From: a virus
Length of the DNA stretch: 41,047 nucleotides
Strand: one strand, 5' to 3'
IMG/VR virus record: IMGVR_UViG_3300045747_000080
Coordinates: 1 to 41,047 of that record
Below are positions 1-41,047 of the stretch, one piece after another. Under the pieces are notes generated by a model that saw only the letters and a program-made list of their open reading frames with translations, ran no database searches and was not told the origin of the DNA. The translations under genes and the position numbers were made by a program. Numbering within the stretch: the first letter of the stretch is position 1; each line of letters opens with the position of its first letter.

Positions 1-118
1 GCACAGGGACACCAAACACGTCACCCAGGGCAGACGCTGCCGCCAGAATAGCGCTGGGTACATTGCCGGTGACAGCCGCTCCGATCACAGGTAGTACTTT
101 TTTCCAATCAAAGTCCAT
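1..118 (-). CDS. Holin, partial second copy (N-terminal 39 codons)
   Basis: This is the first part of the three-segment holin that is complete at 40387-40983, cut off by the window edge. It differs from the complete copy at two bases: codon 31 is CTG instead of TTG (both Leu), and codon 22 reads AGC (Ser) instead of GGC (Gly). Its ATG at 118-116 overlaps the TAA stop of the 58-residue gene upstream (TAATG), which indicates translational coupling. Confidence 0.85.
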   Translation of the reverse strand, partial: MDFDWKKVLPVIGAAVTGNVPSAILAAASALGDVFGVPV

Positions 119-182
119 TACTTATCTCCAGGTTTGTAGTCAGCCGGGTTGATCGTATCTGCCCACGCTTGTTCGTGAGCCT
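1..182. repeat. Terminal direct repeat, left copy (circle closure)
   Basis: These 182 bases reappear at 40866-41047. Two positions differ: 28 is g where 40893 is a, and 55 is t where 40920 is c. The reading frames run across the junction without a break, so the window is a circular or circularly permuted genome written out slightly more than once. The two differences suggest mixed template DNA or an error-prone contig end rather than a true fixed terminal repeat. Confidence 0.93.
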
Positions 183-294
183 TGTCGTCCTTGTCCAGCT
201 TCGAGGCCAGTGCCCGGAGCTGGTCCGCCAAGGTGTGCGGTAGGGAGAAAGCGTAGTCCAGGAACTGCGGGTAGCGCTGCTTGTCGAGTGTCAT
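118..294 (-). CDS. Small hypothetical protein of the lysis cluster (58 aa)
   Basis: This gene lies between endolysin and holin in a tightly packed leftward operon. I chose the ATG at 294 because AGGATAA lies 5 bases upstream; a longer reading from 405 would run deep into the endolysin gene. The product is soluble-looking, with a DKDDK stretch in the middle and the ending NPADYKPGDK. There is no signal peptide, lipobox or membrane segment, so it is not an obvious spanin. The family is not recognised. Its position suggests a lysis or late accessory role, which is inference only. Confidence 0.7.
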   Translation of the reverse strand: MTLDKQRYPQFLDYAFSLPHTLADQLRALASKLDKDDKAHEQAWADTINPADYKPGDK

Positions 295-295
295 G

Positions 296-772
296 TCAGT
301 TATCCTGTGACGCATAGTCAAGGTCCTCCGCGGCTCGATTAGCCCACCCTTTGCCGAAAGTAGACCATGTGCTGAGTGATGTCCAGAAGCGTAAACGTCG
401 AGCAATGAAGCACATCAGCACATCATTCACCTCCATTGCCGCCAGAGCCGCTGCACTCACTGGACCCCAATGACCGTCATCAGCAACTCCAATCGCTGCC
501 TGTAGCTTGCGTATGGCCGTCTGGATGCCACTGTTTACCGCGAAGTCGAACACTTGGAACTTGATCGCTGGATGCGCGTCACCAATAGGATTCCAGAAGT
601 CCCGCAAGTAAATAGCCTTGGCCTGATCCTCTGTCAGATTGGCGATGTCTTCGGTTGGGTAAGACCGTTTACTGATGCCCCATTTTGTTTCACCCCCTGG
701 GTCATTCGGATTGTTTGTATAAGCCCCCTCGTTCCCCAGGAGCCTAGAAAATGCAGTGTCAAAATCCATCAT
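296..772 (-). CDS. Endolysin, GH108-type N-acetylmuramidase
   Basis: This enzyme is predicted to cut the glycan backbone of host peptidoglycan at the end of infection. The N-terminus carries the glycosyl hydrolase 108 signature NEGAYTNNPNDPGGETKWGI (residues 14-33), with Glu15 as the expected catalytic acid. The second half (NSGIQTAIRKLQAAIGV, then DDGHWGPVS) matches the peptidoglycan-binding segment usual in this family. The length of 158 residues is typical for the simple, single-unit form. There is no signal peptide or N-terminal membrane segment, so export depends on the holin. Its ATGATG start overlaps the TGA of the preceding 54-residue gene, and the holin follows downstream. Confidence 0.92.
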   Translation of the reverse strand: MMDFDTAFSRLLGNEGAYTNNPNDPGGETKWGISKRSYPTEDIANLTEDQAKAIYLRDFWNPIGDAHPAIKFQVFDFAVNSGIQTAIRKLQAAIGVADDGHWGPVSAAALAAMEVNDVLMCFIARRLRFWTSLSTWSTFGKGWANRAAEDLDYASQDN

Positions 773-933
773 TCACCACCTTTGCTGAAGTCACGATTCC
801 ACTTGTCACACTTGATGTCGTCCATGCGCTTCTGCTCCGCGTCATCTTTTTGATGGCGTTCCCACTTCTCATGCTCAAGTCGTTTCACATCCTCGTAAAG
901 CCTTTGGGCGGCTGACCTTTGGGATTCGGTCAT
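769..933 (-). CDS. Small charged hypothetical protein (54 aa)
   Basis: The frame starts with ATG at 933, overlapping the stop of the 38-residue gene (ATGA), and ends in TGA at 771-769 on top of the endolysin start (TGATGG). The product is very rich in Lys, Arg, Glu and Asp (for example KRLEHEKWERHQKDDAEQK), probably one helix, with no membrane segment. Such a helix could resemble the periplasmic part of an inner-membrane spanin, but the anchor is missing, so I do not assign that. The overlaps on both sides make it likely to be translated. Confidence 0.65.
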   Translation of the reverse strand: MTESQRSAAQRLYEDVKRLEHEKWERHQKDDAEQKRMDDIKCDKWNRDFSKGGE

Positions 934-1046
934 AGTGGCCACACGTCCATGATTGATGACAAGGGCTTACGTAGGGGCACGATGCCCCACATGTCCAACC
1001 ACTCACGCCAGTATTCATACATCAGATCCATCATCGCTTTTTCCAT
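930..1046 (-). CDS. Small hypothetical protein (38 aa)
   Basis: The ATG at 1046 follows GAAGG at good spacing and lies 3 bases from the stop of the membrane protein upstream. The TGA at 932-930 overlaps the next ATG. The sequence is aromatic and Met-rich at the start (MEKAMMDLMYEYWREWLDMW) and has no clear membrane segment. No family is recognised. The evidence that it is a gene is the ribosome site and the packed overlaps rather than the protein itself. Confidence 0.55.
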   Translation of the reverse strand: MEKAMMDLMYEYWREWLDMWGIVPLRKPLSSIMDVWPL

Positions 1047-1048
1047 GA

Positions 1049-1366
1049 TCAGCCCTTCAGTTTGATATAGTCTAAGAACCACGCAACACCAGCACCCAAT
1101 GAAGTCAGCACACCGACAAAGGTGAGCATCATCTTCCATCCGCCTTTTGCAGTCTGCATCATTGACTTCAATTCGTCAACCGATAGTTTTATCTCCCGCA
1201 TGTCGTCTGCTAGCTGCTCTACCTTCCCCTCAAGCCTTCCATAGTCCCGCATGTCTATCTTGTCTTCTTGAGGCTTGGTATTTTGAAAATCTACTTTAGC
1301 CATATTGACTTGCTTTGTTATAGTTTCACCAAGGACCATGAAATCGGAAGGGGTTAGGTTGCTCAT
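1049..1366 (-). CDS. XhlA-like membrane protein, candidate holin partner
   Basis: The 105-residue product has a coiled-coil-prone middle (RLEGKVEQLADDMREIKLSV, about residues 44-63) followed by one C-terminal membrane segment (MLTFVGVLTSLGAGVAWFL) and a short basic tail. This is the architecture of the XhlA and related phage lysis proteins, which work with a holin and an amidase or muramidase. The start overlaps the tailspike stop (ATGA). Because the genome also has a three-segment holin at the other end of the cluster, this one may be a second holin, an antiholin or an accessory; the sequence does not decide. Confidence 0.6.
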   Translation of the reverse strand: MSNLTPSDFMVLGETITKQVNMAKVDFQNTKPQEDKIDMRDYGRLEGKVEQLADDMREIKLSVDELKSMMQTAKGGWKMMLTFVGVLTSLGAGVAWFLDYIKLKG

Positions 1367-2694
1367 GAGAAGAACTCCGCAACAATAAACCCTGATTGAT
1401 TATTACTTAGGGTATTTTTATTTGTTACTAATATACTTCCAGCGCTCCAAGATGCAATAAAACCTTGATTAGCGCCGCCTAATGTACTGTCAAGGTCAGT
1501 AATCGTTCGCACAGATGCAGCAGCGACATTGACCTGTGCATTCAAATATGCGTTATTAGCTCCAGGTGTAAGTATATATACATTTCCGTAAACATGTATC
1601 TGTACTGATCGACAGTCTGTTGGGATTGCTATAGTCGCTTGAACTGCTAAATTACCACCAACAGGTCCACCAATATTTGCTGTTCCTAGATAATGATTGT
1701 TAAGGGTTCCTACTTGAACATGCGTTTGAGTATTTAGAAATGCAGGTGCAATTTGAAAATAACAGTTGTCTGTGACAGCGGCTGCAACATCAGTACATAA
1801 GGGTATTGTGCCAATTACACTACATCCGTCAAACTTTACGTCACTTATATTCCCACCACCACCAGCAAGGATACTTACACGGACTGGTGTAGTAGCAGCG
1901 TGCGGTGTAAAGAATCCGCAGGAATTAAAGGTAACGGTTCTTACCTTGCCTGCTCCAGCAGTTTCAATAAGTACATCCGACGTACCCGATTTACCATTAA
2001 CCTCAAAGTGAGTGTCAGATATATCCCAAGCACTTTGCTCTGAAGTTAAAGTATTAGACAAAACTATAGCTTGAGAATTATTCTGCTCAAACACGCTTCC
2101 TATAATACTGCAAGTGGACGCAGTTCCGATAACTCCTAGTCCATACTCACAATACCAAGTATAACAAGTATTCTCCGTATAGTTCCACAAGGCATTGTAA
2201 TACCGACTCCAGATAGAGGCATCATTGAATCGACACATGGAGATTCTGTGAGATACTATCGAATTAGTTGGTGCATAAACATGGTAAGTAGATTTACCAA
2301 AATTTATCCGTTCAAAGTTGCATGCGTTTGTTGAGTGTCCTGGGTCAATTTGATATAATTTTCCACGAGTAACATCGTTACTAATAGCGAAATCTTGCCA
2401 AGTATTTACTCCATATCCAGTAGTAACCTTAAATAAATCCCCATCGCCCATAATAGAAGTTAGCGTAGTACCTGCCCCGACAAGTGTGACATTTTCGGTG
2501 AGTTCTATATTACCGTCTGTCCAGAATACGCCAGCAGGTATATTAACTTGATTGGTAGTCGCCATTGCCGCTATCAACGCAGCCTTATTTGCAGTCCTGA
2601 CACCAGCACTGCTGTCATTCATCACAGCGCCCTTGTCTAATACATTTGTCCAGGCCCCGCTGATCATCGAATGAGAAATTTTAGTTAAAGACAT
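1363..2694 (-). CDS. Tailspike with predicted beta-helix fold
   Basis: The 443-residue protein opens with the usual tailspike region (DKGAVMNDSSAGVRTANKAA, then IPAGVFWTDG and a GAG turn). This is the pectate-lyase-like start in which a gene-specific N-terminus leads into a right-handed beta-helix. Many short repeats of alternating hydrophobic and polar residues follow, with a beta-rich C-terminus. Such spikes bind and often cleave surface polysaccharide. No catalytic residues can be named from sequence alone. AAGG lies 6 bases before the ATG at 2694. It follows two fibre-like genes, so host recognition probably uses several proteins. Confidence 0.75.
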   Translation of the reverse strand: MSLTKISHSMISGAWTNVLDKGAVMNDSSAGVRTANKAALIAAMATTNQVNIPAGVFWTDGNIELTENVTLVGAGTTLTSIMGDGDLFKVTTGYGVNTWQDFAISNDVTRGKLYQIDPGHSTNACNFERINFGKSTYHVYAPTNSIVSHRISMCRFNDASIWSRYYNALWNYTENTCYTWYCEYGLGVIGTASTCSIIGSVFEQNNSQAIVLSNTLTSEQSAWDISDTHFEVNGKSGTSDVLIETAGAGKVRTVTFNSCGFFTPHAATTPVRVSILAGGGGNISDVKFDGCSVIGTIPLCTDVAAAVTDNCYFQIAPAFLNTQTHVQVGTLNNHYLGTANIGGPVGGNLAVQATIAIPTDCRSVQIHVYGNVYILTPGANNAYLNAQVNVAAASVRTITDLDSTLGGANQGFIASWSAGSILVTNKNTLSNNQSGFIVAEFFS

Positions 2695-2702
2695 GATTAA
2701 CC

Positions 2703-3284
2703 TTAAATATAGTAAATAACAGTGGTTACTTTACCGCCTGATTGAGCAACCCACGTTGGGATATAAACATTGGTCCCGAAGGCATATGAATTTCCAAGTC
2801 CTTTACCGTCTGTATCATTGGCAGAACTGGCAACGGACAATCCTGTCATACTAAATGGCAAGCCAGAAAAGTATGTAGTTCCATCTACAGATGCGGTTGT
2901 ACAAGTTCCCGTTGTGGAAATAATTAGAGAAGCGAATACTAATCTGCCAACTCTCGTGTAGGAGCCCGCATAGGTTGCCCCACCAGTGCCTGCCACAATA
3001 GTTAGATTATGTGCAGTAGGTGTCCAAGTTCCCTCCTCAGACCAGTTCAGCAACTGTGAGGTCATCCCTGCGGCGGGAGTATTGGCGGTGAAGTTGATTC
3101 CTTTGGCTGCTACACCTTGAATTTGATTGTTTGTGAACGTGCCTCCTGCAGTATCAACTGCTCGACCTAGCGTCAAGTTCGCTACTGTCACCTTCTTGGA
3201 ACCACTCTGAATAATCGCTACGAGTTCAGTCCCCGCGAGTGGAGTTGTCGCAGCGGTTAGGTTAGAGGTTGTGCTATTTGTCAT
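2703..3284 (-). CDS. Tail fibre-like virion protein
   Basis: This 193-residue protein starts with a segment common in fibre connectors (TTPLAGTELVAIIQSGSKKV, then TVANLTLGRAVDTAGGTFTN). It ends in a Gly/Thr-rich beta domain containing EEGTWTPTAHNLT and GGATYAGSYTRVGRLVFAS, a receptor-binding or trimerising C-domain seen in many phage fibres. It sits between the P22-like fibre adaptor and the tailspike. The ribosome site is weak, and the start lies a few bases after the stop of the upstream gene, so coupling is likely. Whether it forms its own fibre or joins the spike is unknown. Confidence 0.65.
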   Translation of the reverse strand: MTNSTTSNLTAATTPLAGTELVAIIQSGSKKVTVANLTLGRAVDTAGGTFTNNQIQGVAAKGINFTANTPAAGMTSQLLNWSEEGTWTPTAHNLTIVAGTGGATYAGSYTRVGRLVFASLIISTTGTCTTASVDGTTYFSGLPFSMTGLSVASSANDTDGKGLGNSYAFGTNVYIPTWVAQSGGKVTTVIYYI

Positions 3285-3286
3285 GA

Positions 3287-3790
3287 TCAGAAGTAGCTCA
3301 CTTCAATCGTCGATGTCAGCGGAGGTGCTTGACTGAATGTCAGCACTGCGCCAGCAAGCGAATACGTGTTCTTATTTTGATAGACGCCGTTGATGTTTAC
3401 CTGGGTAGCATTTTTGCTTGCTGGAATCGCAGACAAAGTAAAATTTACCGTTGTTCCATCACCAGTGAAGTCTTGGATTGATGATCCTCTGATTCCTGTT
3501 ACATATGCAGCTTGATTGATCTGGTTTCCAAGAAAGTCATAAAGAGTGAATGTATATGTCACTCCATTGACTAAGAACAATTGACAAGACACGCCAGCAG
3601 CGTTAGAGACTTCCCCTCTTGAATTCAATGGGATAGGATTTGGCAGCGGGATCGTCCCGGCCGCATCCTGATATGTCGCGTAGTTGATGCCGCCGACCTG
3701 GGTCAGCACCGACCCGCCCGCGTTAAATCTTCCACAATTGTCAAAAAATTGCTGTATTCCGGTGGGACTTATTGAAACTGATGTTGTCAT
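3287..3790 (-). CDS. Tail fibre/spike head-binding adaptor, P22 tailspike N-terminus-like
   Basis: Residues near 20-65 (GRFNAGGSVLTQVGGINYAT, then YQDAAGTIPLPNPIPLNSRG) match the head-binding domain of P22-like tailspikes, which attaches the spike to the tail hub. The second half (DFTGDGTTVNFTLSAIPA, then VNINGVYQNKNTYSL) is a small beta module common in T7-like fibres. At 167 residues it holds only an anchor and a connector, so the sugar-binding part must be on a separate chain, probably one of the next two genes. AGGA lies 8 bases before the ATG. Confidence 0.75.
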   Translation of the reverse strand: MTTSVSISPTGIQQFFDNCGRFNAGGSVLTQVGGINYATYQDAAGTIPLPNPIPLNSRGEVSNAAGVSCQLFLVNGVTYTFTLYDFLGNQINQAAYVTGIRGSSIQDFTGDGTTVNFTLSAIPASKNATQVNINGVYQNKNTYSLAGAVLTFSQAPPLTSTIEVSYF

Positions 3791-3914
3791 GACGGGGTTC
3801 CTGTGCTAGATTTGGAAAATCACCATTTTGGGGAAGTCAATGCAAGCTGTATCCTTCGTACTTTTGATATACGTTCTAGTCTGGGCCTACGGATGGATAG
3901 ACACTTTCCGAAAA

Positions 3915-6299
3915 TCACGGCACCTTCTCCCCAGACATGATTTGCTTCAGAGAAACACTCTGCGAGTTCCACTTTTTGAGGGCTGCGCGTTCGGCCATAC
4001 TTCCGGAAACTCTTTCACCAGCCATTCCCCCGAGAGTCGCTCCCCCTGCTGCTCCTATCGGGCCTACCAGACCCCCAACGAGCGCGCCGCCAGCCGTGAG
4101 TCCTTTACTTATCATATGCGGCATGAGGCCACGTTTAACGGCGTTTGCGGCCTGTGCGGACGCGCCTGGGTAGGAGGGGTCGAAATTGAGGATGTCACCG
4201 ACCCTCAGAAGAGTGTTAACCTTGCCGAGTTCATCCGACGTCATGAGTGACGACAGTTTCCCGCTGTTATCTTTGATGACGTTCTTTACCCCGGTCCCAT
4301 TCCAAAATGATCGTCCGTTACCGCCTCTGGTTTCGGTCGACGCCTGGAGCATTTTGTTCAGATAGTGCGCCTTGATTTCTCCGAGTGCGCTATCTCCCAG
4401 CGGTTTGAGTTCTGGTGGTAAATCTTGCAATGTTTTCACGATATGGGTGAACTGATCCTGCGGCATGTTCGCCACTTTCCCGGCCACATTTTCAAGAGGT
4501 ATTTTCCGGTTTGTCCCATCTTCTTCTAGGATCGACGAAATACCTTTTGGATCGTTTATCGTCTCTTGGCGAAGCTTCCAAAGTGCCCTGGCTTGATCGT
4601 ATATTGGTCCGCCTGCGGCTTTTCCTACATCATCATCTAACGAGCTTTTCAGCGCATCAACAAATTTACCGTTTTGATGCGTGCGCTCGCTGTTCAGGTA
4701 TTTTCTGACCGTTTCTGCCTGTAATGCTGTCCCGCTGATAGATCCATCTTCTCCGACCTGCATTCCTGCTTTTTTAGCGTAGGACAACGCCGCGTCTTTC
4801 AACATCACACGGTCTTGATTCGTCCATTGGCTTTGATCTGCAAGAGTTTCGCCAAATCCACCAAGAGTAACCGGCTGGCCTTGTGCCTTTTCGTCTGCTG
4901 CAGTGTAAAGGCCGCTCGCCTTCTCGTCGAACCAATCGCGCAATGCCTGTATCGGTTTGACGATAGTCGCTCCTCGATTGTATGCCGATGCCTGATCCGT
5001 CCCAACGGTTCCACCGGCATCTTGTATCATTTGCGTCGTGTAGTTGGACAGCGTCTGCTTTTCGTTGTCGAACTGCTTCGCTGCGGCCTGGCCTGCTGGC
5101 TCGTCATACTTAGACATCTGATATTCAACTGAACGCGATTTGTTGTTGCCCTCGATTGCGGATTGCCTGGCATCATTAAACCCTACGGACCTAAGTAGGT
5201 TTGACCGCTCGTCTTGCGCAGGCTTCGGCATGGTCTGTCCGGGCTTCATATCTATCGTTGGCGTGTCCGCAGTGGCAGGCGCAGGCTTCGGCATGGTCTG
5301 TCCACCCGTTGTTCCTGGCTTCGCCTGATAGTCTGGATTTGCCATATTTCTCAAATCAATAACCGCTGGGTTTCCTGATTTGTCAGTCATGGTCGGATCT
5401 ATGCGATCAGCAATAGCAAGTGGCTTTTCGCCCGGCTTTAGCATAGATGCAGTGTCTCCGATTACAGATGCCACACCATTACGCACGCCATTTATACCGA
5501 GTGCCATAGGTGCCGCCGCCGCCGTACCGGCAACCAGCGCGCCAGTTCCGGGTAAACCAGCTTCAGCCAATTTGTCTCCGACGTATCCACCTGCATTCCC
5601 GATCCAGTTAAGAGGATTCCATTTCGATCCTAATGCACCTACGACCTGTTGTCCTACTTCAGAGCGTGGCTGGAATGTGTAATCATCTTGAGTCTTTTTA
5701 ACAGCTTCAGCCCCTTGATTAACAGCCTCATCAAATGATTTCCCACGGACAAGTGCATCACCCACGTTATACATTCCACGGAAAGAACCTGCAATCGTGC
5801 TACCAAGACCAGATACTTGATTTGCTACAACATCGAATCCAGGGCTTTGCAGTTGCCCGTTTGGCCCAATTACATTGCGTGTCGATGGGTTTTGAACTGG
5901 CTGTGCTGTTGTAGCTTTTGGCTGAGTCGACGTGGTAGTAGCTGGCGCAGAAGCCAACGAATCAAACTCAGCAAGAGCGCCAGACGACTGCGGTGAGGTC
6001 TGTGCGCTTGGTGCTTGTTGAGGCTGAGAACTTGCACCATCATTAGGAGAAAAATTCCCGTTCCTCATTTGCGAAATTGCGCCCTGCATATCCGCAAGTT
6101 CTGATGAAAATCTTTGATGGCTTGGTGAGCCCGGAACCATATCCCTTAACATTGACTGATGGCTGTCAATACCTCTTTGCAAGTCATTTGCAGCGACCAA
6201 TTGAGGCTCAGATGCACTATTTTTAGGCTTGCTTGCAGACGTAGTATTAGCAGGCTTGGCAGTGCCTGCAAGCGTATCAAACTCATCAATGGCGCTCAC
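3915..6299 (-). CDS. Large internal virion / DNA-ejection protein (P22 gp16 position)
   Basis: This 794-residue protein has a GTG start that overlaps the stop of the preceding gene (GTGA). Residues 1-150 are Ser/Gln/Pro/Thr-rich and include two copies of a DEFD(S/T)LA-type motif (EFDTLAG, EFDSLAS). The middle is helical, and residues about 730-775 form a Gly/Ala-rich hydrophobic stretch (GALVGGLVGPIGAAGGATLG) that may insert into a membrane. In P22-like phages the third and largest ejection protein follows the gp7 and gp20 counterparts, exactly as here. A doubled GGQTMPKPA / GQTMPKPA repeat lies near residues 333-365. Function is by position and composition; no enzymatic motif is visible. Confidence 0.65.
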   Translation of the reverse strand: MSAIDEFDTLAGTAKPANTTSASKPKNSASEPQLVAANDLQRGIDSHQSMLRDMVPGSPSHQRFSSELADMQGAISQMRNGNFSPNDGASSQPQQAPSAQTSPQSSGALAEFDSLASAPATTTSTQPKATTAQPVQNPSTRNVIGPNGQLQSPGFDVVANQVSGLGSTIAGSFRGMYNVGDALVRGKSFDEAVNQGAEAVKKTQDDYTFQPRSEVGQQVVGALGSKWNPLNWIGNAGGYVGDKLAEAGLPGTGALVAGTAAAAPMALGINGVRNGVASVIGDTASMLKPGEKPLAIADRIDPTMTDKSGNPAVIDLRNMANPDYQAKPGTTGGQTMPKPAPATADTPTIDMKPGQTMPKPAQDERSNLLRSVGFNDARQSAIEGNNKSRSVEYQMSKYDEPAGQAAAKQFDNEKQTLSNYTTQMIQDAGGTVGTDQASAYNRGATIVKPIQALRDWFDEKASGLYTAADEKAQGQPVTLGGFGETLADQSQWTNQDRVMLKDAALSYAKKAGMQVGEDGSISGTALQAETVRKYLNSERTHQNGKFVDALKSSLDDDVGKAAGGPIYDQARALWKLRQETINDPKGISSILEEDGTNRKIPLENVAGKVANMPQDQFTHIVKTLQDLPPELKPLGDSALGEIKAHYLNKMLQASTETRGGNGRSFWNGTGVKNVIKDNSGKLSSLMTSDELGKVNTLLRVGDILNFDPSYPGASAQAANAVKRGLMPHMISKGLTAGGALVGGLVGPIGAAGGATLGGMAGERVSGSMAERAALKKWNSQSVSLKQIMSGEKVP

Positions 6300-7735
6300 T
6301 GTACATACCCCATGCTTTGGAATGTCTGAAGGGCATTTCGGAAATTCTGCTTCTGTTGTGGCTTCATCCCTTTGACAAGGGTTTGCTTATCGGCTGCAGA
6401 CATGTCATTCCATTGCATCGCCCGGTAATCGTTGATCTTTGACCAGTCACTGAATTTCTGGCTGTAAGCTTTCGGATCGCTTCCTGCCTGAGCGAAAAAG
6501 TCATGCTGTGCCAGCCCCATCTTTTCTTGAGCGATTAGTTCGTTAAAGCCTTTAGATAACGCAGCCGTGTTCATGTGCTGGCCTGGCGTCCCTGCGCCAG
6601 CGATACCCTGAGCCAAATCAGTACCGCCCTGGCCTTTGCTTGCGAGGTATTGACTCAATTCCTTTTTGTACAAATCAAAGCTATCTTTTGCCTGCTCAGA
6701 CGGTGCAAAACCTAAAGCGCTTCCGACATTGTTTATCCAGTTCTTTGCGGTTTCTCCAGAACCTGTGATCGCACTTTGTGCGTTATCTCGGGCATTCGTC
6801 AACAGCGTGATGTTCTGCGGCGCTTGTTGCGCCTTCTGGACAACGCCAGTCCAATGGTTCCCCCATTGCTGGAGCGCGTTGGCATCCATCGGGGCGACGC
6901 CTGTCGTAGGTCCGCCCTGGCCTTGAGGACCATACATCTGTTGTTGTCCAGTCGTCGGGTTGACTGTAGTTGCTGTCGGGGGAATCTGCTGCTGAACACC
7001 AGTATTAGGTGTGAACTGTCCTCCCGCTGTAGCCGGAGCAACCGTTCCAATAAGCGTTTGCTGACCATTGTTAACCGTAGCAGATTGCGGCTGAGTTTGA
7101 ACTTGTTGACCAGTCTGCAGCAGTGCCGACAAACTGTTTGCCAATCGCGCTCTGTCTTCTGGCTTTTGCGCTGTCTGAACATGCGACAACAGAGCCTGAG
7201 CATTTGCCGCAACTGGACTCATTTCTGGATGCTCTTTGGCCCATTGATCAATCGCAGTAGATGCCTGAGTGACCATGTTCGGGTCTTCTGGATTCGTTGC
7301 GATTGCTTGGATAGGTCCAGCAAGTGCAGCCCGTTGTGCAGCGCTCAGACTCATTGCTGCAGATTGCAAACCTACTTTAGCCGTATGGGTCGTAATAATT
7401 CCTTGCGACAGTTCGGGCACAAGTGGAGCAACTCGACCTTGCATTGCGATGACTTTTGGAATGTCTGGCTCACCATTTGCATCCATTAGGCTATTGCCCA
7501 TGTCATCTTTTCCACTCTGGAACAACTTGCCAAAATTCTGTTGTTGCTGAATCTTGTCCTGGGTAAGGCCAGATTGCGACTGCACGGCTGGCAATTCTGC
7601 CTGCTGGCGTTGAATTCCAAGCGCACCAGACTGCAAAGCCTGCTGATTGCGCTGCAAGTTCATGATGTTGGATAGCTGAGTCATGCCATCCGGCGGAGGG
7701 TTGTGACCAGCTACGGGAATTCCGAAGTCCGCCAT
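6296..7735 (-). CDS. Internal virion / DNA-ejection protein (P22 gp20 position)
   Basis: I start this 479-residue gene at the ATG at 7735 because GGAGG lies 8 bases upstream. The alternative at 7753 would place that ribosome site inside the gene. The sequence is very rich in Gln, Ala and Thr, with a long low-complexity middle (residues about 215-285) and no hydrophobic segment. These are the properties of P22-type ejection proteins that leave the capsid with the DNA. It sits between the gp7-like gene and the large ejection gene. Confidence 0.68.
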   Translation of the reverse strand: MADFGIPVAGHNPPPDGMTQLSNIMNLQRNQQALQSGALGIQRQQAELPAVQSQSGLTQDKIQQQQNFGKLFQSGKDDMGNSLMDANGEPDIPKVIAMQGRVAPLVPELSQGIITTHTAKVGLQSAAMSLSAAQRAALAGPIQAIATNPEDPNMVTQASTAIDQWAKEHPEMSPVAANAQALLSHVQTAQKPEDRARLANSLSALLQTGQQVQTQPQSATVNNGQQTLIGTVAPATAGGQFTPNTGVQQQIPPTATTVNPTTGQQQMYGPQGQGGPTTGVAPMDANALQQWGNHWTGVVQKAQQAPQNITLLTNARDNAQSAITGSGETAKNWINNVGSALGFAPSEQAKDSFDLYKKELSQYLASKGQGGTDLAQGIAGAGTPGQHMNTAALSKGFNELIAQEKMGLAQHDFFAQAGSDPKAYSQKFSDWSKINDYRAMQWNDMSAADKQTLVKGMKPQQKQNFRNALQTFQSMGYVQ

Positions 7736-7736
7736 G

Positions 7737-8522
7737 TTAAGAACCTCCCCCAATATTAGCCGATGGATTGTTCATCGACCCGCCGTAAGCATTGCTGTTC
7801 GAGCCTGACCCGACCGATGGAGTACCACCACCATATCCAGACATCAAATAACCCAGCGATGGCGCAGCGCCAGCAACCGCATTAGCCGCACCCAACTGCC
7901 CACCAGCAAGCGATGCACCTTGAGCAGCTTGTGACTGTGCGACACCTGTTCCTAGGGTCGTTCCGTTGTTGCCAACATTCGCCGCAGCATTCTGACCTAA
8001 TCCAGCAATGCCAGACAATCTGCCGAAAATGTTGTTTTGCGTGGTGTTGTAGCGGTTGAAAGCATTCTGATAACCCGTTGACGCCATGCTCTGATTGAAG
8101 CCCATCAAATCCTTCAGCGCAGAGCCGGATAAGGCACCCTGAGCTGGTGTGTCAGCATTTCGTACTGCCTGGCCACCTTGCTGTAGCTGGAAGCCATATC
8201 CAGGGTCTAGGTTGTTTGTGAAGTCAGTCGGCGAGAATCCTTTAGTGAACTGGCCTTGCGTGACTCCGCTATCCCCAGCAGACCCACCCATTCCCATCCC
8301 GTACATCGCAGCATTAAGCGCCTGCCCACCAGCGTCCATGTACGGCTTCTGGTTAGCCTGAAGCTTGTTGAACATGTCCATTTGCGTCTGAGACGCACGG
8401 CCCTGGGCGTCAGCTTGCGTGCTTGCTGCTTGCTGTTGTCCATTAGCTCCAATAAGAGCACCAGCGACGTTTCCGATTAACGCCCCACCGATACCCGTGA
8501 TTGCTGATGCTACCCAAACCAT
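7737..8522 (-). CDS. DNA-ejection (transfer) protein, P22 gp7-like class
   Basis: The 261-residue product starts with a Gly/Ala-rich hydrophobic segment (AITGIGGALIGNVAGALIGA). It then has the pattern typical of phage DNA-transfer proteins: KPYMDAGGQALNAAMYG, a DPGYGFQLQQGGQAVRNAD block, SGSALKDLMGFNQ, and YQNAFNRYNTTQNN before a Gly-rich tail. These proteins are stored in the head and form part of the conduit for genome entry. Its 5' end overlaps the cupin gene by 13 bases, and two similar-function genes follow. Confidence 0.78.
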   Translation of the reverse strand: MVWVASAITGIGGALIGNVAGALIGANGQQQAASTQADAQGRASQTQMDMFNKLQANQKPYMDAGGQALNAAMYGMGMGGSAGDSGVTQGQFTKGFSPTDFTNNLDPGYGFQLQQGGQAVRNADTPAQGALSGSALKDLMGFNQSMASTGYQNAFNRYNTTQNNIFGRLSGIAGLGQNAAANVGNNGTTLGTGVAQSQAAQGASLAGGQLGAANAVAGAAPSLGYLMSGYGGGTPSVGSGSNSNAYGGSMNNPSANIGGGS

Positions 8523-8962
8523 GTTAAGCTCCTTGGCCGATTGTGTGCATCAAACAGCGCCAGTTGATCAGTCTCTACTAGGTCTTCTTCAATTTCGTCC
8601 AAGTCTTCACCTTCAGTTCGATTGCGATGCAGATTCATGTAGATTGAGTCTTCCAGTGCGAGAATGGCGCGTTTTGATCCTGGCTGGGCAACAAATACGT
8701 CGCCAGCTTCAAAGATCACGGCTTTGTCGTCACCATGCGAGACTTGAATTCTCCCCTTGGCAACAATGAAAAAGTGTTCCCGCTTGTGGACTTTTCCAAC
8801 TACGAGGCATCCTGCGGGTTGATAGAGGGAGCGGACATACATGCCATCAGCGAAGTGATGTTGCGTATTCTCAGATAGGTCAATCTGATGCATCCCGCTC
8901 ATGATCGATTGGAGTTTCTCAATCGATTGATGAATATCGTGGGATTCGTCAATATCTTGCAT
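8510..8962 (-). CDS. Cupin-fold protein in the ejection-protein cluster
   Basis: The 150-residue protein contains a cupin core at about residues 40-112: KVHKREHFFIVAKGRIQVSH (His59, His63), then FEAGDVFVAQPG and IYMNLH. The two histidines and the GDVF turn fit a metal-binding or degenerate cupin barrel. The rest is acidic (EGEDLDEIEEDLVETD). Its role in a phage is not established; being first in the ejection-protein transcription unit, it may be a virion component or an assembly factor. A promoter (9026-9055) and terminator lie directly upstream. Confidence 0.75.
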   Translation of the reverse strand: MQDIDESHDIHQSIEKLQSIMSGMHQIDLSENTQHHFADGMYVRSLYQPAGCLVVGKVHKREHFFIVAKGRIQVSHGDDKAVIFEAGDVFVAQPGSKRAILALEDSIYMNLHRNRTEGEDLDEIEEDLVETDQLALFDAHNRPRSLTWFG

Positions 8963-9025
8963 AATTCCCGAGTCTCCGTAAGTTGTACGGTTAATTTACG
9001 ACTCGTTAAATATCAACGTGCCGGA

Positions 9026-9055
9026 ATTCTAAATCAGTTCTGGGGAAAAAAGCAA
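9026..9055 (-). promoter_or_regulatory. Predicted sigma-70 promoter for cupin/ejection/tail/lysis unit
   Basis: On the minus strand the -35 is TTGCTT (9055-9050), the spacer is 18 bases and the -10 is TAGAAT (9031-9026), five of six bases matching consensus. It lies between the terminator at 9059-9102 and the cupin start at 8962, so it would restart transcription for everything down to the lysis genes. The -35 is weak. Confidence 0.5.
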
Positions 9056-9058
9056 GTA

Positions 9059-9102
9059 TTTAAAAAATCAATCCCCCATAGCTACAGCAAGGTGATATGG
9101 GG
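9059..9102 (-). terminator. Rho-independent terminator, leftward
   Basis: Reading the minus strand, CCCCATA (9102-9096) pairs perfectly with TATGGGG (9080-9074) around a 15-base loop, and the stem is followed by GATTGATTTTTT. On the plus strand no T run follows, so the orientation is clear. It would end the transcript that begins near 9435, or head/tail read-through. Confidence 0.65.
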
Positions 9103-9323
9103 TAATCACTGTCTCCATCTGAATCCTGTCTGTCAGGTAATCAAACCAAGTGCCAAGGAGGGATAGATTCCACTCGGCTTTGCTGCTAACGCCTGATCAC
9201 AATCAGCAAAACCTTTAACCAATCGGTCTATCAACGTTGATTCGTAGCGGGTTAGTTGCCCGTTCCGGTGTTTCCTGGGTGCATTCCATGCAGAACCGTT
9301 TGCTGTGTCATGTTCGCCCTGAA

Positions 9324-9431
9324 ACAAAACGCAAAAAAGCCTTTACTACTGCGCTCCAGTGGTCGCAACACTGGTTCCCTTTCGGGATAACGCATGAGTA
9401 AAGGCTCGTTTTGTCTTGTGTTGCGACCACT
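9324..9431 (-). ncRNA. Predicted structured RNA with interleaved inverted repeats (pseudoknot)
   Basis: Arm A, AGTGGTCGCAACAC (9431-9418), is perfectly complementary to A' (9371-9358). Arm B, AGCCTTTACT (9406-9397), pairs with B' (9347-9338). Flanking bases extend B by ACAAAACG (9414-9407) against CGTTTTGT (9331-9324), leaving a six-base bulge. The order A-B-A'-B' is that of an H-type pseudoknot or of two mutually exclusive folds. Between B and A' lies UCCC-GAAA-GGGA, a hairpin with a GNRA tetraloop only in the minus-strand RNA, so that strand is the likely product. An extended -10 lies immediately upstream. A 19-codon frame (ATG 9311, CAGGG before it) follows. Confidence 0.6.
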
Positions 9432-9441
9432 TGACAAGTGA

Positions 9442-9450
9442 ACTATACCA
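9442..9450 (-). promoter_or_regulatory. Extended -10 promoter element ahead of structured RNA
   Basis: The minus strand reads TGG TATAGT, a TGn extended -10. No good -35 is present, which is usual for this promoter type. The expected start is near 9435, a few bases before arm A of the structured RNA. It lies just downstream of the 9454-9828 gene end. Confidence 0.45.
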
Positions 9451-9453
9451 CAC

Positions 9454-9828
9454 TCAAACGCAGCCTAGTTCGCCTTCTGCGGAAAATGTCAGTCCAGCGG
9501 CACTTGCACCACCTACCAGGAAATCAGCAACATCAAGGCGAACCATGCCATACCAATCCACATAACTATTTGCGGGAACAGATGTACCAAACCCCATGAA
9601 TGAGTTCGCTGAAGATGCGGTAGCACCAGTTGCACCAATGCACAGAGTGAAAGTAACGGCGCTTGCAGTGACATTTGTGATCCTGATATGGCGCAGCAAA
9701 GCGTAAGTCGCTGCATTTGTCCCGGCAAGTCCGGTACCACCAGCCAAAGTCGGCGGATTGATGATGTTGGTCGTTAGGACGTTGGTTAATGCTACGGGAC
9801 CGAAACGCAAAGTTTTATTTGATGCCAT
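9454..9828 (-). CDS. Hypothetical virion protein (beta-rich, 124 aa)
   Basis: The product is a small Thr/Ala/Gly-rich beta protein (LRHIRITNVTASAVTFTLCI, then FMGFGTSVPANSYVDWYG). The pattern is like small capsid decoration or baseplate-type proteins that measure a local property with surrounding positional loops. TGGAG stands before the ATG. It is the last gene of the head/tail transcription unit before the intergenic region at 8963-9453. No specific family is assigned. Confidence 0.6.
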   Translation of the reverse strand: MASNKTLRFGPVALTNVLTTNIINPPTLAGGTGLAGTNAATYALLRHIRITNVTASAVTFTLCIGATGATASSANSFMGFGTSVPANSYVDWYGMVRLDVADFLVGGASAAGLTFSAEGELGCV

Positions 9829-9830
9829 GA

Positions 9831-10475
9831 TTACTCCAGTAAAAGAATGTTGTTTGGCGCTGCGGCCATGATGACCCAGTTCGTACCGTCTGAAATCAAC
9901 TTTGACCAGTTACCCGCTACAGCAGCAAGAATCGCAGTGCCAGCAGCTCCACCACCCAAAGGAACAACATTGCTGGCATTTGACACCACCGTGAAGGCTT
10001 GATAGTTCTGGAATGTCACTGGTCTACCAGGATACAGAGAAGCCGCTGGAAGCGTCACTGTACACGTCGCCGCGGCCTTGTTGTTGATGACGTAAGTCTC
10101 AGACGCACCAATCGTGAAATCAGCCGTTTTCGTCACTGGTGCAGACCATGAAACAGAGGCAGTCACAGGCGATAAATTGCCGATGAACATGCCATCTTCA
10201 CCGTCTGCGCCATCAAGCGCAATTGGCAGAGCAGGAATTCCGGGAAGACCTTGCACGCCGGTCGGTCCAGGTATCATCAACCCTTCGTCTGGTCCGTCCT
10301 CCATGAACATCTGAATGATGTTGGGAGCCTGGCTGAGCTTGTCTTCATCCAATCCTGAACGACACAGGTTGTATAAAAGCAAGTACCAATTGATGTCGAT
10401 GGTCACATAGCCATCTTTGTCAGCCTTCCCTAGAGGAACCGTCTGAGGTAGTATCTGATTCGGCAGAGCGGCCAT
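9831..10475 (-). CDS. Virion/tail protein with short collagen-like segment
   Basis: This 214-residue protein has an N-terminal block (YVTIDINWYLLLYNLC) found in phage tail components. A short collagen-like stretch (GPTGVQGLPGIPALP, about residues 69-83) follows, then a beta-rich C-terminus (VTLPAASLYPGRPVTFQNYQ ... GNWSKLISDGTNWVIMAA) like the C-domains of fibres. It occupies the place where P22 has its tail needle (gp26), next to the gp10-like gene, but there is no long needle coiled coil. I call it a fibre or plug component of unknown detail. Confidence 0.6.
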   Translation of the reverse strand: MAALPNQILPQTVPLGKADKDGYVTIDINWYLLLYNLCRSGLDEDKLSQAPNIIQMFMEDGPDEGLMIPGPTGVQGLPGIPALPIALDGADGEDGMFIGNLSPVTASVSWSAPVTKTADFTIGASETYVINNKAAATCTVTLPAASLYPGRPVTFQNYQAFTVVSNASNVVPLGGGAAGTAILAAVAGNWSKLISDGTNWVIMAAAPNNILLLE

Positions 10476-10476
10476 A

Positions 10477-12084
10477 TCACCGACCTGCGCTGCTGAATGC
10501 GCAAAGAGTCACGCCAACAATATCGCGTGAAACAGGGTCGATGACCTCTATGTCGATCACGTTATCACGGCCAAATCCAAGCTTACGCCACATCGTTCTA
10601 ATCCTGTTTTGCGCCATTTTCCCAATTGGAGCAAACCAGCGATTGCCGAATGTCTTCCCTCCGTCCCGGGAGATAGCGAGTCCTGCTTGTGGATCTGACC
10701 CTAGACCACTTGCGTTGCCAACACCAGCCAAGAAATCGATCTGAAGCGAAGCCATGAATACACGCCCACGCTGTCCCTTATCCCAGATGTGAGGTGAACG
10801 ACGTTTACTCAGCAGTGGCCAGCCTGCGTCAGTGAAAGAGGTTCGCGTCAGCCAGTGCAATGCACCGCACTGATAGTCTCCAACGATCCGCATCCCTTGA
10901 AAATTCATATAGCAGTTCGACCTATGACGATGGAATGCCTGAGCATATGGATCGTATGAAAGCCGCTTGTGAAGTACGTTTGTTTGTGCATCAAATACCC
11001 AGGTCACATCAGCAGTCGGGAAAGTCAAAACGTAGAATTCGTGCGTGTCCTCTTGATAGGTGTATCCGATGGCGTCTGAGGTGATTGGATAGGTCTTCAG
11101 TTCATTCGCAAACGCCGGAGTGACAACCACATCCGTAGAAAATCCCTTGGTCCGAATGATGACGTTGTCACCACGCTCTGACCGGCCAAACCAGATCAAT
11201 CCATCCTGGCCTTCGAAATTGAACCGGGCAACGCTGTGTGCGGCTTTGCAACCGGATTGCATCATTGTGCCGACAAGTCTTTGAAACGGGAAATAAGGTC
11301 CGCCCGCGTTGTACCAAACCTCTGTCGTCTGCTCACCCAACAACCACAACTGCTCTTTGTTTTCAAAGATCGTCACCAGGTTATCAGGTGCGCCATCCTT
11401 GAGAGCATAGAACGACCCATTGAACACGTTGGAATATGGCTGAGAAACGGTGTAGAAAGCCTGCGAGTTGGGCTTATTGAATACGAACCATCCATCAACC
11501 ATCACGACACGATCAGCACCTAGAAATGCAGGATCAGTGATCTTAGAAAACACTCCGGTAAGCGTGTTGTACCAATATCCATTGGGACCATCGACGATGC
11601 ACACATTGCCCACGACAGTACCTGTAACGCCGAATCCAACACCGTTATCAGCGGCCATCGAAACAGGCCCGGTGCTTGTCGCAAGCGTGCCGACTGAAGT
11701 TATCGCCAGAGTCGGGAAAGCACCCGGTGTTGCAGCTACCGAAACAGTCACCAGATAACACGTATTCCCAATGACTGCTAAAGCTGTTTGACTACCAGGA
11801 AGGACAAACAGTCCGCGTACTGGCAGACTTGCGCCGGCGTAGGGTTGTGGCCATTGCGTGGTCGATGAATCAAAACCCGGCGCACCACCACCAGCCGCAG
11901 CAACAAGCTGGATCAACCCAGGCGCACCCAACAAGCCTACGACTTCTTTCGGATTCTGTTGGTCGACTTCAGGATACCAATTCACGCACACCTGAGCGTT
12001 TTGACCAGGGTTAGGGTCAGTCGCTTCACCTCCAACAAACCCCCAATCTCCGAACAATTGAAGTGGAGAGCTATTTTCAATCAT
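10477..12084 (-). CDS. Packaged-DNA stabilisation / tail protein, P22 gp10-like
   Basis: The 535-residue protein opens with CVNWYPEVDQQNPKEVVG-type sequence and continues through beta-propeller-like repeats (FGRSERGDNVIIRTKGFS, DGWFVFNKPNSQAFYTVSQP). It ends in SRDGGKTFGNRWFAPIGKMA and RTMWRKLGFGRDNVIDIEV. These blocks are characteristic of the P22 gp10 family, which closes the portal channel after packaging and forms the tail hub to which spikes attach. The length is close to P22 gp10 (472) with modest insertions. GAGG stands 7 bases before the ATG. An HNH gene separates it from the gp4-like adaptor. Confidence 0.88.
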   Translation of the reverse strand: MIENSSPLQLFGDWGFVGGEATDPNPGQNAQVCVNWYPEVDQQNPKEVVGLLGAPGLIQLVAAAGGGAPGFDSSTTQWPQPYAGASLPVRGLFVLPGSQTALAVIGNTCYLVTVSVAATPGAFPTLAITSVGTLATSTGPVSMAADNGVGFGVTGTVVGNVCIVDGPNGYWYNTLTGVFSKITDPAFLGADRVVMVDGWFVFNKPNSQAFYTVSQPYSNVFNGSFYALKDGAPDNLVTIFENKEQLWLLGEQTTEVWYNAGGPYFPFQRLVGTMMQSGCKAAHSVARFNFEGQDGLIWFGRSERGDNVIIRTKGFSTDVVVTPAFANELKTYPITSDAIGYTYQEDTHEFYVLTFPTADVTWVFDAQTNVLHKRLSYDPYAQAFHRHRSNCYMNFQGMRIVGDYQCGALHWLTRTSFTDAGWPLLSKRRSPHIWDKGQRGRVFMASLQIDFLAGVGNASGLGSDPQAGLAISRDGGKTFGNRWFAPIGKMAQNRIRTMWRKLGFGRDNVIDIEVIDPVSRDIVGVTLCAFSSAGR

Positions 12085-12087
12085 GGA

Positions 12088-12588
12088 TTACCTCGCATTT
12101 AAGTAGCTTAGACCGCGATCAATTCGATCCATAATTCTTTCACTTACCCCAAATAGTTCGCGAACTTGTCTTCTTGTATTTCCTAAAGCAAGAAGTCTCC
12201 GGGCCTCGATAACCTGAATGTCAGTCATTTTTGACTTTGGATGACAAGAACCCCTAGGGGCGGAAGACCTTCCTTTTCTTTTCATATCTTGAATATTATC
12301 GTCATAAGTCCCAACAGACAAATGATCAGGATTACAGCAAAGTCTATTATCGCAAGAATGAAGAAGGAACCCAGTTCCTTTTCTATTCTTAGGTGCAGTG
12401 ATGGTAATCCCACCTTTCTCAGCTACAAATGCAACTCTGTGAGCGATACATTTTCTTCCATTAAATGTTATCGACCCATACCCAGAATTATTAGTTCCAC
12501 GCAACCACGGCCAGCATTCTTCAGTGCTACGTTTATCAACGTATTTCCAAATGTCTTGAATGGTTTTCATGAGTCGATCTTGGTGCAT
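12088..12588 (-). CDS. Free-standing HNH homing endonuclease
   Basis: The HNH_3-type core is clear: CWPWLRGTNNSGYGSITFNG, then CIAHRVAFV, then LLHSCDNRLCCNPDHLSVGT and DNIQDMKRKGR. A C-terminal helix-turn-helix (TRRQVRELFGVSERIMDRI) would recognise the target. I start at 12588 because AAGGA lies 6-7 bases before it; a 22-residue longer form would overlap the gp4-like gene. It sits between gp4-like and gp10-like structural genes, which P22 keeps adjacent, so it is an insertion into that intergenic site. AT-rich codon use differs from its neighbours, supporting separate acquisition. Confidence 0.85.
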   Translation of the reverse strand: MHQDRLMKTIQDIWKYVDKRSTEECWPWLRGTNNSGYGSITFNGRKCIAHRVAFVAEKGGITITAPKNRKGTGFLLHSCDNRLCCNPDHLSVGTYDDNIQDMKRKGRSSAPRGSCHPKSKMTDIQVIEARRLLALGNTRRQVRELFGVSERIMDRIDRGLSYLNAR

Positions 12589-12640
12589 ATAGATTCCTTG
12601 GTTATTGGTGAAACCAATTATACCAACTAATCCACTATCC

Positions 12641-13684
12641 CTAAAACCCTCCACTCAAAATCCATCCCCCGTCAGCACGATTCCCACGGGACAACACCCG
12701 GTCATATTTCGACACCATCGCAGGGCGAGAATTCAGAGACTTGATGAAATCGATAGACTGCTGTGCATTGACCTTAATCGACTCGGATAGAGGGTATCCA
12801 TACTCTGCGCACAACTCCTTAGCCAGCAGCCATTTGAATGCCCTGTTGTACCCTTGCGGAAGCATTACAGGCTGGTTGAGCGTGAGTTTCGATAGGATCG
12901 TATCCGTGAACATGTGGAACTCACCATTGTTCCCAGGCGTCATGAACACGTTCAGCAAACCATAAGGATACTGCGGGTTGTACCATGCAACTGTCGGCCA
13001 CGGCCCCGGCTGAGCCTTGTTCAGAATCGAGTTGAACTGGTCCTGCGTATCCTTCATGTCCAGCGTGAAATCAAGACTATTGAATCGAGTGAACCCACCC
13101 GTGATTCGCAAAGGACGAGGGATTGGAAGATCACCCGGTATCGTGTACGTAATCGAGTCAGAACCAGATGATGTCCCTGTAGCCGAAGCCGACATTGTGA
13201 TGGTATGTGCAATGGCGTTGAAAGCTGTTACCGTAGTTCCTGCAGGGATCAAGGCTTGCAAGTCAGCTAGGATTGATCCTGAGCCTACCTGATACGCTGC
13301 GGTTGACCCAGCGACTAGGTTCGATGGCATGCTTGTCACGCCAGTGATGACGTTTGAACCGCTGGTCAATGTCCCACTGATATTGGGCCAAGTTTGCGAG
13401 AATGAGAAGGACGAAGCTGCCCCAACTGCTCCGGTGTTGTTCGCGCCGCTTATCTCAGCGTTAGTCGGGTTGCCAACGGTGTAGATTCTCTTGCCAGATG
13501 TCCATCCAAGAATCCATTCGTTCGATCCAAAGATGTACGCCTTGTCCAGGCTCAGTGAATCGAGCAGATCATTGAATGTTTCGAGACAATCCTGAGCATC
13601 AGGTGCGGCAATGGTCTCGCCTGACTGATACGAGTTTAGGCGTCTGAGAGCGGCCTTAATTATGTCAAGCGCTGAAGTACTCAT
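12641..13684 (-). CDS. Tail accessory (head-tail adaptor) protein, P22 gp4-like, with insertion
   Basis: Residues 1-70 (ALDIIKAALRRLNSYQSGET ... CLETFNDLLDSLS) and the C-terminal half (PQGYNRAFKWLLAKELCAEY) match the P22 gp4 adaptor family, which completes the portal after packaging. The 347 residues are about twice the size of P22 gp4. The excess is at about residues 75-180: a Gly/Ser/Thr-rich beta module (GTLTSGSNVITGVTS ... IPAGTTVTAFNAIAHTITMS) of the kind used as surface modules in tail proteins. The start overlaps the PASTA gene stop (ATGA). Confidence 0.82.
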   Translation of the reverse strand: MSTSALDIIKAALRRLNSYQSGETIAAPDAQDCLETFNDLLDSLSLDKAYIFGSNEWILGWTSGKRIYTVGNPTNAEISGANNTGAVGAASSFSFSQTWPNISGTLTSGSNVITGVTSMPSNLVAGSTAAYQVGSGSILADLQALIPAGTTVTAFNAIAHTITMSASATGTSSGSDSITYTIPGDLPIPRPLRITGGFTRFNSLDFTLDMKDTQDQFNSILNKAQPGPWPTVAWYNPQYPYGLLNVFMTPGNNGEFHMFTDTILSKLTLNQPVMLPQGYNRAFKWLLAKELCAEYGYPLSESIKVNAQQSIDFIKSLNSRPAMVSKYDRVLSRGNRADGGWILSGGF

Positions 13685-13944
13685 GAACCTACCCCTCCAA
13701 AGTTTGCAACGCTCACAGGGTATTCTGAAACGTTCAGAGTGACTGCTGAGTTAGCCGCTACAGTTGCACCAGAAGCCGGAGATTGAGCCGTGACGAAACC
13801 CGGTTTAGCTGATGAAGCAACCCATTTTATGCTAACAGGATCAGCTTGGAAATAGCCTAATGGAATGACTCTCACGCCAGCACTGACCATTGAAGTCAAT
13901 GCGGCCTGATATTCAAGTCCGACAACATTTGGCATCGTTGGCAT
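13681..13944 (-). CDS. Single PASTA-domain protein
   Basis: The 87 residues form essentially one PASTA domain: MPNVVGLEYQAALTSMVSAG, then FVTAQSPASGATVAANSAVT and LNVSEYP. PASTA domains in bacterial penicillin-binding proteins and kinases bind cell-wall fragments; in phage structural clusters they are displayed on virions. There is no signal peptide or membrane segment. It lies between the GDSL hydrolase and the gp4-like adaptor, with AAGGA before the ATG. A virion-bound cell-surface or peptidoglycan contact is plausible but inferred. Confidence 0.8.
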   Translation of the reverse strand: MPTMPNVVGLEYQAALTSMVSAGVRVIPLGYFQADPVSIKWVASSAKPGFVTAQSPASGATVAANSAVTLNVSEYPVSVANFGGVGS

Positions 13945-13965
13945 GTAATCCTTGTGCAGAGGGGA

Positions 13966-15309
13966 TTAGAAAGACTTACCAATTGATCCCGCAGTAGTAA
14001 TCCACGGTAGTAAGGTAGTCGCGGCATTCACAGCCAGCAAATCATCCCCTGTATTGTTCGGATGGATACCATCAACATCGAGATAAGTCGCGGCATTGGC
14101 AAGCGTGATAACCGATGCTTGGTCAATGAATGGGATGTTGTACGCTTTAGACATTGCCAATGCCAGTGCATTTGCTGCTGTGCATGTTGCGTTGTTCGCT
14201 GGTAGCGCAGTTTCAACAATACCGCTTACCAACGCCGGGAGAACTCCATTCGCCAAAGCGGTTTTTACGAATACTTCGGCGCACCCTTCCATCTGCTCAA
14301 TGCTCATAGTGCTGTTGCTGTTACGCGTGTACAGCGGATACATCGCAATGTTGGGCAGCCCACCTTTTGATGCTACCAACAGACGGAAACGGTTTACAGA
14401 TGAAATTACTCTATCCCCCCCGATGCCAGAATTGAAACTGGATACTTTGTAAGTTGAGTTTGCAGTAAGCAACGCCGCTGTCTTAATGACATATCCGCGA
14501 CTCAGCGGCGTTGTCTTCTGACCCTGCATGATCGAGTCCCCAAAGCAACCCACCGAAATTGCTGCCACAGTAGGTACCCACTGAACGGCCCAAATTGGCA
14601 AAGCCTGTGGGTTAGCCGATCCAGAAGAAAATGAACCTGTTGCATTTGCAGCGGCTGATTTAAATGTATCCCATCTGCGCATTGGTTCTGTGTCAAATCC
14701 GTTATCTGATCCAGTACCACCGTTAACACACATGGTGTTTACGGAACTCGAAAAGATGGATACGACAACAATTGGGTTAGCCCCAACAATATCCACGCGA
14801 GGTATGGTCTTGCAGTAAATCCAATCCGACCAAATACCATCACCTAGCGCATTGACCTGATACTGATCTGGCGGAACGAATGCTGGGATTGTCTTTCCCG
14901 TTAAAACACCGTCAAACGTGCCTACTACCCATGCCGCGCCAGTTCCGGGGTCAAATCTTGCGGGGCTTGCTGCCGTGTCTGTGGCGCAAACAGCGATCCC
15001 ATCTACTGTCCACGTCCCCTGCTGTGCCTTGGGCACTAAAACCCTAAATGCACGGGCATGACTTGGAATTTCCATCGCAAGCCGCCAGCAGTAACCGCCA
15101 AACGTGGTCTGCCATGCTTGCGTGTTCATATTCTGGTAGAGGCCGTTTTTCTGGTTTAGGTTTAGAACCTGACTACCACCCGCACTTAAACTAATCCCCC
15201 CGGTGACAGGATTGACGGTGTAGGTGACTACATTCTGAGTATCATTGTCAGCACCATCATTCGATAGTACTGCTTGCGTTGTTGGCACTATCGATATAGA
15301 TGGACCCAT
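13966..15309 (-). CDS. SGNH/GDSL-type esterase, probable virion enzyme
   Basis: The hydrolase domain fills the C-terminal half. Block I is CFGDSIMQGQ with nucleophile Ser259, a second block is GIGGDR (295-300), and the acid/His block is DVDGIHPNN with Asp413 and His416. The N-terminal 240 residues are beta-rich and probably serve as virion anchor or carbohydrate-binding part. Such enzymes remove acyl groups from surface polysaccharides. The gene sits in the head/tail operon just before the PASTA protein, with AAGGA before its ATG. Substrate is unknown. Confidence 0.82.
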   Translation of the reverse strand: MGPSISIVPTTQAVLSNDGADNDTQNVVTYTVNPVTGGISLSAGGSQVLNLNQKNGLYQNMNTQAWQTTFGGYCWRLAMEIPSHARAFRVLVPKAQQGTWTVDGIAVCATDTAASPARFDPGTGAAWVVGTFDGVLTGKTIPAFVPPDQYQVNALGDGIWSDWIYCKTIPRVDIVGANPIVVVSIFSSSVNTMCVNGGTGSDNGFDTEPMRRWDTFKSAAANATGSFSSGSANPQALPIWAVQWVPTVAAISVGCFGDSIMQGQKTTPLSRGYVIKTAALLTANSTYKVSSFNSGIGGDRVISSVNRFRLLVASKGGLPNIAMYPLYTRNSNSTMSIEQMEGCAEVFVKTALANGVLPALVSGIVETALPANNATCTAANALALAMSKAYNIPFIDQASVITLANAATYLDVDGIHPNNTGDDLLAVNAATTLLPWITTAGSIGKSF

Positions 15310-15318
15310 GATAATTCC

Positions 15319-15687
15319 TTAAACGATAACGCAAGCACCAACATTCACCACGCCGACCAATGATGTAGGCGTGATAGTGATTTTCCACTGACTAGGTAGA
15401 ACATCAGTTGCCGTGACATTAGCAACAGCAGTCAACCCAGGATAGACAGTCAAAATAGTGACCGCTGCAGCACTGAGAGCCGCAGAAGTCAATATAGTGT
15501 ATGCAGTCCCATTGATCACGCCACTAAGGGTAACTGTGAAGCTGCCCGAAGTGTATGATGAACAATTGATCTGCAACTTGATCCCCCGTCCATACGGATT
15601 GATCTGTACAGCACTTGTCGCCGCAGTCGATCCAGGCGATGAAGCCGAGATAACACTGGCGATGTCGTTGTTAGATGCGATTGACAT
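15319..15687 (-). CDS. Small beta-rich virion protein, possible decoration protein (122 aa)
   Basis: I start at the ATG at 15687, which overlaps the TGA of the upstream gene (TGATG). The product is Thr/Ser/Val-rich (SGSFTVTLSGVINGTAYTIL) and ends in VTATDVLPSQWKITITPTSL. This C-terminal pattern of a (S/T)ATDT-type turn followed by beta-strand recurs in the two genes just upstream. It probably decorates the capsid, judging by its place right after the coat gene. Confidence 0.62.
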   Translation of the reverse strand: MSIASNNDIASVISASSPGSTAATSAVQINPYGRGIKLQINCSSYTSGSFTVTLSGVINGTAYTILTSAALSAAAVTILTVYPGLTAVANVTATDVLPSQWKITITPTSLVGVVNVGACVIV

Positions 15688-16058
15688 CACAAAAAGTTAG
15701 TTGGTAGCGCCGATGTGCCACCCTCAGGACGTGTGACATTTGCCATCCAACTCGATACGGGCACGGTAAGCGCCCCAGCGGTTGAATTGACCCATGTAAC
15801 AGCCATCGTATCCGCAGCAGAGACGCGTATATTTACCATCTGAAGGCCAGTTAGCATTGCTGCATCGATACGGTAGAGATCGATTGCGTCACCAGGGAGA
15901 AGACCAGCAATTTTTGCCGTGAGTTCTGCCGTGGTGTTTGCATTGACTGTAGCCGTAGACCATGCAAGCGTGCCGGGAGTAGCCCCGGCAACCGAAGTTG
16001 GTGCAATGATCGAGTCGTAGATTGTGTTGCCGTAAGCAACGCGATTTGAGCCTGGCAT
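15687..16058 (-). CDS. Small virion protein, paralogue of next gene (123 aa)
   Basis: The ATG at 16058 lies a few bases after the upstream stop. A TTG-initiated longer frame is not supported by a ribosome site. Sequence around LLPGDAIDLYRI and VNIRVSAADTMAVTWVNSTA parallels LLTTDRVIVQSS and HARVSATDTLALMFLATAG of the 16064-16519 product. The two genes therefore look like an old tandem duplication. The name "head decoration protein" is an inference from position beside the coat gene. Confidence 0.65.
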   Translation of the reverse strand: MPGSNRVAYGNTIYDSIIAPTSVAGATPGTLAWSTATVNANTTAELTAKIAGLLPGDAIDLYRIDAAMLTGLQMVNIRVSAADTMAVTWVNSTAGALTVPVSSWMANVTRPEGGTSALPTNFL

Positions 16059-16063
16059 GATGC

Positions 16064-16519
16064 TTACCAATCCAACTGGTTACCAGACGCCGGAGCAGAC
16101 CAATTAGGCTGCTGGCGGTACACCGTGACATAGTACGGAGCCGCCGCAGTTGCAGCCGCTGGCGTTGGAGTACCTGCGGTTGCAAGGAACATCAGTGCCA
16201 GCGTATCAGTCGCAGAAACACGGGCGTGAACCAGGCTAGAAGCTGCCGTTTGAGCTGCGGATGATTGAACGATTACTCGATCAGTCGTCAGCAAGCCGAT
16301 TGCAGGATAGTACTGAGTCGTGCTAGCCGTTGCAGCCGTGCCGACAAAGGTCTGTTCTGCTACTGATGGTCCGGTACCCAGCGCTGCAGGAGTGAGCGCT
16401 ACCGCGAAGGTGCCAACCTTCCACAGATTGCCCGTGGCCATTTGCACGGTGTCGGGCAAAGAAGCACTATTAGGCCCAGGGTTCGAGCCATCGACATTGG
16501 TAGATGCGGGAAAAGCCAT
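16064..16519 (-). CDS. Small virion protein directly after the coat gene (151 aa)
   Basis: The gene follows the coat gene with AAAAGGAG before its ATG, the strongest ribosome site in this block, suggesting high expression. It is Ala/Thr-rich, with a central VSATDTLALMFLATAG motif shared with the next gene and a C-terminal YVTVYRQQPNWSAP. A decoration or head-completion role fits this position and composition. No named family is recognised. Confidence 0.65.
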   Translation of the reverse strand: MAFPASTNVDGSNPGPNSASLPDTVQMATGNLWKVGTFAVALTPAALGTGPSVAEQTFVGTAATASTTQYYPAIGLLTTDRVIVQSSAAQTAASSLVHARVSATDTLALMFLATAGTPTPAAATAAAPYYVTVYRQQPNWSAPASGNQLDW

Positions 16520-16531
16520 GATTTGCTCCTT

Positions 16532-17896
16532 TTAGCCTGAAATACGAACAGCCATCGGGCGATACAGAGAGGCGAAGCCGTAGGCCACGTCCATCCGAGT
16601 CGGCTCGGCGTCGTTGTTGATGGTGTACTGAGTTGCAACGCGAATCGCAAGGCCCAGGTCTTCGTCATATGCACGGGAAGCTTCAACGGCAGTCCGTGGC
16701 AATGGCAGATCGACAAAAGCCAGTGCGAAGGCATCACGATGGAAATACAGATTTTCCGTCGAGGAAGTACCTGAAGCTGCACCACCGTTCAGCGTCACAG
16801 CAGGGGTGCCAGTGAATGCTGAAGTAGCTGCGCAGTTTTGGAATTGCCCGCCTGTGATAGCGCACTCACCAACGGTCACAGACAACGTGCTACCAGAACT
16901 GGATGTGTACAAGCCGGTTGTGGCGTTGAACGTGCCTGCAGCCAGAGTAGCCGTGTTGAACTGCGGACCACCAGGAGCAGCAACACCAGCCATTTGACCG
17001 TAACCGCCCGGTGGAAGTACGACAAACTGTTTGGTAATGTTGCCGTAGCGACCACGGTTTTGCGGATTGACAGGGTACAGACCGGCGATCTGGATTGTGT
17101 CACCAACGTAGCACTGAGCTGCGGTAGCGGTCAACCCTGCAAGGTTCAGAACACCAGAAGCGCCCCACCCAGCGGTCAGGATGGCAGAGCCGCCAACTGC
17201 AGAAGTCACACCAGCGAGTACCGGAGTGCCAGTCAGTGTGCCGGTCGTGTAACCTGCAATGTTCGGATCTTCAAACCAATCAGCACCAGCGGTCTTCTTG
17301 GCAATCATGCCGGTTTCGATGAACTGGCTGATGTCAGCTTGCGGGTTATACAAACCCTTCAGGCTGTCGGCCATGCTCGAGCTGGCCAGAGGGTGCAGGA
17401 TAGCGCTCGGGGTCATACCCTTTGGCATACCTTCTGCGGCCAAGATCGCCCTGGCATCGCTGAAGTTCTTGAACGCCGTCGGAGTGGTACCCGGCGTACC
17501 GACGCGGTTTGCAGTGTTCTGCAAGGCGAAGTAAGCGCCATCCGAGTCGATCCGATTGCCAACTGCGATACAAGCCGGTTCGATGAAACGTTGTTCGAAG
17601 TCATCAATGTCGAGCAGCATGTTCAGGGTGTTGAACTGCACATCGACGTGGTATTGATAGAGGATCGAAACAGGGACGTAGTTCTCGGTGCTTGGCTCGA
17701 CATTCAATGCCGGCCCGAAAGTACCCAGGTAACGCGGAGGAAGGCGAACATTACAAGTCGCGCCAATTTTGCGACCCTTTTGCCCGAATTCCTTGTCATA
17801 TTGACGGTTGAACTTGTCCGTCACAACGCATTGATTAGCGAGTACCGGTAGTGCCCGGTTCGTAATCATGCTGATAGTCAGCAATTGATTTGCCAT
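16532..17896 (-). CDS. Major capsid (coat) protein, P22 gp5-like
   Basis: The 454-residue protein carries the P22 coat pattern: an N-terminal LLTISMITNRALPVLANQCV, a KIGATCNVRLPPRYLG strand, an FNTLNMLLDIDDFEQRFIEP segment and a C-terminal TAVEASRAYDEDLGLAIRVA, then YTINNDAEPTRMDVAYG. Residues about 225-385 form an inserted Gly/Thr/Ala-rich region, partly equivalent to the P22 insertion domain. AAGGG lies 7 bases before the ATG at 17896. It follows scaffold and portal in the standard order. The length is slightly above P22's 430. Confidence 0.93.
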   Translation of the reverse strand: MANQLLTISMITNRALPVLANQCVVTDKFNRQYDKEFGQKGRKIGATCNVRLPPRYLGTFGPALNVEPSTENYVPVSILYQYHVDVQFNTLNMLLDIDDFEQRFIEPACIAVGNRIDSDGAYFALQNTANRVGTPGTTPTAFKNFSDARAILAAEGMPKGMTPSAILHPLASSSMADSLKGLYNPQADISQFIETGMIAKKTAGADWFEDPNIAGYTTGTLTGTPVLAGVTSAVGGSAILTAGWGASGVLNLAGLTATAAQCYVGDTIQIAGLYPVNPQNRGRYGNITKQFVVLPPGGYGQMAGVAAPGGPQFNTATLAAGTFNATTGLYTSSSGSTLSVTVGECAITGGQFQNCAATSAFTGTPAVTLNGGAASGTSSTENLYFHRDAFALAFVDLPLPRTAVEASRAYDEDLGLAIRVATQYTINNDAEPTRMDVAYGFASLYRPMAVRISG

Positions 17897-17966
17897 GAAA
17901 TACCCTTTCCCGCACCGAAATTGGTGCAATGCGAACGCAAATCCGCAGGTACATCATGGCGAGGCG

Positions 17967-18959
17967 TTAATGCCTCTTGCGAGCGTTGAAATTAGCTTTG
18001 TTCCGTTTCTGCCAATCGTTGATCATGGCGCGAGTATCCATGTCTCGCACATCAATTTCAACCTGGGCACCATCGGAGCTATTCAACGGCTTGATAACCG
18101 GTGCTGCACTGCGGGCCTTATTGCTCGGGCTAAATCCCGTGTCGTCATTGCTCGGCTTCGCAGTTACCTGCTTACCGTCGTCAGTGCTCGGCTTAGAGCC
18201 GTTATTCTCCTTTGCGGAGAATGGCAGTAGTTTACTCTCAATTTTTCCAATTGTCACTAATTGTTCGTCAGGCTGCAGTTTCCCTAGCTTTTGGGCAATA
18301 TCTGGATTCTTTCCCAGGTAATAGCCAAGCTCTGCGAACATCTCTGAGCGCTGCATATATCCGACCACGGCATTCGGGATAATGATGTCTGCCGATTCAG
18401 TTACTTCCTTGAAATCAGGTACTAATTCAGCCGCTTTGGCCAGACGTTCCCTGGCTGTGGCGATAATTACCTGTTGACGTGCCTCGGCTGCTTCCTGTGC
18501 CAATTTAGCGTCACGCTGGGCAAACTTCTGCTCTGTTTTCCAGTCGCTCAGAGCCTCGATGTAGTCGTCTTCAGTGCCAAAGTCATGACGTGCAGGCTTG
18601 GTTGCTTCCTTCTTCTCAGGTTCAGGCTTGGCGGTCAATTCCTTGAGTTGACGTTCCAACTCAGCAGCACGGCCTTCAGCTAGTTTCCGTTCGTTGTACT
18701 GAGCAGCGGCATATTCTTCAGCCTCTTTCATTTCCCGATGCTTCTTTCCGATGGCCTTGAGCATCTTGGCTGATAGTTCCTTGCGCTGGGCTTCAGTAAT
18801 GCCATGCTCGTCTTCGTCTTCGTCTTGCGGTTCATCAGGTACTTCGGGAGTTTTCCCCTTATCCTTCACCTCAAGGACAACAGGCTTATCCATTACCTCG
18901 TCACGGGCATCGGCTAATACCATTTCCAGGTTGTTGCTGTCGATCACTGTTACTGCCAT
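17967..18959 (-). CDS. Scaffolding protein (P22 gp8 position)
   Basis: The 330-residue product is highly charged and helical, with an acidic block (PQDEDEDEHGITEAQ), a coiled coil (about 70-125) and a basic C-terminus (INDWQKRNKANFNARKRH). P22 scaffolding protein likewise ends in a basic helix-loop-helix that binds coat. AAAGGAG stands before the ATG. The gene lies between portal and coat, the canonical place. The length is near P22 gp8 (303). Confidence 0.86.
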   Translation of the reverse strand: MAVTVIDSNNLEMVLADARDEVMDKPVVLEVKDKGKTPEVPDEPQDEDEDEHGITEAQRKELSAKMLKAIGKKHREMKEAEEYAAAQYNERKLAEGRAAELERQLKELTAKPEPEKKEATKPARHDFGTEDDYIEALSDWKTEQKFAQRDAKLAQEAAEARQQVIIATARERLAKAAELVPDFKEVTESADIIIPNAVVGYMQRSEMFAELGYYLGKNPDIAQKLGKLQPDEQLVTIGKIESKLLPFSAKENNGSKPSTDDGKQVTAKPSNDDTGFSPSNKARSAAPVIKPLNSSDGAQVEIDVRDMDTRAMINDWQKRNKANFNARKRH

Positions 18960-18960
18960 T

Positions 18961-21123
18961 TCAAGCTCCTTTGGTGGTTGATTCTTCGTTATCAGCGGCT
19001 TTGATCATGCGCTCGGCCTCTGCCTTGTGGTGTGCTGCTTCAGCATGAGTATTCATCAGCGATGCTCCGGCTTTGATTTCCTCGACCATCAGCGCGATGT
19101 GAGCATTGGTTTCAATCTCATGCGTCTTTGTCTGTGCCACTGTGTCGATGCCATGCGTCTTGACCAGTGCATCGGTGTGCGCCTTGGTGATGCCGTACTT
19201 CAGATCAGCCTGCACGGATTCAAGTTGCTGTTTGAGCTGCGTATTCTCTTTCGATAGGTACTCCACAACGGATTTAGCCTTGCTCGATAGACCTTCCATA
19301 ACTTCCTTTAGACCATCCGGAGTGCTGGACACCAGCCGGTCAGCCAGCTCTTGCATGTACGGATGATCAATCGACCTAAACACCAGGTCAGCGCCGGTCT
19401 TGGCGACAATCTCAGCCAAGCCCTGAATCTGCAGCAATGACAACAGGTTCTCAGCACCTTCCTCGCGCTTGGTCTCGTAACCCGGGCCTGTATCCATCAC
19501 AACGTCGTATTTTCCGACTGACAGATCGTTCTTGATCTTCTTGATACCTTCCTCGACATCACCGCCCTGCGAGTCATTGATCTTGACCATCTTCGGCGTC
19601 GAGTCCTCACCAATGATTCGCTGCATTCTTTCTTCGGAAAAGTACACGGGAATCCAATCAACCATGCAGCGCCACAATTGAGCGATTGCGAGCGTTAGAT
19701 TGTCGTAGTATTGATAGTGGGATTGATCAGATAGAAACTGCCGCCGTGCAATAGCCTTGCCAGATACGACCTCACCTCGAGCATCCTGCCCAGGTTCATT
19801 TGGCATTCCAGCTACTGCCATCAGGTTTGAGCGCATACCCTGCACAAACTCAGAGAATCCCTGTTCAATCTGTGCTGGCGCTTGTCGTTGTGGCGGAGGC
19901 ATCATCACTGGTCCGCTGCCGGTCTCAATCAGTACTGGCTTGTAAGTCAGCACGGTAGTCGGACGCTGATTAGCATCTGCCCATTCATCTTCACGTCCGT
20001 CGAGTTGGCCTTCAGCCGCGACCCAGGGAGCCTTTGGAGCCAATCCAAGGCGTTTGATTTTTGCTACTTCGCCGTAATTTACCATGCGCTGCGGGTCCAT
20101 CATGGCCTCGACCATGCCCCTGCGCCTTACCCGGCCATCAATGTCCTTTGCCTTGCCCTCAACACGGAAAACAGGGATGTACTGCCCAGGTATCTCCTGG
20201 CGCTCCATCACCTTAGTTCCATTCAGCCGGAACCACTCGACCTGGCGCTTGCTTGACTCGCGCTCACCGTCAATCCACATGCCACGATCAGTAAGCATCT
20301 GCGAGAGTGCATCAATACTAAGGACTTTGCCATTCTCACGCGGCATTTCGCTGCGGAACTTGGTGAACTCTTCACCACCCTGGCCACGAATTTGATAGAG
20401 CTTGTCAGACTTCTCCCGAACGCGGAAATACTCAGCTAGCCTGATGTCTTCCTTGTCGCCCCAATCACGATCAAGGTCAGCATTGCCCGTGTCTTTCCAA
20501 GCATCAGCGAGCGCTTTGCCGTACCTGCGCCGGTACTCTTCGCGCTTCATCTTTATGGAAATAATGTTCCAATTCTGGTCCCCACCGTGCGGCATGATTG
20601 CACTCGGGTCCATGTACACCGTGAAGATGTTGCGGATAGGAAGGATGCGCAAATCCTTCTGAAATGAGCGTGAGTCGATGTACTCGGCTATCAGACGGAA
20701 GTAGCCCCAGCCCGCATCCAGTGCGCTGCTGGCCGCTGTGTCGTAAGCGATAGAAGCCTCAGACCTTACCTCGATATGCCTGCCAATCCCATTCAGGATT
20801 TCAGCTATCTCAATATCTGCGCCATCCCCAACAGGATGATATTTGCCACGCGGCCTCTGTTGCTTGATGTTGTTCTCGACCCGCTCGATCATCGCATCGG
20901 TGAGGTTGATCGTTAGCTCGGGAGAATCATCGCTGTGTGTCGTCCCGGTGCTTGCATCCCATTGATCGCCTTCACGGAACTCGATAGCTGCTTTGCCACG
21001 ACTGCGATTGTCCGACTCAGCATCGATGCATATACTCAGCCGGTCTCTGGCCTCGGAGAATATCTCTTTGTCAGTGATGGCCGCAAACTCGCGGTCTTCC
21101 TCTGTGCGTGTTGTATCGCTCAT
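18961..21123 (-). CDS. Portal protein, P22 gp1-like
   Basis: This 720-residue protein matches the P22 portal in length (725) and features. The N-terminal region has AAIEFREGDQWDAST and LTINLTDAMIERVENNIKQQ, then YFRLIAEYIDSRSFQKDL and a DPSAI segment. The C-terminal third is a long charged helix (residues about 620-710), the barrel seen in the P22 family. It forms the dodecameric DNA gate at one capsid vertex. Its start overlaps the stop of a 70-residue gene (ATGA), with GAGGTGG upstream. Confidence 0.94.
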   Translation of the reverse strand: MSDTTRTEEDREFAAITDKEIFSEARDRLSICIDAESDNRSRGKAAIEFREGDQWDASTGTTHSDDSPELTINLTDAMIERVENNIKQQRPRGKYHPVGDGADIEIAEILNGIGRHIEVRSEASIAYDTAASSALDAGWGYFRLIAEYIDSRSFQKDLRILPIRNIFTVYMDPSAIMPHGGDQNWNIISIKMKREEYRRRYGKALADAWKDTGNADLDRDWGDKEDIRLAEYFRVREKSDKLYQIRGQGGEEFTKFRSEMPRENGKVLSIDALSQMLTDRGMWIDGERESSKRQVEWFRLNGTKVMERQEIPGQYIPVFRVEGKAKDIDGRVRRRGMVEAMMDPQRMVNYGEVAKIKRLGLAPKAPWVAAEGQLDGREDEWADANQRPTTVLTYKPVLIETGSGPVMMPPPQRQAPAQIEQGFSEFVQGMRSNLMAVAGMPNEPGQDARGEVVSGKAIARRQFLSDQSHYQYYDNLTLAIAQLWRCMVDWIPVYFSEERMQRIIGEDSTPKMVKINDSQGGDVEEGIKKIKNDLSVGKYDVVMDTGPGYETKREEGAENLLSLLQIQGLAEIVAKTGADLVFRSIDHPYMQELADRLVSSTPDGLKEVMEGLSSKAKSVVEYLSKENTQLKQQLESVQADLKYGITKAHTDALVKTHGIDTVAQTKTHEIETNAHIALMVEEIKAGASLMNTHAEAAHHKAEAERMIKAADNEESTTKGA

Positions 21124-21332
21124 TCGACCACCTCTAAAAATGTGTCAGTGCTAATGTCGTACCATTTATCTCCAGGCTTCATGTTCATCAGGGCTTTGAC
21201 GTGCTCTTTCCTCTTCATATGATCATCGTCAGAAACTAATGAGTTAATCATCGCAAGAAACTCATTGTCTGGCTTACTTCGCCATGTCTTGCAGAACGTT
21301 TCTCTAGCATCTCTGATTGATTTTGTAGTCAT
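21120..21332 (-). CDS. Small hypothetical protein between terminase and portal (70 aa)
   Basis: The ATG at 21332 overlaps the terminase stop (ATGA) and its own stop overlaps the portal start in the same way, so the three are translated as a coupled series. The product is polar and helical (AMINSLVSDDDHMKRKEHVK), with an ending that includes KPGDKWYDISTDTF. No family is recognised. The coupling suggests a packaging-related helper, but nothing in the protein shows this. Confidence 0.65.
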   Translation of the reverse strand: MTTKSIRDARETFCKTWRSKPDNEFLAMINSLVSDDDHMKRKEHVKALMNMKPGDKWYDISTDTFLEVVE

Positions 21333-22669
21333 GTGCGCATCCAATTGTTACGGCCTTGCAGCCTGGGCCTGATGATCTGCGGGATGATTGGCGCTTCGGG
21401 CTTTGTTAGCTCAGGGAATAAGTCTGTGAAAGCCCAAACCATTGCATCTGCGCGGTTCGGGCTATTCTCCCCCATATACCCGTTGGTAGTAAATGAGGTG
21501 AGTTCATCTTCCAATTCTCGGAATATCCCGGCGAATCTGATCTTTCCTGATTCGACAAGGGCTGACATAGGCTCAGCTCTTACCACTTTACCTCGGCTGG
21601 CAGTAACTGGCCGGAATGGTGTCCGTGGCCTGGCAGTCATAATCACCATTCGCACCATTGCACCGCCGTAGTTCATTTCTGCCACTATCCGGTCAGCACT
21701 GTGGCGATCAAAAGCATTCGTCGCCACCTTGCCCCATGTCGCCGGTCCAGCTTTGCAGGTAAGGTCTTCCAGCACGTAGCCATTGCCATCGACTCCCAGG
21801 CCGCATACCATGATCCCAATCTCGTCGTTGTCCACATTGTCTGTGTCATCTGCGCCGCTTGGATCGACTGCCACCACAATCCTAAGCATGTCGGGCAATG
21901 GCTGATCAATGACACGCCAGCGCTCAATCCACTCATCCTGAAATAGCGCATTTGGCGAAGCATCGCGGAACTCACCGTAAAGAAACCGCTTACGCAGCCG
22001 TTCTGGCAGGGCTTCCAGGGTCTTGATGTACGACTCAGGCAGATTTACTTGGTTATCGCCCGGGTTGATCTGAAAGAACCCGTAATCCTCGCGCTGCAAG
22101 AGCTGGCGCGACTCAGGGTCTTCCATCAGCTTGAACATCTTGTAGGTCCAGTGCCCTTTGTCCGGCGGGTTTTCGTCGTAGTACATCTTCAGCACCAGGG
22201 GCTTACTAGTAGCGCGGTCCATGACCTTCTGAGCCAATCGGGTCACAGCCATGTTGCGGCTGTTGTACGCGATCTGGCTGCACTCGTTCAGGAAGATACT
22301 CGCGTACTCATTTCCCAGAATCTTTTCGACCCGGCCTTTGTCATCCAGGCCACCGAACCAAATCTCAGAATCTCCGGGCAATGTGGCGTACAAGTCGCTC
22401 TTATTCAGGTCGTAATCCACGGTCGGAAAGCACTTGCTCATGATCGTTGGGAACGTGTCCATCACGATTGACTGCTTCACATGGCCAAGCCTGAAGCGCA
22501 GTACAGCGTGGCGGCTACCCGGTGCCTTGAGTGCCCGCTGGATGATCTTGCGCATAATCAGAGCCGTCTTGCCACTACGACTGCCTCCAGCAAGCATGAT
22601 ATGCGTTGCAACCCCGTTAAGTATCTCCTGGGCTTGGGCTTGGCGGTCGGTCAGGATGAACTCAGCCAT
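21329..22669 (-). CDS. Terminase large subunit (packaging ATPase/nuclease)
   Basis: The N-terminal ATPase has Walker A GGSRSGKT (28-35) and a Walker B-like strand SIFLNEC (124-130), where Asn replaces the usual Asp before catalytic Glu129. The C-terminal RNase H-like nuclease shows VAVDPSG (Asp269), VAEMN (Glu331) and NRADAMVWAF (Asp408). It pumps DNA into the prohead through the portal. The length of 446 is slightly shorter than P22 gp2 (499). The small subunit precedes and overlaps it by 8 bases. Confidence 0.95.
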   Translation of the reverse strand: MAEFILTDRQAQAQEILNGVATHIMLAGGSRSGKTALIMRKIIQRALKAPGSRHAVLRFRLGHVKQSIVMDTFPTIMSKCFPTVDYDLNKSDLYATLPGDSEIWFGGLDDKGRVEKILGNEYASIFLNECSQIAYNSRNMAVTRLAQKVMDRATSKPLVLKMYYDENPPDKGHWTYKMFKLMEDPESRQLLQREDYGFFQINPGDNQVNLPESYIKTLEALPERLRKRFLYGEFRDASPNALFQDEWIERWRVIDQPLPDMLRIVVAVDPSGADDTDNVDNDEIGIMVCGLGVDGNGYVLEDLTCKAGPATWGKVATNAFDRHSADRIVAEMNYGGAMVRMVIMTARPRTPFRPVTASRGKVVRAEPMSALVESGKIRFAGIFRELEDELTSFTTNGYMGENSPNRADAMVWAFTDLFPELTKPEAPIIPQIIRPRLQGRNNWMRT

Positions 22670-23180
22670 AAATGTCGCTCCCGTTAAGCTGCAAGGGCAT
22701 CACAGTTGACTTCTGCTGCTGCATATCCTTGTTTGCCGCCAACAGGTTTAGACCAGTGCTGGCTGCATCGTTGGCCAGTCGTGTGAGTGCCTGTACGCCC
22801 TTGAGCGCTTCAATTGATTCAAGCGGGTTTGAGTCGTCAATCTTCTGTACCTCACCGTGTGCGAGTGCCTGCAGTCTGTGTGCTGTGGCTGATCCGTAGC
22901 GGGCTGCACAGCTTAGATGGTTGCTTATTTCGAGGACATTCTCAGCCAGCGTGCGGGCTCTTGCTTGTTCCATTGGAGCCAAAGACATCACCGCTGTCTC
23001 AGCTTCGACAATTTTTTCCGCAACTCCACGCACAGTTTCGTTACGTTTCGAAAATCGAATAGAAATTCTAGTTTTAGAAACTCCATACTCGTTACCAAGG
23101 TCAGACGCCTTCTCGCCATTCAATAGCCGTGATCCAATCTCTTTCCATTGGTCATCTGTCAGCTTTGATGGTCTTCCCAT
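22662..23180 (-). CDS. Terminase small subunit
   Basis: The 172-residue form starts MGRPSKLTDDQWKEIGSRLL and has a helix-turn-helix (KASDLGNEYGVSKTRISIRF) expected to bind the packaging start site, followed by helical oligomerisation sequence. I start at 23180 because the ATG overlaps the TAA of a 41-residue gene (TAATG). A GTG form 16 codons longer starts at 23228 without a ribosome site. The large subunit follows. Confidence 0.85.
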   Translation of the reverse strand: MGRPSKLTDDQWKEIGSRLLNGEKASDLGNEYGVSKTRISIRFSKRNETVRGVAEKIVEAETAVMSLAPMEQARARTLAENVLEISNHLSCAARYGSATAHRLQALAHGEVQKIDDSNPLESIEALKGVQALTRLANDAASTGLNLLAANKDMQQQKSTVMPLQLNGSDIYG

Positions 23181-23305
23181 TATTTGATCACTGGGATAAT
23201 GATTGGATACAGCCTGCGACCCTTGCACAGATGCTCGGCTGCATAGGCTACCTTTGTTGGATTCAGTGCTATGAATTCGATAGGTGGCGTTTTCTTCTTT
23301 ACCAT
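23180..23305 (-). CDS. Small basic protein ahead of terminase (41 aa)
   Basis: The ATG at 23305 is preceded by GGAG at 8 bases, and TAA at 23182-23180 overlaps the small terminase ATG. The product starts MVKKKTPPIEFIALNPTKVA and ends in a hydrophobic-basic stretch (RRLYPIIIPVIK). It is predicted from the ribosome site and the coupling. The family is unknown. Confidence 0.6.
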   Translation of the reverse strand: MVKKKTPPIEFIALNPTKVAYAAEHLCKGRRLYPIIIPVIK

Positions 23306-23634
23306 GGCCTAGCTCCTGCTTCGGGGCTATACCAACGCGAAATGAAGTCTTGCGCCATGCCTGTGTGAGTGAATATCATGGATTTCTCAGGATGCTGCCA
23401 ATCGTATTCAGCGGGGAACAGTGAGACGATGTAGCCTTCTCCGGATGCGCGGGCATTGAGCAATGCGCCTTTTAGCCATCCATCCGGGATTGCGGGCATG
23501 TCGGGCAGGATCAGCCGTTCGACTTCCGGTGCGAGTGATTCTTGCATCCTTTCCACAATCACGGACAGTGGCACAAGTGCATTTGATTTGGCTTTCGGTG
23601 GCCTGCCTCGGCGCTTTGGCTCAGACTGTTGCAT
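23299..23634 (-). CDS. Hypothetical protein with AT-hook-like motif (111 aa)
   Basis: Translation most likely begins at the ATG at 23634 (GAGG 6 bases before), inside the end of the co-chaperonin gene. The N-terminus carries KRRGRPPKAKS, an AT-hook-like minor-groove DNA-binding motif. The rest is a compact domain (LPDMPAIPDGWLKGALLNAR, then FPAEYDWQHPEKSMIFTHTG). Its location before the terminase genes is compatible with a DNA-handling role, which is only inference. Confidence 0.68.
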   Translation of the reverse strand: MQQSEPKRRGRPPKAKSNALVPLSVIVERMQESLAPEVERLILPDMPAIPDGWLKGALLNARASGEGYIVSLFPAEYDWQHPEKSMIFTHTGMAQDFISRWYSPEAGARPW

Positions 23635-24079
23635 ATTCAGCCTCTGCCTTGGCTTGATCTGCTGTGACTCCATCAAGGATGCCACTTACATCAGCTTCAC
23701 GGCAAATTATGTGCAGCTTGCCACCCCAATAGATGCTGGGGAATGTGTAGCCTCGGAAGTCATACCCGCCAAGCTCGATCACATCCCCTACTTTGACCTC
23801 CGTAGGCTGGAAGACTTCGCTTTTCCACATTTTGGTGCGCTCTGGGCCTTTGTCGGCGTTGTAGCGCATTGGGTAATGGCCTGGGCCTACTGCCTTCACA
23901 ATGCCGCGTAATGGTTTTGTGTTCTCTTTGACGATGATTGTGTGAGATAGAACTACGTTGAGTGGCTCGACGATGATTTGATCTCGGAGCGGTCTGATTT
24001 TGTAGTCACCAGGTACATCGGTGTTCGATGCCTGATTGAGTGATGCGGACCTGCCGTCATTTGCGTGTTTCAGTGTCAT
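23621..24079 (-). CDS. GroES-like co-chaperonin
   Basis: Residues 27-135 follow the Cpn10 fold: KIRPLRDQIIVEPL, a mobile-loop region SHTIIVKENTKP whose IIV (48-50) occupies the place of the GroEL-binding IVL tripeptide, then RGIVKAVGPG, VKVGDVIELGGYDFRG and LHIICREADVSGIL. It has a 26-residue N-terminal and a short acidic C-terminal extension and is longer than GroES (97). It probably replaces host GroES as the lid of host GroEL during folding of the large coat protein, as T4 gp31 does. The ATG at 24079 has GAGG 6 bases upstream. Confidence 0.85.
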   Translation of the reverse strand: MTLKHANDGRSASLNQASNTDVPGDYKIRPLRDQIIVEPLNVVLSHTIIVKENTKPLRGIVKAVGPGHYPMRYNADKGPERTKMWKSEVFQPTEVKVGDVIELGGYDFRGYTFPSIYWGGKLHIICREADVSGILDGVTADQAKAEAEYATV

Positions 24080-24127
24080 TTCTACCTCTAAAGTTTATGA
24101 TGGCGTTTTAGTACCGCCGTTTGGAAA

Positions 24128-24295
24128 TCAGTGCCGTTTGCGTGAATAGCTCACGGATTCCTCTTTTTTCTCAGTCTTTTCGGACTTTTCCTCTTTTTTT
24201 GTCTCTTTTTCCTTGGATTCAGCCTTTTTTGATGGCTTCGGCTTCCACTTTTTGCTTAAAGTGCCAAAGACTTCTGAAAGAGGTGTGCCGTTCAT
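24128..24295 (-). CDS. Small Lys/Glu-rich protein (55 aa)
   Basis: From ATG 24295 the product has a short ordered start (MNGTPLSEVFGTLSKKW) followed by low-complexity Lys/Glu/Ser sequence (KPKPSKKAESKEKETKKEE) and the ending YSRKRH. A longer frame would need a TTG start in the ninB gene. The ribosome site is weak, so translation is uncertain. It lies between ninB and the co-chaperonin. No function is inferred beyond a possible disordered nucleic-acid-binding protein. Confidence 0.5.
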   Translation of the reverse strand: MNGTPLSEVFGTLSKKWKPKPSKKAESKEKETKKEEKSEKTEKKEESVSYSRKRH

Positions 24296-24314
24296 ATGCG
24301 TAGCATACCATAAA

Positions 24315-24731
24315 TCAATGTTTTTCCAAGTCGTAAAAAACAACAGATAACTCAGTTGCCGCGTATGCTTCTACCTTATCGCAGAACTCGCAGAACTCGG
24401 CCGTGTTCAGTTTCGTGCTGCTCTTTCCGATTACCTGGCCATTCGGTAGCTCATCAAACCCTATGAACTGGCGTTTGAATTGTTCGTGCCATACCTCAGC
24501 GCTGTACAGCCGCCCGTTTACCGTTGCCTGTGCTGCGATCTGAGCCAGCACGCCATTTCCCCAATAGCGCTTATTCTGAGGCTTGGTGCGCTTGCGTGGG
24601 CCGACTGTCAGCACCAACCGATTCTCAGCCTGTAGCCAGCGTTTAAGGAATGGGAATAGCTGGCTACCCATGATAGCCCAAGCCTGTTGGCGGTTATGCA
24701 ATTCCAGGGTTAGCGTGGTTTCGTCTGTCAT
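24315..24731 (-). CDS. ninB: NinB-like recombination protein
   Basis: The 138-residue product matches NinB of lambda: LVLTVGPRKRTKPQNKRYW, VWHEQFKRQFIG, SSTKLNTAEFCEFCDKVEAY and a C-terminal ELSVVFYD. Lambda NinB (Orf) binds single-stranded DNA and SSB and supports recombination in place of host RecFOR. Its start overlaps the stop of a small gene (ATGA). It forms a leftward operon with ninG and the replication genes, as in the lambda nin region. Confidence 0.88.
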   Translation of the reverse strand: MTDETTLTLELHNRQQAWAIMGSQLFPFLKRWLQAENRLVLTVGPRKRTKPQNKRYWGNGVLAQIAAQATVNGRLYSAEVWHEQFKRQFIGFDELPNGQVIGKSSTKLNTAEFCEFCDKVEAYAATELSVVFYDLEKH

Positions 24732-24934
24732 GCTGGTGTTTCGTTATGGAAATACCGCATCGGCATGGCGGTCAACCAACTCGCCTTAACCGTAAGTTCT
24801 TTTCCCAAAGGGTAAGGATCATTACGGTTTAACTCTCGGACACGAACGACGACACCGTTTTCCATGCTGATCACTTCTTTGTCGCCAAGGCGATAAGCAT
24901 GTCCTTGTTTCGCCGTTGTAATGTGCTCAGTCAT
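24728..24934 (-). CDS. Hypothetical protein (68 aa)
   Basis: It has a very good ribosome site (GAAGGAG) before the ATG at 24934. The product reads as a small beta domain (AYRLGDKEVISMENGVVVRV, then LTVKASWLTAMPMRYFHN). It lies between ninG and ninB with overlaps on both sides. No family is recognised. The operon suggests a role in recombination or DNA metabolism. Confidence 0.7.
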   Translation of the reverse strand: MTEHITTAKQGHAYRLGDKEVISMENGVVVRVRELNRNDPYPLGKELTVKASWLTAMPMRYFHNETPA

Positions 24935-25559
24935 GCTTTATCTCCTTCAATCTTGCCGCGTAGGCTTGTTTAATGAACTTCAGCTCAATTATTGTGTACT
25001 TCATTGCAGGGTGGTAGCCTGATAGTGATTCAACGCGTTCTAGGCCGATCTTTTCGATCAATGCTTTCCGGTAAAGCATCACATTTCCGCTCAGGTAGTT
25101 GTTACAGGCTGAACATTGTTTGTGTACGTTGTCCTCGTTGAATCTAAGTTCTGGCCTTGCACCGACAGAGTAAAAGTGCCCAGCGTGATATTGACCGTTA
25201 TGATGTCTACCGCAGGAGATACACGGCTCATCTTTATCCCGCTCCCGGATAAATGCGTTGAATGCAGATTGAGCCTCTTTGATCCAGTCCGACCTTGATT
25301 TAAGTTTTTCACGCTTCGCTTTGTCCTCTCGCTTTTGCTTCAGCATCCCGGTCTTGAGAATCTTGTCGCGGGTTTTAATTGCCACTTCCAGTGCGCATTT
25401 TGTCGAGCAGACGGATTGAAGCGGTTTAGTCGGTTGAAACTTTGTCCGGCAAATCTTGCAAACCTTGAGCTTCAATGGCTTGACGGAGACCTTGGTTAAT
25501 CTCGAGCCACGGTAATTCTGTTGAATAGTATCTGGCTTGCCTTCTTGCTTCGTCAACAT
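24927..25559 (-). CDS. ninG: NinG-like (Rap) recombination endonuclease
   Basis: The N-terminus has a zinc-finger block (CKICRTKFQP ... VCSTKCALE). The middle is Lys-rich, and the C-terminal half holds an HNH-like block CISCGRHHNGQYHAGHFYSV, then FNEDNVHKQCSACNNYLSGN. This is the NinG/Rap family, which cleaves recombination intermediates. I start at ATG 25559, with GGAGG 7 bases before and overlap with the TGA of a 49-residue gene (TGATG). The length of 210 is as expected. Confidence 0.92.
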   Translation of the reverse strand: MLTKQEGKPDTIQQNYRGSRLTKVSVKPLKLKVCKICRTKFQPTKPLQSVCSTKCALEVAIKTRDKILKTGMLKQKREDKAKREKLKSRSDWIKEAQSAFNAFIRERDKDEPCISCGRHHNGQYHAGHFYSVGARPELRFNEDNVHKQCSACNNYLSGNVMLYRKALIEKIGLERVESLSGYHPAMKYTIIELKFIKQAYAARLKEIKHD

Positions 25560-25708
25560 CACAAGTCCTCCAATCCAAGATACTTTTTATCAAGCGGTCC
25601 CGTAATGTCTCCGGTGATAACAAGTGCTTGGGTAATAATTTCAGGTTGGTAGTATCTTGCACCTGTAATCCAAAGAGTTAATATTTCATGAGCCATTTGT
25701 TTTGTCAT
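25559..25708 (-). CDS. Small hypothetical protein between loader and ninG (49 aa)
   Basis: The frame opens with ATG at 25708 overlapping the upstream stop (ATGA) and closes with TGA overlapping the ninG ATG (TGATG). The product starts MTKQMAHEILTLWITGARYY and ends LDKKYLGLEDL. An alternative GTG frame at 25662-25426 in another phase runs deep into ninG and is less credible. No family is known. Confidence 0.6.
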   Translation of the reverse strand: MTKQMAHEILTLWITGARYYQPEIITQALVITGDITGPLDKKYLGLEDL

Positions 25709-26148
25709 GATTCAATCCCAAGAGCATTGCGGAAACATCTAACCTGATTCATGTTCAATTTCTCACCGGACTCATGGCGCTGTTTCAATCGTTTAGCCCA
25801 TGCTTTGTGATCGACTCTTTCGGCGGCTTTGATGTTTTCTAGCTTTTTCAACTCCGCAGCAACGCGCCCGGGATCGGCCAATGGCTCTGGCAGTGCTAGT
25901 GGCTTGCTGTCCGGCCTACGGATTGCCCAGGCCTTGAATTCCTGCGCTGTTGGCGGTTTCCCGGTCATACAGTTTTCCAGAGCGAAGGCGATCGCTGCTG
26001 GATTTTGCTGGAATCCGCGAAGTTCATGCGCCCAATCAGCCTTTACCTCATCGATGTCAATTCCTTTCCAACGGTCTAGGAATTCACGCCCAAAGTTTAG
26101 GGTTAGTTTCATGAATATTTTTTCAATCCAAGGAAGTGGCAAGATCAT
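25705..26148 (-). CDS. Replication helicase loader, lambda P-like domain
   Basis: The 147-residue protein has the pattern of the P-type loader domain: FLDRWKGIDIDEVKADWAHE, FQQNPAAIAFALENCM, and KPPTAQEFKAWAIRR. Such proteins bring the host replicative helicase to the initiator at the origin. GGAG stands before the ATG at 26148, which overlaps the stop of the initiator gene (ATGA), as O and P are adjacent in lambda. It is shorter than lambda P (233) and may be a reduced form. Confidence 0.6.
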   Translation of the reverse strand: MILPLPWIEKIFMKLTLNFGREFLDRWKGIDIDEVKADWAHELRGFQQNPAAIAFALENCMTGKPPTAQEFKAWAIRRPDSKPLALPEPLADPGRVAAELKKLENIKAAERVDHKAWAKRLKQRHESGEKLNMNQVRCFRNALGIES

Positions 26149-27071
26149 GATCCAATCTCCAAAAATCCAGTTTCTGCATCGATGGTTGTTTTCTGATATT
26201 TCTGTCCTGTTGCACGCAGGTATAGGTCACGAGCAGCATCCTCATCCTGCTGTCGGAAAGATTTTTTCACTGGCTCACATGAATTGTCTTTCAGGTACCA
26301 ACTCGACTTAAATCCAGCCCAATTGCAACCGACTGCATGGGCTACCGTCATGGCTGGAGTAAGCCCAACTTTCTCGCCTTCAAGTTTTGTGTCAATCCAA
26401 GCAGATTGCGTAAGCGGTAATCTTTTTGCTTTTCTCAAAACAAGCCAGTCAGCTGCTTTTTGTTTATCAACGCCTTCAGACACAAGATTTTTTACTGAAA
26501 CAGTTTTTGCAGTTGGCTCCGCGACAGCGGAACAACCATTGTCTTTTGAATCAGGATTCAGTGAATCAGGATTCAGGATACAGGATTCAGGATTCAGGGC
26601 GTTAGACACCGGGAAATGTCGCAACTCATCTTGCAAAGCACCGTTAGAATTTTCATATTTAACGTTATTTTGTGGTTTTACCTTGTTTTCACGCTTTTTA
26701 CCTGTCACGTAGCCTCTTGAATCACGGTCATGGATAGTCAGATTTCCATCAGTATCTGGCAATTCACTGTCTTTTTCTGACCCGTGCGGGGTTTGGTGCT
26801 TGTGAAAATTCACGATAACAATTACAGATTTAACGTTAATTTCATATCTTTTAACGAAACCAGATTCAACCAAAATGGTCAAACCAGCGTCAACATCGTA
26901 GGTATCGCATGGGAAAAGCTCCATCTTTATGCGTTTTGGTCGGTCCTCAATTCGGCCTTCTCGGTCTGCAAGAAGCCATAACCCAATGAAAAGAAGCCGA
27001 TCAAAAGCGCACATTTCGACAAGCAGTTCGTTCTTGAAAAATCCTGGCTTGATGTTTCTTGCTCTAGCCAT
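26145..27071 (-). CDS. Replication initiator, O-like / replisome organiser
   Basis: The N-terminal 95 residues (ARARNIKPGFFKNELLVEMC, LLFIGLWLLADREGRIEDRP, KRIKMELFP) form the winged-helix DNA-binding domain seen in phage replication initiators. A linker rich in Asn, Pro, Asp and Ser follows, whose NPES/NPDS repeats are encoded by an iteron cluster. The C-terminal part resembles DnaT-like replication domains (ADWLVLRKAKRLPLTQSAWI). I start at 27071 rather than at a TTG upstream. The loader gene overlaps its end. Like lambda O, it probably binds the origin inside its own gene. Confidence 0.82.
   Translation of the reverse strand: MARARNIKPGFFKNELLVEMCAFDRLLFIGLWLLADREGRIEDRPKRIKMELFPCDTYDVDAGLTILVESGFVKRYEINVKSVIVIVNFHKHQTPHGSEKDSELPDTDGNLTIHDRDSRGYVTGKKRENKVKPQNNVKYENSNGALQDELRHFPVSNALNPESCILNPDSLNPDSKDNGCSAVAEPTAKTVSVKNLVSEGVDKQKAADWLVLRKAKRLPLTQSAWIDTKLEGEKVGLTPAMTVAHAVGCNWAGFKSSWYLKDNSCEPVKKSFRQQDEDAARDLYLRATGQKYQKTTIDAETGFLEIGS
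26547..26597. repeat. Iteron cluster, candidate replication origin
   Basis: Two perfect 14-base palindromes TGAATCAGGATTCA (26547-26560 and 26562-26575) are followed by a variant GATACAGGATTCAG (26577-26590) and a half repeat GATTCAG (26591-26597). The block lies inside the initiator gene. An AT-rich stretch follows at about 26640-26700 and includes TTTAACGTTA (26658-26667), repeated at 26829-26838. This matches the lambda ori arrangement of iterons plus AT-rich DNA inside O. Confidence 0.7.
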
Positions 27072-27273
27072 GGTCTTCTCTCTCAACTGACTCTATTTGT
27101 CTTGCAAGCCTGTACAGTTCTTCTGCGATAACCCTAGCCCTTTGAGATGAGAAAACGATATAGGCTGTATCCACATCTCCGCAATGGAGACACGGCTCTT
27201 CAGGCTGTTTTATCGTGATACCTCCATTTTCGTTTATGAACACTTCGGTAGCAGGATCATTTTCGAGTTTCAT
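27064..27273 (-). CDS. Hypothetical protein with Cys-X2-Cys-like motif (69 aa)
   Basis: The ATG at 27273 is preceded by AAGGG at 8 bases. The product has EVFINENGGITIKQPEEPCL, then HCGDVDTAYIVFSS and a helix RARVIAEELYRLARQIESVE. The CLHCG could bind a metal with a partner. Its stop overlaps the initiator start. It is the first gene after the structured leader at 27290-27382, whose arm B' ends 17 bases before the ATG, so its translation may be controlled by that fold. Confidence 0.68.
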   Translation of the reverse strand: MKLENDPATEVFINENGGITIKQPEEPCLHCGDVDTAYIVFSSQRARVIAEELYRLARQIESVEREDHG

Positions 27274-27289
27274 GTTTAAGCCCTTTGAA

Positions 27290-27395
27290 AAACACGCACA
27301 AAGGTGGTGTTCCCGGAACAAGTCGGCGAGCGCCTTGATGGGTCAATGTGCGTGTTTATCGAAAAGTTTTTCATCTTGTTCCTGTTGGCCACCAC
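27290..27395 (-). promoter_or_regulatory. Structured 5' leader with interleaved inverted repeats (pseudoknot-like)
   Basis: On the minus strand arm A GGAACAAG (27382-27375) pairs with CTTGTTCC (27322-27315). Arm B AAACACGCACA (27357-27347) pairs perfectly with TGTGCGTGTTT (27300-27290). Bases GTGGTG (27395-27390) can extend A against CACCAC (27309-27304). The order A-B-A'-B' is the same as in the RNA at 9324-9431. After B' come TTC, AAAGGG and the ATG. The fold could control translation of the replication genes or act as attenuator. Confidence 0.55.
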
Positions 27396-27400
27396 AGCCT

Positions 27401-27430
27401 ATTTGAGCCACCATCTTACACCAATTTCAA
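27401..27430 (-). promoter_or_regulatory. Predicted promoter for replication operon
   Basis: The minus strand shows TTGAAA (27430-27425, five of six), an 18-base spacer and TCAAAT (27406-27401, four of six). The expected start, near 27394, coincides with the first paired bases of the leader. It overlaps the stop codon of the HTH gene. Confidence 0.42.
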
Positions 27431-27669
27431 TCGACGTGCGACCAATTTCGGCGTGAAAGAACGCGGTCAATCGCCGTATTGCTGACGCCATGCTTCCTGG
27501 CCATCGCGTCATGGCTCAGGTTCTCGCGGATGTACGCCAGCAGCTTTAAACGCTGCCTGTCTGCGCTCCTGATGTCCAGTACAGCATCTTCATCCAGTTT
27601 GGAATGCGCAAGCTCTGAGCCTCGTTTAGCAAACTGCTTGGCGTTTTGTTTGTAGGTGGCTAGGTCCAT
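27427..27669 (-). CDS. HTH DNA-binding protein (80 aa)
   Basis: The ATG at 27669 overlaps the methylase stop (TGATG). The C-terminus is a helix-turn-helix (LSHDAMARKHGVSNTAIDRV, then LSRRNWSHVD). The N-terminus is helical and includes RGSELAHSKLDEDAVLDIRS. This arrangement occurs in small phage regulators and in the DNA-recognition tails of HNH enzymes. It sits directly before the replication promoter and leader, so it is a candidate regulator of that operon. Confidence 0.78.
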   Translation of the reverse strand: MDLATYKQNAKQFAKRGSELAHSKLDEDAVLDIRSADRQRLKLLAYIRENLSHDAMARKHGVSNTAIDRVLSRRNWSHVD

Positions 27670-29075
27670 CAAAGTCTTCCAATTGGCGCGAATGTGTCTT
27701 TGATATTTGAAATATCGCCCTTGAATGCGACGATGATTTTTTGTTCACGCTTCGGGAATTTCCGCGTATGAAGTGTCTTTTTTGCATGAGCAAGTCGTGT
27801 GAATTCGCATTCGACATAGACGATCTGATTGTAAACAGACAGGCCATTTTCTTTGAAAAACACGACCGTCTCGGCTTCATGGCAATGGTATGCACCATTT
27901 TTATCACGGCTATCGCCAGTCATGACAACAAAGAAACAATTCTCCTTCAGGCTTTCAATTGCCTTTTTGTATCCAGTAAAAAGAAGGTCTCGGAATTCTT
28001 CATAAGTTCCAAAAGAGTTAAGTTCACCCTCTGGAGGCTGACCGTCGTAATCAACGTAATGTTCAACCTTGTAGTAAGGTGGGCAAGTGAAAATAAGGTC
28101 GAACATTCCATCAGGTTTATGCGTAGATGAATCGCTCTGCACCCATTTGACGCGGCCATCAAATTCAGAAACGATTTTATTATTGGCATCTACCTGATTT
28201 TGGCGAATCTCACTTGCGTAGTATTCGTAGCCACAAGCACCAGCGATGTACCCCATCTGCACACCACCGCCGAAAGGGTTGTAAATACGATTGCCATCCC
28301 TTGGCATGAACATCCTGGCGATCACTTCACAGGCTACCGGATCAAGCACAGAAGCATTGCCGTTGTGTGATTTTGTCGTCGTTTCAATCTCGCCTGATTC
28401 ATTGATTTTCTTCTTTGAATTCACGACATTGCTCATGCCATTTTCACCCTGCCAGCAGCCTTCACGTGTTGCAAATGATGGATTTTCCACACCGTTAGCT
28501 TCACCAGCAAGATCAATACGATCGCGCCATTCTTTTTTAAGACGAAGCCAGTCTCCCTTAACCGTGTTCCACACATTTGTCATGGTGATGTGAGCCAATA
28601 GCTTCATGCGAACATCAGACAGATTCCCGTGAACCATGTAATGAAAACCTGACATTTTCAAGTACGTCTGAAACCCGACGCTTTCAAACAGCTCAGGAGT
28701 TTCAAACTTGCTTTTGGGGTCTGTAGTGATGATGGCCGGGTACTTGTTTTCGTTCTGAGCGATAACCTCACGAACCATTTGTGCATACAGTTCTTTGGTG
28801 TAATGCAGCGGCTCAATCACGGATTGAAGTAGGCAAAATTCGCGTGAAATTTCATTAACTTGGAAGGTGAAAAATCCAGCAAATGTATCATCTACTTTCA
28901 GGATGATTGCTGAGTGAACCTGCATGTTTTTACGAGCTGCTCGCTTTGCAATTCCATCTTCAATTGCCAGACGGGAAACATCCTCTTCGTAACCCGATCC
29001 GATAACGCTAACGACGTGGACCCATTCGATGTTTTTTTCAAATAGGCCGGTCTGATCTTTAAAAGTTTTGTTCAT
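27669..29075 (-). CDS. GNAT-like domain fused to phage DNA methylase (CPPY type)
   Basis: Residues about 45-150 look like a GNAT acyltransferase fold: SAIILKVDDTFAGFFTFQVN, LLQSVIEPLHYTKELYAQMV and an LFESVGFQTYLKMSGFHYM ending. Residues about 235-455 are an amino-methyltransferase with the SAM loop NPFGGG (266-271), a GYEYYASEI strand and the catalytic CPPYY (331-335). CPPY-type methylases are common in phages and are predicted to modify adenine or cytosine amino groups. The GNAT part lacks a proven substrate; it could transfer an acyl group, assist recognition or be degenerate. Upstream, overlapping by 17 bases, is the frameshifted Cys-motif gene. Confidence 0.75.
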   Translation of the reverse strand: MNKTFKDQTGLFEKNIEWVHVVSVIGSGYEEDVSRLAIEDGIAKRAARKNMQVHSAIILKVDDTFAGFFTFQVNEISREFCLLQSVIEPLHYTKELYAQMVREVIAQNENKYPAIITTDPKSKFETPELFESVGFQTYLKMSGFHYMVHGNLSDVRMKLLAHITMTNVWNTVKGDWLRLKKEWRDRIDLAGEANGVENPSFATREGCWQGENGMSNVVNSKKKINESGEIETTTKSHNGNASVLDPVACEVIARMFMPRDGNRIYNPFGGGVQMGYIAGACGYEYYASEIRQNQVDANNKIVSEFDGRVKWVQSDSSTHKPDGMFDLIFTCPPYYKVEHYVDYDGQPPEGELNSFGTYEEFRDLLFTGYKKAIESLKENCFFVVMTGDSRDKNGAYHCHEAETVVFFKENGLSVYNQIVYVECEFTRLAHAKKTLHTRKFPKREQKIIVAFKGDISNIKDTFAPIGRL

Positions 29076-29760
29076 TGTTTTCCAGTTGGTTTAGTGATTT
29101 TGAAACCCCGCATTGATCTTGGCAGTTGTTACACGTGCCTAGATAAATGCCGCTACCATGAAGGGAGACAAGTTTGCCTCCTCCCACAGATTCATTCATT
29201 CTGGTTAACAGAATGTCGCCACTTTTGACGCGTTCATTTGATTTTTGCGCCCTTAGTGGATTATCGATAATTGGTCCGATTGAAAGCAAATGATCCTGTT
29301 TTTTGTTGCAGGATTTTGCCCAATCTGAAGCGCCGTAATTGCATGTAATTACGCGGTTTACACTGCGAAGTCCTGAGCTTCTAATACGCTCTATTTGCGA
29401 TAGCCTGTACTTAATTTCTTGATCTGTATCTAGGCCGCTTGTCGATGTGTTTATCACCGCAGAAACAGCTTTAAGACGGTGCAAATGATCGTCAGAAAAT
29501 TTCACCCAATGCTTTGTAATGATGACTGGCGTTTTCCCTGTTGCCTTCAATAATTCACAGACTTCAATTGTGTTTTCCCAGTCGTGCGACGGATCACCAG
29601 CGGTCCCTATGCGATACCAGCTTGCGTAATAATTTTTAACTGTGAAAAACACATCTTTTATAGTCCACGGAGCAGGTTTCCTTGATACGCTAACCGTGAA
29701 GTCTATGCCCGTACCTGGCTGCTGTTTTGGCAGCATAGCACTCTCCATAGCACCCACCAT
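29059..29760 (-). CDS. C-terminal fragment of frameshifted Cys-motif (radical-SAM-like?) protein
   Basis: This frame continues the protein that begins at 29911. The bases at about 29708-29710 (GGG on the minus strand) put the two halves one base out of phase; removing one G would join AARYG to IDFTVSVSRKPAPW. The segment has TIM-barrel-like strands (RIGTAGDPSHDWENTIEVCE, KTPVIITKHW, VSAVINTSTSGLDTDQEIKY, SVNRVITCNYGASDW) and a C-terminal CNNCQDQCG that may hold a second iron-sulphur cluster. An ATG at 29760 could start a separate product, but the overlap with the upstream frame and absence of a clear ribosome site make a split gene more likely. Confidence 0.6.
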   Translation of the reverse strand: MVGAMESAMLPKQQPGTGIDFTVSVSRKPAPWTIKDVFFTVKNYYASWYRIGTAGDPSHDWENTIEVCELLKATGKTPVIITKHWVKFSDDHLHRLKAVSAVINTSTSGLDTDQEIKYRLSQIERIRSSGLRSVNRVITCNYGASDWAKSCNKKQDHLLSIGPIIDNPLRAQKSNERVKSGDILLTRMNESVGGGKLVSLHGSGIYLGTCNNCQDQCGVSKSLNQLENNEQNF

Positions 29761-29911
29761 TTGGATAGACTCGCATACCTATTGCGCAGCCCTTCACAGT
29801 GTCAACATCAAGGACACCTTTTTGATTTTCAACAGCAGTCAAAATTGGAAGATACCGCCTTTTACCTTCGTATGGCTCGCTATCTTCAAACAATTCTTGT
29901 TGAAGTTTCAT
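29690..29911 (-). CDS. N-terminal fragment of frameshifted Cys-motif (radical-SAM-like?) protein
   Basis: The 73-residue frame starts at ATG 29911, overlapping the regulator stop (ATGA), with GAGGG before it. It contains VKGCAIGMRVYPNGGCYGEC and YAAKTAARYG, giving Cys42, Cys54 and Cys58 (Cys-X11-Cys-X3-Cys). This is not the classical CX3CX2C, but CYxxCYA-type motifs occur in iron-sulphur radical enzymes. After the likely frameshift at 29708-29710 the last residues (HRLHG) are spurious. The family is not certain. Confidence 0.6.
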   Translation of the reverse strand: MKLQQELFEDSEPYEGKRRYLPILTAVENQKGVLDVDTVKGCAIGMRVYPNGGCYGECYAAKTAARYGHRLHG

Positions 29912-30084
29912 AGACCCTCTTTGGTAAGTGCCTGTGAAATTCGATCAAACGTCCTTAGCGTCGGCCTTGCTTCTTGAGACTTCATGCGCTGAAGTGTTCT
30001 GTAAGCAATGCGATAGCGCTTGCCAAAAGCCGTTAGGTTGTCAACCCGCTCAAGGCGTTTTGAAATGAGTTTTAAATTGTTCAT
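29908..30084 (-). CDS. Small Cro/CI-like HTH regulator (58 aa)
   Basis: From ATG 30084 the protein is one helix-turn-helix domain: RVDNLTAFGKRYRIAYRTLQ, then RMKSQEARPTLRTFDRISQA. An ATG at 30102 would start inside operator O1, so the shorter form is preferred. It heads the leftward operon and faces the rightward early genes across a region with three GCCA-N4-TGGC sites, which it probably binds. No oligomerisation or self-cleavage domain is present, so it resembles Cro more than CI. Confidence 0.75.
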   Translation of the reverse strand: MNNLKLISKRLERVDNLTAFGKRYRIAYRTLQRMKSQEARPTLRTFDRISQALTKEGL

Positions 30085-30097
30085 AGCTGAATCATAC

Positions 30098-30109
30098 GCC
30101 ATTTATGGC
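30098..30109. promoter_or_regulatory. Operator O1, GCCA-N4-TGGC
   Basis: The site reads GCCATTTATGGC; with the outer C and G it is a perfect 14-base palindrome CGCCATTTATGGCG. It lies just before the regulator gene and is one of three copies of the motif in this divergent region. Confidence 0.65.
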
Positions 30110-30112
30110 GCT

Positions 30113-30124
30113 GCCATGCGTGGC
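30113..30124. promoter_or_regulatory. Operator O2, GCCA-N4-TGGC
   Basis: The site reads GCCATGCGTGGC. Its centre is 15 bases from that of O1, so a regulator could bind both together. It lies in the leader of the leftward transcript. Confidence 0.6.
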
Positions 30125-30128
30125 CTAA

Positions 30129-30146
30129 TTAGAGTCTACACTCTAA
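30129..30146. promoter_or_regulatory. Second palindrome TTAGAGT-N4-ACTCTAA
   Basis: This perfect inverted repeat with a CTAC centre differs in sequence from O1-O3. It covers the expected start of the leftward transcript and lies between the two promoters. It could be the site of a second regulator or a 5' hairpin in RNA. Confidence 0.55.
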
Positions 30147-30173
30147 AAATAATTGTTGCCTACTGCGCCACAA
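30146..30173 (-). promoter_or_regulatory. Predicted leftward promoter
   Basis: The minus strand has TTGTGG (30173-30168), a 16-base spacer and TATTTT (30151-30146). The -35 lies in operator O3. It would serve the Cro-like regulator and genes after it. The match is moderate and depends on the operator context. Confidence 0.42.
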
Positions 30174-30183
30174 ATGGCACAAT
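30156..30183 (+). promoter_or_regulatory. Predicted rightward early promoter
   Basis: The plus strand has TTGCCT (30156-30161), a 16-base spacer and CACAAT (30178-30183). Operator O3 fills the spacer, so a bound regulator would block it. The first rightward ATG at 30210 follows, with AAAGGA before it. Confidence 0.42.
30167..30178. promoter_or_regulatory. Operator O3, GCCA-N4-TGGC
   Basis: The site reads GCCACAAATGGC. It overlaps both the -35 of the leftward and the spacer of the rightward promoter, so occupancy would affect both directions. Confidence 0.62.
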
Positions 30184-30209
30184 GAACCACATCGCAACAA
30201 AGGATCATC

Positions 30210-30449
30210 ATGAAACACTCCGTAATGAGTCAGTCCTACAGCTTCAACACGCTGATCGGCCAAGGCTGCAAAGCCGTCACGATCTGGTATGACTACGACG
30301 AGGATACAAACAACATATGCGACCTGGCAGTCACAACGGATAACGGTGTAGAGATTGATCAGTACCTCACTGAAGACACGCTGATGGACCTTGAAATGGA
30401 ATGCTACAAAGATCAACCGAAGCAAGAAGCGAAAAGGAACGAAGAATGA
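30210..30449 (+). CDS. First rightward early protein, unknown (79 aa)
   Basis: The ATG at 30210 follows AAAGGA. The product is acidic with a beta-rich middle (AVTIWYDYDEDTNNICDLAV, then TTDNGVEIDQYLTEDTLMDL) and a charged tail. Being first after the early promoter, it may be a takeover or regulatory protein. No family is recognised. The stop overlaps the HNH start (ATGA). Confidence 0.72.
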   Translation: MKHSVMSQSYSFNTLIGQGCKAVTIWYDYDEDTNNICDLAVTTDNGVEIDQYLTEDTLMDLEMECYKDQPKQEAKRNEE

Positions 30450-30952
30450 TTACTACCCTTAACAAAATCCGCGCTTGTTCGCCTTGTGCGTCAGGATGGA
30501 CAAAGCTATGCGAATGCGGGTGCGGAGAATTTGCTCCACTTGCAAAAAGAACAAGCCCCGGCGTGACAAAGGGTAGTCCATTGCGGTTTGTGTCAGGTCA
30601 TAACTCAAAGTCAAGGCAAACAGTTGACTTTTTCATGCAGAAAGTTCAAATATCTGAAACTGGATGCTGGAATTGGATAGGAGTAAAGAATAAAAAAGGA
30701 TACGGAATAACTCAGTTGCACAGCGTAAGGCATTACGCCCATAAAACAATGTTCTTGCTGCATGGAAATAGCGTTCCAAACGGAATGCATTTAGATCACT
30801 TATGCAGGAATACAGGATGCGTTAATCCGATCCATCTTGATGTAGTGACACCTGCAGAAAACAACCGCCGGAAAAATCATGCTGCGAGGGATGTGCAAGC
30901 AGACTTGCTTCGCATCGTGTGCGTAGAAATTGAATTGAGGGATGAACAATGA
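30446..30952 (+). CDS. HNH endonuclease fused to N-terminus of another phage protein
   Basis: The HNH part covers residues about 20-155: CECGCGEFAPLAKRTSPG, FVSGHN, GCWNWIGVKNKKGYGITQ, AHKTMFLLHG, and HLDHLCRNTGCVNPIHLDVV followed by NNRRKNH. The first 20 residues, MITTLNKIRACSPCASGWTK, look like the start of a conserved small phage protein (IRACSPC-x2-GW-x-KLL type), not like an HNH enzyme. The endonuclease therefore appears inserted after that start and uses its ribosome site (AAGGA) and coupling to the gene before. The rest of the host gene is not found downstream. Confidence 0.8.
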   Translation: MITTLNKIRACSPCASGWTKLCECGCGEFAPLAKRTSPGVTKGSPLRFVSGHNSKSRQTVDFFMQKVQISETGCWNWIGVKNKKGYGITQLHSVRHYAHKTMFLLHGNSVPNGMHLDHLCRNTGCVNPIHLDVVTPAENNRRKNHAARDVQADLLRIVCVEIELRDEQ

Positions 30953-31098
30953 ACGTACGTCAAATCTGCGCACAGCACAATTTTGCTCTGACCTACAAAG
31001 ACCAAACAAACCACGCCATACCTAAAGCAGTTGCATTGTCTGTATCCATCGGCTCTGCGCTTGCATACGTATTGATAATTTGGAGCATGGCATCATGA
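30949..31098 (+). CDS. Small single-pass membrane protein (49 aa)
   Basis: The ATG overlaps the HNH stop and the TGA overlaps the next ATG (both ATGA). The first half is polar (MNVRQICAQHNFALTYKDQT). The second half is one membrane segment (AVALSVSIGSALAYVLIIW). Such small early membrane proteins often affect host envelope or superinfection, but no specific family is recognised. Confidence 0.6.
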   Translation: MNVRQICAQHNFALTYKDQTNHAIPKAVALSVSIGSALAYVLIIWSMAS

Positions 31099-31220
31099 CA
31101 ACAATCCAATATTTTCGCTGGCTGTATCACTGGAATCGCGCACTGTACAGCCCTGTAAAAGCACTTCTGATGGCGATCAAAGACGCTTTCAGGTCATCAC
31201 CTTCAAGGAATAAATTATGA
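31095..31220 (+). CDS. Small basic aromatic protein (41 aa)
   Basis: The frame is linked to both neighbours by ATGA overlaps. The product has MTTIQYFRWLYHWNRALYSP, then VKALLMAIKDAF and a basic Ser-rich tail. An amphipathic helix is likely. Its stop overlaps the start of the Bet-like gene, which follows AAGGA. Confidence 0.55.
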   Translation: MTTIQYFRWLYHWNRALYSPVKALLMAIKDAFRSSPSRNKL

Positions 31221-31960
31221 GCAATTTGATTACGACTCAGATCAACGAGTTAGCTACTCGATTGGATCTGCCCCAGAGCGAAGAACTCTACAATGTGTTG
31301 AAGGCTACGGCTTTCAAGGGCGATGTGAGCGATGCGCAATTGAGCGCGCTCTTGATCGTCGCAGCCCAGTACAAGCTGAACCCTTGGACCAAGGAAATCT
31401 ACGCCTTCCCCGACAAGGGTGGAATCGTGCCGGTTGTCGGCGTTGACGGATGGAGCCGCATCATAAATAGCAATTCGCAGTTCGACGGAATGGAGTTCGA
31501 TCAAGATGAATTCTCTTGCACTTGCACTATCTACCGCAAGGACCGAGAGCACCCCACCAAATTGACCGAGTGGATGGAAGAATGCAGACGCCCAGGCGTT
31601 AAGCCTTGGGAGAGCCATCCCAGGCGCATGCTGCGCCACAAGGCAATGATCCAGTGCGCTCGCATCGCCTTCGGTTTCGGTGGCATCTATGACGCTGACG
31701 AGGCCGAGCGAATCATTGAGAACCAAGCGCCAGTAATGAAGTCGATCAACCCTGAAACAGGCGAGATTACAGCCAAAGCCCTGCCGATCTACAGCGATGA
31801 AGACTTTACCAAGAATCTTCCAGCCTGGCGCAAGTTGATTGAATCCGGTAGGAGGACCGTTGGCGAGATCATCTTCACCGTGTCTAGCCGGGCACAACTC
31901 ACCGAAGAACAGACCGACATTTTGAACGCCACAGCGATCACCACCATTGATACGGAGTAA
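31217..31960 (+). CDS. bet: Single-strand annealing protein, Bet/RecT family
   Basis: The 247-residue product matches the lambda Bet family: LSALLIVAAQYKLNPWTKEI, YAFPDKGGIVPVVGVDGWSR, and RRMLRHKAMIQCARIAFGFG with GIYDADEAERI. It anneals complementary single strands and works with the exonuclease encoded next. The length is close to lambda Bet (261). The ATG overlaps the stop of the preceding small gene. Confidence 0.94.
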   Translation: MSNLITTQINELATRLDLPQSEELYNVLKATAFKGDVSDAQLSALLIVAAQYKLNPWTKEIYAFPDKGGIVPVVGVDGWSRIINSNSQFDGMEFDQDEFSCTCTIYRKDREHPTKLTEWMEECRRPGVKPWESHPRRMLRHKAMIQCARIAFGFGGIYDADEAERIIENQAPVMKSINPETGEITAKALPIYSDEDFTKNLPAWRKLIESGRRTVGEIIFTVSSRAQLTEEQTDILNATAITTIDTE

Positions 31961-31967
31961 AACGACC

Positions 31968-33734
31968 ATGCAAATCCACCAACTCATCCAAGGTAGCCCA
32001 GAATGGATCGCCTACCGCGCCACTCACTTCAACGCCAGCGATGCTCCGGCAATGCTCGGCTGCAGCGAATACACCACTCGTAGCCAGTTACTGCACCAGT
32101 TGCACACCGGCATTGTTCCAGAAGTGGATGCGATGACACAGCGCCGGTTTGATGAAGGACACCGCATCGAAGCATTGGCCCGCCCGTTGGCAGAAAAGAT
32201 AATTGGGGAAGACCTGTATCCGGTAGTTGGTTCCGATGGCGAATTGTCTTCCAGCTTCGACGGTCTTACGATGGCAGAAGACACCGCGTTTGAACACAAG
32301 ACGTTGAACAATAAGTTGCGCACTGCTATGACTGATCAAGGAAATGGCTACAGCCTACCCTTGCAATATCAGGTGCAAATGGAACAGCAGCTCATGGTGT
32401 CAGGTGCTGAGCGTGTCCTGTTCATGGCTACCGCGTGGGATGGTGACAATCTGGTGGAGCAGCTCCACTGCTGGTATGCATCAGATCCGGCGTTGCGTGC
32501 CAAGATCATTACCGGGTGGTCGCAGTTCGCCAAAGACCTCGCCGCCTACGTCCCTGCTGAAGTCGTGATTGCGCCTGTAGCAAAGCCGCAAATGTCCCTG
32601 CCATCCGTATCAATCCAGGTAAACGGATCAATCGCACTGGTGGACAATCTCGAAGCCTTCGGAACTGCGCTTACTGCCTACGTCAACCGGATCAACAAGA
32701 CGCCGGAAACCGATCAGGACTTCGCGGACCTTGAAGCCACGGTGAAGACACTCAAGAATGCAGAAGAAGCACTGGACGCAGCAGAAAACGGAGCGCTAGC
32801 GCAGACCGAAAGCATCGACAGCATGCGCCGCACGGTAGGCTTGTACCGCGAGACGGCGCGTACCAATCGTCTGCTGGTCGAAAAGCTGGTCAAGGTTGAA
32901 AAGGAAAATCGTCGCACTAAGATAATCGGCGATGCTACAGCGGAATTTGTCATTCACATGCGCGGCCTGAATGAACGTCTCGGAAAGCATTACATTCCAC
33001 CAATTCAGCCTGAGTTTCAGACCGTGGTCAAGGGCTTGAAAAGCATAGACAGCATGCGTGACAAAGTGGCCACCGAGCTGGCGCGCTACAAGATCGAAGC
33101 CAATGCCATAGCCGACAAAATCCAGATCAACATGAACACGCTGCGCGAACTGGCGAAGGATCATGCTTTCCTGTTCGCTGATGCCGGCTTTATTGTGCAG
33201 AAGGCACCAGACGATTTGACCATGCTAGTGAAGTCGCGCATTTCCGACCACCAGGCCGCAGAAGAAAAGCGCATAGAGGCGCAGCGCGCAGCGATCCGCG
33301 CCGAAGAGCTTGCGAAGATTGAACGCGAGACAGCAGAGAAGGCCCGTATTGCTGAAGCAGAGCGCGAACGTGCCGCAAAGATTGAAGCAGAACGCATCCA
33401 GAGCGAAGCAGAACAGAAAGCCAAAGATGATTTCGCAGCCTTGTATCCGCTGATCAATGCCAAAGCTGATGCAGAGGAAGCCGCCAGAATTGAATACACG
33501 CTGGCCACCGCTCCGCCGTGCCATCAGACGCAGGTCATACCGTCCACGCCTCCCAGCCTGAAGCTTGGCCAGATTGCAGAGCGCCTCGGATTCACATTAA
33601 CCGCCGAGTTCCTAAAGCAGTTGGGATTCGAGCCAGCAGCCACTGACAAGGCATCGAAGCTGTTTCACTCCAAAGATTTCCAAGCCATTTGCGATGCTCT
33701 GATCCAGCATATTAAAAATGTCAGCGTGAAGTAA
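31968..33734 (+). CDS. YqaJ-type exonuclease with long C-terminal coiled-coil extension
   Basis: Residues 1-215 are the YqaJ viral recombinase domain: GSPEWIAYRATHFNASDAPA, FDEGHRIEALARPLAE, SSSFDGLTM, AFEHKTL and QYQVQMEQQLMVSG; the D-x-E-x-K nuclease residues are Asp, Glu and Lys in FDGL and FEHK. It digests one strand from DNA ends to feed Bet. Residues about 230-530 form long charged helices (KIERETAEKARIAEAERERA), probably a coiled coil. The C-terminus has LKLGQIAERLGFTLTAEFLK, a DNA-binding-like domain. The total of 588 residues is over twice lambda Exo. ATG 31968 follows GGAG. Confidence 0.88.
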   Translation: MQIHQLIQGSPEWIAYRATHFNASDAPAMLGCSEYTTRSQLLHQLHTGIVPEVDAMTQRRFDEGHRIEALARPLAEKIIGEDLYPVVGSDGELSSSFDGLTMAEDTAFEHKTLNNKLRTAMTDQGNGYSLPLQYQVQMEQQLMVSGAERVLFMATAWDGDNLVEQLHCWYASDPALRAKIITGWSQFAKDLAAYVPAEVVIAPVAKPQMSLPSVSIQVNGSIALVDNLEAFGTALTAYVNRINKTPETDQDFADLEATVKTLKNAEEALDAAENGALAQTESIDSMRRTVGLYRETARTNRLLVEKLVKVEKENRRTKIIGDATAEFVIHMRGLNERLGKHYIPPIQPEFQTVVKGLKSIDSMRDKVATELARYKIEANAIADKIQINMNTLRELAKDHAFLFADAGFIVQKAPDDLTMLVKSRISDHQAAEEKRIEAQRAAIRAEELAKIERETAEKARIAEAERERAAKIEAERIQSEAEQKAKDDFAALYPLINAKADAEEAARIEYTLATAPPCHQTQVIPSTPPSLKLGQIAERLGFTLTAEFLKQLGFEPAATDKASKLFHSKDFQAICDALIQHIKNVSVK

Positions 33735-33757
33735 GAAATCATTCTGATAATTCAGCC

Positions 33758-33913
33758 ATGAACTTCACATCAGATCAACTACAGCTAATCAGGCTACTCT
33801 GCGATATATCGATCAAAAGTCTTGACTATCCAGAGTTGGGCCAGGTGAACAAGTTGCTTGAAGATGTAGAGGATTTTTTATTCAATCAACAAAATACGGG
33901 GAAGTCTGTATGA
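33758..33913 (+). CDS. Small hypothetical protein (51 aa)
   Basis: The ATG lies 24 bases after the exonuclease stop, and the TGA overlaps the next ATG (ATGA). The product is acidic and helical (QLQLIRLLCDISIKSLDYPE, then LLEDVEDFLFN). There is no strong ribosome site. The family is unknown. Confidence 0.5.
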   Translation: MNFTSDQLQLIRLLCDISIKSLDYPELGQVNKLLEDVEDFLFNQQNTGKSV

Positions 33914-34266
33914 CACACAATCAACAAGCAATTATGATCTATCTATCCGAACGGGTAGATGCCAGGTCAAGCGAAATCACGCGAGATTTGAACATTTCAA
34001 ACGCAACATTTTTTGCATCAATGACTGATCTGTACGATGATGATTTTGTCCGCAAGACGAAAGCTGGAAGCACCCATGTTTGTCGCTACTTTTTGACGCA
34101 AGATGGGATGAGTGTTGCAGTCAAGCTGATCCGATACACAGAAATGGAAGGCAACATCGTCCCGCCACGCAGCATCGACAAGATGGCTGGTGTGTATGTG
34201 CCGACTGAGTGCTATCAACGCAACCAAGGCCACAAATCACTCACTTCTAGGGGCTTTCAATGCTAA
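33910..34266 (+). CDS. Winged-helix DNA-binding protein, MarR-like
   Basis: Residues 5-70 read as a winged helix: QAIMIYLSERVDARSSEITR, DLNISNATFFASMTDLYDDD and FVRKTKAGSTHVCRYFLTQD. This is the fold of small transcription regulators. The C-terminal 45 residues are unassigned and hold NIVPPRSIDKMAGVYVP. It lies downstream of the recombination genes, so it may regulate the early operon or a host target. Confidence 0.68.
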   Translation: MTHNQQAIMIYLSERVDARSSEITRDLNISNATFFASMTDLYDDDFVRKTKAGSTHVCRYFLTQDGMSVAVKLIRYTEMEGNIVPPRSIDKMAGVYVPTECYQRNQGHKSLTSRGFQC

Positions 34267-34478
34267 AAACTATTTGGAACAAAGGTGCGCCTCCTGAAAT
34301 TGGATGGTGGCCTGCATCAGTATTTTTAAATACTCAGTCGATTCGCTGGTGGAATGGTCACTTCTGGTCTCTTGAAGCATATCCAGATGACTTTCCTAAA
34401 AGGGCAGAAGAAGCAGCCAAGATTATTCCTTTGGTTCCTCAGAACGAAATCGAATGGTCGGAAAGGTGGTGGCTATGA
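34260..34478 (+). CDS. Small Trp-rich protein (72 aa)
   Basis: The product contains IGWWPASVFLNTQSIRWWNG and HFWSLEAYPDDFPKRAEEAA, a pattern of many small phage proteins with paired tryptophans. It has no membrane segment. The start overlaps the preceding gene by 7 bases. No function is recognised. Confidence 0.68.
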   Translation: MLKTIWNKGAPPEIGWWPASVFLNTQSIRWWNGHFWSLEAYPDDFPKRAEEAAKIIPLVPQNEIEWSERWWL

Positions 34479-34555
34479 AGACGATCATCCTGCTCTGGCA
34501 AGCCATTGATAGGCTTTGCGAGAAGTACTTGAAGTCTTGGAAGTTTGAGCAATGA
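34475..34555 (+). CDS. Very small protein (26 aa)
   Basis: The ATG overlaps the preceding stop (ATGA), and TGA overlaps another ATG at 34552. The sequence is MKTIILLWQAIDRLCEKYLK with a short tail, probably a helix. The evidence is the overlaps on both sides. Confidence 0.4.
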   Translation: MKTIILLWQAIDRLCEKYLKSWKFEQ

Positions 34556-34661
34556 AGATTAACGCAAATGTGAGCGGATTCCCGCCCACGGAAGGATGAA
34601 TATGAAAACGACAGTACCGGAGGCAAGTCCGATCCACAGACCTGTTAGGAAACAACTTTAG
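34552..34661 (+). other. Two possible microgenes (15 and 19 codons)
   Basis: One frame runs 34552-34599 (MKINANVSGFPPTEG), overlapping the stop before it. The other runs 34602-34661 (MKTTVPEASPIHRPVRKQL) with AAGGA before its ATG. Both are far below normal gene size; they may be leader peptides or remnants of a longer broken gene. Confidence 0.25.
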
Positions 34662-34670
34662 GATTACAAA

Positions 34671-34922
34671 ATGGAAACGATACAGCAAGAGCTTCGCAAA
34701 CCTGCGCACTATTTGAGCATGAGAAAGCGTGAACAAGCCGCCGACAAGATCGACAAGTTGCAGGCCGCTTTGCACCAGTACGGCGAAGACGATGTGCTGC
34801 TCACGAACCAGTCAACTATTTCGGCGCAGGCAAAGCAAATAGAAGCCTTGACACAGGCGCTAGTTGATCGAGACTCGATCATTTCGCAGTACATCACGGC
34901 ACTTGGCTATGTTTCTGCCTAA
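34671..34922 (+). CDS. Hypothetical helical protein (83 aa)
   Basis: The product has MRKREQAADKIDKLQAALHQ and STISAQAKQIEALTQALVDR, giving two helices with heptad-like spacing, so a coiled coil is likely. AGGAT lies 8 bases before the ATG. Similar small helical proteins occur in early operons of many phages. No function is known. Confidence 0.65.
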   Translation: METIQQELRKPAHYLSMRKREQAADKIDKLQAALHQYGEDDVLLTNQSTISAQAKQIEALTQALVDRDSIISQYITALGYVSA

Positions 34923-34976
34923 CGCCGGAAATGACCCGCGCAGTCGGGTCGATTGACCTGTTATACGGATTTACCA

Positions 34977-35732
34977 ATGAATGCACTCAGTTTGTTTTCT
35001 GGAATTGGCGGGCTAGACATTGCCGCCGAAAGCGCCGGGTTTAAGACCGTGGCCTTTTGCGAGCGCGATAAATACTGTCAGTCAGTGCTCAAAAAGCACT
35101 GGCCAAACACAAGGATTTTTGATGACGTTAGAACTATCGACACCGCAGCATTGCCACGAATTGACGTTGTTTTCGGCGGCTACCCCTGCCAACCATTTAG
35201 CCAAGCCGGGCGCAAACGCGCTGAAGCTGACGAGCGCCACCTGTGGCCCGCAATGCGCCGGGTTGTGCAAGAGTTGCGACCCACTTGGTTGGTTGGAGAA
35301 AACGTTAAGGGCCACATTACCCGTGGCCTCGATGGCGTCATTGATGACCTGGAAGACGACGGCTACGCCTGGAGGGCGTTCTGTCTCCCAGCTCTTGCCG
35401 TTGCGGCGCGCCATTTTAGAGAGCGGGTATTTATTGTGGCGCACTCCAAATGCCTACGTGATCTACCCAAAGTCAAACGTCAAGAAACTGACTGGCCGCA
35501 CGCCGAAAGACCCGCAGGTAGGGCTGGCGGATCAACTTGGTGGAAGGCCGAACCCGGAGTGGGTCGAGTGGCTGATGGGGTACCAAGCCAAATGGACAGA
35601 CTTAAAACCCTCGGAAACGCAGTAGTGCCTGAACTGGCTTACCAGATATTTGCGGCGATTGCCGAGACGTATAACGCCGAATTGTGCGGCGGCACGTCCG
35701 CCACGGATGCCGTGTTAAACGGCAAAACTTAA
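34977..35732 (+). CDS. DNA cytosine-C5 methyltransferase
   Basis: The 251-residue enzyme shows motif I FSGIGGLD (7-14), motif IV YPCQPFSQAG (69-78) with catalytic Cys71, motif VI GENVKG (108-113), motif VIII FRERVFIVA (147-155) and motif X LKTLGNAVVP (209-218). It is short; the target-recognition part between VIII and X is only about 55 residues. In the +1 frame the same DNA (to 35625) encodes GGRPNPEWVEWLMGYQAKWT and TDLKPSETQ, also typical of phage C5-methyltransferase C-termini. ATG 34977 is preferred over a start 24 bases earlier. It may protect phage DNA from host restriction. Confidence 0.88.
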   Translation: MNALSLFSGIGGLDIAAESAGFKTVAFCERDKYCQSVLKKHWPNTRIFDDVRTIDTAALPRIDVVFGGYPCQPFSQAGRKRAEADERHLWPAMRRVVQELRPTWLVGENVKGHITRGLDGVIDDLEDDGYAWRAFCLPALAVAARHFRERVFIVAHSKCLRDLPKVKRQETDWPHAERPAGRAGGSTWWKAEPGVGRVADGVPSQMDRLKTLGNAVVPELAYQIFAAIAETYNAELCGGTSATDAVLNGKT

Positions 35733-35742
35733 CCGGAGACTG

Positions 35743-36102
35743 ATGATGGACGGCGACTACATGCTGATGTATTTTGATGGGCTGAACAAGTACGAGCGCC
35801 CCTACTACCTGCGCGGCCACGTCTCTAAAGAGAAGGCCCAGGAAGTGCTTGCGTATGAGGAAGAAATCACTGTGAAATCGGTTGAGCACAAGTATGGAAG
35901 GTCGATACGCGTTAGCCCCGACAACGAAGAGGCTATTGACGGGTGTGAGTCCATTTTTCGAGTGATTGACACCCCACGGCGCAGCTACTCAAAGGTGACG
36001 GAGTGCGAGCCACTTTTGCCATTTAACGCAGAGTCGAACGGTCGCACCAGCGATCCGACTCGGACGCCCGGTTATCGGGCTGGAACAAACGCAGGAGATT
36101 GA
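35743..36102 (+). CDS. Hypothetical protein (119 aa)
   Basis: The ATG (or the next at 35746) follows GGAG. The N-terminal two thirds form an ordered domain (MLMYFDGLNKYERPYYLRGH, EVLAYEEEITVKSVEHKYGR). The tail is Ser/Thr/Arg-rich and looks disordered (NGRTSDPTRTPGYRAGTN). No family is recognised. Confidence 0.6.
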   Translation: MMDGDYMLMYFDGLNKYERPYYLRGHVSKEKAQEVLAYEEEITVKSVEHKYGRSIRVSPDNEEAIDGCESIFRVIDTPRRSYSKVTECEPLLPFNAESNGRTSDPTRTPGYRAGTNAGD

Positions 36103-36103
36103 T

Positions 36104-36439
36104 ATGTCCAACAAAAAACTTATAGACCAGCTTCGAGCATGCGCTATGACGAATGACGAGGCGACGCTCATTGAATTTGGCCAAGTGCTCGAAGCGCAAG
36201 CCGCAAAGATTAAAGAGCTTGAGCGCGGAGGGTGGATACCAATCGAAAAACATCAGCCGCCAATCGGTAAATCAGCCCTACTGGCATCGCGCTGTCGGTG
36301 TAGCGGGGATGGCGTAATAGCCGATTGGTGGCATCAATGGGTGCACACAGCTCTGATAAAGGAGCCGATAGAAATTGGTGGTGTAGTCACGCACTGGATG
36401 CCAGTGCCTGCGCCGCCTGTGCCGGATAACGCAAAGTAG
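36104..36439 (+). CDS. DUF551-domain protein (111 aa)
   Basis: The C-terminal 70 residues carry the DUF551 pattern: GGWIPIEKHQPPIGKSALLA, DWWHQWVHTAL and GGVVTHWMPVPAPP. The N-terminal 40 residues form a helix. DUF551 is common in phages and prophages and its role is unknown. GGAG lies 7 bases before the ATG. It closes a gene group, being followed by a hairpin. Confidence 0.82.
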   Translation: MSNKKLIDQLRACAMTNDEATLIEFGQVLEAQAAKIKELERGGWIPIEKHQPPIGKSALLASRCRCSGDGVIADWWHQWVHTALIKEPIEIGGVVTHWMPVPAPPVPDNAK

Positions 36440-36475
36440 ACGACCGCCTAATCTGGCCGAAATAGGCCGTCGTCT
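36438..36475 (+). terminator. Hairpin after DUF551 gene, possible terminator
   Basis: AGACGACCGCC (36438-36448) pairs with GGCCGTCGTCT (36465-36475) with one mismatch; the inner GGCC-GAAATA-GGCC (36455-36468) is an alternative. It is followed by AATCTTGGG rather than a T run, so termination may be weak or rho-dependent. It lies in the 119-base gap before the next gene and overlaps the stop codon. Confidence 0.4.
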
Positions 36476-36558
36476 AATCTTGGGAAACAAACAACCCTCT
36501 AGCCCTCATAAAATAATCACCATCAGCTACATTAAAAATAGCGACAAAGGACGCAACT

Positions 36559-36693
36559 ATGAAAAACAGATCGACGACACATGCAAGGCAGAAGAAGGTC
36601 GTCCACGGCAAGCCAGTACCGATGCCTCTAGGGGTACTGGTGCTGAAGTGGATGGCAGAACCAAAGTTTGAATTGAAAGGGGAACGGAAATGA
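36559..36693 (+). CDS. Small basic protein (44 aa)
   Basis: AAAGGA lies 8 bases before the ATG, and TGA overlaps the next ATG (ATGA). The product is basic (MKNRSTTHARQKKVVHGKPV, PMPLGVLVLKWMAEPKFELK). It overlaps another phase (36480-36671) that has only a TTG start; I prefer this frame because of its ribosome site and coupling. Confidence 0.6.
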   Translation: MKNRSTTHARQKKVVHGKPVPMPLGVLVLKWMAEPKFELKGERK

Positions 36694-36989
36694 AACCACA
36701 AGAACGTGCAGATTGGCTCAACCAATTCAACCAGCATAAAGCCAAGGGCGGCATAGTTGAGTTCCAGAATGTGCATCTTTACTGGTGCCCGGTTTGCTAT
36801 GGCCCTGATTGGCTAAGTAACCCCGACCACTGGCGCATGGTTCCACTGCCGCGTACCACGGAACTGTACCTAGTGTGCAGATGGACCGCTGAGGGATTGG
36901 ACTGGGATATGCAAAACTTTAAACTAGAGGCCGTACGCCAAGGAACCATCGTCAAAACAATCGAAGTAACTGAGGACGATCATGAGTGA
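36690..36989 (+). CDS. Hypothetical protein (99 aa)
   Basis: The ribosome site AAAGGGG precedes the ATG. The product has YWCPVCYGPDWLSNPDHWRM and a CRWTAEGLDWDMQNFKL segment, with a CPVC that could bind zinc. It overlaps the next gene by 8 bases. No family is recognised. Confidence 0.65.
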   Translation: MKPQERADWLNQFNQHKAKGGIVEFQNVHLYWCPVCYGPDWLSNPDHWRMVPLPRTTELYLVCRWTAEGLDWDMQNFKLEAVRQGTIVKTIEVTEDDHE

Positions 36990-37260
36990 AATGCGCTGCA
37001 CCTACAAAGAAGGCTGGCACAATTGTGGTAGTTACGCCTTCAATCTTTGGCAAAATGCTATTGACCAAGGCGACTTCTGTGATGTCCACTTCTGGCAGAA
37101 CAAATGTACAGACGAGTACGCAAGAGGCGTGGCTGACAGTGCTGCGGAGATTACAGCGCAAGACACCGCCCTGTTGCGTGAGTGCTTAGAAGACTTCATA
37201 GCTGGTGAAATGTCTGCCAATTTATACCTGAAACTCAAAGCACGATTGGGGGAAGTATGA
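36982..37260 (+). CDS. Hypothetical protein (92 aa)
   Basis: The ATG follows GAGGA by 6 bases. The product begins MSEMRCTYKEGWHNCGSYAF and has a Cys/Trp-rich first half, CDVHFWQNKCTDE, with several Cys and His residues that might bind metal. The second half is helical (SAAEITAQDTALLRECLEDF). It ends in an ATGA overlap with the next gene. Confidence 0.65.
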   Translation: MSEMRCTYKEGWHNCGSYAFNLWQNAIDQGDFCDVHFWQNKCTDEYARGVADSAAEITAQDTALLRECLEDFIAGEMSANLYLKLKARLGEV

Positions 37261-37469
37261 GCCATCTTCCACCACTGCCGGAACCACACCGTATGCTTGG
37301 CAACGATATTTATGGGAAAGAGTACCCATGCTACACCGAATCAGACATGCTTGCACTTCGCGCCGCTACTGTGGAGGCTTGTGCTGTGATGTGTAAAGAA
37401 TTATGGCCTGAGTACAGAGGTATATATCAGACTATCCGCAACCTACGCACAAAGGAGTCAAACAAATGA
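37257..37469 (+). CDS. Hypothetical protein (70 aa)
   Basis: The sequence has SHLPPLPEPHRMLGNDIYGK, then YTESDMLALRAATVEACAVM and CKELWPE. The P-L-P-E-P start followed by a Y-T-x-x-D-M-x-x-Y/L helix is seen in many small phage proteins of unknown role. Both ends overlap neighbours (ATGA). Confidence 0.66.
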   Translation: MSHLPPLPEPHRMLGNDIYGKEYPCYTESDMLALRAATVEACAVMCKELWPEYRGIYQTIRNLRTKESNK

Positions 37470-37954
37470 GTGACTGTAGTACATTGAAAGATGTTTTTGA
37501 CTACGACAAAGAAAGTGGCATGTTGACCAGAAAGAAGGGTCAGTTTTATGGAAAGATTCAAGATGTTGTTTGCGGAAGATATTTTGTTACTTATGCGTTT
37601 GGGAAATCTTTAAAAGTTCATAGAGTAGTTTGGGCAATGCATAACGGAGAGTGGCCGAATGGTGACATCGACCACATTGATGGGAACGGATTTAACAACA
37701 AGATTGAAAATCTCAGAGTTGCGTCTAAATGTGATAACGCACACAACCGACGATCAACAAAGTCACTAGGCGATAGCCCTAAAGGAGTAAGAAAACGTAT
37801 AGATAGAAATCGTTACAGGGCAGATATTTACCTTAACAACAAGTGCATCCACTTGGGATTATTCATAACAGAAGATGAGGCCGCACATGCATACAACAAA
37901 GCAGCAATCAAATATCACGGTGAATTCGCCTGTCTTAACCCAGTCGGAAATTAA
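37466..37954 (+). CDS. HNH homing endonuclease with AP2 DNA-binding domain
   Basis: Residues 50-95 hold the HNH core (HRVVWAMHNGEWPNGDIDHI, DGNGFNNKIENLRVA, NAHNRR). Residues about 106-158 hold an AP2-type domain (KGVRKRIDRNRYRADIYLNN, HLGLFITEDEAAHAYNKAAI). The combination is typical of mobile phage endonucleases. AAAGGAG precedes the ATG, which overlaps the preceding stop. Codon use is more AT-rich than in neighbouring genes, consistent with separate arrival. Confidence 0.9.
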   Translation: MSDCSTLKDVFDYDKESGMLTRKKGQFYGKIQDVVCGRYFVTYAFGKSLKVHRVVWAMHNGEWPNGDIDHIDGNGFNNKIENLRVASKCDNAHNRRSTKSLGDSPKGVRKRIDRNRYRADIYLNNKCIHLGLFITEDEAAHAYNKAAIKYHGEFACLNPVGN

Positions 37955-38135
37955 CCATCCAGCCCCAACCATCGAGCCCGTACGCACAGAAGAAATCATG
38001 CAACTGGTATATGACTATGCTGATGCCTTCCATAACAGGATGGACTCTATCAATGATGGAGACAGAGAAGTCACAGCTAATCTGAAAGCAGTACAATTTG
38101 GAATTGGGATGAAGATAAGAAAGGTACTGAAATGA
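37887..38135 (+). CDS. Hypothetical protein overlapping HNH-AP2 gene (82 aa)
   Basis: The ATG at 37887 has GAGG at 7 bases and gives a product starting MHTTKQQSNITVNSPVLTQS. The conserved-looking part is EEIMQLVYDYADAFHNRMDS. An internal ATG at 37998 could be the older start. A 68-base overlap with the HNH gene suggests that the endonuclease landed at or near this gene's 5' end. Confidence 0.55.
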   Translation: MHTTKQQSNITVNSPVLTQSEINHPAPTIEPVRTEEIMQLVYDYADAFHNRMDSINDGDREVTANLKAVQFGIGMKIRKVLK

Positions 38136-38260
38136 TGAAAATAGGCTGGTTAGTTTGGGGTGAGGAAGATGAGTACCCTACCTTCTACCAAGATGGGCTT
38201 CAACCTGTCTGGTATCGCATACGTATACGAATTGTTTATGCAGAGGTACCGGAAGTATGA
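38132..38260 (+). CDS. Small hypothetical protein (42 aa)
   Basis: The ATG overlaps the preceding stop and TGA overlaps the next ATG. It has MMKIGWLVWGEEDEYPTFYQ and a beta-rich remainder (VWYRIRIRIVYAEVP). No family is known. Confidence 0.55.
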   Translation: MMKIGWLVWGEEDEYPTFYQDGLQPVWYRIRIRIVYAEVPEV

Positions 38261-38652
38261 GCACCTACGACTTTGAACCAGACCCTGATGACTATGGCCC
38301 CGAACCGCCACACATTGCAAACCCGACAGTCTTTGTAGAACGAGTCACACTCAACAGCGATCCACCCCTTCCAGAAGACTTCGGCTTAGAAGGCAAATAC
38401 ATCCAACGTGCAAGAGACTATGCAAACTATCTTGTGCATATGTCTGAAACTAAGTTGAAGGCGGAGATTGAGATATTAAATAAAGGATGGCGTGATGCCA
38501 ACATGAGGATATGTAAGTACATTGAAAATGTTGATCGCAAAGACGCTGCGCTGAAGGTGGCAGTCATGGCTATTGAGTACCACACTGCACAGACTAGACC
38601 CATTCACCAAACAAGTGAAGCACTGAAAATAATCAAGGAAGCAATATCATGA
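38257..38652 (+). CDS. Hypothetical protein (131 aa)
   Basis: The N-terminal 30 residues are acidic and Pro-rich (YDFEPDPDDYGPEPPHIANP). The rest is helical (YIQRARDYANYLVHMSETKL, KAEIEILNKGWRDANMRICK). It is linked on both sides by ATGA overlaps. No family is recognised. Confidence 0.62.
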   Translation: MSTYDFEPDPDDYGPEPPHIANPTVFVERVTLNSDPPLPEDFGLEGKYIQRARDYANYLVHMSETKLKAEIEILNKGWRDANMRICKYIENVDRKDAALKVAVMAIEYHTAQTRPIHQTSEALKIIKEAIS

Positions 38653-38909
38653 TACAAGTTAACACCCTAATAATGCTATCTACTGAAGAATACTCAGATC
38701 AAGCCCATGCAGGACCGTATAAAGTCCTAAAGGAGTTTGACATGATTGGAGTAAGTGAGATAGTTAAACAACTGCCAACTAAGATTGAATGGAGAAGTAA
38801 AGCTGGACCTGATGATGTAATCACCTATCTCACGGAACAAGGTTATATTGAAGAGATTCAATGTGAGTGGATTCATCTTGGAAGCTATGGAGATATAAAC
38901 ATATCATGA
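38649..38909 (+). CDS. Hypothetical protein (86 aa)
   Basis: AAGGA lies upstream of the ATG. The product has AGPYKVLKEFDMIGVSEIVK and DDVITYLTEQGYIEEIQCEW, suggesting a small alpha/beta or winged-helix fold. It is linked by ATGA overlaps on both sides. Confidence 0.6.
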   Translation: MIQVNTLIMLSTEEYSDQAHAGPYKVLKEFDMIGVSEIVKQLPTKIEWRSKAGPDDVITYLTEQGYIEEIQCEWIHLGSYGDINIS

Positions 38910-39094
38910 CCAACTGTCTCGGAGTCTGGACCAAGGTAAACTTCGGTCGTGTCCTTCACCCCCAGTGCTGCGGATGCCAGCGCAAAGCACCATTAAGTGA
39001 AGCAAAGCAGGGTGAGTTGCCGCCCGATTTCGTGGATGATATGTGTCCGAACAAGATAGCTAGGCCACCAATGCTACCCATTTCGACGCTGTAA
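38906..39094 (+). CDS. Small Cys-containing protein (62 aa)
   Basis: The ATG at 38906 overlaps the stop before it. The product includes HPQCCGCQRKAPLSEAKQGE and PDFVDDMCPNK; the CCxC and C could bind zinc. It ends the rightward early series and overlaps the 3' end of the opposing regulator gene by 21 bases. Confidence 0.58.
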   Translation: MTNCLGVWTKVNFGRVLHPQCCGCQRKAPLSEAKQGELPPDFVDDMCPNKIARPPMLPISTL

Positions 39095-39283
39095 CACTCT
39101 ACGTTCAGTGGTAACAGGCAGTATCATTCGGCGGCGTTTCTCGTTGTTTTCCAGTGTGATCCGTATCCCAAGCCCCATATTGCCGTCTCCAATTTCCCTG
39201 GCATGTCGGGCATGTCGGGCACTAAGCCTTATCGAGAACTGGTCCATCGAATCAATTCGATAGCGTAATCTTTCATCTTTCAT
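39074..39283 (-). CDS. Ribbon-helix-helix-like regulator (69 aa)
   Basis: The product resembles CopG/Arc-type regulators: YRIDSMDQFSIRLSARHARH, then AREIGDGNMGLGIRITLENN. The strand QFSIRLS is followed by two helices with the GNMGLGIR turn. A perfect ribosome site AAAGGAG stands 7 bases before the ATG and lies inside an inverted repeat (39287-39305). It is transcribed away from the island at 39393-40385 and against the early genes, so it is a candidate repressor of both. Confidence 0.75.
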   Translation of the reverse strand: MKDERLRYRIDSMDQFSIRLSARHARHAREIGDGNMGLGIRITLENNEKRRRMILPVTTERRVLQRRNG

Positions 39284-39286
39284 GAT

Positions 39287-39305
39287 AGTCTCCTTTCGTG
39301 AGACT
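39287..39305 (-). promoter_or_regulatory. Inverted repeat covering the regulator's ribosome site
   Basis: AGTCTC (39287-39292) and GAGACT (39300-39305) form a perfect 6-base repeat with a 7-base loop. In the minus-strand mRNA the GGAG of the ribosome site is in the stem. It could be an operator bound by the RHH protein or an RNA hairpin that limits its translation. Confidence 0.5.
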
Positions 39306-39308
39306 TAC

Positions 39309-39336
39309 TTGTATCACGATGGTGTGAAATTATCAG
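39309..39336 (+). promoter_or_regulatory. Predicted promoter for rightward island
   Basis: TTGTAT (39309-39314), a 16-base spacer and TATCAG (39331-39336) precede the structured leader. The expected start near 39342 coincides with the first base of the leader stem. The match to consensus is moderate. Confidence 0.4.
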
Positions 39337-39340
39337 TACG

Positions 39341-39378
39341 GGAGCGCACACTGTGTGTGCAGTCGTTTTGACTGCTCC
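39341..39378 (+). promoter_or_regulatory. Structured 5' leader (nested hairpins)
   Basis: GGAGC (39341-39345) pairs with GCTCC (39374-39378), and AGTC (39361-39364) with GACT (39370-39373). Inserted between them is a hairpin GCACAC-TGT-GTGTGC (39346-39360). The ribosome site AAGGA and ATG of the 39393 gene follow within 15 bases. It may protect the mRNA end or control translation. Confidence 0.5.
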
Positions 39379-39392
39379 TTAAGGACATCATC

Positions 39393-40085
39393 ATGGCTGA
39401 TCTCGTAACTGGCACCGTCACGGGCCAACTGGACATTTCCGAACTTGTACGCGATAACTCTGACGTTCGGCGCGAACAAGCGGAAATAGGCGCGAACATT
39501 CGCCGCGAAACCGCAAAAGAAGCAAGCGATTTGCTGGACGGTGTAAAAACCGCTGGCTGGGCAAATTCTGACCGCACTGGCACTGAAGCTGATCGGGTCG
39601 TGGCTCAGGACACCGCCTATTTCATTGCTGCTCAAAGCCAGAACTTCAGCAATGCAACCGCCCTGGCTGCACTGAAGGCTGGCACCGACATGCAATTTGC
39701 CAACACCCTGGCTGCGGTCAACGCATCGGCTCAGGCTGGTCAAGCTGCAACTGCTCTCGAAGGTGCAAAAAACGCTGCTGCTGCTGCCCTTGGTCAAGCT
39801 CTAATCAGCCAAGCCATTGTCAATGACGGTAGCGCCACCCGTGCCCTGTTGAACACTTTGAAGATGGAAGAACTGAACCGCACTCTTGCAGAGCGTCAGG
39901 CTGAGATCATTGAACAACGTGGCGACTCGCGTCATTACAAAGACAATTTGACGAATCTACAAGCCAACACACTGTCTTCGCAGATCAATGCTCTGCACAG
40001 CCAGTTTCAGGCTGCTACCCAAAAGACTGTGAACTTTGGTACGATGGGTGCTTCTACCACTGCTTCTACAAACAACGTGGCATAA
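39393..40085 (+). CDS. Alanine-rich helical protein, possible virion protein (230 aa)
   Basis: The product begins MADLVTGTVTGQLDISELVR and is rich in Ala, Asn and Gln through residues 60-190 (ATALAALKAGTDMQFANTLA). It has a helical repeat-like stretch near 150-170 (RTLAERQAEIIEQRGDSRHY) and a Thr/Ser-rich end (NFGTMGASTTASTNNVA). It has no membrane segment. Composition suits a long fibre-like virion protein. It has its own promoter and opposite strand to all other structural genes. No family can be named with confidence. Confidence 0.65.
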   Translation: MADLVTGTVTGQLDISELVRDNSDVRREQAEIGANIRRETAKEASDLLDGVKTAGWANSDRTGTEADRVVAQDTAYFIAAQSQNFSNATALAALKAGTDMQFANTLAAVNASAQAGQAATALEGAKNAAAAALGQALISQAIVNDGSATRALLNTLKMEELNRTLAERQAEIIEQRGDSRHYKDNLTNLQANTLSSQINALHSQFQAATQKTVNFGTMGASTTASTNNVA

Positions 40086-40089
40086 AATC

Positions 40090-40158
40090 ATGTTGCCTAG
40101 CATCATTGTTTGGATGTGCTGGGCAATTTCTTTATGGTTGAAAAGGAGACACAAATGA
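40090..40158 (+). CDS. Possible 22-residue membrane peptide
   Basis: The frame encodes MLPSIIVWMCWAISLWLKRR plus HK, a hydrophobic segment with a basic end. Its TGA overlaps the next ATG (ATGA) and its own coding part carries the ribosome site AAAAGGAG of that gene. The start has only a weak ribosome site. It could be a coupling leader or a small membrane peptide. Confidence 0.4.
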   Translation: MLPSIIVWMCWAISLWLKRRHK

Positions 40159-40385
40159 CACTCACTGAACAAGCTACACACGATGCACAAGCCGTTGTAG
40201 ACGCACAGAATTTTCTCACCCAGGTAACAGCACAAGCAGCAGCCAGCGCACAGAGACTGGCTACGATGCAGCCCTCTGTTGCTCTGTTGGATGAAATCCT
40301 GAATACTGCATCGACCCTTGACCCCGCAGTATCTGCCGTTATCAATGGGTCACTGGCGCAGCTTAAAGCCCTGCTGAACGTCTAG
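40155..40385 (+). CDS. Alanine-rich helical protein (76 aa)
   Basis: The ATG at 40155 has AAAAGGAG 8 bases before it. The product is all-helical and Ala/Gln-rich (HDAQAVVDAQNFLTQVTAQA, ASTLDPAVSAVINGSLAQLK). It forms a two-gene unit with the 39393 gene and ends one base from the converging holin gene. No family is recognised. Confidence 0.68.
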   Translation: MTLTEQATHDAQAVVDAQNFLTQVTAQAAASAQRLATMQPSVALLDEILNTASTLDPAVSAVINGSLAQLKALLNV

Positions 40386-40386
40386 G

Positions 40387-40983
40387 CTACAGCTTGAGTT
40401 TGGTCGTGGCTGTTCCCACGGCTTTGGCAAGGTCTGAACTGACTTGGCGGGACCCGGGCGACGATCCGAAGAAGAACGAGTTGGCTTGCGATGAGTTCGA
40501 CATAAGCCACTGCACCACGGCACCCACAACGGAGCCCACCATAGCTGCGATCCCAGGGTCCACACCTTTCATTGAGCCGCCGGTAAGCACCATAAAGCAC
40601 CCGTACAAAATCGCAAAGATGCAGGCGTATGAGGCGACGTTAATTAGATACCCGAGGTACAAAATTCCGTCTGTGTGTGCGTTGAACCTACGTGCATCCT
40701 GCGTATCAGCAAGTACCGCAGCATCGCTGGCAGCGTCGATCTTTTTGTCTTCAGTGTCCAACTCACGAAATCGGATTTTCAAATCTGCATCAATTTTCTT
40801 GATAGCAGTAATTTGCTCTGGTGTAGCGCCCTTGATCGCCGCATCGATGCCATCAGGAGTTGCTGGCACAGGGACACCAAACACGTCACCCAAGGCAGAC
40901 GCTGCCGCCAGAATAGCGCCGGGTACATTGCCGGTGACAGCCGCTCCGATCACAGGTAGTACTTTTTTCCAATCAAAGTCCAT
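40387..40983 (-). CDS. Holin of the gene-transfer-agent three-segment family
   Basis: The 198-residue product follows the GTA_holin_3TM pattern: a hydrophobic N-terminus (VLPVIGAAVTGNVPGAILAA), then ATPEQITAIKKIDADLKIRF with a charged middle, two membrane segments (ILYLGYLINVASYACIFAIL and GIAAMVGSVVGAVVQWLM) and the C-terminal FFFGSSPGSRQV. Such holins let the endolysin reach the cell wall. Its ATG overlaps the stop of the 58-residue gene of the lysis operon (TAATG). It is last in the leftward late operon and faces the rightward island. Confidence 0.85.
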   Translation of the reverse strand: MDFDWKKVLPVIGAAVTGNVPGAILAAASALGDVFGVPVPATPDGIDAAIKGATPEQITAIKKIDADLKIRFRELDTEDKKIDAASDAAVLADTQDARRFNAHTDGILYLGYLINVASYACIFAILYGCFMVLTGGSMKGVDPGIAAMVGSVVGAVVQWLMSNSSQANSFFFGSSPGSRQVSSDLAKAVGTATTKLKL

Positions 40984-41047
40984 TACTTATCTCCAGGTTT
41001 GTAGTCAGCCGGGTTGATCGTATCTGCCCACGCTTGTTCGTGAGCCT
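40866..41047. repeat. Terminal direct repeat, right copy
   Basis: This is the second copy of bases 1-182 (two mismatches at 40893 and 40920). It carries the N-terminus of the holin gene and the C-terminus of the upstream 58-residue gene, showing that the window wraps around. Confidence 0.93.
40983..41047 (-). CDS. 58-residue lysis-cluster protein, partial second copy
   Basis: This is the C-terminal part of the gene complete at 118-294, cut by the window end. Its TAA overlaps the holin ATG. It differs in no base from the first copy in the shared part. Confidence 0.8.
   Translation of the reverse strand, partial: AHEQAWADTINPADYKPGDK

Follow-up and report, generated by a model that had tools for sequence, protein, structure and literature searches.

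The pRNA of phage phi29 has a core of about 120 nt with a three-way junction and with two hairpin loops that are complementary to each other and drift in sequence from one phage to another. These loops pair between molecules, and the phages that encode pRNA use the gp16 ATPase instead of TerS/TerL. Betaproteobacteria-1 (RF02932), an orphan phage sRNA, is said to have been described by Weinberg et al. in 2017. Independent phage genes equipped with their own promoters (morons) are common. GOLLD and ROOL are structured RNAs of phages and prophages; their function is unknown, they have covarying kissing loops, and cryo-EM has demonstrated that they oligomerize through loops (PMC12286853). The pT181 attenuator and the lambda 6S/tR' late leader are promoter-proximal RNAs that end in a terminator-like stem.

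The whole stretch of DNA analyzed here ("the window", 41,047 nt) is a 41-kb contig of an uncultured tailed phage that is P22-like. It encodes a portal, the head-closure protein Hc3, and a gp7-like ejection protein, and it also contains terminase (including the large subunit), NinG, and Bet/RecE recombination genes. On its minus strand, an RNA domain of ca. 112 nt (the "K domain", 9437-9326) is flanked by a gene of 124 aa, whose end is at 9454, and by one that is cupin/tail-adhesin-like, whose start is at 8962. The latter gene (8510-8962), which is the next after the RNA, matches PHROG short tail fiber/adhesin families and Pfam Cupin_2; in another contig (L002), its relative directly follows the head-closure and small tail genes, and the RNA is absent there. 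The initial annotation had described two interleaved arms at this locus, in the order A-B-A'-B', on a transcript carrying no convincing gene. The latter point was borne out: down to ca. 9060 there is no recognizable gene, and the small ORFs at 9133-9327 and 9252-9437 had no match in Pfam or PHROG. When the 4227 Rfam models were applied, none reached its gathering score in the K domain or in the noncoding region 3' to it (the "body"), and no tRNA was found in the window.

Like GOLLD and ROOL, the RNAs studied here are structured phage RNAs with covarying kissing loops. GOLLD and ROOL, however, are far larger (many GOLLD RNAs exceed 800 nt) and often reside near tRNA islands; further, GOLLD has a conserved 3' region and a variable 5' region, the reverse of the arrangement in K-domain RNAs. 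With neither an Rfam match nor a tRNA in the window, the locus was not assigned to either class. The phi29 pRNA is a phage RNA of like size that shares the three-way junction and the two drifting, complementary loops, but here one loop (K, in the 5' hairpin P1) is outside of the junction, and the phages have terminases. The locus was thus not classed as a pRNA, given the position of K and the terminase large subunit encoded in the window. The promoter-proximal position and the terminator-like stem recall pT181 and lambda 6S/tR', except that what directly follows is another structured RNA, not a coding operon. Neither an antisense partner nor an antiterminator was identified for the K-domain RNA.

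Eighteen distinct members of the family were assembled, i.e. the window and 17 in other uncultured phages. The first IMG/VR searches employed the 14-mer of arm A and the two-arm pattern with the loop sequence fixed, and they found L094, L124, L156 (with near-copies L139 and L155), L158, L171, and L178. Loop-free patterns (GTCAAGTG-N7-CAY-NN-GACA and one based on P2, the B/B' stem) returned L190, L194, L238, L239, L240, L241, L242, and L244, and the P2-based pattern yielded L258 in GTDB. A scan that used downstream-body sequence only led independently to the K domains of L280 and L283/L284. Matches L185-L189, L179, L180, and L182-L184 were rejected as chance-like. Except for L258, the members are uncultured viral contigs, several of which are short. 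There was one copy on one strand per record, the exception being a second, weak match in the record of L171 (G013).

No homologue was found among INPHARED phages or, with the L171 sequence as the query, among PLSDB plasmids. The exact loop pattern had no matches in 257 Gb of GTDB genomes; the loop-free pattern had 15 there, of which only L258 was real. This locus (CAIUOC010000024.1) is on a phage-like contig that was binned as Candidatus Saccharibacteria and has VRR-NUC-like, DUF669-like, and large-terminase-like ORFs; its RNA is close to those of L240/L241/L283. The covariance model R2 had no match among 369 genomes from a single bacterial class (a search that had no positive control), and in 380 genomes of the phylum of L258 it detected only that locus's own phage-like contig. 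In 80 contigs with a related tail protein, the RNA was absent from the stretches examined; its occurrence is therefore irregular even where the tail genes of the phages are related. Overall, the K domain has a patchy distribution in phages, and bacterial genomes almost entirely lack it.

Sixteen sequences were aligned structurally by fitting them to a covariance model, a procedure that leans towards nested structure and not towards kissing pairs. Compensatory changes are evident at 33 of the 40 base pairs, and 90.6% of the cells are paired, compared to 73.2% in shuffled alignments. None of 500 shuffles reached any of the measures, and every slid control collapsed. Regarding the interleaved repeats of the initial annotation, an inverted-repeat search located both, at 9355-9371/9418-9434 (A; 94% identity over 17 nt, with 14 nt perfect) and at 9333-9353/9391-9411 (B). 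The assertion that they were not due to chance was upheld by a folding z of -5.3 (0 of 200 shuffles were as good), and the proposed search for covariation in related phage genomes revealed the same architecture with compensatory changes. The observation therefore holds, and it is stronger than first claimed.

Five nested helices (P1, P2, P3, P4, and P5) make up the fold. The 5' hairpin P1, UUGUC-AA-GUG[GUCGCAA]CAC-AA-GACAA (9411-9437, minus strand, as are all features below), has covarying pairs in both its first and second helices. Arm B and its partner form a conserved stem, but only the inner 10 bp of it are conserved; these constitute P2, whose 5' strand (AGCCUUUACU, 9397-9406) and 3' strand (AGUAAAGGCU, 9338-9347) covary, with compensatory changes at 8 of 10 pairs. 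The outer AAAACG/CGUUUU is particular to the window, and the "six-base bulge" assigned to this arm is actually the U-run that directly follows the stem. Above P2 are a three-way junction and a second helix that closes it, P3, which had been missed. Its strands, UGCGUU (9389-9394) and AGCGCA (9350-9355), also covary (compensatory changes at 6 of 7 aligned pairs). Within the junction, the small hairpin P4 (UCCC-GAAA-GGGA, 9376-9387) had been described as a GNRA hairpin; the stem is conserved, varying among CCC/GGG, GCC/GGC, and GGG/CCC, with 66% of cells pairing in the alignment as made, but most relatives have a loop other than GNRA (e.g. UUCAAU). The last hairpin, P5 (CCAGUG[UUGCGAC]CACUGG, 9356-9374), has a stem that is 100% paired, with compensatory changes at 3 of 4 aligned pairs. 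Because this fold is maintained with compensation and is common to otherwise different phage RNAs, it represents a real, previously undescribed RNA domain.

The 7-nt loop of P1 (K, GUCGCAA, 9421-9427) is complementary to that of P5 (K', UUGCGAC, 9362-9368), and the two pair in all members. The K/K' pairs were not in the model used for aligning the sequences; in the structural alignment, all seven had changed on both sides, and 100% of the scored cells were paired. The loops are 6-7 nt and co-vary across about a dozen sequence types. The P1 loops are GUCGCAA, CUGACC, UAGAGG, UGGGG, and UGUAGGG and, newly obtained with their complements from the loop-free and body-only scans, GUACCAG, CUCGACC, GCGCAAU, GUUGCAU, CUCGCAC, UAUGCG, and CGGCAUC. 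The complement of each is located 59-67 nt downstream, and the Watson-Crick complementarity at the contact amounts to 7-14 nt per member. Two hairpin loops that are complementary and covary, with compensation at all seven pairs, signify a kissing interaction, either within one molecule or between two. The K domain is absent from Rfam, and covariation attests to both its secondary structure and a tertiary kissing contact. The apparent invariance of GUCGCAA was in part a search bias that the loop-free scans removed; since this loop was the commonest even among members from the first of the loop-free patterns (GTCAAGTG-N7-CAY-NN-GACA), it is a preferred sequence and not the product of search bias alone.

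The stems of P5 vary without matching changes beside K. The conserved contact is therefore the 7-bp loop-loop kiss, and a long A:A' duplex was ruled out as the conserved state. Arms A and A' are present and complementary as first noted, but they are not a plain 14-bp arm; they are the loops of the separately covarying hairpins P1 and P5. The notion of interleaved arms as long duplexes was thus not supported.

Upstream of P1, the sequence contains an extended -10 hexamer, TATAGT (9442-9447, with TGG at 9450-9448). Its position is fixed in relatives, which supports the earlier identification: in 13 of 16 members, a distance of 4-5 nt separates P1 from the end of the best -10-like hexamer, although three of those 13 (L124, L178, and L239) have poor hexamer scores. 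Members often have a recognizable -35; the window has no good one. Judging from the location of the -10, the RNA should begin at P1. Immediately after P2 is the U-run (9333-9338), which is intrinsic-terminator-like and conserved in relatives. At least five uninterrupted T's are present in 16 of 18 members, the exceptions being L178 (three T's) and L242 (TTTATT). The locus thus has the conserved, GC-containing stem and ensuing U-run of an intrinsic-terminator attenuator, with termination itself being a prediction. A consensus scanner reported no promoter or terminator on the minus strand here; its hexamer and loop limits exclude both.

Following the U-run is a repeat of the P3 5' strand, termed C' (UGCGUU, 9328-9333), that constitutes a second partner for the P3 3' strand. 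In a permutation test on 14 thinned members, the pairs of this strand with its own C' (the C/C' pairing) were stronger than permuted ones (p about 1e-4). A separate comparison had 96% of them paired, and single-sequence folding chose this alternative in four members. A covarying repeat of the P3 5' strand after the U-run was also noted in L094, L194, L124, L158, L171, L190, L238, and L283. Because C' both repeats the P3 5' strand and covaries with it, three segments are connected by one common pairing partner. C' is synthesized only once the U-run has been passed, which rules it out as a classical antiterminator, and no element that would compete before polymerase reaches the U-run was found, C' being the sole covarying alternative partner detected. 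The suggestion of an attenuator with two exclusive folds is therefore possible insofar as the P3 3' strand has a second partner, but not in its classical form; C' may instead refold the read-through RNA. All told, the interpretation in the initial annotation is partly supported.

The body of the window (9075-9327) is the noncoding 3' region of a presumed RNA of ca. 370 nt. It resembles the body of L238 over its length and, in part, that of L239. A terminator had been proposed at 9102-9059; a terminator-like hairpin (CCCCAUA..UAUGGGG followed by UUUUUU) is indeed in the window sequence and is a possible end of the long RNA, but no counterpart was found in the relative from L238. The K domain and the next gene are separated in most members by about 250-450 noncoding bases, sometimes more. 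The bodies are mosaic: that of L190 has an L124-like start and an L094-like remainder. For one body type (five sequences), 19 of 53 predicted pairs are compensated. RF02932, whose Rfam model (120 positions) spans the body only and not the K domain, scored above its gathering threshold 3' of the K domain in L156, L241, L258, L280, L283, and L284; the window body did not match it. At seven loci (L279, L281, L282, L285, L286, L287, and L288), RF02932 occurs with no detectable K domain, and hence an RF02932 body does not need one. That the bodies differ and recombine argues that the K domain is an exchangeable 5' module. The segment would thus be the 5' module of a mosaic phage RNA whose length is presumed to be ca. 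370 nt, and the original estimate of about 370 bases is supported in the sense of a two-domain RNA with a variable body. A class of phage RNAs composed of a common 5' domain and exchangeable bodies would be much like phage proteins in its mosaicism, and in several phages the orphan Betaproteobacteria-1 would make up no more than the 3' portion of a larger unit.

In phages, RF02932 or similar stretches come after a primase gene in at least some cases. For example, positions 11907-12045 of the cultured Acidovorax phage AP1 (OM049504), in a gap after the primase gene, are similar to an RF02932 locus with no detectable K domain. The conserved sequence seems to run past the 3' end of the RF02932 model (GGCUCCG.. 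to ..GUCCACC).

The K domain is found in diverse settings. It is between terminase and portal in L238, L239, and L156; before the small terminase gene in L124 and L178; after Rz in L190; before Erf in L194; beside a gene of the early/nin region that encodes an HNH protein or a methyltransferase in L094 and L240; after a VRR-NUC-like gene in L258; and within the tail/ejection region in the window. Such varied neighbors fit an independent RNA gene and do not fit the leader of one particular gene. Together with the promoter-like -10, the covarying fold, and the lack of a conserved ORF, they support the earlier proposal of a stand-alone structured RNA. Defense models were compared to ten neighboring proteins, and the single match was the methyltransferase in L240.

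The mechanism that we consider most likely, albeit tentatively, is that of a self-closing 5' domain with a leaky terminator that heads a longer structured RNA. Transcription would start within a few bases of P1, and the RNA would fold in order: P1, then the long stem (P2, an internal loop, and P3), and then the three-way junction with P4 and P5. The P1 loop would kiss the P5 loop; because the stack of P1, kiss, and P5 approximates the length of the P2 + P3 stem, self-closure of a single molecule is plausible. P2 and the U-run would act as an intrinsic terminator of incomplete strength. Part of the transcripts would stop at the U-run, resulting in an RNA of ca. 110 nt, and those that read through would continue into the structured body, resulting in the ca. 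370-nt RNA; any specific activity would be carried by the body. Against the terminator, L178 has only three U's following P2, and the loop that P2 closes is large and contains several helices, which is not the form of a compact terminator. If the C/C' pairing is real, it favors another fold for the read-through RNA.

Oligomerization through the loops is the main rival to this self-closing domain. K of one RNA would kiss K' of the next, producing dimers, rings, or cages as in GOLLD, ROOL, and phi29 pRNA. Complementarity that is kept while the loop sequence drifts is expected for either geometry, and in ROOL, a kissing loop known from covariation was proved intermolecular by cryo-EM (PMC12286853). 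The location of several members between terminase and portal or just before the small terminase gene also favors it. However, the helix lengths and the short P1-P2 linker permit an intramolecular kiss, GOLLD and ROOL are far larger RNAs, and the terminases of these phages are of the ordinary kind; we therefore regard intermolecular kissing as possible but rather unlikely. The drifting yet complementary loop variants make the two geometries distinguishable by mutation and compensation.

It is improbable that the RNA is a cis-acting leader controlling the next protein gene through attenuation. The U-run after P2 and the two alternative partners of the P3 3' strand are consistent with such a role, but the next gene lies at a distance of hundreds of bases, is not the same in all members (portal, Erf, terminase, and others), and is sometimes on the other strand; moreover, the bodies are structured, and one of them is a known sRNA family. 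Quite improbable, too, is a trans-acting antisense sRNA that would target RNAs of the host or of rival phages, with one of the loops, K or K', as its seed. Its appeal derives from the exposed 7-nt loops of variable sequence and from the prevalence of morons, yet both loops change together and are thus constrained to pair with each other; further, the loop 9-mers recur just once elsewhere in the window (GTTGCGACC at 35273), which is about the chance expectation. It is very doubtful, although conceivable, that the K domain is an oligomerization module common to a mosaic family of phage RNAs, with drifting loops through which the RNA of each phage recognizes its own kind only. The assembled RNA would then participate, next to terminase and portal, in packaging or in the assembly of the virion; if true, this would add a second system of RNA-assisted assembly to that of phi29 pRNA. 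Finally, a DNA-level element (an operator pair or recombination site) that mimics RNA structure, as might be suspected from the imperfect palindromic half site TG-N7-CA in both loops, is strongly disfavored by the compensation in all helices, including those with no shared sequence, and by the fixed -10 and U-run, which denote a single transcribed orientation.

A scan of the retrieved loci for T-runs preceded by any two hairpins whose 7-nt loops are complementary brought up little beyond the K-domain family. Two otherwise unrelated phage contigs, L181 (1663-1765, minus strand) and L157 (250-352, plus strand), each contain a promoter-like sequence, a hairpin with a GUCGCAA loop, and, 53-65 nt downstream, a terminator hairpin with a UUGCGAC loop. 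These elements are possible minimal or convergent relatives of the K domain.
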